Position numbers and translations under genes: made by a program | The notes under the pieces: generated by a model | What the model saw: the letters and a program-made list of their open reading frames with translations, nothing else | What the model was told of the DNA's origin: nothing | Database searches by the model: none | In this document: in pieces, positions 1 to 57,129 of the stretch | How the letters are laid out: each line of letters opens with the position of its first letter | How positions within the stretch are numbered: position 1 is the stretch's first letter | Assembly: GCA_900318245.1 (NCBI GenBank) | Contig: ONJT01000015.1 | Coordinates: 1 to 57,129, forward strand | Direction: 5' to 3' | DNA length: 57,129 nucleotides | DNA from: an uncultured Bacteroidales bacterium | GTDB taxonomy: Bacteria; Bacteroidota; Bacteroidia; Bacteroidales; Paludibacteraceae

Positions 1-45
1 GGCGCAGTTTTCTAATGTCGTTCATAACTGAAATTGGTTTTAAGC

Positions 46-62
46 GGGCGATGCTATCGCCC
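46..62. other. Perfect 7-bp hairpin at left edge
   Basis: GGGCGAT and ATCGCCC are separated by three bases. A short direct repeat (AAGGAACAAGCT, then AGGGAACAAGCT) follows near 124-151. No gene is visible in bases 1-187. The hairpin lies beyond the 3' end of the HNH gene but has no T tract on the minus strand, so calling it a terminator is not justified. Confidence 0.4.
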
Positions 63-187
63 TGAAATTAACAAAGAAGATTATTAGTTCACATGTTCCT
101 TTTTTTTGCAGAAATACCCACAAAAGGAACAAGCTAAAAGGGAACAAGCTAGGAGGGGATTCATGAAAAATTAATACAGGCTATTGA

Positions 188-880
188 TTAGAGCAATCCC
201 AATTTGAAGGGGAGGGTGAGGTGGTACTGTTGCTGGAAGTGGTTATAGACGACGGGGAGGTCGTAAAAGAGGATGGTCATCAGGTCGGCGCGTTCGAGAC
301 TCCTGTATTGCTGATGCGGGATATTCTCTTTGATAAACGCCATGCGGTCGAAATAGCGCAAGAGGTAGGGGCGCCGGATGTCGGCGGGCGCGATACCTTG
401 GTCGCGCAGTTTGCGGAGAAAGCCTCCGTCGCGGCTGTTGATGGCATTGGAGATACAGCGGAGGTTACCGATGTAGTTGTTAGTCGTGCATCCGTCGATG
501 TGGTCGATGGTCATACCGGCTGGGATCTCCTTATTGCGCCAGGCAATATAGACAGCATGGGAAGCAAGGAAATTTTTATGAAAACCGAAAGCATCCTTAA
601 ATTGCAGATAACGTTGTTTGCGTTTTGCGTTGTATTTACCATTCGGTGTGGTCTCGTAAGTAGCATTTTTCAATACCTTTCGACCATCGGGATGGACACG
701 TACGCCGACCACGCCACCTTGGCCGTTGTTGGCATAGAACGAGATACCATTCTCGGGGTTAGTAGCGACATATGCGACACGCACGTTGTTAACGAGGAAG
801 GATGAGTTTTCCAGATCCGGCTTTCGGATTAGATTAAAGCTACGTTGGCGCAGGCCTTTTTGATTAGAAATTTTATTCAT
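188..880 (-). CDS. HNH endonuclease, homing-type (HNH_3-like)
   Basis: A 230-residue protein with an HNH_3-like core: SHAVYIAW, then a proline/glycine turn, TIDHIDG, NN and GNLRCIS. This is the pattern of free-standing HNH homing and phage-type nucleases that nick or cut DNA with a metal bound by the His residues. The N-terminal half resembles the sequence-reading part of such nucleases but was not matched to a named domain. The start at 880 is chosen because codons further upstream fall in a stem-loop leader and give unconvincing protein; a TACTTTTG -7 box sits at 923-930. It is the last gene of a minus-strand accessory stretch with a methyltransferase and a second HNH protein. Target and role are unknown. 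Confidence 0.7.
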   Translation of the reverse strand: MNKISNQKGLRQRSFNLIRKPDLENSSFLVNNVRVAYVATNPENGISFYANNGQGGVVGVRVHPDGRKVLKNATYETTPNGKYNAKRKQRYLQFKDAFGFHKNFLASHAVYIAWRNKEIPAGMTIDHIDGCTTNNYIGNLRCISNAINSRDGGFLRKLRDQGIAPADIRRPYLLRYFDRMAFIKENIPHQQYRSLERADLMTILFYDLPVVYNHFQQQYHLTLPFKLGLL

Positions 881-882
881 AA

Positions 883-930
883 GCACCGCCAGTCGGGGGA
901 AAGTTAATCCCGAAAGGCGGTGCAAAAGTA
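883..930 (-). promoter_or_regulatory. Promoter and leader stem-loop of the HNH gene
   Basis: On the minus strand TACTTTTG (930-923) matches the Bacteroidetes -7 box TAnnTTTG. Just downstream, GCACCGCC (883-890) and its exact complement GGCGGTGC (916-923) would form an 8-bp stem at the very 5' end of the transcript, ending two bases before the start codon. The stem could protect the mRNA or limit translation; that is inference. Confidence 0.55.
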
Positions 931-960
931 GACATAAAAAAAGCGCCCCTGAAGAGAGGC

Positions 961-1036
961 GCAAATACTCCGCGTATTCCGCAATTATTCCGCGAAATCT
1001 CCGCAAATACTCCGCGAAGACCGCAGAAATTCCGCG
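961..1036. repeat. Degenerate 11-bp tandem repeat
   Basis: About six units built on TCCGCGAAATC / TCCGCAAATAC, mostly 11 bp apart, fill the gap between the HNH gene promoter and the end of the next gene. Another 11-bp array of different sequence is at 34144-34198. The units vary by a few bases, unlike a slippage microsatellite. Confidence 0.7.
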
Positions 1037-1420
1037 TTACTTATTCATCCTTGCGCGGCAGAAATCGTCGGGTGAAAGGTTAAATTTTGACTGAAAGCGA
1101 TTAAAGACAATCGCCCTTTGTGCATCAGACGCGTATTGATTTAGGTTGATACATCCTATATGTTGCAGCCGGTACAGAGCCCGGCAATATTCCACCTTGG
1201 TAGTAGAAAGTGAGAGTTCGGCAGCTAATCTCTCGCGTATATTTTCTTCCGGGAACCGAGCCGATATACAGAAGAAATCCGGCGGTATAGTCGAAGGTTT
1301 GTTGGCTACTTTATCCTCTTGCTTAGGGTCTGCAACGGGTTGAGGATAGTTGTTGATGATTGTTACAGACCCGAAATTTTGGCCAATAGTTGGCTGCTCA
1401 ATTTTAACTACTTGTTGCAT
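1037..1420 (-). CDS. Small protein of unknown function
   Basis: The product is 127 residues. The N-terminal third is polar and proline-rich and looks disordered; the C-terminal part (from about residue 50) has a helical, charged pattern including PPDFFCISARFPEE and CRALYRLQHIGC. I do not recognise the family. ATG at 1420 is chosen over a TTG at 1444 because the TTG lies inside the T tract of the upstream terminator-like hairpin. It sits between the HNH gene and the DUF262-HNH/methyltransferase pair and may belong to the same accessory unit. A real gene is likely from codon pattern and spacing, but function is open. Confidence 0.55.
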   Translation of the reverse strand: MQQVVKIEQPTIGQNFGSVTIINNYPQPVADPKQEDKVANKPSTIPPDFFCISARFPEENIRERLAAELSLSTTKVEYCRALYRLQHIGCINLNQYASDAQRAIVFNRFQSKFNLSPDDFCRARMNK

Positions 1421-1442
1421 ATTTTCAGATATAAGATTAGTC

Positions 1443-1585
1443 AAAAAAAAGCACGGGTTTGGTTCCTATAAACGAGCCTAAGCGGGAAGTCTTCGAACAC
1501 CATTTATAGAAACGTCCACCCGTGCCGTAGTTGATGCTACGTCAAAGGCACCGTTTCACGATAGTGTTCTTAAGTTCCCGCTTAG
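1443..1585 (-). terminator. Terminator with competing upstream stem (attenuator-like)
   Basis: On the minus strand GCACGGGT (1525-1518) pairs with ACCCGTGC (1458-1451), with an inner CTATAAA/TTTATAG stem, and is followed by eight T residues: a rho-independent terminator shape. A second pairing of about 22 bp, CTAAGCGGGAAC.. (1585-1564) with its near complement at 1500-1478, uses bases inside the terminator loop, so both folds cannot form fully together. A further CGTAG/CTACG hairpin lies at 1526-1541. The arrangement resembles an attenuator, or simply terminates the DUF262-HNH gene. Confidence 0.5.
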
Positions 1586-1635
1586 ACTTATCGTTCGCGA
1601 TGTGCTCTGCTTTCGCAGAAATATGTCTTTATGTT

Positions 1636-2760
1636 TTATTTATTGCTCTTTGTCCTGTTGCAGTGACGGCAGAGCATTTGGCAATTCTCTTTAACCGTTT
1701 TACCGCCCTTTGACCAAGGCACAATGTGGTCGGCTTCCATTTCGTGGAACTCCAATTCGCGTCCATGCTCGGGGCAGTTCACACCGACGCATTTATGACC
1801 TTGTGCCTCATACACTTCCAAAGCGGTTTTCTCATCGAAAGCACGCAGACCAAGGTGCTGCTCGTTGTTGTCGAGGACGTACCAAAGGATGCCTTTCTTG
1901 TTGGTAATCTCACCATCTTTCAGAAGGTCAGAGATCCATGCTTCGAGTTTCTTAGCATCTATCTCATCATCCTTGTGTTTACGATACATTTCGCCCCAAT
2001 CGGTAGAAGTGTAGAGGTTTGCGTGCTTGCCGATAAACTTCATCTTTACCCAAGTCATTACAAGGTTGAAATAGGTCCAAAGGTCGCTACAATCAGAGTC
2101 GTGCTGATGACGGCGCATATATTCCTTAAGCGTTATGCCGTCACGCTTGGCGACCCAGTTAATAGCCATCTCTAAGCCTTCTTGTCTAATCCAAGCCTTG
2201 GATATATACCCATCGCTAATGCGCTTTGCGGCGCAGTTACTGCGCGAGAAATAACGCTTGGCGTCTGTTACCCAGGAGCCGGCAAAGACGGCATTATTTA
2301 TTTCTTGGTCAGTTAGTACTGCGCCGGCGGTATTAATGACCTGAAACCAATCTATTTTTTCAATGTCAGTGCCATCTTTGCAGATGTACACATCTAACTC
2401 ATAGTTCAAGAACTGCTCACGCTCTGCCTCGGGGAGATTACTGTAGCCCCATAGATTCCCTTTCCAATTAATTGCAAACGAGCCCCAATAATAGTGACAA
2501 ATAGAGAGCGTACGCTGCTGTCCGTCCATGACCTCGTACGTACCATCCTCTTTCTCTACCCAGTACATGATGTTGAGCGGGTAGTTTTTGGAGATGGTGT
2601 CAATGACGGCGTGTTCCTGTTTCTCGCTATAAACGAACTCACGTTGATACTTTGGACGTATGTCCAATTTGCCGTGAAAGCCAACGATTCCTTCTTCGTC
2701 GCTGTCACGATAGCCGTCCACGAGGTCGGCGATTTTCACTTTAATTGGTTCAATTCTCAT
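1636..2760 (-). CDS. DUF262 and HNH endonuclease domain protein
   Basis: The protein has 374 residues. The N-terminal half is a DUF262 (ParB/GmrSD-like) domain: RPKYQREFVY near residue 37 and the diagnostic DGQQRTLSI near residue 79. The last 60 residues form an HNH/zinc-finger nuclease: CVGVNCPEHG, ADHIVPW, then NCQMLCRHCNRTKSNK. In GmrSD-type enzymes DUF262 binds or hydrolyses nucleotide and the HNH domain cuts modified DNA. Here the start codon overlaps the stop of an EcoRI-type methyltransferase (ATGA, 2757-2760), so the two are translated together. That fits a restriction-modification pair where this protein is the nuclease. It could instead be a type IV (modification-dependent) enzyme. 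Domain calls are firm; biological role is inferred. Confidence 0.85.
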   Translation of the reverse strand: MRIEPIKVKIADLVDGYRDSDEEGIVGFHGKLDIRPKYQREFVYSEKQEHAVIDTISKNYPLNIMYWVEKEDGTYEVMDGQQRTLSICHYYWGSFAINWKGNLWGYSNLPEAEREQFLNYELDVYICKDGTDIEKIDWFQVINTAGAVLTDQEINNAVFAGSWVTDAKRYFSRSNCAAKRISDGYISKAWIRQEGLEMAINWVAKRDGITLKEYMRRHQHDSDCSDLWTYFNLVMTWVKMKFIGKHANLYTSTDWGEMYRKHKDDEIDAKKLEAWISDLLKDGEITNKKGILWYVLDNNEQHLGLRAFDEKTALEVYEAQGHKCVGVNCPEHGRELEFHEMEADHIVPWSKGGKTVKENCQMLCRHCNRTKSNK

Positions 2761-3776
2761 GATATTTGTGGTTTTTTATTGCGAATTAAAATACGGAAAT
2801 AAGGGGACTTCCCATTAATCGTCAAGTCTTTATCATCATCTCCTTTTCGGAACTTGATAATCTCAAATTGCTCAGGATTATATTTATCCAAGAAAGTTAC
2901 AGGAACTCCTATCGCACCGGAATAGTCACAAGGGATATCCGTGTATGTATTAACATTTATACCGTCATAGTTATCGTACTTTGGATATTCCTCCGGAGAA
3001 TATTTCTTAATTAAAATTAATTCTTCTTTATGCTTGCTAACTGGCAGGTTCGTAAACCAGCATGAAGTAGATACACGAGCCATCTTTTTACCATCCTCTA
3101 TATGGTGGAATTTCTCCCAACTATCAGGTACTTGAAAGAACATTCCCACATTAAAATTGGTATATCCTGTACGTATTTTATCTAATTGAAACATGCGGAA
3201 CGTCTCTTTATACGTCAGCGCGTTCGTATTACCAATAATGATAAATTGCTTCTCGTATTTGTCCAGTAAAGATAGAAATTCTCGGAAGAGAGAGAAAGGC
3301 GGATTTGTAACTACTATATCTGCCTGCTTGAGCAATTCAATACATTCCGGACTATCAAAGGAGCCGTTTTGCTTTAGTTCGGATTTTACATTATGGTCGC
3401 TGCTCTTCAGAAGTAGTTGAACGTCTGTCAAATCCGTAGAGCCATTGCCGTCTAAATCAGGTACTTCGGAGATTTCTACTTTGTAGGCTTTACGTTTCGG
3501 CTCCGTTTCGGCTTCGGGGAACAAAGGTAGTTCCTGTTGAGCGATAGGTGAACCATCGTAGCAGGTTGCAATGAGTTTCTTAAGACCAAACGCATTGAAA
3601 TTAAGCGCAAAATACTTAAAGAAATTACTCTCGTATGGGTCATCGCAATTGCAAAAGATAACCTTATTGCGGAAATACTCACGATAGTGCACCAACTCCT
3701 TTTCTATGTCGGACCTTCTCGTGTAAAACTCGTCCTTCTTAGTGTCTTTTGCTTGAGCTAAATCCTTCTTTGCCAT
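2757..3776 (-). CDS. EcoRI-type adenine-specific DNA methyltransferase
   Basis: The product is 339 residues and resembles the EcoRI modification methylase family throughout: N-terminal KKDEFYTRRSDIE, NCDDPYESNFFKYF, motif IV VTNPPFSLFREF near residue 157 and FIIIGNTNAL after it. It should transfer a methyl group from SAM to adenine N6 in a short palindromic site and so protect host DNA. The recognition sequence cannot be read from the protein. It is upstream of, and overlaps by four bases, the DUF262-HNH gene, and begins 12 bases after the lipoprotein stop. No EcoRI-like nuclease gene is nearby, so the DUF262-HNH protein is the obvious partner. Confidence 0.87.
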   Translation of the reverse strand: MAKKDLAQAKDTKKDEFYTRRSDIEKELVHYREYFRNKVIFCNCDDPYESNFFKYFALNFNAFGLKKLIATCYDGSPIAQQELPLFPEAETEPKRKAYKVEISEVPDLDGNGSTDLTDVQLLLKSSDHNVKSELKQNGSFDSPECIELLKQADIVVTNPPFSLFREFLSLLDKYEKQFIIIGNTNALTYKETFRMFQLDKIRTGYTNFNVGMFFQVPDSWEKFHHIEDGKKMARVSTSCWFTNLPVSKHKEELILIKKYSPEEYPKYDNYDGINVNTYTDIPCDYSGAIGVPVTFLDKYNPEQFEIIKFRKGDDDKDLTINGKSPYFRILIRNKKPQIS

Positions 3777-3788
3777 ATGTGTTAGATT

Positions 3789-4151
3789 TTATTCAGGTAT
3801 ACTATGATGCCAAACTCCGTTCTTGTGCAGGCACATAATGAGGTTCTTGGCGTCTTGCGACCCAAGTTCTGCTGCTCTGAGCAACATGATATCCGCCTCG
3901 TCACGGCTGACGGTAGTGAGACCGAGGCTGTCGGGCAGATCGCCCTGCCATTTCAGGTACGCAGCCGCGCCGGTGATGAACAAACCGCGCGGGTCGTCGT
4001 CCTTATACGCGAGCGCCGCGTAATAACTTAAGGAGTCGTGGTTGTAAAAGACCGCAGAACTAACCTCTACAGGCTGCTCCTTTTTCGACGTGCACGCTCC
4101 CAAAACAAGCGTGCATGTAATAGCCAAAAGTATAAAATAAATATGTCTCAT
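3789..4151 (-). CDS. Small lipoprotein, Sel1/TPR-like C-terminus
   Basis: A 120-residue protein starting with a clear lipoprotein signal: MRH, a hydrophobic stretch, then LVLGAC with the lipid-modified Cys at residue 20. The C-terminal part (ADIMLLRAAELGSQDAKNLI) resembles a Sel1-like repeat. Start 4151 is preferred to upstream Met codons because it gives a standard signal peptide. The gene is followed after 12 bases by the methyltransferase gene and may share its transcript. Its leader contains a (CA)15 tract on the coding strand between promoter and start. Function unknown. Confidence 0.7.
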   Translation of the reverse strand: MRHIYFILLAITCTLVLGACTSKKEQPVEVSSAVFYNHDSLSYYAALAYKDDDPRGLFITGAAAYLKWQGDLPDSLGLTTVSRDEADIMLLRAAELGSQDAKNLIMCLHKNGVWHHSIPE

Positions 4152-4230
4152 ATGCATAATAAAAAGCGACAAGGACACGAAGTCCTTGCCGCCTATTCAG
4201 TCGGTAACAAATTGGTCATCAGCGCCGCAC

Positions 4231-4262
<32 letters not shown>

Positions 4263-4299
4263 AGCATTCTAAACATCATAAAAAAAACCTTTGCGGCTG

Positions 4300-4307
4300 C
4301 AAAGGTA
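4300..4307 (-). promoter_or_regulatory. Promoter -7 box, lipoprotein/R-M unit
   Basis: TACCTTTG on the minus strand followed by CAGCCG, the usual Bacteroidetes -7 context. Transcription would begin near 4293, cross the (CA)15 tract and enter the lipoprotein gene, then possibly the methyltransferase and DUF262-HNH genes. Confidence 0.6.
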
Positions 4308-4390
4308 CGGAAAATTTGCGATATGTGCAAGGAAAAGCGAGAAAAAATCGTCCGCCCGCCCGCCGCACCCCCCTAAACCGCCATCACCGA

Positions 4391-4475
4391 AGGTAAGCAG
4401 CCCACCGGAGGTATGCACCCACCGGAGGTATACACCCACCGGAGGTATACACCCACCGGAGGTAAGCACCCACCG
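4391..4475. repeat. 17-bp tandem repeat, five units
   Basis: Units of AGGTATACACCCACCGG with variants (AGGTAAGC..., AGGTATGC...) run head to tail; the first unit is 18 bp. The period is not a multiple of three, so it is unlikely to be coding. It lies in a roughly 0.9-kb region (4152-5101) without an intact gene. Confidence 0.9.
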
Positions 4476-4485
4476 ATCGAGGCTT

Positions 4486-4620
4486 CGCCGCCGGCAGTTC
4501 TGCTAAGGCTTTGTTGACCTCTTTGGTGAGGAGGCTCGAGAGCATGAGGTCGGCTACGATGAAAAGAATACCGATGAAGGCAAAGAACGGCACGAACGTA
4601 GAGAGAGTGCCGCGCCGAAG
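4486..4620 (-). other. Possible remnant of a membrane-protein gene
   Basis: On the minus strand this stretch reads as LSTFVPFFAFIGILFIVADL followed by an amphipathic helix and ELPAAKPR, with codon use like real genes nearby, but it has no sensible start and runs into the 17-bp repeats. It may be a scrap of a deleted membrane protein; it could also be chance. Confidence 0.25.
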
Positions 4621-4661
4621 GCGAAAAAATGAAGAGCCAGAAAGAGAAGCTACACCCGCCT

Positions 4662-4739
4662 TTATCCTGTATCGGGCGGGCCCTCGGCGTTTGTAGCCTC
4701 GAGCATTGTGATACAAAGACGAGGGACGATACAGGATAA
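4662..4739. repeat. Nested 13+6+6 bp palindrome
   Basis: TTATCCTGTATCG (4662-4674) pairs exactly with CGATACAGGATAA (4727-4739); inside it CCCTCG/CGAGGG (4681-4686/4720-4725) and TTTGTA/TACAAA (4690-4695/4712-4717) also pair. The 78-bp structure has no T tract and is not a typical terminator. It could be a REP-like or MITE-type element. Confidence 0.75.
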
Positions 4740-4783
4740 CCAATAAGTCTATGGTCGGAGCTTCGCTCCCCGCGGCTCCTCCC

Positions 4784-4829
4784 GTTCGGATTGCCAAGTC
4801 AAGGCAGTTCGGATTGCCAAGTCAAGGCA
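4784..4829. repeat. Two tandem copies of a 23-bp unit
   Basis: GTTCGGATTGCCAAGTCAAG plus GCA occurs twice without a gap (4784-4806 and 4807-4829), just before the duplicated ftsW tail. It looks like debris of local duplication. Confidence 0.85.
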
Positions 4830-4860
4830 ATCCTCCATGCCTACACCGCGAGTCCCTAAC

Positions 4861-5028
4861 TATTCCAAGGTGACAATAGGGGCGTCGGTGGCGGATTCTT
4901 CGCGGGTGAGGTTGACGCGTTCGCGGAGTTCGGTCTGCTCGCGGCTGACACCCATGAGGATGCCGAAATAAATCGACGTGATAAGGACAGAAGTACCACC
5001 TCGCGATATGAGCGGCAAGGGTTGGCCG
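4861..5028 (-). pseudogene. Duplicated 3' end of ftsW
   Basis: 168 bp nearly identical to 6328-6495, the last 56 codons of ftsW, in the same orientation and frame (GQPLPLISRGGTSVL to the final IVTLE). I count four substitutions and all are synonymous (GAC/GAT, GAA/GAG, CTC/CTG, GGT/GGC); the stop is TAG here and TAA in ftsW. Homology ends abruptly at 5028, where the reading frame continues into an unrelated short sequence with no promoter. It is a fragment rather than a gene. It is separated from the parent ftsW by the DUF2851 gene and marks a past duplication or rearrangement at the end of the cluster. Confidence 0.9.
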
Positions 5029-5101
5029 AAACAACATGTTCTACCTACAAGATACCCAATGTACACAAAGATTACACCCTGTGGGTATTTTTTTTCTTCA
5101 A

Positions 5102-6325
5102 TTAATCAAAGAGTGTAGGATTTTGCTTGAAGATTTTGTAGCCAACTTCGCAGTTGATGCATTCGTGATGCTGGCAGTAGTTCTGGTACAGGTGCAAAAG
5201 GGCTTGGGTGTCGGCGGCAGAAGTGACTTGTTGCCCTAAGACCCGCCACTGGCGAATGATGGTGTTGTTCTCCGGTGCGATGCGGTCCATGAGCATCAAG
5301 GCATGTTCCGCCTGAACGGTGTCATTGCGATGGAGGGCATAGGCATATTTATACGGCAACACCGTGTTAATCAGTAATATATCAATGCTGCTCTTTCCCA
5401 TGTGCTCCACGTCGAAAAGCGCAACGAGAGCCTTTAGATCATCCGTGTCGAGAATCTTACTGAGTAGCGCCTCCGACTGATAGAGCAGTTGCGCGAATTG
5501 GCGGATGCGCAGTTCGGGACTGTTCTGCGGACGCAGACGGGCATTCTTCCAAACACTGGCATCGAGCGGCGTGAGGCCGAACTTGGTGCGCAAGAAATCG
5601 TACTCCTTCGCCATCGCTTCGTCATCGGCGATCAGTCCAGCCTGCCCCATCAGCAAGGCCGTGAGTTGGAAGAGGTTATTGCGATGTTTCTGCAGGTATG
5701 CGAGCGGGGTATTGATAGCGAGTTCTTCGAAAGGCACACTGTTTGTGTGAAAACCGAAGTTACGCGCGAGCGAGATATACAGCGCGTGTTCCCAACTGCC
5801 TTTAGTGATGGTTAGCAATCGCTCTATGGACGCGCGTTTGCACTCGAAACGCTTGCGCAGGAGTGTTTTCTTCCATCCTTCCGTCAGCAAAGCCGGCTCG
5901 CGTAACAACTGCTCTGCGCACCCGATACGTGCCTGAGCACTGTCCATCTGTTGGGCTGTTTGGAAAAGTTCTGTCAGATAGTCTTTGTTGCTCGGGTATT
6001 GTAACTCGCATTGCGGGATCAATTCTCCGCGGGAGTTATAGACGGGTTTGTCGGCAGTGCGCACCACATGCAGGATGACAGTGTCATACGCTTTATCCAG
6101 ATGGTGCTTATGGCGCAGCCAGTCGGACGAGCAGACATGAATCTCTACATTACCTATCCATTCCCGTCCGTCGATACGGATTCGCGCATGACTGTAGTCC
6201 GGTCCCGCATCGCGGTTATGCTCGCCTACAGAGAGAATCTCTATCCGCCGGCCGTCTGTGGTCTGTTGTTCAAAACCAGCCCACAGGCAATGTTCCCATA
6301 TGTAGTGCAGTAAAATCTCGGGCAT
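5102..6325 (-). CDS. DUF2851 family protein
   Basis: The protein has 407 residues and matches the DUF2851 family typical of Bacteroidetes: MPEILLHYIWEHCLW at the N-terminus, then GEHNRDAGPDYSHARIRID and GNVEIHVCSSDW. The C-terminus has a Cys/His cluster (HHECINCEVGYK) that might bind metal. Biochemical function is unknown. The start at 6325 is one base after the ftsW stop (TAA-C-ATG), so it is translationally coupled to ftsW and read as the last gene of the division cluster. A longer upstream reading into ftsW is antisense shadow and was not used. Confidence 0.85.
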   Translation of the reverse strand: MPEILLHYIWEHCLWAGFEQQTTDGRRIEILSVGEHNRDAGPDYSHARIRIDGREWIGNVEIHVCSSDWLRHKHHLDKAYDTVILHVVRTADKPVYNSRGELIPQCELQYPSNKDYLTELFQTAQQMDSAQARIGCAEQLLREPALLTEGWKKTLLRKRFECKRASIERLLTITKGSWEHALYISLARNFGFHTNSVPFEELAINTPLAYLQKHRNNLFQLTALLMGQAGLIADDEAMAKEYDFLRTKFGLTPLDASVWKNARLRPQNSPELRIRQFAQLLYQSEALLSKILDTDDLKALVALFDVEHMGKSSIDILLINTVLPYKYAYALHRNDTVQAEHALMLMDRIAPENNTIIRQWRVLGQQVTSAADTQALLHLYQNYCQHHECINCEVGYKIFKQNPTLFD

Positions 6326-6326
6326 G

Positions 6327-7580
6327 TTATTCCAAGGTGACAATAGGGGCATCGGTGGCGGATTCTTCGCGGGTGAGGTTGACGCGCTCGCGGAGTTCGG
6401 TCTGCTCGCGGCTGACACCCATCAGGATGCCGAAATAAATCGACGTGATAAGGACAGAAGTGCCACCTCGCGATATGAGCGGCAAGGGTTGGCCGGTGAC
6501 CGGACCGAGACCTACGGCAACGAGCATAGAGATGAGCGCCTGGCAGGTGATCATCAGGGCTAAGCCCATGGTCATGAGCATCGCCGGCATGTCGGAGTAC
6601 CGACTGGAGATATTACAAGCCCGGAACAAGATCGCCAGATACAGGAAGATGACAAAGCCCGCACCGAGTACGCCCGACTCCTCGACGATGATGGCGAAGA
6701 TATAATCGGCGAAGGCGAGGGGGAGATAGTCGCGCTCCTTGCTGTTACCCGGGAGGACACCGAGCGGCGAGGCACCGCCACGGGCGATGGCGACGGAGGC
6801 GTAGACCTCCTGTATATTCTCGTCCGTCAAGACGTATTTGTCATTTGCTATTTGTGATTTGTCATTTGAAAGATTTAAGTGTCTATCAATACGGCTGACC
6901 CAGGTGGTGGCACGCTTGAAAGGGCCGTGCATAGGTCGGCCGGGACGGACGAAGCCGAACTCGACGATGGCATAGCCCAGGCATAGGGCGATAATAGCTA
7001 TACCTACTACCGAAAGCGTATATCGCCACGGGATACGGGCGAGAACCCAGAGGCAGAAGATGATCAGACCAATGAGGACCGCCGTAGAGAGGTTGGACGC
7101 CATGATAGGCAGCATGACGATGGCAGCGATGATAAGGGTGCGGTAGAAATACTTGGACTTATCGGCTTCGGAACGGATACGGGCGAGTTGGTCCGCCACG
7201 ACGATGATGAGACTCAGCTTGGCCAGTTCCGAAGGTTGGAAAGTGATGCCGGCGATACGTACCCAACGCGCGGCGCCATTGATAGTGACGACGAGGGGGT
7301 TACCGGGGATCATGGTCGAATAGACGAGGAGGGTACTGAGGCCGAGGAGGGCATAGCCACCGAAGCGGACCCAGTAAGAGGGTATATACTGGATGCCGAA
7401 GGCAGCGATGACACCGAGGACGATGAAGAACATCTGCTGGCCGATAGGGCCGAGGGCAGAGTGGTGGGAATAGACCAAGGTGCTGGAGGCGGAGAAGAGG
7501 GCGATGATCGCGACGGCAATCAGTAGCGCAAAAAGCCACCAGTAGGTTCGGTCAATATTTGCTAAGTTCGGCTTTTTCAT
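6327..7580 (-). CDS. ftsW: Septal SEDS peptidoglycan polymerase FtsW
   Basis: The product is 417 residues with about ten membrane helices. SEDS family signatures are present: NGAARWVRIAGITFQPSELAK near residue 103-123 and GLGPVTGQPLPLISRGGTS near residue 362. FtsW polymerises lipid II glycan chains at the division septum together with FtsI (encoded upstream). The gene overlaps murD by four bases. A loop near residues 237-251 (NLSNDKSQIANDKYVLT) is encoded by a 7-bp tandem array, an insertion not expected in the family. In related genomes murG normally follows; here a DUF2851 gene does. Confidence 0.95.
   Translation of the reverse strand: MKKPNLANIDRTYWWLFALLIAVAIIALFSASSTLVYSHHSALGPIGQQMFFIVLGVIAAFGIQYIPSYWVRFGGYALLGLSTLLVYSTMIPGNPLVVTINGAARWVRIAGITFQPSELAKLSLIIVVADQLARIRSEADKSKYFYRTLIIAAIVMLPIMASNLSTAVLIGLIIFCLWVLARIPWRYTLSVVGIAIIALCLGYAIVEFGFVRPGRPMHGPFKRATTWVSRIDRHLNLSNDKSQIANDKYVLTDENIQEVYASVAIARGGASPLGVLPGNSKERDYLPLAFADYIFAIIVEESGVLGAGFVIFLYLAILFRACNISSRYSDMPAMLMTMGLALMITCQALISMLVAVGLGPVTGQPLPLISRGGTSVLITSIYFGILMGVSREQTELRERVNLTREESATDAPIVTLE
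6836..6870. repeat. 7-bp tandem array inside ftsW
   Basis: Five consecutive units ATTTGTC, ATTTGCT, ATTTGTG, ATTTGTC, ATTTGAA on the plus strand. They encode a polar loop of FtsW (SNDKSQIANDK) without breaking the frame. Confidence 0.85.
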
Positions 7581-8860
7581 AAATTTCTAACCGCGGTCAT
7601 AAATTGCTCTCCTCTGTCTTCGTACGATTTGAATAAATCGAAGCTTGCACAACACGGAGATAGCAAGACTGTATCTCCTTCTTTTGCAGCCTTATAGGCT
7701 CCTTGAATCGCATCCTGTAAATTGTTTGTATCGATGATGTTCAGGCCGAACGAATCAAAGTGCTCGTGGAGCTTCTCGTTATGGAGACCCATGAAGACGA
7801 GGGTGTGGCACTTGGAGCGGACGAGGTCGTCGATCTCGGAGTAGTCATTACCTTTGTCCTTGCCGCCGAGGATGAGGACGGTAGGAGTGGTCATGGACTC
7901 GAGGGCATACCAGCAGGAGTTGACATTGGTCGCTTTGGAGTCGTTGATGAAACGGACGCCGCGGACGGTAGCGACATACTGGAGTCGGTGCTCGACGCCT
8001 TGGAAGGTTTTGAGCGACTCGCGGATGATGTCTTTGCGAATACCGACGACGTTCGCCGCGATAGTAGCCGCCATGGAGTTCAAGACGTTATGGCGACCCT
8101 TGAGCGCCAGTTCGTCTTCGCCGACCGGCAGCGGGTTGGGACACGAGAAACCATAGGGATAGAGGGTGGCACCGAGGTTGAGACGCTTCAGCTCGCGGTC
8201 GATGACGGGGTCTTCCGCCCAGTAGATGAAGGCATCATCGGCGGTCTGGTTGCGGGTGATGCGGAACTTGGCGTCGACATAGTTCTGGAACTTAAAGTCA
8301 TAGCGGTCCAGATGATCCGGTGTGATATTCAGCAAGATGGCGATGTCGGCCTTGAAGTCATACATGTTATCGAGTTGGAAAGAGGAGAGCTCGATGACAT
8401 AATAGTCGTGGTGCTCGCGCGCGACCTGGAGGGCCAGCGAGTTACCGATATTCCCCGCGAGGCCGACATTGAGTCCGGCATTGCGGAGGATATAATAGAT
8501 GAGCGAAGTAGTGGTGGTCTTACCGTTCGAACCGGTGATACAGATCATCTTGGCATTCGTGTATCTTGCCGCAAATTCTATTTCAGAGATGATCGGTGTC
8601 CCTTGCGCTTGCAGTTTTTGAATCAGCGGCGCGGTCAACGGGATACCCGGCGATTTCACCACCTCATTCGCATTGAGTATCAACTCCTCGCTATGCTTTC
8701 CGTCCTCCCATTGCACACCGTTCTGATCCAACAGCGCGCGATACGGTTCACTGATCGTGCCGAAATCGGAGACAAAGACGTCAAAACCTTTGGTTTTGGC
8801 TAAGATGGCAGCGCCTGTTCCGGATTCGCCGGCGCCTAAAACAACAATTCGCTTGCTCAT
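7577..8860 (-). CDS. murD: UDP-N-acetylmuramoylalanine--D-glutamate ligase
   Basis: The product is 427 residues, the usual length. It adds D-glutamate to UDP-MurNAc-L-Ala using ATP in the cytoplasm. The N-terminal nucleotide-binding domain starts VVLGAGESG; the ATP loop GSNGKTTTTS is at residues 110-119; SSFQLD and LNITPDHLDRY (central domain) and INDSKATN, LILGGKDKG, LSPCCASFD (C-terminal domain) all match MurD. Its stop overlaps the ftsW start by four bases and its start is two bases from the mraY stop, so the three are tightly coupled. Confidence 0.96.
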   Translation of the reverse strand: MSKRIVVLGAGESGTGAAILAKTKGFDVFVSDFGTISEPYRALLDQNGVQWEDGKHSEELILNANEVVKSPGIPLTAPLIQKLQAQGTPIISEIEFAARYTNAKMICITGSNGKTTTTSLIYYILRNAGLNVGLAGNIGNSLALQVAREHHDYYVIELSSFQLDNMYDFKADIAILLNITPDHLDRYDFKFQNYVDAKFRITRNQTADDAFIYWAEDPVIDRELKRLNLGATLYPYGFSCPNPLPVGEDELALKGRHNVLNSMAATIAANVVGIRKDIIRESLKTFQGVEHRLQYVATVRGVRFINDSKATNVNSCWYALESMTTPTVLILGGKDKGNDYSEIDDLVRSKCHTLVFMGLHNEKLHEHFDSFGLNIIDTNNLQDAIQGAYKAAKEGDTVLLSPCCASFDLFKSYEDRGEQFMTAVRNL

Positions 8861-8862
8861 AA

Positions 8863-10146
8863 TTAACGTATTTTAAGGGTTAGGATAGTCAATGCGGCTA
8901 ATAAGAGGGTGACGATGCAGAAACGGAGGACGATCTTCTGCTCGTGGTGGAGGTTCTTATAGCCCTTGAAGAGGATGGTACAAGTGGGGTCGTTCTTGAG
9001 GACCTGCTCGACGGAGGTGCGGTAATGATCATGGAGCGGAGTGCGCTTCCAGATACGTACGTGTTGACCCCGTTTCTTGTAAAACTTATAGACCCGGGTC
9101 TGGAGGATGACGGAGACACTCTCCATCAAGAAGATACCGCAGAGGAGGGGCACGAGGAGTTCCTTATGGATGACCATGGCGCATACGCCGATGATGCCGC
9201 CGACGGTGAGGCTGCCGGTGTCACCAAGGAAGACCTGGGCGGGGAAGCCGTTGAACCAGAGGTAGCCGACGAGTGCGCCGACGAAAGAGGCCAGGAAGAC
9301 GACGAGTTCTTCGGAGCCGGGTATGTACATGACATCGAAATACTCGGCCCACACGACACTACCGGAGGTGTAGGCGAGGATGAGCAAGGCGATGGCGATG
9401 ATGGCGGAGTTGCCGGCACACATACCGTCCATGCCGTCGTTGAGGTTAGCGCCGTTGCTGACAGCGGCTACGACGAAGACGGTGAGGAGAACGAAGAAGA
9501 TCCAGCCGAAGCGGTATTTATTGTTCTCGCCGGTCCAGGAGAAGAGGTCGGCGTAGTTGAAGTTATGATGCTTGACGAAGGGGATGGTGGTCTGGGTGGA
9601 CTTGATCTCCGGGGTCTTCTCGACCACGACGACATTGTTCTCGATATGGGAGCTGACGACTTCGTTCATGCTGACGGCCGGACAGAAACGGAGGGTGAGT
9701 CCGACGATGAGTCCGAGGGTGACCTGGCCGGCGATCTTGACCCATCCGTTGAGTCCGTCTTTGTTCTTACGGAAGGTCTTGATATAGTCGTCGGCAAAGC
9801 CGAGAGCGCCCATGAGGAGGGTGGTGACGAGCATGAGGATCATGTATACGTTCGTCAGTTTGCCGAGCAGAAGGCAGGGCAGGAGGATGGCGGCGATGAC
9901 GATGAGTCCGCCCATGGTAGGCACACCTTTCTTCGCCACATTGAAGGGGTCGGTTTTCTCGTCGCGCTGGGTCTCGGAGATGTGGTGGCGCTTCATGAAG
10001 TTGATGAAGGAGTTGCCGAACCAGATGGAGGTGACGAGGGCGATGATGCCGGCGGTAATGGCGCGGAACGAAATATACGTCATAAGACGCGCTCCCGCCC
10101 AGTGGCCATACGTTGTGGTTAAATAATCGAGTAAATGATAAAGCAT
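8863..10146 (-). CDS. mraY: Phospho-MurNAc-pentapeptide translocase MraY
   Basis: An integral membrane enzyme of 427 residues that joins phospho-MurNAc-pentapeptide to undecaprenyl phosphate, making lipid I. Conserved motifs: KKGVPTMGG, the ADDY aspartates (FADDYIKTFRKN), NLNDGMDGMCAG, FLGDTGSL and the histidine stretch RTPLHDHY. The insert of about 60 residues between helices (near residues 160-215) is usual for Bacteroidetes MraY. Upstream lies one of the two multi-hairpin elements, whose A/T-rich flank has TAnnTTTG-like boxes facing this gene. Confidence 0.96.
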   Translation of the reverse strand: MLYHLLDYLTTTYGHWAGARLMTYISFRAITAGIIALVTSIWFGNSFINFMKRHHISETQRDEKTDPFNVAKKGVPTMGGLIVIAAILLPCLLLGKLTNVYMILMLVTTLLMGALGFADDYIKTFRKNKDGLNGWVKIAGQVTLGLIVGLTLRFCPAVSMNEVVSSHIENNVVVVEKTPEIKSTQTTIPFVKHHNFNYADLFSWTGENNKYRFGWIFFVLLTVFVVAAVSNGANLNDGMDGMCAGNSAIIAIALLILAYTSGSVVWAEYFDVMYIPGSEELVVFLASFVGALVGYLWFNGFPAQVFLGDTGSLTVGGIIGVCAMVIHKELLVPLLCGIFLMESVSVILQTRVYKFYKKRGQHVRIWKRTPLHDHYRTSVEQVLKNDPTCTILFKGYKNLHHEQKIVLRFCIVTLLLAALTILTLKIR

Positions 10147-10177
10147 TGTATTATATATTTTATATTAATCGAAAAAA

Positions 10178-10386
10178 GAAAAATAATAAAAATAAATCAA
10201 AAAATACCAAAAATAATTATTTATGTAAATAAACATAGATAAACTCTGCCGCTCCGTCATAGGCCCTGGCAGGCCTCCCGCATTCCGCGCCCCACCGCGC
10301 CCTTAAAAGTTAACTTTACGTGCCCGGCAGGGCATCGTACTGCACATCCGCAGGATGTATATGACAGAGCGTCAGCGATAAACATA
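10178..10386. repeat. Multi-hairpin intergenic element, copy A
   Basis: Fills the murE-mraY gap. A 75-bp A/T-rich left block (10178-10252) and a right block (10369-10386, GCGTCAGCGATAAACATA) are nearly identical to copy B at 14070-14278. Between them the sequence differs but the fold matches: closing stem P1 10250-10261 with 10360-10371 (11 of 12 pairs), P2 10261-10276, palindrome AAAGTTAACTTT 10306-10317, P3 10321-10334, P4 10344-10358 (6 bp, 3-nt loop). On the minus strand TATTTTTG (10215-10208) could act as a -7 box for mraY. No protein-coding content. It may be a structured RNA or a mobile palindromic element. Confidence 0.75.
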
Positions 10387-10417
10387 CATAAAATATTATT
10401 TATTATCGGCACTTAGT

Positions 10418-11896
10418 TTATATATACTTCTTTACTTGCTCGTGGTCGTCGAAGTGGGACTTGACGCCTTTGATGATCTGGTAGTCCTCGTGGCCTTTGC
10501 CGGCGATGAGGATGACGTCACCGGGTTGGGCGAGGGTGCAGGCGGTCTGGATGGCTGCGGCACGGTCTTCGATGACGAGGGTGGAGAGGAGTTCGTCGGG
10601 CGTGAGTCCGTCGGTCATGTCCTTAAGGATGGCTGCGGGTTCTTCGTCACGGGGGTTGTCGGAGGTGAGGATGAGTTGTTCGGAGCCGCGTTTGGCTATC
10701 TGCGCCATCATGGGCCGCTTTCCTTTATCTCTGTTTCCTCCACAGCCTACTACTGTGATGAGCTTCGCTGTCGGTTTCTTGATTTCCCTTATTGTTTGGA
10801 TGACGTTATCGACGGCATCGGGGGTGTGGGCATAATCGACGATGGCTGTCCAGCCCTTTTGGCTGCGGATGGTCTCGAAGCGTCCGTTGACAGGCGTGAG
10901 GGTGGATAAGACACGCAGGACGTCGAGTTCGTCAAAGCCGAGGTTGAGCGCGGCGCCGTATATACAGAGGAGGTTGGAGACGTTAAAGCGTCCAACGAGG
11001 GGCACGAAGACTTCTTTGCCGTTGAGGTTAAGGAGCATGCCGTCGAAGCCTTCCTCGAGAATCTGCGCGCGGTAGTCGGCCAGGGCGCGGGTGGAGTAGG
11101 TATGGACGGCGGCTTTGCAGTTCTGGGTCATGACGAGTCCGTTGCGGTCGTCTTTGTTGGTGACGGCGAAGGCCGTGGGTTTGAGTGAGTCGAAGAGTCG
11201 CTTCTTCGTATCGCGGTAGTTCTCGAAAGTCTTATGGTAGTCGATATGATCGCGCGTGAGGTTGGTGAAGAGTGCTCCGTCGAAGTCGAGTCCTGCTATG
11301 CGCTCCTGGGCGATGGCGTGCGAGGAGACCTCCATGAAGGCATGGGTGCAGCCCGCATCGACCATGCGGCGAAGGAGGCCGTTGAGTTCGATGGCGTCGG
11401 GCGTGGTATGGGTGGCGGGGACGGCTTCGGCCTCGATATAGTTGACGACCGTGGAGAGCAGTCCGGCCTTGTGACCGAGGGCACGCGTGAGCTTATAGAG
11501 AAGCGTGGCGATGGTGGTCTTGCCGTTGGTGCCGGTGACGCCGACGAGGGTGAGGGCTTTGGATGGTTCGCCGAACCATTTGGAAGCGAGGAGACCCAAG
11601 GCTTTATCGGTGTTATCCACCAGGATGTAGGTGGTAGGACGCTTCGCTTCAGGACGCGACAAGTCGCTACAGGGTTCAGGGAGATAGGCGCGGTCGCTTA
11701 ATACGACCGCAGCCGCGCCGTTGGCGACACAGGTGTCGATGAAGGTATGTCCATCAACTGCTGTGCCGACTTGGGCTACAAAGAGGTCGCCGGCGCCGAT
11801 ACGGCGGCTGTCGAAATGCAAGGACCGGATGTCTTTATTTACGTCACCGATGACTTCGATCGGATCAATGACTGAAAGTAATTCGCTTAAAAGCAT
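10418..11896 (-). CDS. murE: UDP-MurNAc-tripeptide ligase MurE (meso-DAP type)
   Basis: The product is 492 residues. It adds meso-diaminopimelate to UDP-MurNAc-L-Ala-D-Glu. The ATP loop GTNGKTT is at residues 122-128, TTPDA follows for substrate binding, and DNPRDEEP near residue 415 is the signature that selects meso-DAP rather than lysine. VDYAHTPDAV and GCGGNRDKGKRP are also family hallmarks. The gene is 39 bases after ftsI and is separated from mraY by the multi-hairpin element. Confidence 0.96.
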   Translation of the reverse strand: MLLSELLSVIDPIEVIGDVNKDIRSLHFDSRRIGAGDLFVAQVGTAVDGHTFIDTCVANGAAAVVLSDRAYLPEPCSDLSRPEAKRPTTYILVDNTDKALGLLASKWFGEPSKALTLVGVTGTNGKTTIATLLYKLTRALGHKAGLLSTVVNYIEAEAVPATHTTPDAIELNGLLRRMVDAGCTHAFMEVSSHAIAQERIAGLDFDGALFTNLTRDHIDYHKTFENYRDTKKRLFDSLKPTAFAVTNKDDRNGLVMTQNCKAAVHTYSTRALADYRAQILEEGFDGMLLNLNGKEVFVPLVGRFNVSNLLCIYGAALNLGFDELDVLRVLSTLTPVNGRFETIRSQKGWTAIVDYAHTPDAVDNVIQTIREIKKPTAKLITVVGCGGNRDKGKRPMMAQIAKRGSEQLILTSDNPRDEEPAAILKDMTDGLTPDELLSTLVIEDRAAAIQTACTLAQPGDVILIAGKGHEDYQIIKGVKSHFDDHEQVKKYI

Positions 11897-11935
11897 ATCG
11901 TTGGGGTTGTTTTAAAAATAAAACAAAAATGCACA

Positions 11936-13732
11936 TTATCTTTTTTCTAGTTTGCGTTCGCCGTTTTTATAGACGTAGCAGCCGGTGTATGCCATGGTTT
12001 TCTCGGCGATGAGGCGGACGGCGGTGCCGCAGTCCATGCCTGCGTCATAGGGGAACTGCGGATCCTCAATCATGCAGATACAGGTGTATTGCGGGTTGTC
12101 TTCGGGGAAATAGCCGACGAAGGTCATGCGGTGGTGTTTGCCTGAGTAGCCGTGCCCGGGGATGAAAAGCTGCGCCGTGCCCGTCTTGCCGGCAATAGAC
12201 ACCCATCGTGACTGGGCCTTGCGGCTCCACGGCTTGGCGGCCGCTGTGCCTAAATGGTCATCCCAGACGACATCATGGAGCGCACCCTGTATGCCCCGCA
12301 GCGTACGGGACGAGCAGATAGACGACTTGACCACTTCCGGGCGGAACGTACGGACATTCTCACCGTTCTGGCGGATAGCCGTGACGAGCATGGGACGCAT
12401 CATCCGTCCGTCGTTGGCGATGGCGTTATAGAACATGAGGATCTGCATGGGACTGAGTTCGACGGAGTAGCCATACGACATCTTACTGAGGGTGACGGTG
12501 TCACGGGGTATGTCGATACGCACCTTGTCGGCGCCGGGTATCTCGCAGTAGACGCTGTCCATGAGTCCCATGCGCTCGATACGCCGCACGAACTTCTTCG
12601 CGGAGCCTTCGTAGGAGCGCGTGATGAGTTTGGCGAGGGCGATATTCGAGGACACGGCGAGGGCCGAGCGGACGGTGAGGAGGGTGTCCATAGGGTGGGC
12701 GTCGGTATGCTTGACCGAGAAATACTGCCAGGGCTGGCGGCTGATAGAGACGGTGTCGTCAATACCTATCTTATCGTCATCAAGCGCCGCGACGAGTGCG
12801 ATGGTCTTGAAGGTGGAGCCGGGTTCGACACGCTGGACGGCATGGTTCTGCGCCTCGAAATAGTCTTCGGACTGCGGGTCGCGGTCGAGGTTGGCGATGG
12901 CGCGTATATAGCCGGTCTTGGTCTCCATGAGGATGGCGCAGCCCCACTTAGCGTGGCGCTCGACGGTCTTGGCCATGAGGACGTTCTCGACGATATCCTG
13001 AAGGTTGGCGTCAATCGTGGTGACGACGTCGAGTCCGTCTTGGGCTTCGATCTCGGTGACGGACTCGTTACGTCCGCCGATACGCTGGATAGAGCTCATG
13101 CCGTCGATGCCCCGGAGTTCTTTGTCGAAGCGCTTCTCGAGGCCGGAGTTACCGCCACCTCCGTCGCCGTAGATACCGCCGATAGTGCGGCTGGCGAGGA
13201 TGCCGAAGGGTTTGATACGGCGGTACTGGTCTTCGAAGAAGACGCCGGATTTATATTTGCCTTTCTTGAGCAGCGGGTTGCGCTCGAGTTCGCGGCGCTG
13301 GAGGTAGTTGATACGATGGTCGCAGACACGGAGGCGTTTGTTGGAACGGAGGTACGCCCGCGTGATGCGCGCTTTGTACTCCGCCTGCGTGTGCTCGGGT
13401 ACGATGATAGACAGATCGCGCGCGAGGGTGTCGATATAAGTGGTGAAGAGATGGCCGTTGTTGTCGTGGAGAGCAGGTACGCTCGCGTCCATGTACATGT
13501 AGTACTGGGGCATGCTGGAAGCGAGGAACTGGCCGTTGCAGTCGAGGATGTTACCGCGCGTGGCCTGGATGGGTTTGCGCGTCGGCACTTGTTTCTCCGC
13601 TACTTTGAGCCACTCGTCGCGCTCTACGGTCTGGACGTAGATGATCTTGCCCATGACGGCGAGGAAGCCGCATAGGATGACTGCGAAGATAATCGCAAAG
13701 CGCCAGACCGTATTTCGTTGCTCATCAATCAT
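11936..13732 (-). CDS. ftsI: Septal transpeptidase FtsI (PBP3 type)
   Basis: The protein has 598 residues with one N-terminal membrane helix (about residues 11-33), a dimerisation domain and a penicillin-binding transpeptidase domain. Active-site motifs are STFK (306-309, nucleophile Ser306), SSN (361-363) and KTG (516-518). It cross-links septal peptidoglycan with FtsW. The chain ends about 80 residues after KTG, so the C-terminal PASTA domain seen in many Bacteroidetes homologues is absent. The start overlaps the ftsL-like gene by eight bases. Confidence 0.94.
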   Translation of the reverse strand: MIDEQRNTVWRFAIIFAVILCGFLAVMGKIIYVQTVERDEWLKVAEKQVPTRKPIQATRGNILDCNGQFLASSMPQYYMYMDASVPALHDNNGHLFTTYIDTLARDLSIIVPEHTQAEYKARITRAYLRSNKRLRVCDHRINYLQRRELERNPLLKKGKYKSGVFFEDQYRRIKPFGILASRTIGGIYGDGGGGNSGLEKRFDKELRGIDGMSSIQRIGGRNESVTEIEAQDGLDVVTTIDANLQDIVENVLMAKTVERHAKWGCAILMETKTGYIRAIANLDRDPQSEDYFEAQNHAVQRVEPGSTFKTIALVAALDDDKIGIDDTVSISRQPWQYFSVKHTDAHPMDTLLTVRSALAVSSNIALAKLITRSYEGSAKKFVRRIERMGLMDSVYCEIPGADKVRIDIPRDTVTLSKMSYGYSVELSPMQILMFYNAIANDGRMMRPMLVTAIRQNGENVRTFRPEVVKSSICSSRTLRGIQGALHDVVWDDHLGTAAAKPWSRKAQSRWVSIAGKTGTAQLFIPGHGYSGKHHRMTFVGYFPEDNPQYTCICMIEDPQFPYDAGMDCGTAVRLIAEKTMAYTGCYVYKNGERKLEKR

Positions 13733-14045
13733 GGGTTATCTTTGTGGGTGGGATGCGGTTTTCCTGGAGGGTGCTGCCTTGTTCGCGGAGGGCTGCGGCG
13801 ACCTGGGATTGGCGGGTGGTGTTGGTGAGTTGGGCACTGATGGTCATATAGCGGAACTTGGCATCGAGCATCTCTTTCTTGGTGTCGGTGAGTCGGTGCT
13901 GCTGGCGGGCGGCCTGGTAGCCCATGAAGATATAGACGAAGACCAGCACGACGATGAGGGCGATGAGCGGGTATTGCTCACGGATGGCTTTGCTTCGCAA
14001 AACATCACCATTTAACCAAGATTGTATGTCATGTGTCGCTGCCAT
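13725..14045 (-). CDS. ftsL: FtsL-like division protein
   Basis: A 106-residue bitopic protein: about 25 cytoplasmic residues, a membrane helix (LIALIVVLVFVYIFMGYQ) and a short periplasmic coiled-coil (RLTDTKKEMLDAKFRYMTIS). Its size, topology and position between rsmH and ftsI identify it as the FtsL-like protein of the Bacteroidetes cluster, which scaffolds FtsW and FtsI; sequence similarity to classical FtsL is slight. It overlaps ftsI by eight bases and is preceded by copy B of the multi-hairpin element. Confidence 0.82.
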   Translation of the reverse strand: MAATHDIQSWLNGDVLRSKAIREQYPLIALIVVLVFVYIFMGYQAARQQHRLTDTKKEMLDAKFRYMTISAQLTNTTRQSQVAAALREQGSTLQENRIPPTKITHD

Positions 14046-14069
14046 TGGTTAATATATATAATCAAAAAC

Positions 14070-14278
14070 AAAAATAATAAAAATAAATCCAAAAATACCA
14101 AAAATAATTATTTATGTAAATAAACCTAAATAAACTCTGCCGCACAGGCGTTAACGCTTAGCAGCGTCCTGCGCTGCACCCCCAACGACTCCCCGTACAA
14201 ATAAATTTGACGGTAGCCCTTGTGGCTACACCGCACCTCCATAGGAGGTAAACACCTGTTGCGTCAGCGATAAACATA
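14070..14278. repeat. Multi-hairpin intergenic element, copy B
   Basis: Fills the rsmH-ftsL gap. Flanks match copy A (left block 14070-14143, right block 14261-14278). The 123-nt interior folds as in copy A despite different sequence: P1 14141-14155 with 14248-14263, P2 14161-14177 (6 bp), palindrome CAAATAAATTTG 14198-14209, P3 14213-14229 (6 bp), P4 14235-14249 (6 bp, 3-nt loop). Counted from the P1 start, P3 lies at 71/72 nt and P4 at 94/94 nt in the two copies. In P4 the third pair is A-T in copy A and C-G in copy B, a compensatory change. Confidence 0.75.
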
Positions 14279-14288
14279 AATAAATAAT

Positions 14289-15188
14289 TTATAGTTCCTT
14301 TTTCTCTGCGATGCGGAGTTTGGCGCTGCGGGCGCGGGGGTTGAGGGCGACTTCTTCAGGGCTGGCTTCGCGGCCTTTCTCGATGAGGGTGAAAGGCGTG
14401 AGGATATTACCGTAGAAATCTTTCTCGATGGTGCCCTCGAGGTTTCCGCTACGGAGGAAGTTCTTCACGAGTCGGTCTTCGAGGGAGTGGTAGGTGAGGA
14501 TGGCGATACGTCCACCCGGGGCGAGCAGGTCACGTGCGGCGACGAGCATGTCACGGAGAGCGCCGAGTTCATCGTTGACCTCGATACGCAGGGCCTGGAA
14601 GAGTCGCGCGAGTTCTTTGGAGCGCTCGGCGGGTATACGCGAGGCGGCGACGAGGTCTTCGGTGCGGAGAATCGCTTTCTGAGAGCGCGCCCGGCAGAGG
14701 TTTTTCGCGATGGCGCGACCGCTGTTGAGTTCGCCGTAGAGGTAGAAGATGCGCGCGAGGTCTTCTTCGGAATAGGTGTTGACGATGTCGGCGGCGGTGC
14801 GCTTGGCGGTCTGGTTCATCCGCATGTCGAGTGGTGCCGGAAAACGGAAGCTGAAGCCGCGTTCGGGACAGTCGAAATGGTGGAAGCTGACGCCGAGGTC
14901 GGCGAGGAGTCCGTCGATGGCGGTGACGCCGTAGTAGTCGAGCCAGTTGCGGAGGTATCGGAAGTTACTATGCACGAAGGTCCACCGCGGGTCGTCGATG
15001 GCGTTGGTGAGCGCATCGGCATCCTGGTCGAGGGAATATAGGTGCCCTAGGTGTCCTAGGTTTCCCAGGATAGCACGCGAATGTCCACCACCACCAAAGG
15101 TGACGTCCACATAAACGCCCTCGGGTTTGATATTCAAACCTTCGATCGTTTCCTTTAACATTGCCGGGATGTGGTAGACGGTGGACAT
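14289..15188 (-). CDS. rsmH: 16S rRNA (cytosine1402-N4)-methyltransferase RsmH
   Basis: The product is 299 residues (also known as MraW). It methylates N4 of C1402 in the ribosomal P site using SAM. Motifs: HIPAML at the N-terminus, VDVTFGGGGHSRAIL near residues 27-41 (SAM loop), DQDADAL, DGLLADLGVS and the C-terminal TYHSLEDRLVKNF. A loop near residue 45 (LGNLGHLGHLYSL) is coded by a 9-bp tandem array (15042-15068), slightly longer than usual. It follows mraZ by 24 bases, a gap filled by TTTAATG repeats. Confidence 0.95.
   Translation of the reverse strand: MSTVYHIPAMLKETIEGLNIKPEGVYVDVTFGGGGHSRAILGNLGHLGHLYSLDQDADALTNAIDDPRWTFVHSNFRYLRNWLDYYGVTAIDGLLADLGVSFHHFDCPERGFSFRFPAPLDMRMNQTAKRTAADIVNTYSEEDLARIFYLYGELNSGRAIAKNLCRARSQKAILRTEDLVAASRIPAERSKELARLFQALRIEVNDELGALRDMLVAARDLLAPGGRIAILTYHSLEDRLVKNFLRSGNLEGTIEKDFYGNILTPFTLIEKGREASPEEVALNPRARSAKLRIAEKKEL
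15042..15068. repeat. 9-bp tandem array inside rsmH
   Basis: Three units on the plus strand: GTGCCCTAG, GTGTCCTAG, GTTTCCCAG. They share a CCTAGG core with arrays at 29705-29734 and 51541-51612 and encode the LGNLGHLGH loop. Confidence 0.75.
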
Positions 15189-15189
15189 T

Positions 15190-15222
15190 GTTTAATGTTT
15201 AATGTTTAATGTTTAATGTTTA
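15190..15222. repeat. TTTAATG tandem array, mraZ-rsmH gap
   Basis: Four perfect 7-bp units TTTAATG plus a partial fifth span the whole gap between mraZ and rsmH and include the mraZ stop region. Confidence 0.95.
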
Positions 15223-15665
15223 GGGGACATTTTGGCACGGAGGCGGGCGGCGAGTTCGGTTTGCGAGAGTCGTTTAGCCGCGAAGGTGTCGGGTGTCCAG
15301 AGTGCGAAGCGGTCGAGCATGCCGACAAAGAGCACGTCGTTTTGCGCTCCGATGGTTTCGAGGTTCTTACGCTGGAGGAGGATACGTCCCTGGCCGTCCA
15401 TCTCGAGGTACTCGGCATCCGCCATGAACTGCATGAGGATGAGTTGGTCTTCGGGATCCCACTCGTCGAGTGCGGCGCGGAGGGTCTCCACTTTCTCGTT
15501 CCACACCGCTTCGGGGTAGAACATAAGGCACTCGTTGTCGGTGTCGCGGCGCATGACGATACGTTTGGCGTTCGTCTCGGCCAGGATGCGGCGGTAGGTG
15601 GCGGGGATGAAGATACGTCCCTTCTCGTCCAAGCGTCCTTCGATATTTCCTACGAATGTTTGCAT
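15213..15665 (-). CDS. mraZ: Transcriptional regulator MraZ
   Basis: A 150-residue protein with two AbrB-like MraZ domains. It starts MQTFVGNIEGRLDEKGR, the family's usual opening, and has the second repeat motif DGQGRILLQRKNLE. MraZ binds repeats upstream of its own operon and represses the division cluster, and also affects rRNA methyltransferase RsmH. The start at 15665 is chosen because it gives the canonical N-terminus; a TTG 21 bases upstream lies in a 7-bp repeat. It is the first gene of the operon, with a -7 box at 15724-15731. Confidence 0.93.
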   Translation of the reverse strand: MQTFVGNIEGRLDEKGRIFIPATYRRILAETNAKRIVMRRDTDNECLMFYPEAVWNEKVETLRAALDEWDPEDQLILMQFMADAEYLEMDGQGRILLQRKNLETIGAQNDVLFVGMLDRFALWTPDTFAAKRLSQTELAARLRAKMSPKH

Positions 15666-15672
15666 ATAGGGG

Positions 15673-15707
15673 TTAGTTGTTAGCAATTAGCTATTAGTAG
15701 TTAGCTG
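15673..15707. repeat. TTAGNNN 7-bp tandem array in mraZ leader
   Basis: Five units TTAGTTG, TTAGCAA, TTAGCTA, TTAGTAG, TTAGCTG between the mraZ promoter and start codon. They lie where MraZ-binding repeats might be expected, but the usual MraZ box is not evident, so that link is speculative. Confidence 0.85.
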
Positions 15708-15723
15708 TTTTATGAATTCCGGC

Positions 15724-15731
15724 GCAAAGGT
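15724..15731 (-). promoter_or_regulatory. Promoter -7 box of the division cluster
   Basis: TACCTTTG then CGCCGG on the minus strand, preceded by an A/T-rich stretch. It lies 59 bases upstream of mraZ and would drive mraZ-rsmH-ftsL and beyond. GAATTC sites flank it on both sides. Confidence 0.65.
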
Positions 15732-15949
15732 ACAAAAAATATTTGAATTCCACCACATTTCCCCACAAAAAATTTTATTAATTGTTTTATTAACAGTGTT
15801 TTGACAGGTGTGGCGGACAATAAAGCAACTGAAAATCAATAACTTAAGTGAGTTATTAACATTTTAATGAAAAGTGGGGTAAAATGGGGTAGTATGTTTT
15901 GCACCGCAATTTTTTTGCATGAAAACTTGCAAGAATAAAAAAAAAGCAG

Positions 15950-15957
15950 TACTTTTG
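15950..15957 (+). promoter_or_regulatory. Promoter -7 box of the tRNA-Leu transcript
   Basis: TACTTTTG followed by CACCG, with TTGC (15927-15930) 19 bases upstream as a -33 element. The 120-nt leader before the tRNA holds a C/G-rich run (CCCCACCGGGGCCCCCG) and no gene. A weaker TATGTTTTGCACCGC occurs near 15892. Confidence 0.6.
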
Positions 15958-16084
15958 CACCGAAATTTTACAAACCCCACCGGGGCCCCCGAAAATTTTT
16001 AATTTTAGGGGAGAGCGGAGGCACAAGTCGTCCCTTTGATTTAGCGGAGCGGTATCAATATTACGAACTTGTTGCCGAACGCGA

Positions 16085-16166
16085 GCGGCATTGGCGGAAT
16101 TGGTAGACGCGCCAGACTTAGGATCTGGTTCCGAGAGGAGTGAAAGTTCGAGTCTTTTATGCCGCA
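16085..16166 (+). tRNA. tRNA-Leu (anticodon TAG)
   Basis: Acceptor arms GCGGCAT and ATGCCGC pair fully with discriminator A at 16166. The D stem is GCG/CGC around GAATTGGTAGA; the anticodon stem CCAGA/TCTGG holds loop CTTAGGA, anticodon TAG, reading CUA leucine codons. A long variable arm (TTCCGAGAGGAGT) is typical of class II tRNA-Leu, and the T loop is TTCGAGT. CCA is not encoded. The lipoprotein gene begins four bases after the tRNA. Confidence 0.95.
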
Positions 16167-16170
16167 CGAT

Positions 16171-16653
16171 ATGAAAAAGAGTTTTAAGTTGATGGTATTG
16201 GTCCTTGCGGCCATGGGTATGTACTCGTGTAATGACGAGTATCAGTCGACGCCGATGATCTCAGTAAGTAAAGCGATCATCGTGTCGCATCAGGACGGTA
16301 GTCGCGACACAACGTATTTCGGCGACACGATACATGTAGGCGACACCGCTCGTGTGGATATGTGTATCATGGGAGTATCCCATCCGTTGAAGACCGCTCG
16401 GGCGACGGCAGAGCCGACGGCTTTGGCCTGCGGATTTGAGTGCGATTCGCTGATTATCAAGGATTATCTGGAAGAAGACTCGAAGCCGGAAGAGGGTTAT
16501 CTGCACTTCCAACCGTATACGATGTATGTATGGGTGACGTTCCGCTATATTGGGAAGAGCGCCGGTACTTATCCGATAAAGGTAGAAGAGGAGTCGATGG
16601 CGAAGGAGCCTTATTCACATAACGAGCAATCCTTTTACCAGATCATTCGTTAG
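16171..16653 (+). CDS. Small lipoprotein of unknown function
   Basis: The product is 160 residues with a lipoprotein signal peptide MKKSFKLMVLVLAAMGMYSC (lipidated Cys20) followed by NDEYQ. The mature part is rich in beta-strand-forming residues and contains FGDTIHVGDTARVD and YVWVTFRYIGKSAGTY, suggestive of an Ig-like fold in the envelope; no named family is recognised. The ATG is four bases after the tRNA-Leu 3' end, so after tRNA processing the mRNA would be almost leaderless. Its 3' end overlaps convergent mazG by 11 bases. An upstream ATG within the tRNA is rejected. Confidence 0.75.
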   Translation: MKKSFKLMVLVLAAMGMYSCNDEYQSTPMISVSKAIIVSHQDGSRDTTYFGDTIHVGDTARVDMCIMGVSHPLKTARATAEPTALACGFECDSLIIKDYLEEDSKPEEGYLHFQPYTMYVWVTFRYIGKSAGTYPIKVEEESMAKEPYSHNEQSFYQIIR

Positions 16654-17428
16654 CCTTGGCTTCCTGCCAGAGTGCTTCCATCTCGTCTAGGGTCATGTCC
16701 TTGAGGTCATGGCCTTTTTCTTTGGCGCGTTGCTCGAGGTAGTTGAAGCGCCGCATGAACTTGAGGTTGGTTTGCTCAAGGGCGTTATCGGGGCGGATCT
16801 TATAGAGTCGCGCGGCGTTGATCATCGCGAAGAGGAGGTCTCCGAATTCGGCTTCTTTGTTGCCGCCATCGGTTTTGGCGAGTTCGGCTTGGAGTTCGTC
16901 GAGTTCTTCGTGGACCTTGTCCCATACGTCTTCGCGGCGCTCCCAGTCGAAGCCTACGTTGGCCACTTTATCCTGGATGCGATAGGCTTTGACGAGTGCA
17001 GGTAGGGAGTCGGGGATGCCTCCGAGGACGGTCTTGTTGCCGCCTTTCTCTTTGAGTTTGACTTGTTCCCAGAGATGGCTGACTTCCTCCGCATTTTGTG
17101 CGGCGGCTTCGCCGTATACATGCGGGTGACGGAAGATGAGTTTGTCGCAGAGCCGGTTGCATACATCGGCGATGTCGAACTCACCGGTTTCGGAACCCAT
17201 CTTAGCGTAGAAGACGACGTGTAGAAGGACGTCGCCGAGTTCCTTACATATCTCGTTCATGTCATGACGGGAGATGGCGGTGGCGAGTTCGTAGGTCTCT
17301 TCGATGGTGTTCTGGCGAATGCTGTCGAAGGTCTGTTTGCGGTCCCAGGGGCACTTCTCGCGGAGTTCATCCATGATGTCGAGGAGTCGTCCGAAAGCCG
17401 CGAGTTTTTCTTCTCTACTGCTCATCAT
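16643..17428 (-). CDS. mazG: Nucleoside triphosphate pyrophosphohydrolase MazG
   Basis: The product is 261 residues and removes pyrophosphate from (d)NTPs, a house-cleaning reaction. Two MazG-type domains are visible: CPWDRKQTFDSIRQNTIEE (with EETYE metal ligands), KELGDVLLHVVFYAKM, then FRHPHVYG and the second half ending EAEFGDLLFAMINAARL. The start at 17428 (MMSSREEK) overlaps the lpxH stop by 14 bases; a further upstream Met would put about 45 residues antisense-like in lpxH and is rejected. Likely co-transcribed with lpxH and the SufT-like gene. Confidence 0.93.
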   Translation of the reverse strand: MMSSREEKLAAFGRLLDIMDELREKCPWDRKQTFDSIRQNTIEETYELATAISRHDMNEICKELGDVLLHVVFYAKMGSETGEFDIADVCNRLCDKLIFRHPHVYGEAAAQNAEEVSHLWEQVKLKEKGGNKTVLGGIPDSLPALVKAYRIQDKVANVGFDWERREDVWDKVHEELDELQAELAKTDGGNKEAEFGDLLFAMINAARLYKIRPDNALEQTNLKFMRRFNYLEQRAKEKGHDLKDMTLDEMEALWQEAKANE

Positions 17429-18206
17429 AGTTATGAAGGGTGAGGTTACCTCTGTGGTCCAGTTTGGCGTAGGTCCATTGTTTGAAGCAATCGCCGAGGA
17501 TGACGACGCGGCTGCCGGACGCGATCTGGAGGTCGAGTTCGATATGCCGATGTCCGAAGACATAGTAGTCGCGGTGGTTGCCTATTTTCTCCTGCTCTTT
17601 GGCGAAGAGGACGAGTTCTTCTTTGTCCTCCCCTTTGTAGGGGCAGGGGTTGGCTATCTCGTTGAGCCGGCTCTTTTTCGCCCAGTTATATCCGAGTTTG
17701 TTACCCCATGCCGGCGGGAGCAGGCGGAAGAAGAACTGCGCGGTGGGCGAGTTGAAGAGTTCCTTGAGACGGATGAAGGATTGGATCTTTTTCTTAACCT
17801 GTCTGGGGTAGAGTGTCTCCCAGTTAGACGGCAGCACTCCGTCGCCGTGGCAGAGGTAGAGGGACTTGCCATAGCGGCTGATGGTACAGGGCTCAAAATG
17901 AATCTCCATGCCCGTCATTTTGGCCAGTCCGCCGAAGGTCCAGAGGTCGTGGTTCCCGATGAAGTAATGGACGTGGATGCCGCGGCGGATGAGGCTGCGG
18001 ATCTCTTTCATGAGCGGATGGAACTGGCGTTTTTTCGGATCGTGGATGTAGTATTCAAACCAGAAATCGAACATGTCGCCGAGCATGTAGATGGACACGG
18101 CATCTTTGCTCATCATCTCGAGCATGTTGATGAGTTTTTTCTGGTGCGCCCAGCCGCGTTCGATCGCCAGACTACCTAAGTGTGCGTCAGATAAGAAATA
18201 GATCAT
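17415..18206 (-). CDS. lpxH: UDP-2,3-diacylglucosamine diphosphatase
   Basis: The product is 263 residues, a metallophosphoesterase that cleaves UDP-2,3-diacylglucosamine to lipid X in lipid A synthesis. Metal motifs are in order: SDAHLG (residues 6-11), GDMFDFW, GNHDLW, CHGDG and FGHRH. The length and the DMFDFWFEY segment fit the Bacteroidetes LpxH group. It lies 24 bases after the SufT-like gene. Confidence 0.92.
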   Translation of the reverse strand: MIYFLSDAHLGSLAIERGWAHQKKLINMLEMMSKDAVSIYMLGDMFDFWFEYYIHDPKKRQFHPLMKEIRSLIRRGIHVHYFIGNHDLWTFGGLAKMTGMEIHFEPCTISRYGKSLYLCHGDGVLPSNWETLYPRQVKKKIQSFIRLKELFNSPTAQFFFRLLPPAWGNKLGYNWAKKSRLNEIANPCPYKGEDKEELVLFAKEQEKIGNHRDYYVFGHRHIELDLQIASGSRVVILGDCFKQWTYAKLDHRGNLTLHNYDEQ

Positions 18207-18230
18207 TATAATGTTAAGTGAGTTAGCGAA

Positions 18231-18545
18231 TTAGAGGAAGCCGAGTTCGAGTTTGGCTTCTTCGGACATCATGTCTTTGGTCCATTCGGGTTCGAAGACG
18301 ATGGTGACGTTGACATCTTTGACGCCGTCGACGGAGCCCACTTTCTGGCGGATGTCCTCGACGATGAAGTCGCCGGCGGGGCAGGAGGGGGCGGTGAGCG
18401 TCATGGTGATGTCGCACACGCCGTCGTCTTTGAGTTCGATGCCGTAGATGAGGCCGAGGTCGTAGACATTGACCGGTATCTCGGGGTCAAAGACGGTCTT
18501 GAGCATGCGGAGTATCTTTTCTTCTTTTTCCAAAAACTCGTTCAT
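18231..18545 (-). CDS. SufT-like MIP18 (DUF59) Fe-S assembly protein
   Basis: A 104-residue MIP18/DUF59 protein: VFDPEIPVNVYDLGLIYGI and MTLTAPSCPAGDF carry the family's conserved DPE and C residues. Such proteins (SufT, PaaD group) help mature iron-sulfur proteins. It is first in the transcript with lpxH and mazG; the promoter at 18606-18613 is just upstream. Which Fe-S targets it serves is not visible. Confidence 0.9.
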   Translation of the reverse strand: MNEFLEKEEKILRMLKTVFDPEIPVNVYDLGLIYGIELKDDGVCDITMTLTAPSCPAGDFIVEDIRQKVGSVDGVKDVNVTIVFEPEWTKDMMSEEAKLELGFL

Positions 18546-18605
18546 AGTAGGAATTTACTGCGTGTAAGCCGGGGTGCTCGGAAGCACTCAGCCGTTAAGC
18601 GGCTG

Positions 18606-18613
18606 CAAAGGTA
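18606..18613 (-). promoter_or_regulatory. Promoter -7 box, SufT-lpxH-mazG
   Basis: TACCTTTG then CAGCCG on the minus strand, 61 bases before the SufT-like start. It directly follows the htpG terminator. Confidence 0.65.
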
Positions 18614-18616
18614 CAA

Positions 18617-18645
18617 CAAAAAAATGACATACACAAGGGTGTATG
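18617..18645 (-). terminator. Rho-independent terminator of htpG
   Basis: On the minus strand CATACAC/GTGTATG (18645-18639 with 18634-18628) form a hairpin with a 4-base loop, followed by a run of T (A run on plus, 18618-18624). It lies 28 bases past the htpG stop. Confidence 0.8.
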
Positions 18646-18672
18646 CCACTTTTCTGCTTTTTTTATTGCTTT

Positions 18673-20610
18673 TTACAAGAGTTCGACGGAGCGATTGACG
18701 AACTTCGCGAGGGCTTCGCCCTTCAGTTGTCCGCCGGCGAGGAGGGCGATATCAATGAGTTGTTTGAGACGCTCGTCTTCGTCTGCCAACTTGTAGACAG
18801 TCTTTTCAACCGTTTCTTTCTTGCCGTCTTTCTCCACCTCTTCCTGTACCTGCTCGCTGGTCTCTTTGTTTACCAGATCCTGGATGAGCGGATGGGCGGT
18901 GTTGATGACGAGGTTGTAACTGTCGGGCATGTTGCCGTAGAAATTCATCATGCCTTGCTGATGCGCCGCCATCTCTTTCATACGCCGCATGAACTCGTTT
19001 TGGGTGAGGAAGACCGGCAGGGCATCGGCCGCTGCCGCTTCGCAGGTGACGGTGTATTTGAGTTTGTCTTCGGCGCTCGGAAGCTGTGCTTCGAAGGCTT
19101 TGCGCAGGCCTTCTTTCTGCTCGTCAGAGTAGGTGTCTTTGGCGGTGTCTTCTTTCTTGATGAGGTTCTCGATCGTGTCCGAATCAATACGCACGAAGCG
19201 CAGTTTCTCGTTCTTTTGCTCGGCCTGCGACATGCAGTGCACATCGAGTTCGCCATCCATAAGCAGCACGTCATAACCCTTCGCTTTCGCGCGTTCGATA
19301 TACGTATAATGTGCGTCCGGATCGTTGGTGTAGAGCAGAACGAGGTTGCCGTCTTTGTCGACTTGCTTGTCGCGCACCTGGTCCTTGTACTCCTCGAGCG
19401 TGCTGTACCGGCCGTCGAGGTTCTTGAGGAGCGCGAAGTTGACGGCTTTCTCGTAGAACTTCTCGTCGGTGAGCATACCGAATTGGATGAACATCTTGAT
19501 GTCGTCCCATTTCTTCGCGAAATCGTCCTTGTCAGCCTTGTAGAGTTCTGCCAGTTTGTCAGCCACTTTCTTGGTGATGTAGCCGGAGATTTTCTTGACG
19601 TTATTGTCCGACTGGAGGTACGAACGACTGACGTTGAGCGGGATATCCGGGCTGTCGATGACGCCGTGCAGCAGCGTCAGGTATTCCGGGACGATGTTCT
19701 CCACTTCGTCGGTGACGTAGACCTGGTTGCAGTAGAGTTGGATCTTATTGCGGTGCACGTCGAGGTTCGACTTGATCTTCGGGAAATACAGGATACCCGT
19801 GAGGTTGAACGGATAGTCCACATTGAGGTGGATATGGAAGAGGGGTTCGTCGAACTGCATCGGATAGAGTTCGTGGTAGAAGGTCTTGTAATCTTCTTCG
19901 GTCAGGTCCGCGGGTTTGCGGGTCCATGCAGGGTTGATATCGTTGATGATATTCTCTTCGTCAAGTTCGACTTCCTTGCCGTCTTTCCACTCTTTCTTTT
20001 TGCCAAAGGCAATCTCGACCGGCAGGAACTTACAGTATTTCTTGAGCAGTCCTTCGATCGTTGCGTCCTCCAAGTACTGACTGAACTCATCGTCGATATG
20101 CAGCACGATGTCGGTTCCGCGCTCGGCTTTGATGGTCTCTTCCATCGTGTACTCCGGATCTCCCGAGCACGACCAGTGAACGGCTTTCGCGTCCTCTTTG
20201 TAGGACTGCGAGAAGATCTCCACTTTCTTGCTGACCATGAAGGCGGAGTAGAAGCCGAGACCGAAATGGCCGATGATGGCTTCGGTCTTGTCCTTGTACT
20301 GGTTGAGGAACTCCTCGGCGCCGGAGAAAGCGATCTGGTTGATGAACTTATCCACCTCTTCGGCCGTCATGCCGATGCCATGGTCGGAGACGGTGAGGGT
20401 TTTCTTGGCTTTGTCGATGACGACGCGGACACGCAAGTCGCCGAGGTCACCCTTGGCTTCGCCGACAGAGGAGAGCGTCTTCAGTTTGGTCGTTGCATCG
20501 ACGGCGTTCGAGATCAGTTCGCGCAGGAAGATCTCATGGTCCGAATACAGAAATTTCTTAATGACGGGGAAGATGTTATCGCTTGTTACCCCAATATTTC
20601 CTTTACTCAT
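18673..20610 (-). CDS. htpG: Molecular chaperone HtpG (Hsp90)
   Basis: The protein has 645 residues. The GHKL ATPase domain is N-terminal: LRELISNAVDA (residues 29-39), DHGIGM and GHFGLGFYSAFMV. The middle domain includes LNVSRSYLQ and the catalytic-Arg region; a C-terminal dimerisation domain follows. A charged stretch near residues 590-615 (EQVQEEVEKDGKKETVEK) is longer than in E. coli. HtpG assists folding in the cytosol. The leader holds a 9-bp repeat array and a sequence close to a sigma-54 site; no clear TAnnTTTG box was found. Confidence 0.96.
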   Translation of the reverse strand: MSKGNIGVTSDNIFPVIKKFLYSDHEIFLRELISNAVDATTKLKTLSSVGEAKGDLGDLRVRVVIDKAKKTLTVSDHGIGMTAEEVDKFINQIAFSGAEEFLNQYKDKTEAIIGHFGLGFYSAFMVSKKVEIFSQSYKEDAKAVHWSCSGDPEYTMEETIKAERGTDIVLHIDDEFSQYLEDATIEGLLKKYCKFLPVEIAFGKKKEWKDGKEVELDEENIINDINPAWTRKPADLTEEDYKTFYHELYPMQFDEPLFHIHLNVDYPFNLTGILYFPKIKSNLDVHRNKIQLYCNQVYVTDEVENIVPEYLTLLHGVIDSPDIPLNVSRSYLQSDNNVKKISGYITKKVADKLAELYKADKDDFAKKWDDIKMFIQFGMLTDEKFYEKAVNFALLKNLDGRYSTLEEYKDQVRDKQVDKDGNLVLLYTNDPDAHYTYIERAKAKGYDVLLMDGELDVHCMSQAEQKNEKLRFVRIDSDTIENLIKKEDTAKDTYSDEQKEGLRKAFEAQLPSAEDKLKYTVTCEAAAADALPVFLTQNEFMRRMKEMAAHQQGMMNFYGNMPDSYNLVINTAHPLIQDLVNKETSEQVQEEVEKDGKKETVEKTVYKLADEDERLKQLIDIALLAGGQLKGEALAKFVNRSVELL

Positions 20611-20630
20611 ATGATAGTGTTTTTAGTTTA

Positions 20631-20672
20631 TCGGATTATTCTGAGTATTCTGATTATTCTGAGTACTCCGAT
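20631..20672. repeat. 9-bp GAGTATTCT-type array upstream of htpG
   Basis: Plus-strand units CGGATTATT, CTGAGTATT, CTGATTATT, CTGAGTACT, CCGATATTT. The same family occurs inside batD (24710-24759) and the DAHP synthase gene (51934-51973). Confidence 0.85.
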
Positions 20673-20680
20673 ATTTCATG

Positions 20681-20697
20681 GTCAAAATCTGTGCCAA
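20681..20697 (-). promoter_or_regulatory. Sigma-54-like sequence upstream of htpG
   Basis: TTGGCACAGATTTTGAC on the minus strand resembles TTGGCAC-N5-TTGC, with A instead of C in the -12 GC. It is 71 bases before the htpG start. A chance match is quite possible. Confidence 0.25.
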
Positions 20698-20732
20698 GGG
20701 CGGAAGACTGCCATTTTGGCAGTAAAAGCAAG

Positions 20733-20757
20733 AAAAAAGGAGCCTCGAGGGCTCCTC
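20733..20757 (-). terminator. Rho-independent terminator after aminopeptidase P
   Basis: On the minus strand GGAGCC (20755-20750) pairs with GGCTCC (20744-20739), followed by TTTTTT. It lies a few bases after the aminopeptidase stop and ends the long Bat-operon region. A second perfect hairpin ACTGCCA/TGGCAGT is at 20707-20723. Confidence 0.85.
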
Positions 20758-20759
20758 TG

Positions 20760-22535
20760 TTAGTCGAGTGCGGCACATTTGCGGGCGAGGAACTTGCGCT
20801 CTTCGGCATTGAGGAGCGGCGACACCTCTTTATATACGCGTACGTGATACGCATTGAGCCAGTCGATCTCATCTTCGGTCATGATGGAGCGCTCGATGAG
20901 GGACGTGTCGTAGAAGCATAGGGTGAGGGTCTCGAAGGTGAGCCATTCGTCTTCGGTGGTTGTCGCTTTGGTGCGCTTGGCCGGGATGACGGTGATGAGG
21001 TTCTCCGTGCGGATACCCCACTTGTCGGTGCGGTAGATACCCGGTTCGTCGGAGATGATATGACCGACTTCGAGGGCCGTCGGGTTATTGTCCGTGCGGA
21101 CGTTCTGCGGTCCTTCGTGACAGCCGAGGAAGTGACCTACGCCGTGGCCGGTGCCGTGGCCGAAGGTGATGCCGGCTTCCCACATGAATTGCTTGGCGAG
21201 CGCATCGAGTTGGTTGCCGCGCGTACCTCTCGGGAAGCGCGCCCGAGCGAGGGCGATATGTCCTTTTAGGACATAGGTATAGTCGAGTTTGGCCTGTTCG
21301 GGGATGCGTCCGCCGAGCCATACGGTGCGGGTGATGTCGGTGGTGCCGTCCAGGTATTGACCGCCGCTATCGAGCAGCAGCATGCCTTCGGGCTTGACCT
21401 CTGCACACTTCTCCGGTGTCGCGGCATAATGCACGATGGCGCCATTGCCTTTATAGCCCGCGATGGTGCCGAAGGACTCCTCGACGAAGTTCTCGCCGCG
21501 CAGGCGGAACTCATGGAGTTTCTCCATGAGGGTCCACTCGGTCTGGGTTTGTCCGTTCTTGAAAGCTTCTTTCTCGAGCCAGAGGAAGAACCGCGTGAGG
21601 GCGGCTGCGTCCTGACGCATCGCGATACGTTCGCCTTCGAGTTCGACAGCGTTCTTATGGGCTTTGTCGATGAGGATGGGCGACTTGGTGTTGACTTTCT
21701 TGCATGCCTCCGGAATAGCCTCGTAGAGCGCTTCGTTGACACGTGCGCCGTCGAAGAGCACCGTGCCCTTCAGACCGCGGATATAGTCGAAGACGGCTTC
21801 GTAGGGAAGGACGTCTATGTTGTTGAAATCCAGGTAGTTCTGTGCGGGCGAGTCGATCTTGGCGGCATCCACGAAGAGCGTACATTTGTCGGCCTCGAGG
21901 ACGACGTAGGAGATGACGACGGGGTTGTACTCAACGTCATTTCCGCGGATGTTGAGTAGCCACGCGATCTCGTCCAACGCGCTGATGATGAGTGCGTCAC
22001 CTTTCTTGGCAGCGAGTTGCTCACGCATGCGGGCGAGTTTGGATTCTACGGTCTCTCCGGCAAAGTCGGCGGAGTATGGGTGGAGTTTGTCGGCCGGGAT
22101 GGCTGGACGGCCTTCGACCCAGAGCGGACGGATGAGGTCGATGGATTTGAGTTGGACTTGCGCATTCCACTCAGCGAAGTCATTCACGCTAAACATCTCC
22201 GGGTTGACGCCGATGAGGCCTTGGACATTGGAGCTGAGCCAGTCGATGATCTTCGGGCAGTCGATATCCGACTCGCGCATCAGTTCGATGGTCGAGTCTT
22301 TGAGTTCGATGCCGGCCTGGAGGTAATAGCGGCTGTCGGTCCAGAGGAGCGCGCGGTCTTCCGTCACTACTACGGTTCCAGACTCGCCGTTGAAGCCGGA
22401 GAGCCACTGCATCTCGCACCAGTGTGCAGCCATGTATTCACTCGCGTGCGGGTCGTTACCGGGTACAACGTACGCCGCGACACCCGCTTCATGCATTGCT
22501 TGCCGCAAAGCGGCCAATTTCTCTATTGTCTTCAT
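20760..22535 (-). CDS. pepP: Xaa-Pro aminopeptidase (aminopeptidase P, M24B)
   Basis: The product is 591 residues: two creatinase-type N-terminal domains and a C-terminal pita-bread peptidase domain. Metal-binding residues are visible in LLLDSGGQYLDGTTDITRTV, GHGTGHGVGHFLGCHEGP and DEPGIY. It removes N-terminal residues preceding proline, in the cytosol. The long form with two N-terminal domains is usual in Bacteroidetes. The gene is nine bases after batE and probably read from the same transcript, though it has no known role in the Bat system. Confidence 0.93.
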   Translation of the reverse strand: MKTIEKLAALRQAMHEAGVAAYVVPGNDPHASEYMAAHWCEMQWLSGFNGESGTVVVTEDRALLWTDSRYYLQAGIELKDSTIELMRESDIDCPKIIDWLSSNVQGLIGVNPEMFSVNDFAEWNAQVQLKSIDLIRPLWVEGRPAIPADKLHPYSADFAGETVESKLARMREQLAAKKGDALIISALDEIAWLLNIRGNDVEYNPVVISYVVLEADKCTLFVDAAKIDSPAQNYLDFNNIDVLPYEAVFDYIRGLKGTVLFDGARVNEALYEAIPEACKKVNTKSPILIDKAHKNAVELEGERIAMRQDAAALTRFFLWLEKEAFKNGQTQTEWTLMEKLHEFRLRGENFVEESFGTIAGYKGNGAIVHYAATPEKCAEVKPEGMLLLDSGGQYLDGTTDITRTVWLGGRIPEQAKLDYTYVLKGHIALARARFPRGTRGNQLDALAKQFMWEAGITFGHGTGHGVGHFLGCHEGPQNVRTDNNPTALEVGHIISDEPGIYRTDKWGIRTENLITVIPAKRTKATTTEDEWLTFETLTLCFYDTSLIERSIMTEDEIDWLNAYHVRVYKEVSPLLNAEERKFLARKCAALD

Positions 22536-22544
22536 AGGATATGA

Positions 22545-23309
22545 TTATATTCGTTCTAAGTTCTGCAGGCGTACCCAGCCTTCGTAGTTGCCGACGCGGA
22601 TGTTGGCCCACTCGCCGAGCGTCTCGCGGATGGTCACTTTCGTGCCCTCATGGACGGTGAAGAGGTCTGTTCCGGAGCGGTCAGGTGAGGACTTGCCGTT
22701 CACCACACCTTGAGTGATGATGGCTTCGCTTCGCAGCGTGTCGCGTTGATGCAGCGAGGCCGCGTTCAGTCCCGCGATGAGCGAGAAAAGCAGGGCGAGC
22801 CATGCTACATGGAAAGCCGTCTTGCGCAGCCCTATTTCGCGGCTCAAGAGGAAGAGCAGTAGGCCGACGAGGGCTAGGATAAACAGGCAGATAGAGAGGA
22901 TAAACCAAGTCTGCTCTTTGAGGCTGTTGCGTACGGTGCGTGCCCAGGCCGAGAGGAAGAAATCCTGCTCGACGATGTTGTCGGTGATGCGACTCTGCGC
23001 AAAAGCGAGGTTGTACTGGGCATCTTTGTGGTTCGGCTGCAGCCGGAGCGCCCGCTCGTAGTTGAGGATGGCTTGCGCCAACTCGCCTTGTTTGAAACGG
23101 GCATTGCCGAGGTTGTAATACAAGGTGGCATCGGGCTGCTCGTCGATGAGGGCCTGATAGATGGTTGCGGCCTCTTCATAGCGCCCTTCAGCATATGCTG
23201 CGTTCGCGATATCGAAATCGCTCTGGGCGAAGGTAAGCGCGCTGATGAGTAATGTCGGTAGCACGATATACCGATATACCGGTATTCCGAAAAATTTCAA
23301 ATATCTCAT
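22545..23309 (-). CDS. batE: BatE: TPR and SH3 domain protein
   Basis: The product is 254 residues: an N-terminal hydrophobic segment, TPR repeats at about 33-105 (AEGRYEEAATIYQALI, YYNLGNARFKQGELAQAILNYERAL), two membrane helices near 133-190 and a C-terminal bacterial SH3 domain (GTKVTIRETLGEWANIRVG ending YEGWVRLQNL). This is the BatE layout. It overlaps batD by four bases. The N-terminal IPVYRYIVL part is coded by 8-bp GGTATATC-type repeats (23264-23290). Confidence 0.88.
   Translation of the reverse strand: MRYLKFFGIPVYRYIVLPTLLISALTFAQSDFDIANAAYAEGRYEEAATIYQALIDEQPDATLYYNLGNARFKQGELAQAILNYERALRLQPNHKDAQYNLAFAQSRITDNIVEQDFFLSAWARTVRNSLKEQTWFILSICLFILALVGLLLFLLSREIGLRKTAFHVAWLALLFSLIAGLNAASLHQRDTLRSEAIITQGVVNGKSSPDRSGTDLFTVHEGTKVTIRETLGEWANIRVGNYEGWVRLQNLERI
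23264..23290. repeat. 8-bp GATATACC array inside batE
   Basis: Plus-strand units GATATACC, GATATACC, GGTATTCC, then a degenerate unit. Related units form an array at 32813-32844. They code for residues 8-15 of BatE. Confidence 0.7.
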
Positions 23310-25153
23310 AGTTTTTCCTCCTCTAAGTTGTTAATCAAGTTGGTCGTGGCCTTGTAGAGGTCATCCATCGCATGGTCGGTCGAAGGCGCATAGCGCGCGA
23401 ACTCGGCCGTCGAGAGGACGTCCTTGACGTCTTTGATGAGTGAATCACTCACGCCTTTCTCACGCAACAGCGATGCGATATTCTCTTTGTTCAGGTCCGC
23501 CGTCGGGATAGAAAGACGGTCGCTGAGATAGGTCCACGCAGCCTGTTCGATCGCAGCATAGAAAGCATTCTTGTCATTTGCCTTCAGTGCTTTCTCGGCC
23601 GCCTTCAGCCGTTTTTGCGCTACCTTGTTCGCGCGTTTATAACGAACGCGCGTGATGTCCGCATTCTCCTTGATCTGTTTGCGCAGCACGATCAGCAGGA
23701 TCAGCGCGATGAGCGAAGGAAGGGCGTAATACAACCATAAATGGTTGTAATTGATGATGGATGATTGATGACTGGTGGTTTTCGGCGCCTTCGTGTCGAT
23801 ATAGCGGATGTCGGTGCCAAGTTGTTTGATGTCTTCTTTATGGGTATAAGAAACGACTGCACCTTCGTTCGCCGTGCTTTCGGCACTGCCTGCTCCGCGC
23901 TTCACATGGATGGTATATTCCGGTGTGGAGAGGGTGCGATAGGTTTTGTCTTCGATATCGAAATAGCTGAAGGTGACGGCAGGAATAGTGTAGTCGCCCG
24001 GGCTGCGCGGGATAGCAAGGTATTCAATGGACTTGGTGCCGCTCACGCCGGCGGTGGTGGTGTTGAAGTTATTGGTCACCTTCGGGTCGTAGGGTTCGAA
24101 TCCTTCCGGCCAGTCGATGGCGGGTGTCTTGATGAGTTTCATGTTTCCCGCACCGCTGATGTCGATCTTGATAGTCACGGCATCGTTGGTCTGCAGTTCG
24201 GTCTGCGAGATCGACGGCGTCATCGTGAATTTACCTACACCGCCGGAGAAGCCGGCAGGTTTGCCGCTCGGCAGGGCAGCGACGTGGATGGTCACACCAG
24301 GGGCGGTGAGCATCTTGGTGACATTGGTGTAGGATCCGAAGAAATCATCGAAGATCGACCGCACGCGCTGTTGGGTTTGGACACGAAGGACTGCTTCGAA
24401 CTTCGCCGGGTCGATGGTGATGTCCCCGGAGTGCTGCGGGTAGAGGATGGTGCGGTAAAGCACGGCGGTCTGGTAGTTACGGCCGTTGTAGTGCTCTAAC
24501 TGCGTCTGTATCTCGCCCTGCTCGAGGTCTTGCTTGAGGAAGCCTGTGAACTCCGGCAGCTTGGTGTTGTTGGTCAACTGGGCTACGTCCACGTTCGCGA
24601 AATACAACTTATACGTCACCATCAGGGCTTCCTGCTCATGCACGCGCGTCTTCGAAGCGATGGTCCGCACGAAGATGTTCTCCGAAGAGACGTTGCTGCC
24701 TTGTGAGGATTGAGAGGACTGCGAACTCTGAGTATTCTGAGTATTCGGAGTACTCTGAGCCGGCTGTTCGTCCTCGGGGAGGACAGTGATACGCACGCCG
24801 TTGGACTGCACGCTCTCGCCATCCACTTTGATGGTTGCGGGCGCGATGGTGAAGGTACCGGCCTTCTGCGCCATGAGCGTGTAGGTGTAAGTCTGCTCGA
24901 AAGTCGAGGTGCGGTGACCGTTGACAAACGAGGTGCTACTACTGGTCGAGGTGTAGGGACCGGCCAAGTAGTCAAAGTCTGTGAACTCAGGTGCACGCAG
25001 GTCTCGGCTGCGTTGGTTGACGATGTATGTCAACTGGAACGGCCGGCCGACAATCACCTGTGCCGGCGCTTGCGCCCTAAAAACGACCTCATCGGCAAAC
25101 GCACTCAGTGCGATGCCGATAAGGATAACTAATATCGATAATTTTTGTTTCAT
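23306..25153 (-). CDS. batD: BatD (oxygen tolerance protein)
   Basis: The product is 615 residues: signal peptide (ILVILIGIALSAFADEV), tandem beta-sandwich domains typical of BatD (RPFQLTYIVNQRSRDLRAP), a membrane helix near residue 475 (LWLYYALPSLIALILLIVL) and a cytosolic helical tail. BatD is thought to work with BatA/B in envelope stress tolerance; the mechanism is unclear. Two segments come from short tandem arrays: a Q/S-rich linker near residues 132-150 (24710-24759) and the stretch before the membrane helix (23750-23778). Confidence 0.9.
   Translation of the reverse strand: MKQKLSILVILIGIALSAFADEVVFRAQAPAQVIVGRPFQLTYIVNQRSRDLRAPEFTDFDYLAGPYTSTSSSTSFVNGHRTSTFEQTYTYTLMAQKAGTFTIAPATIKVDGESVQSNGVRITVLPEDEQPAQSTPNTQNTQSSQSSQSSQGSNVSSENIFVRTIASKTRVHEQEALMVTYKLYFANVDVAQLTNNTKLPEFTGFLKQDLEQGEIQTQLEHYNGRNYQTAVLYRTILYPQHSGDITIDPAKFEAVLRVQTQQRVRSIFDDFFGSYTNVTKMLTAPGVTIHVAALPSGKPAGFSGGVGKFTMTPSISQTELQTNDAVTIKIDISGAGNMKLIKTPAIDWPEGFEPYDPKVTNNFNTTTAGVSGTKSIEYLAIPRSPGDYTIPAVTFSYFDIEDKTYRTLSTPEYTIHVKRGAGSAESTANEGAVVSYTHKEDIKQLGTDIRYIDTKAPKTTSHQSSIINYNHLWLYYALPSLIALILLIVLRKQIKENADITRVRYKRANKVAQKRLKAAEKALKANDKNAFYAAIEQAAWTYLSDRLSIPTADLNKENIASLLREKGVSDSLIKDVKDVLSTAEFARYAPSTDHAMDDLYKATTNLINNLEEEKL
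23750..23778. repeat. 7-bp ATTGATG array inside batD
   Basis: Units ATTGATG, ATGGATG, ATTGATG, ACTGGTG on the plus strand, coding the polar segment just before the membrane helix of BatD. Confidence 0.7.
24710..24759. repeat. 9-bp GAGTATTCT-type array inside batD
   Basis: Units TTGAGAGGA, CTGCGAACT, CTGAGTATT, CTGAGTATT, CGGAGTACT, CTGAG on the plus strand. They encode a TQNTQSSQSSQ-like linker. Same family as 20631-20672 and 51934-51973. Confidence 0.85.
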
Positions 25154-25154
25154 A

Positions 25155-26897
25155 TTACCATTCTTTTTCTACGCGACGCTTCTTGCCTTGCTGGCGTTGC
25201 ATCTTCTCTTGGGTGTCTTGTTCATCTTGCTCCAAGGCCTGCAGGATCTGCTCCGCCGTCTCTTTGTCCATTTCGTCGTTCTGCTGTTGTTCTTGTTCTT
25301 GCTGTTGCTGATCCTGGTTTTGCTCTTGTTGCTCTTGCTGCTGTTGTTGCTGTTGGTCTTGTTGCTGATCTTGGTTTTGGTCCTGGTTCTGTTGCTGCTG
25401 TTGCTGTTGTTGCTGCTGTTGTTGCTGTTGTTGCAATAACTCCATCGCCTTCACCAGGTTATAACGCGTGTCGTTATCTTTCGGATTCGCGCGCAAGGAC
25501 TCTTGGTAGGCCCCGACGGCCTTGTCATACTGCTGCTGCGCAAAATGACAGTTGCCGATGTTATGCATCGCCTTGGCATATCGCGCTTTGTCGTCTTTCT
25601 TGTCTAACATCTTCGCGGCCGTAGCGAATTCCGTCAACGCATCTTCGTACTTGTTCTGTTTGAAAAGGGCATCGCCGAGGTTATAGTGTGCCTCGTAGCC
25701 GTTCTTGTTTTTCTCCAAACCGCGGCGGTAGTTGACCTCCGCCTCGGTGTAGTTCTGCTTCTTGTACTCGCGGTTGCCTTTGCGCACATCGCCGGCCTCT
25801 TTCTGGGCGAAGGTGTTGAGGCTGACAAGCAGCAAGAGGGCGATGCCGAGGGTGCGAGAACCCGGAAGACTGAAATGTTCTCCAAAGATATCCATTTTCG
25901 TGATGGCTTTGTTCTTACGGTTGAAGATAAAGAAGTCGATGACGAGCAAAAGCAGGGCGATCAAAGCAAAGCTTTGGAACTGCTCGTTATAGTCCGTATA
26001 GACTTGGGTCTCGATCTCCTGCGTCGCCAGTTTGTCGAGTTCTTTCTGGATCGCCTTCGTGGCCGTGTTGGTGTTGTCGCAGCGCACATAGATGCCACCT
26101 CCGGCCTGTGCGATCTCGCGGCACATGTCTTCGTTCAACCGGCTGACCACCACATTGCCTTCGCGGTCCTTGCGGAAGTTATTCGTGCCGGGCATAGGGA
26201 TCGGCGAACCTTCGGGTTTTCCGATACCGACGACTAACACCTGAATACCTTCTTCTTTCGCACGACGGGCTACGGCGACGGCATCGTCTTCGTGGTTTTC
26301 ACCATCGGTGATAAGGATGATCGCGCGGCTGGCGTCGGATTGCTCGCCGAAACAACGGATCGACGTACTCAACGCCTGACCGATCGCTGTTCCTTGCGTC
26401 TTGATGAGGTCCGGCTTGATGGTGTTGAGGAACATCTTCGCGGAGATATAATCGCAGGTGATCGGCAGTTGTACGAACGCGTCACCGGCAAAGACGACGA
26501 GGCCCACTTTATCGTTCACCATGTTGTCCATCAGTTTGGACAGCATCTGTTTCGCGCGGTCGAGACGATTCGGCGCCACATCTTCGGCGAGCATGGAGTT
26601 CGAGATATCGAGTGCTACAATCGCCTCGATACCCTGTCGCTTCTCCGTGCGCTCGGATTGACCGAACTGCGGGCGGGCGGCGGCGAAGATAAGGAGCGTA
26701 AGGGCTACCAGTACGATGGTGAACTTCACCGTCGGACGTACACGACTGGCGTTCGGCATCAGCTGTTCCATCAGTTCGGGATCACCGAACTCTTGCAACT
26801 GGCGGCGTTTACGCTTCGTATAAACCCAGTAGGCGATGGCGAAAGCCGGGACGGTAGCCAACAACCATAAAACTTCTATATTTGCAAATCGAAACAT
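25155..26897 (-). CDS. batB/batC: BatB-BatC fusion: VWA domain plus TPR and Gln-rich tail
   Basis: One frame of 580 residues joins two proteins usually encoded separately. Residues 1-330 are BatB: two N-terminal membrane helices, a von Willebrand A domain with the MIDAS motif DISNS (Asp97), and a membrane helix near 310-325. At residue 335 a Met begins what looks like the old BatC start with its own signal-like helix (TLGIALLLLVSLNTFAQ), then TPR repeats (about 362-480) and a tail with long glutamine runs before a charged end. The old BatC start codon survives (25895), so a separate BatC could still be made by internal initiation. Neighbours overlap or abut. Confidence 0.88.
   Translation of the reverse strand: MFRFANIEVLWLLATVPAFAIAYWVYTKRKRRQLQEFGDPELMEQLMPNASRVRPTVKFTIVLVALTLLIFAAARPQFGQSERTEKRQGIEAIVALDISNSMLAEDVAPNRLDRAKQMLSKLMDNMVNDKVGLVVFAGDAFVQLPITCDYISAKMFLNTIKPDLIKTQGTAIGQALSTSIRCFGEQSDASRAIILITDGENHEDDAVAVARRAKEEGIQVLVVGIGKPEGSPIPMPGTNNFRKDREGNVVVSRLNEDMCREIAQAGGGIYVRCDNTNTATKAIQKELDKLATQEIETQVYTDYNEQFQSFALIALLLLVIDFFIFNRKNKAITKMDIFGEHFSLPGSRTLGIALLLLVSLNTFAQKEAGDVRKGNREYKKQNYTEAEVNYRRGLEKNKNGYEAHYNLGDALFKQNKYEDALTEFATAAKMLDKKDDKARYAKAMHNIGNCHFAQQQYDKAVGAYQESLRANPKDNDTRYNLVKAMELLQQQQQQQQQQQQQQQNQDQNQDQQQDQQQQQQQEQQEQNQDQQQQEQEQQQNDEMDKETAEQILQALEQDEQDTQEKMQRQQGKKRRVEKEW
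25268..25437. repeat. CTG/TTG-rich polyglutamine tract
   Basis: A purine/pyrimidine-skewed tract coding for an almost pure Q stretch with N, D and E interruptions in the BatC part. Codons alternate CAA and CAG, which argues for selection on glutamine rather than fresh slippage. Confidence 0.85.
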
Positions 26898-26898
26898 A

Positions 26899-27885
26899 TC
26901 AATTACTTATTGTGCGTAAAACGAAATAGCGAATAATGATCTCGAGCAACAGGCAGGCGAGGGCGGCAAAGAGGAATGGCGCGAAATTCTCCGTGTGTTT
27001 GCTGTACTCACGCACGCGCAGTTTGGTCTTTTCCAACTGGTCGATCTGCTCGTAGATACTCTTCAGACTGCCATTATCCGTCGCGCGGAAATACTGACCG
27101 CCGGTCGTCTCGGCGATGCGGCGCAAGGTGCCTTCGTCGAACTCCGAATCCATCGTCACATACTGCCTACCCATCGGCGTATTCACCGGCACGCGGGTCT
27201 GTCCGTACGAACCGACACCTACCGTATAGACACGGATGCCGAAGGTCTTGGCAATCTCGGCCGCTGTCTGTGGGTCGATGTCACCGCGGTTATTGCTACC
27301 ATCGGTCAACAAAATCACTACTTTGCTCTTGGTCTTGCTGTCCTTCATGCGGTTGACGGCGTTCGCAAGGCCCAGACCGATCGCTGTACCGTCTTCGATC
27401 ATACCGTACTCGACGGACTTAAAGAGGTTGACGAGCACCGCATGGTCGGTGGTCAAGGGGCATTGCGTAAAACTCTCGCCGGCAAAGACGACAAGTCCGA
27501 TCTGGTCGTTCGGACGGGCGATGACGAAGTCTGATGCTACGGCTTTTGCCGCTTCCAAACGGTTCGGACGCAGGTCTTCGGCCAACATCGTACCCGAGAT
27601 ATCGAGCGCCATCATGATGTCGATACCTTCGGTCGATTCCGACGACCATTTATTGGTCAGTTGCGGGCGTGCGAGCGCGACACTTAATAAGGAGATGATG
27701 GCTACGCGCAGTATAAACGGCACGTGCAGCAACCAGATCCGCCAACTCTTCGGCTGCGCCGCGAGGGTCGAGGTGTCCGAGATCTGCACACTCGCGTCCG
27801 ATTTCCACAGCTCGTACGCGTACCAGACGCCAACAGGCACTAAGAGCAGTAACAGGAATAAATATCCGGGATTAGCAAACGTCAT
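26899..27885 (-). CDS. batA: BatA: VWA domain membrane protein
   Basis: The product is 328 residues: N-terminal membrane helices (YLFLLLLLVPVGVWY and a second near 52-72), a VWA domain with MIDAS motif DISGT (Asp95), TDGSNNRGD later in the domain and a C-terminal membrane helix. It lies one base before batB and overlaps the preceding gene by four bases. BatA and BatB probably form a membrane complex with MoxR. Confidence 0.92.
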   Translation of the reverse strand: MTFANPGYLFLLLLLVPVGVWYAYELWKSDASVQISDTSTLAAQPKSWRIWLLHVPFILRVAIISLLSVALARPQLTNKWSSESTEGIDIMMALDISGTMLAEDLRPNRLEAAKAVASDFVIARPNDQIGLVVFAGESFTQCPLTTDHAVLVNLFKSVEYGMIEDGTAIGLGLANAVNRMKDSKTKSKVVILLTDGSNNRGDIDPQTAAEIAKTFGIRVYTVGVGSYGQTRVPVNTPMGRQYVTMDSEFDEGTLRRIAETTGGQYFRATDNGSLKSIYEQIDQLEKTKLRVREYSKHTENFAPFLFAALACLLLEIIIRYFVLRTISN

Positions 27886-28799
27886 ACTTCTTCCTCCTCT
27901 TCTTTTTCACCATTCTCACCATTTTCATCATTCACGAGTTTCGTCTCGTTGACGAAATCATACGCGGTAGTCAGCGCCTGCTCGTTCTCATCCGGCGTCG
28001 TGTGCCACTTGGCAAACTTCACTAAATCAGCGAGTTGCAGCATTTTGCTAAGACGTGTGTACAGGTCTTTCTCGATCAACGGTTTCATCTCATGCAGGGT
28101 CTCATCGGAGGTCTTCTCGGTGCTATGTACCTCGAAACGACGACCGATATATTCGCGCACGACATCCGTCAGTTCGGTCTGGTATTCCTTCACTTTTCCG
28201 TCCTTCCAGATCTTCTGCGCTTTGATCTCGTCGAGTTTCTCCAATGCCACCTCATCGGCAGGGCGGAGTAGGTCCGGATCGACGGGTTCTTCGGCCGGTT
28301 TGCGTTTGCTCTCCAACCAGCGCCAGAGGTAATATCCGCCGACGCATAGACCCGCTATCAGCAGGCCTAAAAGGACCCAACGAATGATGCCCCACCACCA
28401 AATCGGTGCTTTCTCGATATCTTTGATATCGGTGATGGCGAGGGTGGTGTCCACCTCGAAGGGTTGCACAATGTTCAGCGCCATCGGATCGGTCCAGAAC
28501 GTGTCTTCGCCACTGGCCACTGCAATCGGTTCGATCGCAAACAGACTGTCTTTGAACGACGTCAGCGTCAAGTACTGATTGAGTTGCACGCGGCCGTCGG
28601 GCAGAGTCAATGTATCCACGATGGTCTTATCGACAATCTCGATGCCGTCTTGCAACTGCTCGCCGAAAACAGGCAGGGTCACTTGCTCCGTCGCGTCGTG
28701 CGTCACCTGCAGGTGCAAGTCTGTCTGATCGCCGATCATCAGCGTCGTGGAGTCGATACTCGCGCTAACTACTATGGCTAATAATAAATTATAAATCAT
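27882..28799 (-). CDS. Bat-operon membrane protein of unknown function
   Basis: The product is 305 residues: signal-like N-terminus, a beta-sandwich domain, one membrane helix near 150-173 (WVLLGLLIAGLCVGGYYLW), a charged helical cytosolic domain and an acidic tail (KEEEEEV). It resembles the DUF4381-type or BatD-like proteins found between DUF58 and batA. Both ends are formed by short tandem arrays: the 5' end by TAAATCA units (28785-28818) and the tail by ACCATTCTC units (27908-27935), coding NENGENGE-like residues. The start at 28799 lies inside the array and is slightly uncertain. Confidence 0.75.
   Translation of the reverse strand: MIYNLLLAIVVSASIDSTTLMIGDQTDLHLQVTHDATEQVTLPVFGEQLQDGIEIVDKTIVDTLTLPDGRVQLNQYLTLTSFKDSLFAIEPIAVASGEDTFWTDPMALNIVQPFEVDTTLAITDIKDIEKAPIWWWGIIRWVLLGLLIAGLCVGGYYLWRWLESKRKPAEEPVDPDLLRPADEVALEKLDEIKAQKIWKDGKVKEYQTELTDVVREYIGRRFEVHSTEKTSDETLHEMKPLIEKDLYTRLSKMLQLADLVKFAKWHTTPDENEQALTTAYDFVNETKLVNDENGENGEKEEEEEV
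27908..27935. repeat. 9-bp ACCATTCTC array at 3' end of Bat-operon gene
   Basis: Units ACCATTCTC, ACCATTTTC, ATCATTCAC on the plus strand, coding the NDENGENGE part of the acidic tail. Confidence 0.65.
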
Positions 28800-28818
28800 A
28801 AATCATAAATTATCAATT
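28785..28818. repeat. 7-bp TAAATCA array over a start codon
   Basis: Plus-strand units TAAATTA, TAAATCA, TAAATCA, TAAATTA, TCAATTG. The array covers the gap between the DUF58 gene and the next gene and includes that gene's start codon (MIYNLL). Confidence 0.8.
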
Positions 28819-29700
28819 GTGGAAAAGTTGCATCAACTTTTTCACATAGTCTTCGTCTGTGCGCACACTGATATTATGCATGCCGGTCTTCGTGTAGATG
28901 GTCTCCAGCGCCGCCTGCTGGTCGCGCCAAGCCTGTCCGTACGCGTTGCGAACGCTGGCCAGACTGGTGTCAGCCCAGACACGTGCACCCGTCTCCGGAT
29001 CGCGCAGTTTGAGAAGACCTACATTCGGCAGCTCCGCGTCGCGGCGGTCGTAGATCTGAATGGCATTCAGGTCGTGTTTGCGAGCCGCAATAACTACCGG
29101 CGCTACCTCACCTTTCTTCTCAGGCACGGCACTGAAACGGGTGTCCATAAGATCGCTTATCAGGAACGCTGTACAACGCCGTTTCTGGGCGTTGGTCAGG
29201 AATTGTAGCGCCGCGTTGATATCCGTACCTTGGTGCTCTGGCTCGAAACTCAACAGTTCGCGGATGATATGCAGCACGTGACTCTTACCCTTCTTCGGCG
29301 GGATGAATTTCTCTACGCGGTCTGAGAAGAAGATCACACCCACTTTATCGTTGTTTTCGATCGTGGAGAAGGCGAGGGTAGCGGCTACTTCGGCCATCGT
29401 GTCGCGTTTCATCTGAGTCACCGTACCAAAATTACGGCTACCGCTGACATCGACGAGCAACATCACCGTCAGTTCTCGCTCTTCTTCATAGACCTTGATG
29501 TAAGGACGATTCATGCGCGCTGTCACATTCCAATCGATGGACCGCACGTCATCGCCCGGCTGATACTCGCGTACCTCGCTGAACGCCATACCACGGCCTT
29601 TGAACTGGCTGTGATACTCGCCCGCGAAGATATTCCGACTCAACCCATGGGTCTTGATCTCTATCTTCCTGACTTTCTGTAATAACTCTTCACTTGTCAT
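28813..29700 (-). CDS. DUF58 domain protein (MoxR-associated)
   Basis: The product is 295 residues. KTHGLSRNIFAGEYHSQFKG and REYQPGDDVRSIDWN are the DUF58 signature, followed by a VWA-like fold with VDVSGS. DUF58 proteins accompany MoxR ATPases and are thought to be their VWA-type partners or substrates. It is third-to-first in the order moxR, DUF58, unknown, batA and is 13 bases before the next gene. Confidence 0.92.
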   Translation of the reverse strand: MTSEELLQKVRKIEIKTHGLSRNIFAGEYHSQFKGRGMAFSEVREYQPGDDVRSIDWNVTARMNRPYIKVYEEERELTVMLLVDVSGSRNFGTVTQMKRDTMAEVAATLAFSTIENNDKVGVIFFSDRVEKFIPPKKGKSHVLHIIRELLSFEPEHQGTDINAALQFLTNAQKRRCTAFLISDLMDTRFSAVPEKKGEVAPVVIAARKHDLNAIQIYDRRDAELPNVGLLKLRDPETGARVWADTSLASVRNAYGQAWRDQQAALETIYTKTGMHNISVRTDEDYVKKLMQLFHN

Positions 29701-29704
29701 AATT

Positions 29705-29734
29705 CTAGTCTCCTAGGATCTCTAGGGCGTCTAG
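29705..29734. repeat. 9-bp CCTAGG array, moxR-DUF58 gap
   Basis: Units TAGTCTCCTAGG, ATCTCTAGG, GCGTCTAGT. Same CTAGG core as 15042-15068 and 51541-51612. The rest of the 150-base gap (to 29850) is A-rich with repeated TTTTTCGG and holds no gene. Confidence 0.7.
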
Positions 29735-29850
29735 TGTATTCTTCGTTTTTGAATTTTTCGGGAGAGGATTTGGTTTTTCCGGTGAGGGAGTTATGGGGTC
29801 CATAATGACCGATCCGAAAAACCGAAGACTCCGCGAAAAAACAAAAACTG

Positions 29851-30846
29851 TTAGGGAACTTGAACTGCGTTGAGCACCTCCGTAATGATATCTTCGGTGG
29901 TGATATTATTCGCCTCTGCCTCGTACGTCAGTCCGATACGGTGACGCAGCACGTCGTAGCAAACGGCACGTACATCTTCCGGCGTTACGTAGCCTCTCCT
30001 ATGAATAAACGCGTACGCACGAGCGGCCTTCGCCAAATTGATCGAAGCACGCGGCGAACCGCCGAACGCGATCATCTGCTTGAGGTCCTTCAGCCCGTAT
30101 TCCTCCGGGTTGCGGGTCGCAAAGACGATATCGACGATGTACTTCTCGATCTTCTCGTCGAGGTACACTTCCTCTACGATCTTACGCGCCTTGATGATGT
30201 CGGCTGTACTCAAGATCGGAAGCACGGTCTTCTTATCGGAAGCGATGTTCTGACGAATGATCGCCTGCTCCTCTTCTTTCTTCGGATAACCGATCACCAC
30301 CTTCAGCATGAAACGGTCGGTCTGTGCCTCGGGCAGCGGGTACGTACCTTCCTGCTCGATCGGGTTTTGGGTTGCCAAAACCAGGAACGGATCATCGAGT
30401 TTGAAGGTCTGCTCGCCGATCGTCACTTGACGCTCCTGCATAGCCTCTAACAACGCGCTCTGCACTTTCGCCGGAGCACGGTTGATCTCATCTGCCAATA
30501 CAAAATTAGCGAAGATAGGACCACGTTTGATCTTGAACTCTTCGCTCTTCTGGCTGTAGATCTGTGTACCGATCACATCCGCCGGCAGCAAATCCGGAGT
30601 AAACTGAATACGGCTGAAATTTGCCTTAATAAGGTCGCTTAAGGTCTTGATAGCGAGGGTTTTTGCCAAACCCGGCACGCCTTCCAACAATATGTGCCCA
30701 TCGCTCAAAAGACCAATAAGCAAACTCTCAACGAGGTGTTTCTGACCAACAATCACTTGATTCATGCCTAATGTCAAGGCATCTACGAACGAACTCTCGC
30801 GCTCTACTCGCTCCTGGAGTTCACGAATATCCACTGGATTTTGCAT
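29851..30846 (-). CDS. moxR: MoxR-family AAA ATPase
   Basis: The product is 331 residues. Walker A GVPGLAKT is at 56-63, Walker B FVLADEINRAP near 116, sensor 1 ATQNPIEQEGTYPLPEAQ follows, and a C-terminal lid domain closes. MoxR ATPases act as chaperones for VWA-domain complexes; here it heads the Bat operon. No good TAnnTTTG promoter was found in the 240 bases upstream. Confidence 0.95.
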   Translation of the reverse strand: MQNPVDIRELQERVERESSFVDALTLGMNQVIVGQKHLVESLLIGLLSDGHILLEGVPGLAKTLAIKTLSDLIKANFSRIQFTPDLLPADVIGTQIYSQKSEEFKIKRGPIFANFVLADEINRAPAKVQSALLEAMQERQVTIGEQTFKLDDPFLVLATQNPIEQEGTYPLPEAQTDRFMLKVVIGYPKKEEEQAIIRQNIASDKKTVLPILSTADIIKARKIVEEVYLDEKIEKYIVDIVFATRNPEEYGLKDLKQMIAFGGSPRASINLAKAARAYAFIHRRGYVTPEDVRAVCYDVLRHRIGLTYEAEANNITTEDIITEVLNAVQVP

Positions 30847-30927
30847 AATTTTGTATAGTGTTTTTAATATGTTTCTTTGTGTGTTTTGTGTTCGCTCTTC
30901 CGACGAACGAGACTTCGTCTCTTACTA

Positions 30928-31016
30928 GGGATTTTATCCCGCGATTTTTATAACAAAAACCGTGCCAGAATGGGGCTTTGTTTCGTGCGCGAGACATCCG
31001 GCTCGCGTTTTTTTTG
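30928..31016. repeat. 88-bp direct repeat flanking the metalloprotease gene, copy 1
   Basis: Begins GGGATTTTATCCCGCGATTT and ends in CGCGAG-8 nt-CTCGCG followed by T8. Copy 2 is at 32443-32531 with only a few differences. The terminal hairpin plus T tract looks like a plus-strand rho-independent terminator, yet no plus-strand gene precedes this copy. A GAGAC-TTC-GTCTC hairpin is at 30909-30922. Confidence 0.9.
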
Positions 31017-31031
31017 CTTTTATCTCCAATA

Positions 31032-31063
31032 TTTGCGTATATCAAATATTTTTCGTACTTTTG
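31032..31063 (+). promoter_or_regulatory. Promoter of the T9SS metalloprotease-like gene
   Basis: TTTG (31032-31035) and TACTTTTG (31056-31063) with a 20-base spacer, followed by CACCGC: a textbook Bacteroidetes promoter. The ATG is 27 bases downstream of the -7 box. Confidence 0.8.
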
Positions 31064-31089
31064 CACCGCAAAATCAAAATAACGATACA

Positions 31090-32307
31090 ATGAAGAAACT
31101 TTTTACTGCTGTATTGATTTGTTTGGCAACAAGTGCACATGCGCTCCTGGTGTCGGACTCCCTTTTTATCAGCCCGTCTGATAACGTAGCTAACCTGCTT
31201 ATGTCCGCAGCGGATTATGACAGTTGGATTCTCAACGATGAGTTTCAAACGACGAATAAGCCGACGGTCTTGACATCGAAGTTGTACCGGTATTTCAAGG
31301 ACGATTTTGATATGATCATGTTTATAACCAATGAGCAAGACCGTCCGTCAACCATTCCGTACTACGGCATCAATTCTTCTATAGCCAATAGTGTGAAAGG
31401 TATTGGCAAGTCGATATTCAATTATTCCTCGTATTTCGGATCGGAGGGCAAACTCTTCTCGGTGATGTATTTGCCCTATTTGAATGCTATCAAGTACGGT
31501 CCTACTTTGCATGAGTTTTGCCATTGCTGGGCGAACTTCGCAATCCCGACAGTAGTCAGCGGACACTGGGGAATATGCGGCGGAAACACGAAAGGACAGT
31601 TAGGCGGTTTCGAGCAAAGTACGCTTATGACCAATGTGGACGGCATCGCCAATAAGTACTCCGTGGAGAGTTTCGGAGTCAATGCTAACGGCGGAAACAG
31701 CGTGCCGTACAATGAAATGGAATTGTATCTAATGGGCATGCTGCCGATTGATTCGGTGCATGAGTTTGACGCCTTTCCGGAAGTGGACTCCGAATCCTTC
31801 CAATACTACGACGAGAGTCATACCCGCATCAGTTTCCTTGCCAATAAACGAAACCATTATACGCAGGCTTCGCTTATCGAATTGCTCGGCAAGAGAGAAC
31901 CGGATTATAAGACTTCCCAGAAAGAGTTCCGCGCACTTTTTGTGGTCCTCTCGAAACAGCCGCTGACTTCGGACGAATGGACGGCATATGAGTCTGGAAT
32001 CAACTGGTTCTGTCAGACCTCAGACGATGGTCTTAGTTGGCTGTATAACTTCTGGGAGGCGACGCGGGGACTTGGTTCGATTGATCCGGCCGATTTGAGC
32101 CTTTCGCTGAAATCCGCTCCGAGCGGTTTTGTTGATGTCGATATGCCGGTAGACATCCGAATCTTACCTTCCACGATCATCTGTTCGGAGTCGTTCCGTA
32201 TTTTTAATCTGTCCGGACAAGAGGTGACGAACCTCAACGGTTCTCTGCCATACGGCATCTACATCGTCCGCACGGCTAACGCATCAAAGAAGGTCTGGGT
32301 GAACTGA
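31090..32307 (+). CDS. Secreted HExxH metalloprotease-like protein with T9SS domain
   Basis: The product is 405 residues with a signal peptide (MKKLFTAVLICLATSAHA). HEFCH at residues 141-145 is an HExxH zinc motif within GPTLHEFCHCWANF, and NEMELYLMGMLP later may complete the site. The last 60-70 residues have the pattern of a type IX sorting domain: FRIFNLSGQEV, LPYGIYIVR and a KKVWVN end. So it is probably exported across the outer membrane and anchored or released there. The family was not recognised beyond the zinc motif; proteolysis is inferred. It is alone on the plus strand between two 88-bp direct repeats. Confidence 0.72.
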   Translation: MKKLFTAVLICLATSAHALLVSDSLFISPSDNVANLLMSAADYDSWILNDEFQTTNKPTVLTSKLYRYFKDDFDMIMFITNEQDRPSTIPYYGINSSIANSVKGIGKSIFNYSSYFGSEGKLFSVMYLPYLNAIKYGPTLHEFCHCWANFAIPTVVSGHWGICGGNTKGQLGGFEQSTLMTNVDGIANKYSVESFGVNANGGNSVPYNEMELYLMGMLPIDSVHEFDAFPEVDSESFQYYDESHTRISFLANKRNHYTQASLIELLGKREPDYKTSQKEFRALFVVLSKQPLTSDEWTAYESGINWFCQTSDDGLSWLYNFWEATRGLGSIDPADLSLSLKSAPSGFVDVDMPVDIRILPSTIICSESFRIFNLSGQEVTNLNGSLPYGIYIVRTANASKKVWVN

Positions 32308-32371
32308 TCCTCCGTCCACTAATATACAGATTACGTCCCCGACGCGGAGCGAAAGCTCCGCCTTCATTTGC

Positions 32372-32402
32372 ACTTCGGTCGCATATTTGCGGCCGTTTTT
32401 TG
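32372..32402 (+). terminator. Terminator-like hairpin after the metalloprotease gene
   Basis: CGGTCGCA/TGCGGCCG (8 pairs, one wobble) with a TATT loop, then TTTTTT. A second copy lies at 32565-32597. Suitable to end transcription of the upstream gene. Confidence 0.7.
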
Positions 32403-32442
32403 TGGACTCGCCCGCTTTGGGCTCAGTTTCGTTTATTGATTC

Positions 32443-32531
32443 GGGATTTTATCCCGCGATTTTTTACCAAAAACCGTGCCAGAATGGAGCTTTGTTTCGT
32501 GCGCGAGACATCCGGCTCGCGTTTTTTTTTT
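32443..32531. repeat. 88-bp direct repeat, copy 2
   Basis: Near-identical to 30928-31016: GGGATTTTATCCCGCG, then ACCGTGCCAGAATGG, then the CGCGAG/CTCGCG hairpin with a T10 tract. Together the copies bracket the metalloprotease gene. Confidence 0.9.
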
Positions 32532-32539
32532 GTTTTTTA

Positions 32540-32642
32540 TACTCGCGGTGTAGGCGTTTATTGTGCACTTCGGTCGCATATTTGCGGCCGTTTTGTTTTG
32601 CCTGTTTCCTTTTTGGGGACTCGCGGTGTAGGCGGATGCCCA
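32540..32642. repeat. Mosaic of short direct repeats
   Basis: ACTCGCGGTGTAGGCG occurs at about 32541 and 32627; TGCACTTCGGTCGCATATTT occurs here (32562) and at 32369. The rest of 32308-33004 holds no gene: G/C-rich sequence, a perfect CCCGAAT/ATTCGGG hairpin (32726-32742) and an 8-bp array at 32813-32844. Confidence 0.75.
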
Positions 32643-32812
32643 CTTGGCGGCGTAGTCGGCGCTCCCTCCCCATATTCCTCCGCTGCGCCATGTTCGCTCC
32701 TCGCGTCCGCCGCGTCGTCAATTATCCCGAATGACATTCGGGCTTAGCCGACCGCGCCGCCCCGCCCGCGAGGTGCTCAATGCGGGTGTAGCCCATGCGG
32801 CGTGTATATGTC

Positions 32813-32844
32813 GGTATTCCGCTATTCCGGTATTCCGGGATATC
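32813..32844. repeat. 8-bp GGTATTCC array, intergenic
   Basis: Units GGTATTCC, GCTATTCC, GGTATTCC, GGGATATC. Same family as the array inside batE (23264-23290). Confidence 0.8.
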
Positions 32845-33004
32845 GTTTTTTCAAATATGTAAAATCATACCTCAAAAATCTGTGACACGCCCCCTCTTTT
32901 TGTAATCTTTCTAATATATTGAAATAGAATAGTTTGCAAATATTCTTCTCTTTTTTTTGTGATACGCCGTATCACGAGCTATTGCACAATCCAGAAAAAA
33001 GCAG

Positions 33005-33012
33005 TACCTTTG
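33005..33012 (+). promoter_or_regulatory. Promoter -7 box, HTH protein gene
   Basis: TACCTTTG followed by CATCGG, with TTGCAC near 32982 as a -33 element. It lies 27 bases before the start codon at 33039. Confidence 0.7.
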
Positions 33013-33038
33013 CATCGGATTTCAAAAATCGACGCATT

Positions 33039-33500
33039 ATGATAAAGGAAGATCTTGTTATTTTGTATTGTATCATTATTGTGATGGTGGTGGTCGTGTT
33101 TGCAATCGGTTTTGCCGTGGATCGCTTTATTTATCTGCACCGTGCGCTCAAAGACATGCGTATCCGTGTTTATACGATGCAGCGCGAGCAGGAGAAACAA
33201 TACAAATCGCTGGTGGACCAGATTAAACAACAAACCGACAAACCGCACGCTTTGAATGAGTTACAGCAGCTCTTCAGCGCAAAGATGAGCAAGATCCGTC
33301 GGCAATATCCGTCCCTTACGGACGCGGACGCACAGGTGCTTTTACTTATCGGTCTGGGCGTGGAGAACCACGAGATTCTGAGTCTGACCGACATGTCGAA
33401 ACGAACCTATTACAAACGCCGTCAGGTTATTGCCCAACGCATGAATACTTCCGCTGCAGAGTTGGACGAATTTGTTAAACAATTATTCACTTCTAAATAA
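33039..33500 (+). CDS. Membrane-anchored HTH protein
   Basis: The product is 153 residues: one N-terminal membrane helix (LYCIIIVMVVVVFAIGFAV), a coiled-coil segment (about 35-75, rich in R, Q and E) and a C-terminal helix-turn-helix of the LuxR/sigma-4 type (LTDADAQVLLLIGLGVENHE, then MSKRTYYKRRQVIAQRM). This layout is common for Bacteroidetes orphan regulators in which a membrane helix replaces the usual TPR sensor. DNA binding is inferred. The start at 33039 is placed by the promoter; an upstream extension has poor coding character. The PH-domain protein gene follows after 7 bases. Confidence 0.7.
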   Translation: MIKEDLVILYCIIIVMVVVVFAIGFAVDRFIYLHRALKDMRIRVYTMQREQEKQYKSLVDQIKQQTDKPHALNELQQLFSAKMSKIRRQYPSLTDADAQVLLLIGLGVENHEILSLTDMSKRTYYKRRQVIAQRMNTSAAELDEFVKQLFTSK

Positions 33501-33507
33501 ATCGGTT

Positions 33508-33996
33508 ATGAAAAACTATGTTCCTTGCCCGTGGTCGGACAACCTCGCCAATTCAACGGCTATCAGTTTTGTGCTTTTAATCGGCATTTTAATCACGGTG
33601 ATTGTGATTTTAGTACTGTTTTATCACCGTATCCCTAAAGAATGGTTGTATTGGGTACTGATACCGATGATCGTTGTTATCGGAGGTTCTAGCGTTTCCT
33701 GTGTCGCATTTGCTCCGCGCGGAGTGTCGGTCGATGACAAAGAAATCATCCTCTATCGTTATATGGGGAAAGTCACGATTCCTCGTTCGGAGATCACGGA
33801 TATCCAGCCGTATCCGACGAAAGGAACGACCATCCGCCTTTGCGGTATAGGCGGTTGCATGGGAAATGTGGGACTTTTTCGCAATTCCGAGATAGGCAAT
33901 TTCACTGCCTACATCACCGATCCTTCCCGCTCCTACGTCATCTACCGTCGCTCCAAACGCCCCATCGTCATCACTTCCGTCGATCCTTTGGAATAA
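33508..33996 (+). CDS. Membrane protein with bacterial PH-like domain
   Basis: The product is 162 residues: two membrane helices (ISFVLLIGILITVIVILVLFY and WLYWVLIPMIVVIGGSS) followed by a beta-rich domain (GVSVDDKEIILYRYMGKVTI, then SEITDI, YVIYRRSKRPIVIT) that resembles bacterial PH domains. The PH part is probably cytosolic. Function unknown. It follows the HTH protein gene by seven bases, so they are likely co-transcribed and may work together. Confidence 0.7.
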   Translation: MKNYVPCPWSDNLANSTAISFVLLIGILITVIVILVLFYHRIPKEWLYWVLIPMIVVIGGSSVSCVAFAPRGVSVDDKEIILYRYMGKVTIPRSEITDIQPYPTKGTTIRLCGIGGCMGNVGLFRNSEIGNFTAYITDPSRSYVIYRRSKRPIVITSVDPLE

Positions 33997-34026
33997 TTCT
34001 GTTTTTCAAAAAAATCCCTCCATTTA

Positions 34027-34058
34027 TTTGCATATTTCAAATATTTTTCGTACCTTTG
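34027..34058 (+). promoter_or_regulatory. Promoter upstream of the 144-residue protein
   Basis: TTTG (34027-34030), 20-base spacer, TACCTTTG (34051-34058), then CACTCG. The transcript would have an unusually long leader of about 210 bases containing a palindrome and an 11-bp repeat array. Confidence 0.7.
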
Positions 34059-34093
34059 CACTCGATTTCAAACAAAAACCGCTCATCTCTCTG

Positions 34094-34118
34094 GTATTAT
34101 ATACTATGTATATAATAC
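34094..34118. other. Perfect 10-bp palindrome in leader
   Basis: GTATTATATA and TATATAATAC flank CTATG. It is located about 30 bases after the expected transcription start, so it could be an operator or an RNA hairpin. Confidence 0.7.
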
Positions 34119-34143
34119 TAACGAAAACGCAAGCAAAAATTAG

Positions 34144-34198
34144 TGCGTGATAAGTGCGAGATAAGTGCGCCATAAGTACGCGGTAAGTGCGAGATAAA
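34144..34198. repeat. 11-bp TGCGAGATAAG tandem array
   Basis: Five units: TGCGTGATAAG, TGCGAGATAAG, TGCGCCATAAG, TACGCGGTAAG, TGCGAGATAAA. The regular 11-bp spacing places each unit on about the same face of the helix, as expected for an array of protein-binding sites. Confidence 0.9.
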
Positions 34199-34276
34199 CG
34201 GGGTTCAGTAGGGGCCCTTTGCTCCCCCTTTGCTACCCCTTAACTACATAAACAATAACCCCTTCATACAGCGAAG

Positions 34277-34711
34277 ATGGCAAAAATCAAACACAAACCT
34301 CATATTGAGGAAATGATCGGTGCTCACTCCAAAGACGGTACAGTTGAGCGCCGCAAGGTGTTCCGTGACTACGATGGCAACGTTACCCGCGTCGGCCGTC
34401 TCGAGGCCTACATTCCGCATTCCCGCAACTACAAAGCAAACCCCATATACTTCCGCGAACGGGCGAACATGACAGCCTTTGGCAATGCCTCTCATCTTGC
34501 TCAAGAATTCATCGATTCCATGCGCAACAAAACACCCCTTCCGCCGGAAAAACAAGCCCTCCTGGACTCCTACAAGGCCCGCTTCTATGCCCAACTCAAC
34601 GGACCTCACGATCCCATTGCACCCAAAGATAAAGACGGCAACTATCTCGTCTATTCCCGCATAGACAACTTCATCCGAGCCGTCATCCGAAAAGAGAATC
34701 CGGTCCTCTAA
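34277..34711 (+). CDS. Conserved-looking protein of unknown function
   Basis: The product is 144 residues, basic, with no signal peptide or membrane segment. Visible stretches are HSKDGTVERRKVFRDYDGNV and FRERANMTAFGNASHLAQEF. I do not recognise the family. Strong promoter, long leader with regular repeats and a hairpin after the stop all support a real, regulated gene. A 205-residue reading on the opposite strand is considered a shadow. Confidence 0.65.
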   Translation: MAKIKHKPHIEEMIGAHSKDGTVERRKVFRDYDGNVTRVGRLEAYIPHSRNYKANPIYFRERANMTAFGNASHLAQEFIDSMRNKTPLPPEKQALLDSYKARFYAQLNGPHDPIAPKDKDGNYLVYSRIDNFIRAVIRKENPVL

Positions 34712-34728
34712 AACGGGCCGTTTTTTCT
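34711..34728 (+). terminator. Probable terminator of the 144-residue protein gene
   Basis: AAAACGG-G-CCGTTTT followed by further T and C. Short, so only moderately certain. Confidence 0.5.
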
Positions 34729-34850
34729 TTCGCGCATTCTTAAAATTTGTGCATTTTGCAAACTCTATTTTGCAACACTCTTTAGAGTGCTGCTTAATAA
34801 TCGTGCACTTTTTCGTAAAAAACGCTATTGTGGGATTGACAAAAAAGCAG

Positions 34851-34858
34851 TAATTTTG
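34851..34858 (+). promoter_or_regulatory. Promoter -7 box of the giant surface protein
   Basis: TAATTTTG followed by CACCCG, with TTGAC at about 34837 and ATTG at 34827 as candidate upstream elements. The A/T-rich leader runs 64 bases to the ATG. Confidence 0.65.
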
Positions 34859-34922
34859 CACCCGATAAAAAATGGGCCTTTTTGAACCCTAAAATCGTAA
34901 AAAATTTAATATAAATATTAAT

Positions 34923-37900
34923 ATGAGTAAATTTTTACAACGAATTTTTGTCTGCACAGCCCTGATGGCGCTGCCGTTCATGGCTTATGCGGACGATTTT
35001 CAGGTGTCCAACTCGAATTTCGAGGATTGGAGTGGCGCCGCTTTTGACGGTGAGATTCAGCCCAAAGGCTGGAACGCATGTAACGTGGAGCAGGTGGGCT
35101 TCAAATTCAACTTTGCCCACAGAGAGACCGGTCATAACGGCGGCTATTGTATGATGGTGCAAGACCAAGACGTAGGTGCGATGGGTATCACGGAGACCAG
35201 TCCGGGTTATTTCTCGCTGGGTAAGCCTTGGGCATATGTGGCCAGTATTACCGCCATTAACCAGGCTACGGCCGGTACTTCGGGTGGTATCACATGGACT
35301 CACCGTCCGGACTCCATGGCTGTATGGATCAAGCGTACAGGTAGCAACACCGACAAAGAGGATTTCTACCTCTTGTACTACTCTTGGAGCGGAACAGCTA
35401 AAGGAACGAAGTACAAAGGCAAGAACGGAAGTTGTACCACGACCGGCGGTTACACCGATGAGGAATCGGATGTGCGCCAGGCGCTGAACGGTAATGAGTG
35501 TGGTACGAACACGATGGCGAAGCAGATCGCCGAAGGTATGTGGCGCGAGAAGAAGACCTACGGCAACTGGACCCGAATGGTTGTTCCTATCTACTACATG
35601 AACAACGATGTGCCGCAGAAGATGAATCTTATCTTCTCGGCGTCCAACTACCCGAACTTCCGCGCCAATAGCGGCTTGTATAAAGGTAACTCGCTTTACG
35701 TCGATGACGTGGAAATGATTTATTCGTCGAAGATCCAGAAGCTGCTGGTAGATGGCAAAGAGTGGAAAGGTTTTGACCCGAATAGCACGGAGGTGCAGAC
35801 ATACTCTTTAGGTGAGTCGGCTACTTCGATTCCTACTATCGAGGCTGTCCGCGGTGCGGGTTCGATCACCAACGCCAGAGGAACGACCGTCGCTTTCGCG
35901 GGACGTACGCTTTCCGGCAGTGAGATTTCTATCACGTATGGAAACCTGACCGGCACGCCGACCGTCATCACCGTCAAGTCGGAGGATGGCAAGTCGACGA
36001 CGACCTATAAGATCCAGTTCCAGAAAGCCGCTTCGAGCAACGCGAAGTTGGCGGGTATCACGATCAACGGTGCAGCCCTGGAGAGTTTCAGTCCGACCAA
36101 ATACAACTACGAAGTAGAGTTGCCTTACGGCACGAAGTCCGCTCCGGTAGTTGAGGTGGAGAAACAGGAAGAGCAGCAGACGGTTGCTATCACCCAGCCG
36201 ACGTCTGCAACGGGCACCGCGACCATTAAGGTCACGGCGGCTAACAAGACCGCCACGCAGACCTATACGCTGAATTTCAAGGTCGGCCTGCTGTCGGATA
36301 ACGAGTTGCAGGACATCCTTGTCAACGGCAAGTCTATCCCGGGCTACACGCCTTCGCAGACTGTCTATAAAGTGTCGCTGCCGGTATCGACCACTACGAT
36401 GCCGACCGTTACGACGGTTTCCAAACCCGAGTACGGAAATGACCAGACGGTAGTACATACGAAACCGACGGTTATCGACGGCGGTGTGTACATGCTGAGT
36501 GTCACCACGCCGGGCAATAAGATCGCGAAGGTCTATAAGCTGAACTTCAAACTCGAGAAGTCGTCCTATTCCTACCTCAAGGACCTGAAGGTGGAAGGCG
36601 GATATATTGCAGAATTCCGTCCGGATAACTTCACGTATTATATCAACCTGCCGATGGGTACGACTTCGCTGCCGAAGATCACCTATACCCTTGGCGACGA
36701 GTATCAGACGGTTAGCGTGAGCGAACTCGGCGCAGGTGTAGTAGATGGTACGGTGCGCGTGACAGTTACCGCAGGTAATGGTGACCAGTCCGTATATAAA
36801 CTGGTCTTCTCTACCGAGAAATCCGATCTCTCCACGCTGGCTGGTATTACAATTGGCGGTGTGGCGCTGCCGGGCTTCGCGCCGGATGTGACGAGTTATA
36901 CGTATCAGCTGCCGGTCGGCACGACGGAGTTGCCGGCTATTGTGCCCATCTTAGGCGATCAGTACCAGACCTATTCGATCACCACAGCCGGTCTGAACGG
37001 TAAGACCCGTATCACTGTAACTGCCGGTGACGGTAGCACGACGATTTATATGATCGCTTTCTCCGTGGAGGTCTTCAACGAGAATACGCTGGACAGCCTC
37101 TCGGTAGCCGGTTTTGAGATCAACTTCGATCCGGAAGTCAACGAGTACTGGGTGAACTTACCGCAGGGAACAACGGTTCTGCCGGCAGTAAGTTATACCC
37201 TCAAGGATCCGACTTTCCAGACCGCGTCTGTCCGTCCTATCAGTGGCTTGACCGGTGATTATAAGATTACGGTTCGTCCGCAGAGTGGTGCAAGCCGCAC
37301 GTATATCATTCACTTCTCGGTAGCTACTTCGAGTAACGTGAACTTGAATAATATTTATGTGGACGGCGTAGCTCTGACGGGCTTCCAACCGGATACGACG
37401 GCCTACGTGATCACGCTGCCGGAAGGTGTGAGCACTATTCCGACGGTTACTTTCGAAAGGGCCGAGACGAGTCAGCGTGTGCTGAGCGTGCTCGAGGGCA
37501 AGGTACACACTATCACAGTGACGGCTCAGAGTGGCGCTATACGCACCTATACGGTCACCTTCGTCGTCGTGGCATCGGCTAATGCGTCTCTTGATATGAT
37601 CTATCTAAACGGTGATTCGCTCAAGGGCTTTGATCCCAAGGTACTGAACTACACCGTCAAACTGAACGGCGAGACTTGTCCGGAGATCACAGTAACGAAA
37701 GCGCCGGGTCAGCAAGTGACCATCACCGCTCCTTATGGTGCCGGTACGGCATATATCGCCGTGAAACCGGAGACAGGCGCTGTAAATACGTACACGATCG
37801 CGTTTGAACCGGTACCGGTGGCAAGTGCCCAATTGGACGGCATCGCCATCAATGGTGTGGCTATCCCGGACTTCAAGTCCGATTCGATGGACTACACGGC

Positions 37901-40900
37901 TACGTATAGTAAAGAGCTGCCGACCATTACCTACACCAAGCGCCACGTATCGCAGGAGGTAGAAGTGTTGTGGAAAGATTCGGTGGCTTGGATACATGTG
38001 GAAGACACGCTGGGCAACAAAGCCGCATACAGTGTCGCCTTCAGCCGCACGCTGTTGACCGTCAACACGCTCGACGCGATCTATGCGGACGGTGTGCTGA
38101 TTGAGGGCTTCGACTCTAACACAAAGGAGTATACCTATGACTTGCAGCCGGGTAGCAGTTATCCGGAACTCTCGTACAAAGTGACTGACTATGCTACCGT
38201 AGTATTCTTCGGCCAGTTGATAGAAGGTAAATGGGGTATTAAGGTCGCTGCCGAGGACGGAACGACCACACTGTACACTGTGGCATACACGATTCTTCCG
38301 TACACCGATGTGACGCTCAAGGATCTGAAGGTGGCCGGTTATGACTTTGCGTATGACAAGACGCAGAATACGTATGGCCCGTTCACGATCGCCGAAGGTG
38401 TGGAACTGCCGGTAGTGACGGCTGTGCCGGAGGATGGTCAGTCCGTTCTGACATACAACGAGAATGACTCGACGCAGAAAGTGCTCGTGATGGCGGAAAA
38501 CGGCGCGAAGAATGAATATACTATTGAGTATAGACGCGTGCTGAGCGATCACGTTCAATTAGCGAATATCGTTATTGCCGGCTATCCGGACTTCACCTTC
38601 AACCCTGCCGTGCATAAGTACTCTGTGACTTTGCCGAGAGACGCTAAAGTTGTGCCGAACGTCAATGCCGTTCCGCAACTGGAGAACCAGACCGTGACGA
38701 CCTATTTCTGCCGTCCGGACGGTGTGGTACGAATTCTCGTTCAAGCCCAGGACGGCTCCACCGGAGAATATACCATTGCTTTCCCGGTAGAGAAATCCGA
38801 CGTTACGCTCCTTAAGAGCCTGACCATCAACGGTGAAGCGAAGGACGTTAACGTGACGGAGTACACGTTTAACGTACCATTCGGAACCGTAGAACCGTAC
38901 ATGGTGAGCTACGAGCAACACGAGGGACAGTTGGTTCACCTCATCGAGGCACCGCTTACCGGTACGACGAAGATCATCGTCACCAACGAGAAGGGCGACA
39001 ACAGCCGCACCTATTCGATTAATTATATTGTCGGCAAACCGGAAGGAGTCAATAAAGTGAAGAGCGTGAAGTACAGTTACGTCACCGCATCCGATGCAAC
39101 GGTTACCGGCACTATTGAACCGGTCAAAGGCGATAACATCATCAAACTGCCGTTTGGCACGAAGGAGTTCAAGGTTGATCTTAGCGACGTGGAGAAGAAT
39201 TACGAGGCACAGACCATTCAACTCTACGACGGTGGTATTCGTCGCGGCGTTACCATCATCGCGGTTGCTAACCGTGAGGGCGAAGATGATGTTATATACA
39301 CCTTGACTCCGGAGATGCCGGAATTTGAGGAGACTGGCAAACTGGAGCACCTGGTATATAAAGGAGCAGAGGTGCCGCGTTTCCGTCCCAACGTATATAA
39401 CTACATGATTAACGTCACGGCTCAGCCGACAGAAGCAGACTTCGCCGGTACGGTTGCCTACGGCGGCAAGACGGTTACCTTCAGTGCATTCGATGCCAAG
39501 AAGAAACAAGTAACCATCTCCGTTGACGGCGGCGAGACTTACAACGTTTGCTGGTTCTACAACGCTGACGAGTGGCCGTTCACTCACACACGTGTACAAA
39601 CAGAAAAGGCTTATTGGTACGAAGTTAGTACATTAGGCGGCATCTTTGGTTCACAGGCAAAGCGAAAAGACATTGTAGATCCTACCGGTTACAAGCCCAA
39701 AGGATGGAAAGTTCCGGCAGACTTGTTGGCTTATATCGATTATGATGCTACTGTTTCGCATTTTACCTATTATACAGGTCATGAGGTGACAGTCATCGGA
39801 GAAAAAGAAATAACGCTTTCCACCCTCCGTGGAGGCGCTCTTAACAGTTCGATGCCGGGTACACTGACTTTGGGCGGTTTGAGTTTCCCGGACGGCATTA
39901 AGTTAAATGGAAATACGAAAGTCTCGTTTGAAAAGAATTTGACGAACGCCGTGCAATACCGTAATACACCGGAACAGTTCCAATTCGAATATCAGCCGAT
40001 TATGACTGTCAATGGTATCAATAATTGGAATGCCTGGGTGTCTCTCGGTACGGCCTCCGGAACGTCATTGGTGAGCGCAGATATATCGGGCACGTATGCC
40101 AACTTAGGTAAATGGCAGACGAAGACTACGAACCTGTCCTATAACGGAACGGTAGGCAAACTCAATATCATGCTTTGCGCAAGTGAAGTAAGCGGAAGCA
40201 GTTATAATATCTATGCAGGTCCCGCGGCGAAGAGCGCGGACCTCCAGATCCGCAACATGCGCATGGTCTATAACTCCGAGTTGACTGGTGTTAAAGTGAA
40301 CGGAACGGATGCTACGAAAGACGGAATGAATTTCATCATTACGGTGGATGACAACTACATAGGTATGCCGTCGCTGAAATTCACCGGCAAGGTACAAGAC
40401 CAGACGCAGAGCATTACTCTGGAAAATAACGGGGAATGGATAGACGGAAAACTCACGGCGAAAGTAGTGAACTACGGCGAGAACGCCAACGAGGCGTTGT
40501 GCGATAGTACGATCTATTATGTCATTCTCCAAAGAACGCCGGTGACCTCTGTCGAGCACACAGCCGCATTCGGAAGCTACCCTACCACCGTCAAGGGCGA
40601 CACCACCTTCATCAATATGCCTTACGGCACGAAGGTCCTGCCGGATCTCAAAATCACGCCGGAGAGCGTTCACCAGTTGATAACGATGACCAAGAAAGGT
40701 AATGCTGTTACTGTGAACGTGAAGGCTGAGGATGGCGCAGAGAAGACCACCGTATATGTCTTCCGCGAGATTAAAGGCACGGATGCAACGCCGGAGACAT
40801 GGAACCTCGAGAGTGGAGTTCTCAACACGGTAGACGCAGAGAATCATATCTATACCGTAGAGGCAGAGAAGATGCCGGAGGTGGAGATCTCCAAGAAAGA

Positions 40901-43900
40901 CGGTCAGTTGCTGGATATCAATTATACGGTCAACGGAGCTGTCTTCACCATTACTTCCGCAGACGGTAAGTCGCAGACTACATACACTATCAATCGCCTG
41001 AACCCGTCTGTGACGACGACAGGTCAAATAGAGACCTTCATGAAGGACGGAACGCCTTGGGCTGTTTTGGGCGGTGATACGTATGACGCGACCTTGGCTA
41101 GACCGACCGAACTGATCACGTTCGAGCGTAAGAACGACCCGGATTCAGTGGTTTATATCCAGGCTCCGGATAGAATGGAGTGGCAGGTATACGGTTCTGC
41201 TAACCATACCTACCTGCTGACCTATCCTTCCGCTGCTTCGACGAATGCGAACTTGGCGAATATCCTCATTGACGGTGTACCGTATAATGAGTTTGCGGCC
41301 TCGGAAACGGAGTATGAGATTGAACTCGACTCGATCTTCTTCATGGATGCGGTAGCTGCTGAAATGACGCAAAAGATAGTGACAACGCAAACCACCGAAG
41401 CAGGTACAGTAGTCGTTTATAATACGACCGTTACGGCAGAGGATGGCACGACCACCAAGCAGTACCGCGTAACGGTTCATCGTTCGAAGAGTTCGAATGC
41501 TACCTTGGAAGGTATTCTGCTTGATGGAAAGCCGATTGATGGTTTCGATCCTACAGTACCGAACTACACCGTAACATTACCGCTACCGGCTGACGGCGTC
41601 AAACGCGAGCAACCGATTGTTCCGGCTATCACCTATATTGCCGGTCAGAAAGGACAGGTAGTGACGGTTACCGACGGTGTGCTCAATATGAGCGCAACAG
41701 AACTGTTGGTTACCAGTGAAGACGGATCGAACAATACCTACACCGTGCTCGTGAATGCAGAGCCGAGTCATTGTGCGGACTTGACCGGCATTACGGTGAA
41801 CGGCGAGATTGTAGATCAGTTCGAGCCGGGGCGTCACTACTATTCGCAGTCTATCAAAACCAGCAAAATCACGATCGACTACATGGCGGATGACCGCTTC
41901 CAAGAAGTGACGATGAAGGTAGACACGATTCGCGCGGATCATCAACTGAAGTACACGCTCACCGTAAAGGCCGAAGATGGTGTGAAAGTAGCGAACTACG
42001 AGGTAATGATTTATATCGAGAACCAATCGAATGACGCGCAGTTGGCCAATATCTTGCTGAACGGTAAAGAGTTGGATGACTTCGAGCGGCTACTCAACCC
42101 GGATATCGTCTTTGACGGTGGTAATAACAACTATGAGATTACCCTACCGGCCGGCACAACGGTACTGCCGGAGGTGAGTGCAAAACTCAAAATGGACGGT
42201 CAGACGGTAGATATTATCCAGAAGGCGGATTCGGTCCTGCTGAATGTCTTTGCTGTGGACGGTACGCCGAACACCTATACCTTGAAGTTCACCGTGCCGC
42301 TTTCGACGAATGCCAACTTGAGCATGATATTCCTCAACGGAGACTCGCTCAAGGGCTTCGATCCGTCCTATTACTTCTATCAGGTGGACCTGCCTGTGGG
42401 CGCGCACGTGTTACCGAGTGTAGCGGCGCAGAAATCGGAGGCAGTACAGACGATACTGCCGATAGTGGTTGATAGCGCAAAGATGCAAGCCACTATTAAG
42501 ATTCAGGCGGAAGATCCGACGACGCGTGAGAATACCTATGTGGTGGTCTTCCGCTTCACGCAATCGGATGCCGACTCGCTCGCGATGATTTATCAAGACG
42601 GTAAGAACCTCGCGGGCTATGTACCGACGACTATGTATTATACGCTGTCCTTGCCGGTTGGTACGGCTGCCTTCCCCGACCTGAGCTGGGAGACTGTGGA
42701 CGAATGGCAGATCGTGAAGATGGACACCGTAGAGTCTACGGCCGACCAACTCATCCGTCAGATTACCGTGACCTCGGAGAGCGGTAAGAAGAACACCTAT
42801 ACCGTTTCGTACACGATTCTCAAATCGGATATCGACACGCTCCAAATGATTTTCGTAGACCAGAAGGCGTTGGAGAACTTCAATGCCAGCACGCTGGAGT
42901 ACTACTACCAGTTGTCGGCTTCCTATGCCGCAGAACTCGGAGGTAAAGTGCCGACGGTAGAAGTCATCACGGGCGATGAGTATCAAACGGTTCTCATATC
43001 GCAAGTACGCGATTCGATTGCAGGCAAGTCGCTGGAGTACAAGTCTATCGTGACGGTGACGGCAGCAAACGGTACCACACGTACATACACCATCCACTAC
43101 CCGGTAGAAAAGTCGAGTGAGGCGACGCTGAATATGATTAACCTCGCCGGCAAGCCGCTGGCTGGCTACGATGCAGAGCGCTTTAGCTACAAGGTAGAGA
43201 TTGGATTAGAGGCTGCCGTTCCGGCTGTTACGGTCATCAAAAAAGAAGAGATTCAAGTGGTAGAGATCAGCCTTGTGGATGACGTCATCACCATCATAGT
43301 GACGGCAGAGGATGGCACGCAGCAGACATACACCCTCACCTTTGTGCGTGTGATGTCGGATATAGCCACCCTCCGCGACCTCATCTTGACCGAAGAGCAA
43401 GGAGAGGCCTTGACCTATCCGTTCCGTCCGGAGGTATTTAATTATACGATTAATATCCCGTATTCGGCCGATAAGACCTTAGAGGAGCAACTGCCGGCTA
43501 TAGAGCCTGTTTTCTACGATGAAATGCAAACGATGGACACTGTACACCATCTTTTGGAGAACGGTGACATCCTCATAGAGATTACTGTTACGGCGCCGAA
43601 TGGTGAAGACCAAAAGATCTATTCACTGACTTTCCACTTCATCAAACCTTCGGATGCGATGCTTGTCAACATCCTTATCAAGGGTACAGAGTTGCTGAAC
43701 TTCCTGCCGCAAGTGACGGAGTACACTTATGCCCATCCGTACGGTTCGACCACGGCAGACTATTTCACTGCCGCTGATGTGCAGGCCATGCTGAGTGACC
43801 GCTTGGCTACCTTCACAATTACGGAGAGCACCGATGGTACGATTTATATCCGCGTGGTAGCACAAGACGGTACGACGGAGAATACCTATGCTATTATGCA

Positions 43901-44537
43901 AACGATAGCGCAGGATAATGACTGTCTGTTGAGCGATATCTTCATCGGCGAAGCGAAAGAGGCGCTGAAGGACTTCGATCCGGAGGTGACGTTCTATACC
44001 TTCTATCTCCGCGAGGGTTCGACTACTACGCCTGCCGTAGAAGCGGTGGCGCATTCTGTCAATGCGACGGTAGATATCCGCGAGGTAGCAGCCGGTGACA
44101 CCTGTACGATCTTCTGTACGGCGGCGGACGGAACGGTGAAGCGTTATTACATCCACTTTGCTATCTCGTCTGTCAAAGAGGCCATTGAGGCGACGTCCAG
44201 TGACGTGATCATCAAGCGTCTGCCGAATAGTAATACGATCTTTGTGGGAACGATTCGTAAGGATGTGCACTTTGTGCTCTTTGACCAGAATGGACACATC
44301 CTGTTTAACAAACTCGTTCCGCCGGCTAACCCGAACGATATCGTGATGACGGAGGATCTGGAGACGGTTGAGCGCTTGAGTGATATCGTCAATACGCGTT
44401 CCGGCTTGACTATCGACTTGAACACCGAGCAGATCTATTTCTACACCTTCTTGTATGGTGAGAAAGACTTCATGCAGATGGTCAAGGGTGATCAGGCAAA
44501 GCGCCTCAAATCGGGTAAAATCGTCCTGATACGATAA
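34923..44537 (+). CDS. Giant secreted protein with ~30 cadherin-like repeats, PCMD-like domains and C-terminal sorting domain
   Basis: The product is 3204 residues. A signal peptide (FVCTALMALPFMAYA) is followed by a PCMD-like domain at about 25-270 (SNFEDW, PKGW, SPGYFSLGKPWAYV, RPDSMAVWIK). Then come some 15 repeats of about 80-95 residues with the pattern L-I-G-F-P-Y-LP-GT-P, QxV and VTAEDG-Y-IxF, as in cadherin-like beta-sandwich domains. A second PCMD-like domain at about 1550-1785 (TLRGGALNSSMPGTLTLGGL) is followed by about 15 more repeats and a C-terminal domain (about 3090-3204: FVLFDQNGHILFNK ... KSGKIVLIR) resembling a T9SS sorting domain. It is probably a surface fibre that binds carbohydrate or neighbouring cells. 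The repeats are too diverged at DNA level for easy recombination. It has its own promoter and terminator. Confidence 0.85.
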   Translation: MSKFLQRIFVCTALMALPFMAYADDFQVSNSNFEDWSGAAFDGEIQPKGWNACNVEQVGFKFNFAHRETGHNGGYCMMVQDQDVGAMGITETSPGYFSLGKPWAYVASITAINQATAGTSGGITWTHRPDSMAVWIKRTGSNTDKEDFYLLYYSWSGTAKGTKYKGKNGSCTTTGGYTDEESDVRQALNGNECGTNTMAKQIAEGMWREKKTYGNWTRMVVPIYYMNNDVPQKMNLIFSASNYPNFRANSGLYKGNSLYVDDVEMIYSSKIQKLLVDGKEWKGFDPNSTEVQTYSLGESATSIPTIEAVRGAGSITNARGTTVAFAGRTLSGSEISITYGNLTGTPTVITVKSEDGKSTTTYKIQFQKAASSNAKLAGITINGAALESFSPTKYNYEVELPYGTKSAPVVEVEKQEEQQTVAITQPTSATGTATIKVTAANKTATQTYTLNFKVGLLSDNELQDILVNGKSIPGYTPSQTVYKVSLPVSTTTMPTVTTVSKPEYGNDQTVVHTKPTVIDGGVYMLSVTTPGNKIAKVYKLNFKLEKSSYSYLKDLKVEGGYIAEFRPDNFTYYINLPMGTTSLPKITYTLGDEYQTVSVSELGAGVVDGTVRVTVTAGNGDQSVYKLVFSTEKSDLSTLAGITIGGVALPGFAPDVTSYTYQLPVGTTELPAIVPILGDQYQTYSITTAGLNGKTRITVTAGDGSTTIYMIAFSVEVFNENTLDSLSVAGFEINFDPEVNEYWVNLPQGTTVLPAVSYTLKDPTFQTASVRPISGLTGDYKITVRPQSGASRTYIIHFSVATSSNVNLNNIYVDGVALTGFQPDTTAYVITLPEGVSTIPTVTFERAETSQRVLSVLEGKVHTITVTAQSGAIRTYTVTFVVVASANASLDMIYLNGDSLKGFDPKVLNYTVKLNGETCPEITVTKAPGQQVTITAPYGAGTAYIAVKPETGAVNTYTIAFEPVPVASAQLDGIAINGVAIPDFKSDSMDYTATYSKELPTITYTKRHVSQEVEVLWKDSVAWIHVEDTLGNKAAYSVAFSRTLLTVNTLDAIYADGVLIEGFDSNTKEYTYDLQPGSSYPELSYKVTDYATVVFFGQLIEGKWGIKVAAEDGTTTLYTVAYTILPYTDVTLKDLKVAGYDFAYDKTQNTYGPFTIAEGVELPVVTAVPEDGQSVLTYNENDSTQKVLVMAENGAKNEYTIEYRRVLSDHVQLANIVIAGYPDFTFNPAVHKYSVTLPRDAKVVPNVNAVPQLENQTVTTYFCRPDGVVRILVQAQDGSTGEYTIAFPVEKSDVTLLKSLTINGEAKDVNVTEYTFNVPFGTVEPYMVSYEQHEGQLVHLIEAPLTGTTKIIVTNEKGDNSRTYSINYIVGKPEGVNKVKSVKYSYVTASDATVTGTIEPVKGDNIIKLPFGTKEFKVDLSDVEKNYEAQTIQLYDGGIRRGVTIIAVANREGEDDVIYTLTPEMPEFEETGKLEHLVYKGAEVPRFRPNVYNYMINVTAQPTEADFAGTVAYGGKTVTFSAFDAKKKQVTISVDGGETYNVCWFYNADEWPFTHTRVQTEKAYWYEVSTLGGIFGSQAKRKDIVDPTGYKPKGWKVPADLLAYIDYDATVSHFTYYTGHEVTVIGEKEITLSTLRGGALNSSMPGTLTLGGLSFPDGIKLNGNTKVSFEKNLTNAVQYRNTPEQFQFEYQPIMTVNGINNWNAWVSLGTASGTSLVSADISGTYANLGKWQTKTTNLSYNGTVGKLNIMLCASEVSGSSYNIYAGPAAKSADLQIRNMRMVYNSELTGVKVNGTDATKDGMNFIITVDDNYIGMPSLKFTGKVQDQTQSITLENNGEWIDGKLTAKVVNYGENANEALCDSTIYYVILQRTPVTSVEHTAAFGSYPTTVKGDTTFINMPYGTKVLPDLKITPESVHQLITMTKKGNAVTVNVKAEDGAEKTTVYVFREIKGTDATPETWNLESGVLNTVDAENHIYTVEAEKMPEVEISKKDGQLLDINYTVNGAVFTITSADGKSQTTYTINRLNPSVTTTGQIETFMKDGTPWAVLGGDTYDATLARPTELITFERKNDPDSVVYIQAPDRMEWQVYGSANHTYLLTYPSAASTNANLANILIDGVPYNEFAASETEYEIELDSIFFMDAVAAEMTQKIVTTQTTEAGTVVVYNTTVTAEDGTTTKQYRVTVHRSKSSNATLEGILLDGKPIDGFDPTVPNYTVTLPLPADGVKREQPIVPAITYIAGQKGQVVTVTDGVLNMSATELLVTSEDGSNNTYTVLVNAEPSHCADLTGITVNGEIVDQFEPGRHYYSQSIKTSKITIDYMADDRFQEVTMKVDTIRADHQLKYTLTVKAEDGVKVANYEVMIYIENQSNDAQLANILLNGKELDDFERLLNPDIVFDGGNNNYEITLPAGTTVLPEVSAKLKMDGQTVDIIQKADSVLLNVFAVDGTPNTYTLKFTVPLSTNANLSMIFLNGDSLKGFDPSYYFYQVDLPVGAHVLPSVAAQKSEAVQTILPIVVDSAKMQATIKIQAEDPTTRENTYVVVFRFTQSDADSLAMIYQDGKNLAGYVPTTMYYTLSLPVGTAAFPDLSWETVDEWQIVKMDTVESTADQLIRQITVTSESGKKNTYTVSYTILKSDIDTLQMIFVDQKALENFNASTLEYYYQLSASYAAELGGKVPTVEVITGDEYQTVLISQVRDSIAGKSLEYKSIVTVTAANGTTRTYTIHYPVEKSSEATLNMINLAGKPLAGYDAERFSYKVEIGLEAAVPAVTVIKKEEIQVVEISLVDDVITIIVTAEDGTQQTYTLTFVRVMSDIATLRDLILTEEQGEALTYPFRPEVFNYTINIPYSADKTLEEQLPAIEPVFYDEMQTMDTVHHLLENGDILIEITVTAPNGEDQKIYSLTFHFIKPSDAMLVNILIKGTELLNFLPQVTEYTYAHPYGSTTADYFTAADVQAMLSDRLATFTITESTDGTIYIRVVAQDGTTENTYAIMQTIAQDNDCLLSDIFIGEAKEALKDFDPEVTFYTFYLREGSTTTPAVEAVAHSVNATVDIREVAAGDTCTIFCTAADGTVKRYYIHFAISSVKEAIEATSSDVIIKRLPNSNTIFVGTIRKDVHFVLFDQNGHILFNKLVPPANPNDIVMTEDLETVERLSDIVNTRSGLTIDLNTEQIYFYTFLYGEKDFMQMVKGDQAKRLKSGKIVLIR

Positions 44538-44560
44538 GGGCAATCCTGTTCAATTATCAA

Positions 44561-44597
44561 AAAAATGACATGCGCGCTTGCGTATGTCATTTTTTTG
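44561..44597 (+). terminator. Terminator of the giant surface protein gene
   Basis: ATGACATGCGC (44565-44575) pairs with GCGTATGTCAT (44580-44590), 11 pairs with one wobble, followed by T7. A's upstream make it potentially bidirectional. Confidence 0.9.
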
Positions 44598-44600
44598 TAG

Positions 44601-44608
44601 TACCTTTG
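44601..44608 (+). promoter_or_regulatory. Promoter -7 box, glycolipid operon
   Basis: TACCTTTG followed by CAGCGC, starting four bases after the preceding terminator; the ATG is 20 bases downstream. Confidence 0.7.
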
Positions 44609-44627
44609 CAGCGCAAATCTATCGCTT

Positions 44628-45788
44628 ATGGCAGAGCAACATACCAAGAAACGCATCTTAGTGACCTATATCGAAGCCGGTTTTGGTCACATCACAACGG
44701 CTAACTCTATCGCCGATGCGATTGAGGCATTGCACGATCCGAATATCGAGCTAATCCGTAAGTATACTTTCCACGGCGACCCGCTGTTGGAGAAAGTGGA
44801 GAAGGGCTACGTGAAGGAAGTTAAGTGGGCGAATATCTTCCCCTGGCACACCTATATCCAGATGGCTGCTACCCATATTGGCGGCATCCACAACTCGCTG
44901 CCGTTTGTGGTGAACACCATCTATCGCCGCGCACGCAGGCAGTACCTTAAGATGCTCGAAGAGGTGAAGCCCGATATCATCATCGACACGCATTTTCTGA
45001 CCTCTTTCTTTTCTACGGAGTACCGCGATAAGATCGATCCGCATGTCAAGGTAGTCACCTATAACCCCGATAACAATGTCCATAACTGGTGGAATATCCG
45101 CGTCGATAAGTTCATCGTCAACTGCCGTCTGGCTTTCCACGATGCGTTGGAGCACGACTTCACCCGCGAGCAGCTGATGATCGTGCCTTTTGTGACGCGC
45201 AAGGAGATCATGGAGGTGACGGATACGCCTGCGTTCTTCCGCGAGAAATACGGCCTGCCGCAGGATCGCTTCACGGTTATGGTGGCTGCCGGCGGCTACG
45301 GCCGCTCGGGGATGTCGCGCGTGCTGTTGGCGCTGATGAACATCAAGCATCCGATCACCGTCATTGCTATCTGTGGCACGAATACCAGGCTCTATAACCA
45401 ACTGCAGAAACTGAAAGCCAAAGTGGCGCCGCGTATCGACTTGCGGCCGTATGAGTTTGTGCCGAATGTGTATGAGTTGAACCGCGCGGCGGATGTGCTG
45501 CTCACCAAGGGTGGACCGAACGCCATGTTGGACAGCGTGCTGATGGGAGTGCCTGTCGGCGTCTTCTACTGCGCATCCCCCATCGAGTACCAGTCGATGC
45601 ACCTCTTTACCTCCATCCTCAACTGCGGACGCTTCTTCCGTACGTCGCATAAGATTGTGCGGTGGATCAACGAATGTGTGACGAATCCTTCGATTCTCGA
45701 TATCTATAAAGAGGCCGCGCAAGAAGTACGGCGCAAAGGGAATGGCGCGGTGCAGATCGCGCAGTTTATACAAACCTACGAAGCATAA
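44628..45788 (+). CDS. MGDG synthase-like glycosyltransferase (GT28)
   Basis: The product is 386 residues with the two-domain GT-B pattern of monogalactosyldiacylglycerol synthases: ILVTYIEAGFGHITTANSIA at the N-terminus (residues 10-29), PDIIIDTHFLTSFF, then GGYGRSGMSRVLLAL and the donor-site stretch LLTKGGPNAMLDSVLMGVPV. It probably transfers a sugar from a UDP-sugar to diacylglycerol at the inner membrane. It lacks membrane helices. First of a three-gene operon with a flippase-like protein and a second glycosyltransferase, three bases before the next start. Confidence 0.85.
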   Translation: MAEQHTKKRILVTYIEAGFGHITTANSIADAIEALHDPNIELIRKYTFHGDPLLEKVEKGYVKEVKWANIFPWHTYIQMAATHIGGIHNSLPFVVNTIYRRARRQYLKMLEEVKPDIIIDTHFLTSFFSTEYRDKIDPHVKVVTYNPDNNVHNWWNIRVDKFIVNCRLAFHDALEHDFTREQLMIVPFVTRKEIMEVTDTPAFFREKYGLPQDRFTVMVAAGGYGRSGMSRVLLALMNIKHPITVIAICGTNTRLYNQLQKLKAKVAPRIDLRPYEFVPNVYELNRAADVLLTKGGPNAMLDSVLMGVPVGVFYCASPIEYQSMHLFTSILNCGRFFRTSHKIVRWINECVTNPSILDIYKEAAQEVRRKGNGAVQIAQFIQTYEA

Positions 45789-45791
45789 ACC

Positions 45792-46874
45792 ATGAGCAAG
45801 CAACCCGACACCGCATCCGAAAACCGGTCCGTAGCGTCTCGTTTCAAGCCGTCTATGGTCATATGGCCGATCCTCTTCGGCTTGGTGGGAGTGGGGTATA
45901 TGTTCTGGCGGGAGATGCGGAATGGTATCCCCGATGAACCGCTCACCTTGGCTAACCACTGGTGGGTGTTCGTCATCCTGGTCGTTCTCTTTACCCTCTT
46001 CAAAGATTTCTCGGGCATGTATCGCCTGCGCGTGATGTCCGGCATGCCGCTGAAGTTCCGCCAGCTCTTCCGCATCCGTATGCTCTATGAGTTCACTTCG
46101 GCGGTCACTCCTTCTGCGGCCGGCGGCTCCTCGCTTGAGGTGCTCTTTATTCACCGCGAAGGCGTCAAAGTCAGCCGGGCTACCTCGATGACGATCCTGG
46201 CCCTTTTCATGGATGAAATGCTGATGATCATCCTCTTCCCGCTCTTATTGCTCCTCATTCCTTATAGCGAACTCTTTACCTCCGAGGGCTATTTCCAGTA
46301 CGGTTACCTCTGGGCTTTCCTCATCGGCTATGCGATGAAGTTCGTATGGGTGACGATCCTCTTCATCGGCCTGTTCTGCAAATCGACGATCATCGTTAAG
46401 ATCATCGGCCTTATATTCAAACTCAAGTTCCTGCGCAAATATAAGATGCGCGGACTGCGTACGGCCCTGGAGATTCGTAACTGCGCGCTGGAGATCCAGC
46501 ATGAGTCGTTCGGCTACTGGGTCCGTATGTTTCTCTCGACAGCCGGTATATGGGTGTTCCGTTTTCTCATCGCCAATGCGGCCATTATGATCTTCAACCC
46601 GCTGACGGGGGCGGACAATATGATGTGTTTCGCCCGCCAGTATATCTTAGGCATCGTGACGATGATTGTTCCGACGCCGGGAGGTAGCGGTTTCGCGGAA
46701 GTGATGTTCGACGATTTCCTGTCGGAGTATATCACGCAGAAAGTATCGACGATGGTTATCACGCCTGTTTGGCGTATCTGTACCTATTATTATTACCTGA
46801 TCGCCGGCGTCATTATTCTGCCGCAGTGGTTGGGTAGAAGCAAGTTAATCCGTAAGCACCGTGAAAAAGAGTAA
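45792..46874 (+). CDS. Flippase-like integral membrane protein (LPG synthase TM family)
   Basis: The product is 360 residues with about eight membrane helices. It belongs to the UPF0104 / lysylphosphatidylglycerol-synthase transmembrane family: FKDFSGMYRL, FTSAVTPSAAGGSSLEVLFIHR and TMIVPTPGGSGFAEVMF are typical. Members flip lipid-linked molecules or are parts of MprF. Located between two glycosyltransferases, it may move the glycolipid they make. Its stop overlaps the next start by 14 bases. Confidence 0.87.
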   Translation: MSKQPDTASENRSVASRFKPSMVIWPILFGLVGVGYMFWREMRNGIPDEPLTLANHWWVFVILVVLFTLFKDFSGMYRLRVMSGMPLKFRQLFRIRMLYEFTSAVTPSAAGGSSLEVLFIHREGVKVSRATSMTILALFMDEMLMIILFPLLLLLIPYSELFTSEGYFQYGYLWAFLIGYAMKFVWVTILFIGLFCKSTIIVKIIGLIFKLKFLRKYKMRGLRTALEIRNCALEIQHESFGYWVRMFLSTAGIWVFRFLIANAAIMIFNPLTGADNMMCFARQYILGIVTMIVPTPGGSGFAEVMFDDFLSEYITQKVSTMVITPVWRICTYYYYLIAGVIILPQWLGRSKLIRKHREKE

Positions 46875-47640
46875 CATCTTCGTTTGTATCTTCAACTACC
46901 ACGCCGCGGCGAATGCCGAGTTCCTCTATCGTGAACTCAAGCCGGCTTTCGACGACTGTCATATCATCGATGCCGATAGCGGCGAGCGGCCCGATCCCTG
47001 CGATGGAGATACGGTCTATTTGCCGAACGTCTTCTATAGCGGTATGATGCACCACGCCATCACCATGGCGCAGAAGGGTAACTATCCGTACATGTTCTTT
47101 ATCTGCTCCGACGTGCTTATCTCCCACGAGGCCTTGGAGCAACTCAAGCATATCTTGCTTTCCGAGTCGTTCGATGGGGTAGGCGTCTATTGTCCTTCGC
47201 ATGCGGATGACTCCTATACCTGGGCTGCCTGGTCGTACTCGCGGCATAGCGGTAAGCGCCGTGAGGTGGCTTTTGCGGAAGGCATGTTAGGCTTATACGC
47301 CCGCCCGGTGTATGAGAAACTGGAGCCGCTCGATATCAATCCGCACGGCTGGGGCTTGGACCTCGTCGCGTGTTTCTATGCCCGTCATTGGGGCTTGCGC
47401 TGCGAGATAGACGACCGCCTCTCTATCACCCATCCGAAAGGCGATGTGCATAAAAATACCCTCGCCCGCAGAGAGGCAAGGGAATATCTGATGCGCTATC
47501 CGGAGGGATGGAAGATCCGGGCTTATTGGGTGATCAGTTCGATTCGCAATGCAACGATCCAACTCTTTATCCTGCCGCCATCGTATCGCAAGTGGCTACG
47601 GTTCTACCTGCCGATCTATCGTTTCTTCCACCGGCGGTAG
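46861..47640 (+). CDS. Glycosyltransferase, GT-A (family 2) like
   Basis: The product is 259 residues. NIFVCIFNYHAAANAEFLYR at the N-terminus and FFICSDVLISHEALEQL (a DxD-like SDV) suit a GT-A fold; HGWGLDLVACFYARHWG further on matches acceptor-site regions of related enzymes. The start is a GTG inside the upstream gene (14-base overlap), the only start that gives the full N-terminal strand. Probably extends or modifies the glycolipid of the operon. The family assignment is moderate. Confidence 0.68.
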   Translation: MKKSNIFVCIFNYHAAANAEFLYRELKPAFDDCHIIDADSGERPDPCDGDTVYLPNVFYSGMMHHAITMAQKGNYPYMFFICSDVLISHEALEQLKHILLSESFDGVGVYCPSHADDSYTWAAWSYSRHSGKRREVAFAEGMLGLYARPVYEKLEPLDINPHGWGLDLVACFYARHWGLRCEIDDRLSITHPKGDVHKNTLARREAREYLMRYPEGWKIRAYWVISSIRNATIQLFILPPSYRKWLRFYLPIYRFFHRR

Positions 47641-48426
47641 TTATTTCCACCTGTATCCTAAGGAAAGGCTGATGCACTGAGGGTAGATCAGGGCGTCCGC
47701 TACGTCTTGTCCCTTCATCTCCGTGTAGAACCCTGCTATATCCGACAGGCTCACTTTGTATTGCAGGTTGATCTGCATACCGAACGTGCACTCATAGCCC
47801 ACCGTTACGCATATACCGAAGTGGTTGTTATGCAGCGTGTACAAACGGCTGTAGTCATAGCCGTCAGTCTGCTCTCCGGTGCCCGACGGTTCGTCGTAAC
47901 TGCGGTATTTATTGGCTACGTTGGAGGCGAAGGTGAAGTGGGTGAAGATACCGCCGCCGAACTGAATATACCCCTGCGTCATATTGCCGAAACGGCCTAA
48001 GAAATACACGGGTATATCCATGCCGAAGGACCAGAGGTGGTTCGTCGTGTCGGTCGTGGCGAAGTAGTTCTCTTGCGCGGTGAAGAGTACCTGCGGCTGA
48101 ATAGAGAAGTGCTTGGAGAGACGGAAATCGATGAAGCCGCCTAACTCCGCACCGATACGCATGTATGAACTCATCGGCTTGTGGTTGCGGGTGATGATGA
48201 AGTTACTCATGTTCGCGCCGGCCAGCAGACCGCCGGACACGATGCGAGGCAGCTTCTCCTGGTCCAACGAGTCCAGAAGATGTTCTGTGTCGAACTCCAC
48301 AAACTGAGCTTTCACGTCGTTCAACTTTTCCTGCAACTTGGTATCCTTTACTTGCGCCGACACGTGCACCAGCGGCATACTCAACACCGCCAGAACCATT
48401 ATTCCTATGATCTTTATGTCTTTCAT
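47641..48426 (-). CDS. Outer-membrane beta-barrel protein (PorT-like family)
   Basis: The product is 261 residues: signal peptide (IMVLAVLSMPLVHVSA), a charged helical segment (VKDTKLQEKLNDVKAQFVEF) and then an eight- to ten-stranded barrel pattern with alternating aromatic residues ending GYRWK. It fits the outer-membrane beta-barrel family of Bacteroidetes that includes PorT. Its specific role is unknown. It stops directly beside the convergent glycosyltransferase, with no gap, and follows the DUF5686 gene by 17 bases. Confidence 0.8.
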   Translation of the reverse strand: MKDIKIIGIMVLAVLSMPLVHVSAQVKDTKLQEKLNDVKAQFVEFDTEHLLDSLDQEKLPRIVSGGLLAGANMSNFIITRNHKPMSSYMRIGAELGGFIDFRLSKHFSIQPQVLFTAQENYFATTDTTNHLWSFGMDIPVYFLGRFGNMTQGYIQFGGGIFTHFTFASNVANKYRSYDEPSGTGEQTDGYDYSRLYTLHNNHFGICVTVGYECTFGMQINLQYKVSLSDIAGFYTEMKGQDVADALIYPQCISLSLGYRWK

Positions 48427-48443
48427 TCTTTCCTCCTTTCACC

Positions 48444-51272
48444 TTACAGCGAGAACCTCACGGTTACTTTGACGCCGTTACGTCCCCATGCAGGGATGCG
48501 ACGACGCGCTTGAATCATAACGGGTTCGCCCGTCTCCGGGTCTATCATCGGGTTGCCGGCGCCGTCTAACTGCGGCACTTTATACGGCAACTCATAGTCA
48601 TTATACGTCAGACGGCGGACGTAGTCAATACGGATGAATTTGAAGATATTCTCAAATCCTGCCGTGAGCTCCAGGTACGGCAACTTACCAATCGGCGAAG
48701 AGGTCGTACCGGATTGGTAGTAACCGTTCTTGTCAAAGGTCGCCGTCTGCGGGAACTCATACAATCCGCTGCCTGTTTCCACATACGGGTTGTTCTTCTT
48801 CGTCAGACCTCCGTAGATACCGGCGAACGAAACGACGCCGCGCAGCTTGAGTTTGTTGATACCCGGGATGCGGTTTAAGATCCAGCCCTTGAAATAATAG
48901 GTCATATAGAGCGATACGTACTCGTCCATCATAAACTCCATCGGTTTCATCAGGTTGAACGCACGCTGACCGAGCAAGATACTCGTCGAGGTCGGCGGAA
49001 TATGCAACTTGGTGAACGGCACTTTCTGCCAGATAATACCTGTCTGCACGCGCAGGTCAAGGTGACCGAAGGCCGAGAACCAGAAACGCTTGTCGAACAT
49101 CACCTCCGTCTTGTTATAGAAGAAGCCGTCGCCGCCATTATGACGGTCATCCAGATAGCCGATGGTGTGCGTCAACTTGATCGTCGGCGCATCTTTCTCT
49201 ATCGTCCACGGACTCTTGACACCCGCGCGGTCCATACCGATCGTCGAACCCGGCGAGTACTCGAAATCAACCATCGCCTCGTAGTTGCGGTACGAACCGA
49301 TTGGTGTCGTGCTCTTATCATAAGTCGTATCACCCTTCACCGGATCGACGTTCATCGTCCAGTTCACTTTGTCGTAGCGCAATGCTCCCGCCGCGCGGTT
49401 GTTCGTGAAGTCGAAATGCGTGGAGAGAATCATGTTATTGCGCCACTCTTTCATATACTCCACTTTGGCATGGAATACATACTGGGCAAACGGCATCGTC
49501 GGCGTGCCGAAGGGGATAGACATGAGGATGTTATCGCGTCGAACGACATCGGTCAACTGTCCTGGTTCCTCTACGTCGTATTGACCCGTGAACTGAATAT
49601 GATGCTTCAGACGACCGTCGTACGGATGATACTCGTGCTTTCCGAAGGTGTAGATGAACGTGCCGCTGTATTTGGGCAACAGGTCTTTCGTTCCGAAGGC
49701 GACGTAGCCGCGGAAGAAGATCTGGTCGTGTAAGCGGGCGGTCGAGATACCTCCGAAACGCAGACGTACACCTTCCAGCATGTTCCAGCTGATGAAGTTA
49801 TAGATCGGTCCGATATCGAACTTACTGAGGTACATAAACTCCGCCTTACGCGTCGGTATATACTCCGTCGTCACGGCGTTGACGAACAGCGCCAGACTGT
49901 TGAACTTCGGCGTGTTGGTGAACTCGCGCACCAGGTCCACTACCGAACTCTCATATTTCGTCAGCGGCTCCGGACGCATTTCATCCGTCCAATCGCCTTC
50001 CCATACCAGTTCCGCGGTCGAGTCGTTCTTCTCTGCTTCCGCACCGGTGTTCAAGGGCGAGAAAGTCTCTTTCGGTATAGGTGTCTCTAAGTCCCACGCA
50101 GTGTAGATCTTCGTCTGCCGCGCGAGCATACCGCGTTTGTTGTTGAAGATATAGAACTTCGCGTACGTCGTCGTTCTGTCCGGTGCCCAGAGGCCGTTCT
50201 CCAACTGCTTGTAGCTGTGCTCGATCGAGAAATTGCTTACGAAGTTGAGGTTGATATCCGGCGGTACGTTGATCGTGTATTTCTTCAAGCGATACGTGCT
50301 ATCGTTGACGATATAGAGGTGACCCGTGAAACCGTAACTCTCTGAGTTCACCGGCACAAACGCCAGGTCGATACACGGATAGCCGTCCACCAGGATCGTA
50401 TCCATGATATAGTATTGGTAGAACGTCACGGCGAGCGTCGTACTCAACGGCGAGACGAAGCGGTTGAACAGCAGGTTCATGCTGTTGTCGTTGATGTCCA
50501 CGTCCTTGAAGATGGCGTCCACATTCTTCTGGAACGACTCCGAACCGATCACACTCTCGATACCAAAGATACGCTTCTTATCCAGCACTTTCTTCTCGCG
50601 GTGCGGCTTGCGCTGGTAGTACTCCGTGTTCAAGTGCTCGCGGATACTTACCGTCACGTTCGGATACACACCCGTCGTGTCGATGTATTTCTGTACGAAC
50701 GCAAAGTCTTTCCAGAACGGCTTCTTCCAATTGACTTTGATGTTATCCAGCGCAAACGACATACGTGCGTAGCTGTTGGCCTTATACTGGTCCACCGTCA
50801 GCACGCAGTGCTTGTCTTTGTTGGCAATCACGTTCTTGATCAACTCCACTGCCGGGTTGCCTTTGCGTTTGTACTCGCGTTTGCGGTTCTTCGGGGTCAC
50901 GACGATATCCTGCAATCCGTATACATCCGGCGTCATCTTCACCTTCACGTTCTTGCGGTTCTGACCCTTACGCAGCGTCAGCAACTCCGTCTTAAAACCA
51001 ATCATCTGAAAATTCAGCGACGTATAACCTTGCGTGTTGCTGATGCTGAAGTTTCCGTCGATGTCACTCGTCGTACCTACCTCCGAAGGCACCACACCCT
51101 TGTTGGTGGTGGATTTCAGGAAGTATATCTGTACGAAAGGCAGTGTCTCGCCGGTGTCGCCGTCCACTACTATACCCGAGATACTCGTGCGTCCCGGGTC
51201 TTCCTGCGCCATCACCATCCCGGCGAAGCACAAGAACAAACTGATAATATATATTCTAAAATTCACTTTCAT
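48444..51272 (-). CDS. DUF5686 outer-membrane protein with CarboxypepD_reg-like domain
   Basis: The product is 942 residues: signal peptide (IISLFLCFAGMVMAQ), a carboxypeptidase-regulatory-like beta-sandwich at about 30-115 (TSISGIVVDGDTGETLPFVQ), a central DUF5686 region and a large C-terminal barrel ending VKVTVRFSL. It is a typical large outer-membrane protein of Bacteroidetes with no known substrate. It is not a SusC type: there is no TonB plug. Likely transcribed with the small barrel downstream. Confidence 0.87.
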   Translation of the reverse strand: MKVNFRIYIISLFLCFAGMVMAQEDPGRTSISGIVVDGDTGETLPFVQIYFLKSTTNKGVVPSEVGTTSDIDGNFSISNTQGYTSLNFQMIGFKTELLTLRKGQNRKNVKVKMTPDVYGLQDIVVTPKNRKREYKRKGNPAVELIKNVIANKDKHCVLTVDQYKANSYARMSFALDNIKVNWKKPFWKDFAFVQKYIDTTGVYPNVTVSIREHLNTEYYQRKPHREKKVLDKKRIFGIESVIGSESFQKNVDAIFKDVDINDNSMNLLFNRFVSPLSTTLAVTFYQYYIMDTILVDGYPCIDLAFVPVNSESYGFTGHLYIVNDSTYRLKKYTINVPPDINLNFVSNFSIEHSYKQLENGLWAPDRTTTYAKFYIFNNKRGMLARQTKIYTAWDLETPIPKETFSPLNTGAEAEKNDSTAELVWEGDWTDEMRPEPLTKYESSVVDLVREFTNTPKFNSLALFVNAVTTEYIPTRKAEFMYLSKFDIGPIYNFISWNMLEGVRLRFGGISTARLHDQIFFRGYVAFGTKDLLPKYSGTFIYTFGKHEYHPYDGRLKHHIQFTGQYDVEEPGQLTDVVRRDNILMSIPFGTPTMPFAQYVFHAKVEYMKEWRNNMILSTHFDFTNNRAAGALRYDKVNWTMNVDPVKGDTTYDKSTTPIGSYRNYEAMVDFEYSPGSTIGMDRAGVKSPWTIEKDAPTIKLTHTIGYLDDRHNGGDGFFYNKTEVMFDKRFWFSAFGHLDLRVQTGIIWQKVPFTKLHIPPTSTSILLGQRAFNLMKPMEFMMDEYVSLYMTYYFKGWILNRIPGINKLKLRGVVSFAGIYGGLTKKNNPYVETGSGLYEFPQTATFDKNGYYQSGTTSSPIGKLPYLELTAGFENIFKFIRIDYVRRLTYNDYELPYKVPQLDGAGNPMIDPETGEPVMIQARRRIPAWGRNGVKVTVRFSL

Positions 51273-51280
51273 TCACTCAT

Positions 51281-52297
51281 TCATTCTTGTCGTCTCAGAC
51301 TTTCCTCGTGGATACTATTCCACACTTGTTTTACAAACTCATTGTCTAATCCCAACTCTTCACTCTTAGTTCTTAGCTTTTCAACTATTTCTTTATATCG
51401 CTCCGGCTGCAGCGGTGCTACGCCATGCGCTTTCTTCCATTCGCCAATCCGTGCACTCACGTCCATGCGCGCCGCAATCGTCTCCCATAACCGCTCGTCC
51501 AACTCATCTATCTCTGCCCGCAGCCAATTGAGTTCAATATCTTCTAGGCTTCCTAGGGCTTCTAGGCTTCCTAGGGCTCCTAGGGCTCCTAGGGTTCCTA
51601 GGGCTTCCGGGCTTATCTGTTGTCGGGCGTCGCTCAGCGCCGCTTCGGGCTTATAATGCACCTCTATCATCGCGCCGTCGAGCCCCAACTCTGCGATCTT
51701 GCCCATCAGCCCCGGCACTTTGCTTGCATCGCCGCTCATATGACTCGGGTCGAGTAGCATCGGTATGTCCGGCCGCGCTGTACGTACCTTATGCGCCATC
51801 GCCCAACACGGCTGATGACCGCATCCGCGATGAACCGCCATCACCGGCACACCCGTCTTTTCCAACCGCTCTATATTCCCCAACCACAACGCCGCGTCGG
51901 CATTCACGGGATTCTTAATGAGAATCCCCTTCAGATTACTCAGAATATTCGAATTACTCCGATTACTCAGACTATCTGCTATCGCCTGTACCGCAAGCGG
52001 GTTGGCGCTGGTCCTTGCTCCTATCCACAGATAGTCCACGCCGGCCTCCAGCGCTGCGGCTACGTGTTCGGGTGTCGCTACCTCCGTGGCAATCGCCATG
52101 CCGTAGGTTCTCTTTACTTCGGCGAGCCACGCTAGCGCCTGCGCACCTGCGCCCTGAAACGTGCTCGGGCTCGTGCGCGGTTTCCACACGCCCGCGCGAA
52201 AAATAAAACGGCTATTAGCGATCGCTTCCGCGGTCGCTAATACCTGCTCGCGACTCTCTGCCGCGCACGGTCCTACTATGTATATCGGATCGCTGAT
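51281..52297 (-). CDS. aroF/aroQ: DAHP synthase/chorismate mutase, no canonical start codon
   Basis: Residues 1-260 are a DAHP synthase: IYIVGPCAAESREQ, FRAGVWKPRTSPSTFQG, EVATPEHV, IGARTSANP, IKNPVN, VHRGCGHQP and LDPSHMSGD. The last 90 residues are an AroQ-type chorismate mutase (IDELDERLWETIAARM). It makes DAHP from erythrose-4-phosphate and PEP, and prephenate from chorismate. The frame opens right after the TAA of the upstream lipoprotein; between that stop and the essential GPC motif there is no ATG, GTG or TTG. ATC at 52297 is the best-placed codon (ISDPIY). A GTG at 52189 would lose the active site. Two 9-bp arrays code loops. Confidence 0.85.
   Translation of the reverse strand: MSDPIYIVGPCAAESREQVLATAEAIANSRFIFRAGVWKPRTSPSTFQGAGAQALAWLAEVKRTYGMAIATEVATPEHVAAALEAGVDYLWIGARTSANPLAVQAIADSLSNRSNSNILSNLKGILIKNPVNADAALWLGNIERLEKTGVPVMAVHRGCGHQPCWAMAHKVRTARPDIPMLLDPSHMSGDASKVPGLMGKIAELGLDGAMIEVHYKPEAALSDARQQISPEALGTLGALGALGSLEALGSLEDIELNWLRAEIDELDERLWETIAARMDVSARIGEWKKAHGVAPLQPERYKEIVEKLRTKSEELGLDNEFVKQVWNSIHEESLRRQE
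51541..51612. repeat. 9-bp CCTAGGGCT array inside the DAHP synthase gene
   Basis: Eight units such as TTCTAGGCT, TCCTAGGGC and TCCTAGGGT. They code a linker (GTLGALGALGSLEALGSLED) between the DAHP synthase and chorismate mutase domains. Same core as 15042-15068 and 29705-29734. Confidence 0.95.
51934..51973. repeat. 9-bp GATTACTCA array inside the DAHP synthase gene
   Basis: Units GATTACTCA, GAATATTCG, AATTACTCC, GATTACTCA. They code SLSNRSNSNILSN in a DAHP synthase loop. Same family, in reverse orientation, as 20631-20672 and 24710-24759. Confidence 0.85.
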
Positions 52298-52300
52298 AAC

Positions 52301-53101
52301 TTAATAGGTAAGCACCATTCGGAAGTAAATCGTCTGAGGCAAGACCGGTTTGCCGGTGCTGTCGTAGTAATAGTCGGAGTTCGTCAACTGGATATCCAGA
52401 TAACCCAAACCTACCACATAGTCAAGCGCCTGTGAGTAATAATACGGTGTGTTCACCGGAATATTCTCCGAGAGGAACGTACTCGTCGGCAGCGGCACTT
52501 GATAAGCGCTCGTCTTGCCTTTCTCAAACTCGCGGCAAACGGTGAAATGGCCGTTGTTGTAGATCTCTTCTGTGATATCCGGCACAGCGATGTGGCAGTA
52601 GTACTGACCCGTCTGATCGTCGAAATTCCAATCCTCCTGATTCACGCGCAGGTCTAAGATCACGTCGTTCGCCTGCAGACGGAAATCCATACCCTCCGGC
52701 TTCTCTTGACCGTACAGGTGGTCGGAGTTCGTCAACTGGATATCGACGTATCCCACGCTGATGCGGTAGTCGATGTACTGCGTGTAGTAGTTGATCATCT
52801 CCTCTCTGGCGGTGTCGGTATAGAAACGACTCACCGGCAGTACAGCTTGGAATTTCTCATCCTTGCTGCGCTCTACTTCGCAATAGACTGCCCACTGGCC
52901 GTAGTTATATACATACGACGTGATCTCCGGCATCTTGAAGCGGGCGTAGAACTGCAACGCCGTGCTGTCGAACTTCCATGCCTCGGGCGGTACAGCCAGG
53001 TCAATCACCTTCTTGTGGTAATAGCACTCCGGTGTGTTGTCCTGACAACTCATCAGCATCATTCCGCATACTGCGAACAATAAAAATAGTTTGCTTTTCA
53101 T
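52301..53101 (-). CDS. Lipoprotein with two internal repeats
   Basis: The product is 266 residues with a lipoprotein signal (MKSKLFLLFAVCGMMLMSC, Cys19). The mature part consists of two related halves of about 110 residues, each ending in GYVDIQLTNSD / GYLDIQLTNSD, probably beta-sandwich domains. No named family is recognised. The start at 53101 follows from the signal peptide and the promoter at 53122-53129. Its TAA is in frame with and directly before the DAHP synthase reading frame. Confidence 0.75.
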   Translation of the reverse strand: MKSKLFLLFAVCGMMLMSCQDNTPECYYHKKVIDLAVPPEAWKFDSTALQFYARFKMPEITSYVYNYGQWAVYCEVERSKDEKFQAVLPVSRFYTDTAREEMINYYTQYIDYRISVGYVDIQLTNSDHLYGQEKPEGMDFRLQANDVILDLRVNQEDWNFDDQTGQYYCHIAVPDITEEIYNNGHFTVCREFEKGKTSAYQVPLPTSTFLSENIPVNTPYYYSQALDYVVGLGYLDIQLTNSDYYYDSTGKPVLPQTIYFRMVLTY

Positions 53102-53121
53102 AAACTCACACTTTTGCGGCG

Positions 53122-53203
53122 CAAAAGTACTGCTTTTTTTTGACATACGCAAGAATTTTGTAACATTTTTATTTGCACATGTCATTTTTTTTGTGTAATT
53201 TTG
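53122..53203. promoter_or_regulatory. Divergent promoter pair
   Basis: Minus-strand TACTTTTG (53129-53122) for the lipoprotein and plus-strand TAATTTTG (53196-53203) for murF-alr, each with GCGCC/GCGGCGC beside it, giving a nearly mirror-symmetric region. GACAT/ATGTC arms (53142-53146/53179-53183) lie between. Confidence 0.7.
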
Positions 53204-53222
53204 CGGCGCAAAATTGTTGAAC

Positions 53223-55022
53223 ATGAGACTATCGGAAATAAAACAGGCTATCGGATCGCTTGCTACGGTGACGGGCGAGGACTCGCTCGAGATACGTCAC
53301 CTGCTGACGGATAGCCGCCAACTCAAGTCCCCGCAGGACACCCTTTTCTTCGCCATCAAGACGGACAAGAACGATGGTGCCAACTACATCCCTGAACTGC
53401 AATCCAAAGGCGTGCAAGCCTTCGTGACGGGCGATGCCCTCGCTGCCCTCCAAGCCCTCGCGGCCTACGTCCGCAGTCAGTTCACCGGTACCGTCATCGG
53501 CATCACCGGCTCGAACGGCAAGACGGTCGTCAAGGAATGGCTCTACCAACTGCTCAAAGACGACTATACCGTCGTTCGTTCGCCTAAGTCCTATAACTCG
53601 CAGATAGGCGTACCGCTCTCCGTGTGGCAGTTGGCGAATACCAAACCGCAGATAGCGATCTTTGAAGCGGGAATAAGTCAACCCGGAGAAATGGAGAAGT
53701 TGGAGCGCATCATCCGTCCGACCATCGGTGTCATCACCTATATCGGGCATGAGCACGACGAGAACTTCGCCTCCCTCGAGCAGAAACGCGAAGAGAAGAA
53801 CAAACTCTTCGTGCACGCCAAGACCGTCATCGAAGACCCGACCCACCAGAACGTACGAACCTGCGCGGCAGTGATGCGCGCGCTGGGCTACGACGAAGAG
53901 ACGATCACCAGTCGTATCCAGCAGCAGACCCATGAGACGGTGCTCAAAGTGAACCTCTCGGCGCTGGTCGATAATGTGCGCTATTTCCGCTCGAAACTGA
54001 AACCGACCACCAAACTGACCTGCATGGTCAAAGCTTTTGCCTACGGCGCAGGCAGTGTGGAGGTCAGCAAAGCCTTGCAGGCTTCGGGCCTCGTGGACTA
54101 CCTCGCCGTGGCGGTGGCGGACGAAGGTGTCGAGCTGCGCCGCGCAGGTATCACGTTGCCCATCATTATCATGGATCCGGAGGTGGCAGCGATGGACCTC
54201 ATCCTCGAGAACAACCTCGAGCCGAACGTCTATTCCCATCAGTCGCTCAAGACCGTCATCGCGGCCGCAGAAGCCAAGGGACTGGAGAACATACCTATCC
54301 ACATCAAGATCGACTCGGGCATGCACCGCTTGGGCTTCTATCGCGAAGACATGCCTTGGCTCATCGACCGCCTGACCCATCAGAAAGCCGTGCGCGTAGC
54401 ATCCGTCTTCTCCCACCTTGCCGGCTCCGACGAAGCCCAGTTCGATGACTTCACCCTCTCGCAAATCAAATACTTCGACGCCTGCGCCGAAGAACTCAAA
54501 GCCGGTCTCAACTATCCGGTTATAAAGCATATCTGTAACAGTGCAGGTATTGAGCGTTTTGCGGACTACCAGTTCGACATGTGCCGTCTGGGTATCGGTC
54601 TATACGGTTTCTCGTTCGTCGGCGCGCACTTACGCAACGTATGCACGCTGGAGACCACTATCCTCTCCGTCAAGAACGTCAAAGCCGGTGAGACCATCGG
54701 TTACGGTCGGCATACTACGCTCGCCGAAGACCGCACCATTGCCGTCATCCCTATCGGTTATGCGGATGGTTTCGATCGCCGCTTTTCGAACTACGGCGGT
54801 GAGGTATGGGTGCGCGGCCAACGCTGTCCGGTGGTAGGCAATGTGTGCATGGACCAAGCAATGGTGGATGTCACCGGCGCCGACGCCCGTCCGGGCGACA
54901 TCGTCGAGGTATTCGGCGAACACATGCCGCTCCAGGAACTGGCCGACAAACTCGGTACGATCACATACGAAATACTAACTTCTGTCTCCCGCCGTGTCCA
55001 ACGTATCTATTTCTACGAATAA
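53223..55022 (+). CDS. murF/alr: MurF-alanine racemase fusion, MurF half truncated
   Basis: The product is 599 residues; fusions of this kind are about 820. The C-terminal 365 residues are a full PLP alanine racemase (MVKAFAYGAGS with the PLP lysine, HIKIDSGMHRLGF, GIGLYG, GYADGFDRR, GNVCMDQ). The MurF part has the N-terminal domain, GITGSNGKTVVKEWL, SYNSQIGVPLSVW, EAGISQPGEM and EEKNKLF, but then jumps to a 25-residue piece from the end of the central domain and directly into Alr. Much of the ATP domain and the whole C-terminal domain are missing. So alanine racemase is expected to work, MurF probably not. Start 53223 follows the promoter. Confidence 0.85.
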   Translation: MRLSEIKQAIGSLATVTGEDSLEIRHLLTDSRQLKSPQDTLFFAIKTDKNDGANYIPELQSKGVQAFVTGDALAALQALAAYVRSQFTGTVIGITGSNGKTVVKEWLYQLLKDDYTVVRSPKSYNSQIGVPLSVWQLANTKPQIAIFEAGISQPGEMEKLERIIRPTIGVITYIGHEHDENFASLEQKREEKNKLFVHAKTVIEDPTHQNVRTCAAVMRALGYDEETITSRIQQQTHETVLKVNLSALVDNVRYFRSKLKPTTKLTCMVKAFAYGAGSVEVSKALQASGLVDYLAVAVADEGVELRRAGITLPIIIMDPEVAAMDLILENNLEPNVYSHQSLKTVIAAAEAKGLENIPIHIKIDSGMHRLGFYREDMPWLIDRLTHQKAVRVASVFSHLAGSDEAQFDDFTLSQIKYFDACAEELKAGLNYPVIKHICNSAGIERFADYQFDMCRLGIGLYGFSFVGAHLRNVCTLETTILSVKNVKAGETIGYGRHTTLAEDRTIAVIPIGYADGFDRRFSNYGGEVWVRGQRCPVVGNVCMDQAMVDVTGADARPGDIVEVFGEHMPLQELADKLGTITYEILTSVSRRVQRIYFYE

Positions 55023-55734
55023 ACTGACGATCGGTTACCGGACAAGCTCCGGAGACGAACATATCGTCCAAACCGATCTCTCTTTCTCGCTTCACGCGGG
55101 TGAGATGGTGTGCATGCTCGGACCCAACGGTTGCGGCAAATCCACCCTTCTCCGCACCCTCGCAGGACTGCAACCTGCCCTTAGCGGCGAGTACACCCAT
55201 TGCGATACGAAGCACATCGCGTTGGTGCTAACAGAAAGATTGTCGATGGATAACACCACCGTGCACGACGTCGTCGCCATGGGCCGCTACCCGTATACCT
55301 CGTTCCTCGGCGGACTCACCGAAACCGATGAAGCGATTATCGCAGAGTCCCTCCGACAAGTGGGCTTCGAAAATCGAGAATCGAAAATCGAGAATTCTTT
55401 CTTCAACGCCCATTCGGACGGCGAGAAACAGCGTATCCTGATCGCTAAAGCCTTGGCTCAGCAGACGCCGATCATCTTACTTGACGAACCGACCGCCCAC
55501 CTGGACTTACCGCACCGTATTCTGGTCCTGCGCCTGTTGCGCAACCTCGCGCACGAGCAGTCTAAGACCGTGTTGATCTCCACCCACGAACTGGACCTGG
55601 CCCTCGCGCTCAGCGATCGTATTCTGCTGATGACCCCGGGTCGCGGCATCCAACTCGACACAGCGGCAAACCTAAAGAAAGCGAACGCTTTCACGTCCGC
55701 TTTCGGCATGGATATCTTTGATCCTCTCGGTTAG
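54994..55734 (+). CDS. ABC transporter ATPase, iron/cobalamin-type
   Basis: The product is 246 residues, like FecE/BtuD ATPases of siderophore, haem or cobalamin importers: Walker A GPNGCGKST (43-51), VVAMGRYPYTSFLGG, Walker B IILLDEPTAHLDL and STHELDLAL. The signature motif is HSDGEKQR in place of LSGGE. A 7-bp array (55366-55396) adds a charged stretch (ENRESKIEN) right before it. The GTG start at 54994 overlaps murF-alr by 29 bases. No permease or binding protein gene is adjacent. Confidence 0.82.
   Translation: MSNVSISTNKLTIGYRTSSGDEHIVQTDLSFSLHAGEMVCMLGPNGCGKSTLLRTLAGLQPALSGEYTHCDTKHIALVLTERLSMDNTTVHDVVAMGRYPYTSFLGGLTETDEAIIAESLRQVGFENRESKIENSFFNAHSDGEKQRILIAKALAQQTPIILLDEPTAHLDLPHRILVLRLLRNLAHEQSKTVLISTHELDLALALSDRILLMTPGRGIQLDTAANLKKANAFTSAFGMDIFDPLG
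55366..55396. repeat. 7-bp TCGAAAA array inside the ABC ATPase gene
   Basis: Units TCGAAAA, TCGAGAA, TCGAAAA, TCGAGAA followed by TTC, coding ENRESKIEN just before the signature motif. Confidence 0.85.
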
Positions 55735-56082
55735 AATTACTTTACTTCTTTGCCTGTGACAGTGTAGGTCTTGTCGCCTCTCAGGATAAGCAGGTTGCCG
55801 TCGCGGAGTATCTTCGTGGCCGGTGTGTCGTCGCGGACGGGATCGATGGCCATAGTGGGATCGAGCTTAAAGGAGCACGTGACGGTGGCATTGGCATTCA
55901 CGAGCAGCGAACCGTCCTCATTGCAGCCGCTCCAGGCTTCGAAGAGGTAGCCCTCATCCGGCGTAGCGATAAAATGGAGCAATGTGCCGTCAACAACTTT
56001 CGTGAGATCGATACCTGTCTCCTGTATAGTTATCACGCCGTTGGCGGGTTGCTGCACGGTCACTTCCCATAACGGGATAATC

Positions 56083-56201
56083 GTGAGGTGCAGGGTCGCT
56101 ACACTGTCACATCCGGCGACGTTGGTGAGCAGGAATGTATAATCGCCGCTCTCGGTATAGGTCATGTCATGCCATGTGTAACTGCCTTCCGCCGTCTGGT
56201 A
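56083..56201. repeat. 119-bp direct repeat, copy 1
   Basis: Differs from 56265-56383 by a single base (Val/Ile codon). It encodes one Ig-like repeat of the BspA-like protein. Confidence 0.92.
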
Positions 56202-56264
56202 TTCCATGTGAAGGCGTCACACGCTGTCTGGTCGAACTCATAATAGACAGGCGGCAGGGTGATG

Positions 56265-56383
56265 GTGAGGTGCAGGGTCGCTATACTGTCACATCCGGCG
56301 ACGTTGGTGAGCAGGAATGTATAATCGCCGCTCTCGGTATAGGTCATGTCATGCCATGTGTAACTGCCTTCCGCCGTCTGGTA
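56265..56383. repeat. 119-bp direct repeat, copy 2
   Basis: Second copy, 182 bases from the first. Such near-identical tandem copies can recombine, giving length variants of the surface protein. Confidence 0.92.
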
Positions 56384-57129
56384 ATCCAAACCGGCGACAG
56401 ACCGGAAGGTCTCCACTACATCTTGGGAAACGGTATAGGTCTTGTCATTCCAGGTATAGGAGTCACACGCCGTTTCGCTGAACTCATAATAGATGGTTGG
56501 CAGTTCCTTGAGTAAGAACTCTCTCCATACATCCGCCGCCACATACGCGCCATACGCCTCTGCCGGCACATAGAGCGAACAATTGGTCTTATCTACATTA
56601 TATACCGCGCGCTGCGTGATAGTCTGCGGCGTTGTGGCGTGGTTATAGATAGCCTCCAGTTTGGAGCAGTTGTAGAAAGCGTCTTGGTTGATGGTGGTGA
56701 CCGACGAAGGAATGATGAGTGTCTTCAGACTAATGCACCCCTCCAAGATACTGGTCGCTATGGTAGCGACACCTTCGGGAAACTCGAACGATGTGAGTTT
56801 TGAGCAATACATGAAGGCGCTAATACCTATGGACTTGACCGACTTTGGTATAATAACTGCTTCCAGTTTGCTCATGTTCTTACAGAGGTATGCCGGTATC
56901 TTCTCGACTTGGTCGCCGAAGGTGAAAGAGGTGATATCCGTGCAGTTATAGAACGGTGCGTCGCTGTCCGTACCGATGGAGCAGTTCGCCGGAAGCCATG
57001 TGACCGAAGTCAGCGGATTACTTTTGAACGCACCGTTACCGAGGGAGGTCATAGTACTCGGGATAGTGACGGAAGTCAAGGCGCAGTTATAGAATGCCCG
57101 CTGATAGATGGCCTCCAACCCTTCGTGCA

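Follow-up and report, generated by a model that had tools for sequence, protein, structure and literature searches.

Within the window (the whole 57,129-nt stretch of DNA analysed, from an uncultured Bacteroidales bacterium of the Paludibacteraceae), two intergenic gaps, murE–mraY and rsmH–ftsL, lie between genes encoded on the minus strand and each contain a member of a family of dispersed elements ~155 nt long (Table 1). The left flanks of the two gaps are 96% identical across 74 nt and the right flanks are identical at 23 of 24 nt, whereas the interiors align poorly to each other, just as an earlier note on this DNA had described them. The AT-rich left flank lies outside the type I repeat, and the type II box pairs within it look, as far as their sequence goes, like the emptied site of a second type of element; type II-like box pairs border bodies at loci L003, L044, L208, L228 and L289. 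The TAnnTTTG-like boxes that the earlier note assigned to each copy can be read off the minus strand, but they belong to this AT-rich flank rather than to the type I repeat, whose end consensus on the minus strand is TATCTATG/TATTTATG and not TAnnTTTG. A promoter explanation, considered for the boxes, was set aside in view of this consensus.

Table 1. Features of the two element-bearing gaps (window coordinates).
Feature	Position	Strand	Basis or detail
murE–mraY gap holding copy 1	10147..10417	.	271 nt
Type II site, probably emptied, on the left of copy 1	10178..10218	+	Sequence; similar box pairs elsewhere
Type II box pairs, copy 1 side	10178–10194 and 10200–10218		GAAAAATAATAAAAATA, then ~5 nt, then AAAAATACCAAAAATAATT
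Left end, type I boxes, copy 1	10225..10244	+	GTAAATAAACATAGATAAAC; agrees with the consensus left end (115 copies)
Body of copy 1, fold with four arms (closing stem P1, P2, long P3, P4)	10246..10375	− (presumed folded strand)	58.1 bits in cmsearch (E 1.8e-8); minus strand as ssDNA −39.7 kcal/mol (z −5.95)
Right end, type I boxes, copy 1	10377..10392	+	GATAAACATACATAAA; consensus right end (115 copies)
Type II site, probably emptied, on the left of copy 2	14069..14109	+	96% identical to copy 1 across 74 nt
Type II boxes, copy 2	14069–14085 and 14091–14109		First base of first pair C, not G
Left end, type I boxes, copy 2	14116..14135	+	GTAAATAAACCTAAATAAAC
Copy 2 body, four-armed fold as in copy 1	14137..14267	− (presumed folded strand)	60.2 bits in cmsearch (E 7.5e-9); minus strand as ssDNA −40.0 kcal/mol (z −7.07)
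Right end, type I boxes, copy 2	14269..14284	+	GATAAACATAAATAAA

A covariance model (R1) built from 33 copies, with the window copies excluded, recovered both of them (scores in Table 1). This model matched 104 of the 178 genomes of the genus (rumen and gut bacteria) and 0 of 342 genomes sampled outside it; because at most 18 candidates per genome were scored within the genus and at most nine, under stricter filters, outside it, the copy numbers are lower bounds and the count of 0/342 may miss diverged forms. One alignment step took 54 of the 69 full-length rows (116 matches overall). Forty-nine of the 50 pairs change on both sides, the shape being kept and the sequence not, and the covariation score is 0.583, against 0.165 for shuffled and at most 0.145 for slid controls; the corresponding values for the matches adjoining GxxExxY genes (see below) are 0.639, 0.183 and at most 0.127. 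The compensatory maintenance of stems first noticed between the two window copies extends across the family, and the covariance-model search that had been proposed for further homologues returned dispersed copies whose stems covary strongly.

Comparison of the copies gives an architecture made up of P1, a closing stem ~14 bp long, the hairpin P2, the long interrupted arm P3 and a further hairpin, P4. The earlier note was right that both interiors share one shape and are closed by a stem, to which it gave about 12 bp; its “12-nt palindrome” and “second hairpin”, however, are mostly pieces of P3. Folded as single-stranded DNA, the full-length elements take this four-armed shape on the minus strand in both copies (energies and z-scores in Table 1), and the doubt whether the fold is any better than that of shuffled sequence is met by 0 of 200 shuffles as good for each copy. 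The plus strands fold with −25.7 and −25.5 kcal/mol (z −2.31 and −3.41; 2/200 and 0/200 shuffles as good). RNA folding of stretches without the right part of the elements gave z-scores of −3.01 and −4.06 for the plus and −1.96 and −3.55 for the minus strand. Among the 137 copies left after removal of near-identical and incomplete rows, the minus strand is the more stable in all 137 with DNA energies (shuffled control, 116 of 137) and in 133 with RNA parameters. Wobble pairs are scarce in P1, where G.T occupies four of 1,344 cells on the plus strand and 27 when the stem is read as minus. The ratio of A.C to G.T is accordingly 27:4 in P1 (11:2 in 39 further copies), with no A.C excess in P2 (4:3; further copies 1:5) or P4 (20:23; further copies 8:13); 97 of 132 rows entered these counts, and the further copies are 39 of 61 rows. 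The loops of P2 and P4 are mostly triloops that conform to GNA when read on the minus strand (74 of 107 and 85 of 113), less often so in the 39 additional copies (13 of 23 triloops and 11 of 27); the window copies have the non-GNA P4 triloops TGC and TAT and the four-base P2 loops GCCA and GCTA. The strand that folds appears to be the minus strand.

Insertion of the elements is lineage-specific. The murE–mraY spacing in relatives is 1–61 nt at 25 of 27 measurable loci (two further loci are incomplete), the remaining two gaps being 141 nt and, with an apparent extra gene, 833 nt, and no element was found at 29 orthologous mraY loci, a comparison set that, like those of Y1 and RAYT-like loci below, includes element-free genomes. 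The ribB locus is filled in one species, carries boxes without a body in the window species and has neither in the 22 other relatives listed. By the gene calls of a simple longest-ORF script, which also underlie the GxxExxY-locus counts, 98 of 99 copies avoid overlap with long ORFs, and the orientation relative to flanking genes is inconsistent (++ 32, −− 27, −+ 18 and +− 14 of 91). All 16 pairs of elements less than 250 nt apart are arranged tail to tail. Inspection of the measured units by eye revealed no target-site duplication. Spread by viruses was also considered, but a pattern scan of viral contigs returned 0 matches.

Two readings had been offered in the earlier note, a functional structured RNA and a palindromic mobile element that works in single-stranded form. 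The latter is supported by the dispersed copies, the covariation, the lineage-specific insertion, the lack of a consistent gene orientation and the minus-strand DNA fold. A structured cis-regulatory or non-coding RNA (attenuator, sRNA or terminator) kept for a host function would explain the strong covariation and the placement in operon gaps, here ahead of ftsL and mraY, but it is very unlikely in view of the inconsistent orientation, the element-free orthologous mraY loci, the tail-to-tail pairing, the rarity of P1 wobble pairs, the P2 and P4 triloops and the Rfam results. Three Rfam matches in window positions 10000–14500, one of them over copy 2 (18.6 bits, cut-off 80), and a single match among 15 loci (23.4 bits, cut-off 270) all fell below the gathering score, and assignment to a known RNA family was therefore dropped. 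Heavy covariation alone is thus no proof of a functional RNA.

At 30 of 30 tested loci, all outside the window, an element lies within 400 nt of a gene for a GxxExxY protein of the PD-(D/E)XK nucleases. By its sequence, the linked protein is a clear GxxExxY member (TIGR04256, 103.6 bits, cut-off 35; PF13366, 104.6 bits, cut-off 22); D83, E93 and K95, which we take to form the D...ExK catalytic motif of PD-(D/E)XK enzymes, are invariant in seven of seven cases, and a median dN/dS of 0.066 (18 pairs) indicates strong purifying selection. PADLOC, run on two proteins, returned only a weak PD-DExK match for one (E 0.0088), and a PDB search by sequence one chance-level match (E 0.85). The GxxExxY-I subfamily is present in 30 of the 104 genomes with elements and in 0 of the 74 without (Fisher p 1.5e-8, phylogeny ignored); the 74 element-positive genomes that lack the subfamily are drafts, and the genome to which the window belongs (92% complete) contains only a 34% relative. 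The nearest upstream copy is in the + orientation at 25 of 26 loci and 14–39 nt from the GxxExxY start at 22 of 26, and the nearest downstream copy is − at 14 of 22 loci and + at eight, six of which have a − copy further downstream; an element is missing on one side (within 400 nt) at 12 of the 30 loci. The fullest unit has the order element (+), GxxExxY gene (~146 codons), element (−), with 0.75–1.4 kb between model ends (16 units). A search for autonomous versions through long left–right pairs yielded mostly two separate elements at one locus and exposed the GxxExxY gene in two of five listed. A second GxxExxY subfamily adjoins folds that are of like architecture by eye and have other boxes.

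The inverted ends are common to the element and the GxxExxY unit, lie at the extremities of many units and enclose no known transposase, an arrangement that MITE-like remnants of a DDE or tyrosine-recombinase element would also show if their own enzyme had escaped detection and GxxExxY were a regulator or cargo. The element-positive genomes without GxxExxY-I and the lack of a target-duplication pattern implicating GxxExxY agree with such remnants, which we nevertheless consider rather unlikely: the ORF between or beside the elements is the same gene, under strong purifying selection, at every locus so examined, its start keeps the short distance to the upstream copy given above, and the element arms vary freely, whereas classical enzymes of these kinds read end sequence.

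Slightly less probable still are REP-like elements moved by RAYT (TnpAREP, an HUH Y1 transposase), with GxxExxY as a mere passenger. RAYT-like proteins occur in 131 of the 178 genus genomes and are enriched in element-positive ones (90/104 versus 41/74), the tail-to-tail pairs resemble REPINs, an element lies ~87 nt from a RAYT-like gene at L217, and one study reports that Bacteroidetes TnpAREP subclass 2.6 has “atypical secondary structures” on its flanks, copies of which also occur at other places in the genome (PMC6006769). Against this, elements lie within ~1.5 kb (E < 1e-3) at 0 of 20 Y1 loci and one of 30 RAYT-like loci (a second is at chance level, E 0.56), compared with 30/30 for GxxExxY, and several of the RAYT-like flanks listed carry other small repeated hairpins, for which reasons RAYT was downgraded as a partner. 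Moreover, 14 element-positive genomes have no RAYT match, and the two rich ones among them (18 and 15 element matches) both have GxxExxY-I.

The organisation nonetheless resembles that of REPIN/REP sequences and their RAYTs, termed “REPtrons” (PMC3116915, PMC6006769): both comprise dispersed intergenic palindromes, inverted pairs and a single-strand fold, with a fuller form flanking the enzyme gene and several enzyme types each having its own repeat type. They differ in the enzyme, PD-(D/E)XK here and HUH there, and in the element, a ~155-nt four-way junction with arms of varying sequence and AT boxes as against REP hairpins of 21–65 nt (short palindromes, about 20–65 nt) with a conserved GTAG-like foot. 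Folded single-strand ends beside one gene also recall IS200/IS605, but the ORF between the elements is GxxExxY instead of a Y1 transposase, and the large ends mostly stand in inverted orientation on either side of that gene. Integron attC sites likewise keep structure while sequence varies and offer one strand as substrate; unlike them, the elements have direct-repeat boxes outside the stem, and neither sites resembling the integron core consensus nor a cassette array were recognised. The bcr1 repeats of the Bacillus cereus group are structured and limited to one lineage, as are the elements here, and we know of no nuclease linked to them. At ~150 nt (PMC2267715), bcr1 is also a dispersed repeat of similar length, from which the present elements differ by far higher sequence divergence with covariation.

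In our reading, the copies in the window are solo ends of a mobile element that goes with GxxExxY and is REPIN/RAYT-like in organisation, although its enzyme is unrelated and its ends are larger. The linkage of folding repeats to a nuclease suggests a type of jumping element that has not been described before. We put at roughly 60% the probability that the copy in each gap is a solitary member of a mobile repeat family tied to the GxxExxY nuclease, which would spread the unit, gene-less pairs and solo copies. Each copy comprises a body of ~130 nt between AT-rich boxes repeated in one direction, and its minus strand, when single (for example at a replication fork), would form a four-way junction of P1, P2, a long imperfect P3 and P4. 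The nuclease may recognise the folded strand, the boxes or both, the box type going with the nuclease subfamily, and would cut near the foot of the fold; the unit would be spread in this way and, in trans, so would pairs lacking the gene and solitary copies. Selection would then act on the shape because it is the substrate, and the sequence would be free, so that the arms could drift by compensatory change.

If GxxExxY does mobilise or process such folds, a common orphan nuclease would gain a role, systems acting on folded single-stranded DNA would come to include a non-HUH enzyme, and the elements would provide a naturally occurring collection of sequences under selection for DNA shape. No function for GxxExxY emerged from the literature searched, in which at least one study mentions it only in passing. 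GxxExxY was found in 107 of 198 sampled Bacteroidales genomes, with up to 12 matches per genome. We tentatively propose, at somewhat less than even odds, that the class consists of nucleases of undescribed, widespread transposable elements whose ends are known by single-strand shape and not by sequence, the four-way-junction repeats of Paludibacteraceae being one lineage and long imperfect palindromes with ATCTGTG/CTCTGTG words, which flank many GxxExxY genes elsewhere in Bacteroidales, filling the same role. In a first run, flanks of GxxExxY genes from other Bacteroidales folded with z < −3 at 11 of 28 upstream and 13 of 29 downstream sites, and in a repeat run with controls at 14 of 28 and 14 of 29, compared with one of 60 far windows and 0 of 20 ribB upstream regions. 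The first run gave 5/14 and 4/14 for the other GxxExxY genes of the genus, and only 15/28 and 8/28 for the GxxExxY-I flanks themselves.

The dcw cluster of the window, whose genes lie on the minus strand, contains two long gaps, murE-mraY and rsmH-ftsL, each of which holds one copy of an element of about 155 nt with a closing stem (P1), a hairpin (P2), a long arm (P3), a second hairpin (P4) and AT-rich boxes at its ends. The earlier note had described near-identical flanks around unlike interiors that fold alike, and both statements were borne out: the left flanks share 96% identity over 74 nt and the right flanks 23 of 24 nt, the interiors align poorly, and the minus strands of copies 1 and 2 share one four-armed single-stranded DNA (ssDNA) shape. 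For the whole element, the minus-strand folds reach -39.7 and -40.0 kcal/mol (z -5.95 and -7.07), as against -25.7 and -25.5 kcal/mol (z -2.31 and -3.41) for the plus strands; an earlier RNA fold that favoured the plus strand by z-score used cut-off stretches without the right part of each element. The initial finding is real and beyond chance. Other repeats and a long open frame of the window are included in the table.

Positions of the element copies and of other features
Feature	Position or loci	Remark
Copy 1, body	10246..10375	murE-mraY gap
Copy 2, body	14137..14267	rsmH-ftsL gap
Direct repeat, 168 nt	4861-5028 / 6328-6495	98% identity; close to ORF 5102-6418
Direct repeat, 132 nt	56075-56206 / 56257-56388	96% identity; close to contig end
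Open frame of 3,204 aa	34923-44537	internal repeats of ~41 nt
Promoter-like blocks (GCTGCAAAGGTAC...)	18602-18656 / 44558-44612	inverted pair, 85% complementary
GxxExxY loci with ATCTGTG/CTCTGTG-type words in flanks	L425-L428, L439, L446, L448, L450	other Bacteroidales; picked for strong folds

A BLAST search of 61 genomes with copy 1 gave same-genus matches plus partial AT-rich matches elsewhere, and a search for the two-end pattern matched 8 of 61 genus genomes (reversed control, 0). A covariance model (R1), built from an alignment of 33 copies that excluded those of the window, recovered copy 2 at 60.2 bits and copy 1 at 58.1 bits and supplied the further homologues whose existence had been in question, with matches in 104 of 178 genomes of the genus; the richest genome holds at least 18 copies (18 of 18 scored candidates) and the window's own at least 17. 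Across the order, 2 of 344 sampled genomes were matched, both from the window's genus, and the viral contigs scanned gave no match. A scan of named genomes yielded 100 stretches; the 80 loci listed bear Paludibacteraceae or Bacteroidales bacterium titles except for one Bacteroidaceae (L272) and one Clostridia (L283), perhaps mislabelled or contaminated MAG contigs, and their named samples are mostly from ruminant rumen or gut. One locus (L011) looks mosaic, its long arm resembling that of copy 1 and its closing-stem side that of copy 2, and another (L010) is similar to copy 1 in the long arm; these sequence resemblances hint at module exchange.

The stems are kept while the sequence changes, as had been proposed from two copies: in 132 R1 matches (125 distinct), 84.0% of cells are paired and both partners vary in 49 of 50 pairs; covariation scores 0.583, as against 0.165 in shuffled controls and no more than 0.145 with slid partners (0.639, 0.183 and at most 0.127 for the 61 matches at GxxExxY nuclease loci). 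These alignments were fitted to R1 and are biased towards structure, except for P1, which is anchored by the fixed ends; read directly from the ends of 54 copies, P1 is Watson-Crick in 678 of 756 cells, with 13 A.C and 4 G.T.

The mismatches also indicate which strand folds. Among 97 non-redundant copies, P1 contains 1,246 Watson-Crick, 27 A.C, 4 G.T and 67 other cells, and P3 contains 158 A.C versus 60 G.T, with no A.C excess in P2 (4 and 3) or P4 (20 and 23); 39 further copies gave A.C/G.T counts of 11/2 (P1), 73/13 (P3), 1/5 (P2) and 8/13 (P4). Since A.C on the plus strand is G.T on the minus strand, the two main helices indicate that the minus strand folds, an indication absent from the hairpins P2 and P4. 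DNA energies favour the minus strand in all 137 copies compared, by a median of 8.5 kcal/mol, partly owing to composition, because shuffled copies also favour it (116 of 137, median 1.6 kcal/mol). Triloops close P2 in 107 and P4 in 113 of 125 copies, and on the minus strand 74 and 85 of these, respectively, are GNA; the 39 further copies show this signature less strongly (GNA in 13 of 23 and 11 of 27 triloops). DNA mini-hairpins with a GNA or GNNA loop and at least two G-C pairs are reported to be extraordinarily stable (PMC4686876). In the window copies, the P4 triloops (TGC, TAT) are not GNA, and the four-base P2 loops (GCCA, GCTA) have the GNNA form. We hold with moderate to good confidence that the element is an ssDNA fold of the minus strand. 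Of the two readings offered by the earlier note, a functional RNA is disfavoured and a palindrome mobile as a single strand is favoured.

Two kinds of ends surround similar bodies: type I reads G[A/T]AAATAAACATAgATAAAC and ATAAACATAAATAAA, and type II reads GAAAAATA..AAAAATA and AAAAATACCAAAAATA. The left flanks of the window copies carry the type II box set, with about 5 nt separating the pairs. Among the 27 relatives in which the murE-mraY gap could be measured, 25 have a gap of 1–61 nt, and a search with R1 detected no element at any of the 29 orthologous mraY loci. In the region upstream of ribB, a type II element is present in full in one species (G116) and as joined boxes alone in the window species; the 22 other relatives listed have neither, in a comparison whose script missed 6 of 30 loci. 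On these sequences, the simplest history would be that the boxes arrived with the insertion and the body they enclosed was later lost. Copies lie clear of genes in 98 of 99 cases, with no fixed orientation relative to them; all 16 pairs of neighbours less than 250 nt apart are arranged tail to tail, and those farther apart show mixed orientations.

Y1 transposases were the first candidate partners. RAYT-like genes occur in 131 of 178 genus genomes and are enriched with elements (90 of 104 element-positive versus 41 of 74 element-negative genomes), but only 1 of 30 RAYT-like loci has elements, and several of the flanks listed contain other, small hairpins; this candidate was judged less likely. 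L217, with an element near a RAYT-like gene, is an exception. Loci L311-L340 represent an expanded RAYT-like family with up to 11 matches per genome and small repeated palindromes in several flanks.

A search for long left-right pairs identified an ORF of about 146 aa between elements, which encodes a GxxExxY protein (TIGR04256, PF13366 PDDEXK_3). Its subfamily, GxxExxY-I (at least 66% identity to the query; next relatives at most 58%), was found in 30 genomes, two with partial copies only, corresponding to 30 of 104 element-positive and 0 of 74 element-negative genomes (Fisher p 1.5e-8, uncorrected for phylogeny). An element lies within 400 nt of the gene at each of the 30 loci compared, of which 28 carry a full-length member, one a partial member and one a 58% relative. 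It lies upstream in 26 (25 in + orientation, 22 at 14–39 nt from the start), downstream in 22 (14 in −, 8 in +, with a − copy further on in 6 of these 8) and on both sides in 18; given the mixed downstream orientations and one-sided loci, the [+][gene][−] geometry is common, not universal. Strong purifying selection acts on the gene (dN/dS 0.066 as the median of 18 pairs), and 7 of 7 proteins retain the nuclease-motif residues D, E and K. The window's own draft genome yielded no matching GxxExxY-I gene. Next to a second subfamily of the genus, inspection by eye shows folds with this architecture on one side or both in 6 of 7 loci (L401, L402, L404-L407; L408 is not clear), and these folds have other boxes, so that box type appears to track the nuclease subfamily, in few loci.

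The novelty lies in connecting a family of covarying DNA folds with GxxExxY, an orphan nuclease family. In a search of mostly open-access literature, two papers named GxxExxY, one of them in passing, PDDEXK_3 gave no match, and no repeat was recognised as this element family. The analogy for a mechanism comes from REPIN/RAYT (PMC3116915, PMC6006769), which the present system would resemble in an enzyme gene between elements, inverted gene-less pairs and scattered solo copies. By this analogy, the autonomous form would be a gene between two elements; tail-to-tail pairs would derive from it without the gene, and solitary copies, the two of the window included, would be its dispersed ends. The nuclease may read the folded minus strand with its boxes and cut close to the foot of P1. 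Inspection by eye revealed no target duplication.

In other Bacteroidales, where 107 of 198 genomes were positive for GxxExxY, the 200-nt flanks at 30 best-scoring loci were folded: z < -3 was reached by 14 of 28 flanks upstream of the gene and 14 of 29 downstream, but by only 1 of 60 stretches farther away in these loci and by none of 20 regions upstream of ribB. This suggests, without proof, that structured flanks are a general trait of GxxExxY genes. Most of eight loci picked for strong folds contain repeated ATCTGTG or CTCTGTG words, which in several loci form long imperfect palindromes on both sides of the gene.
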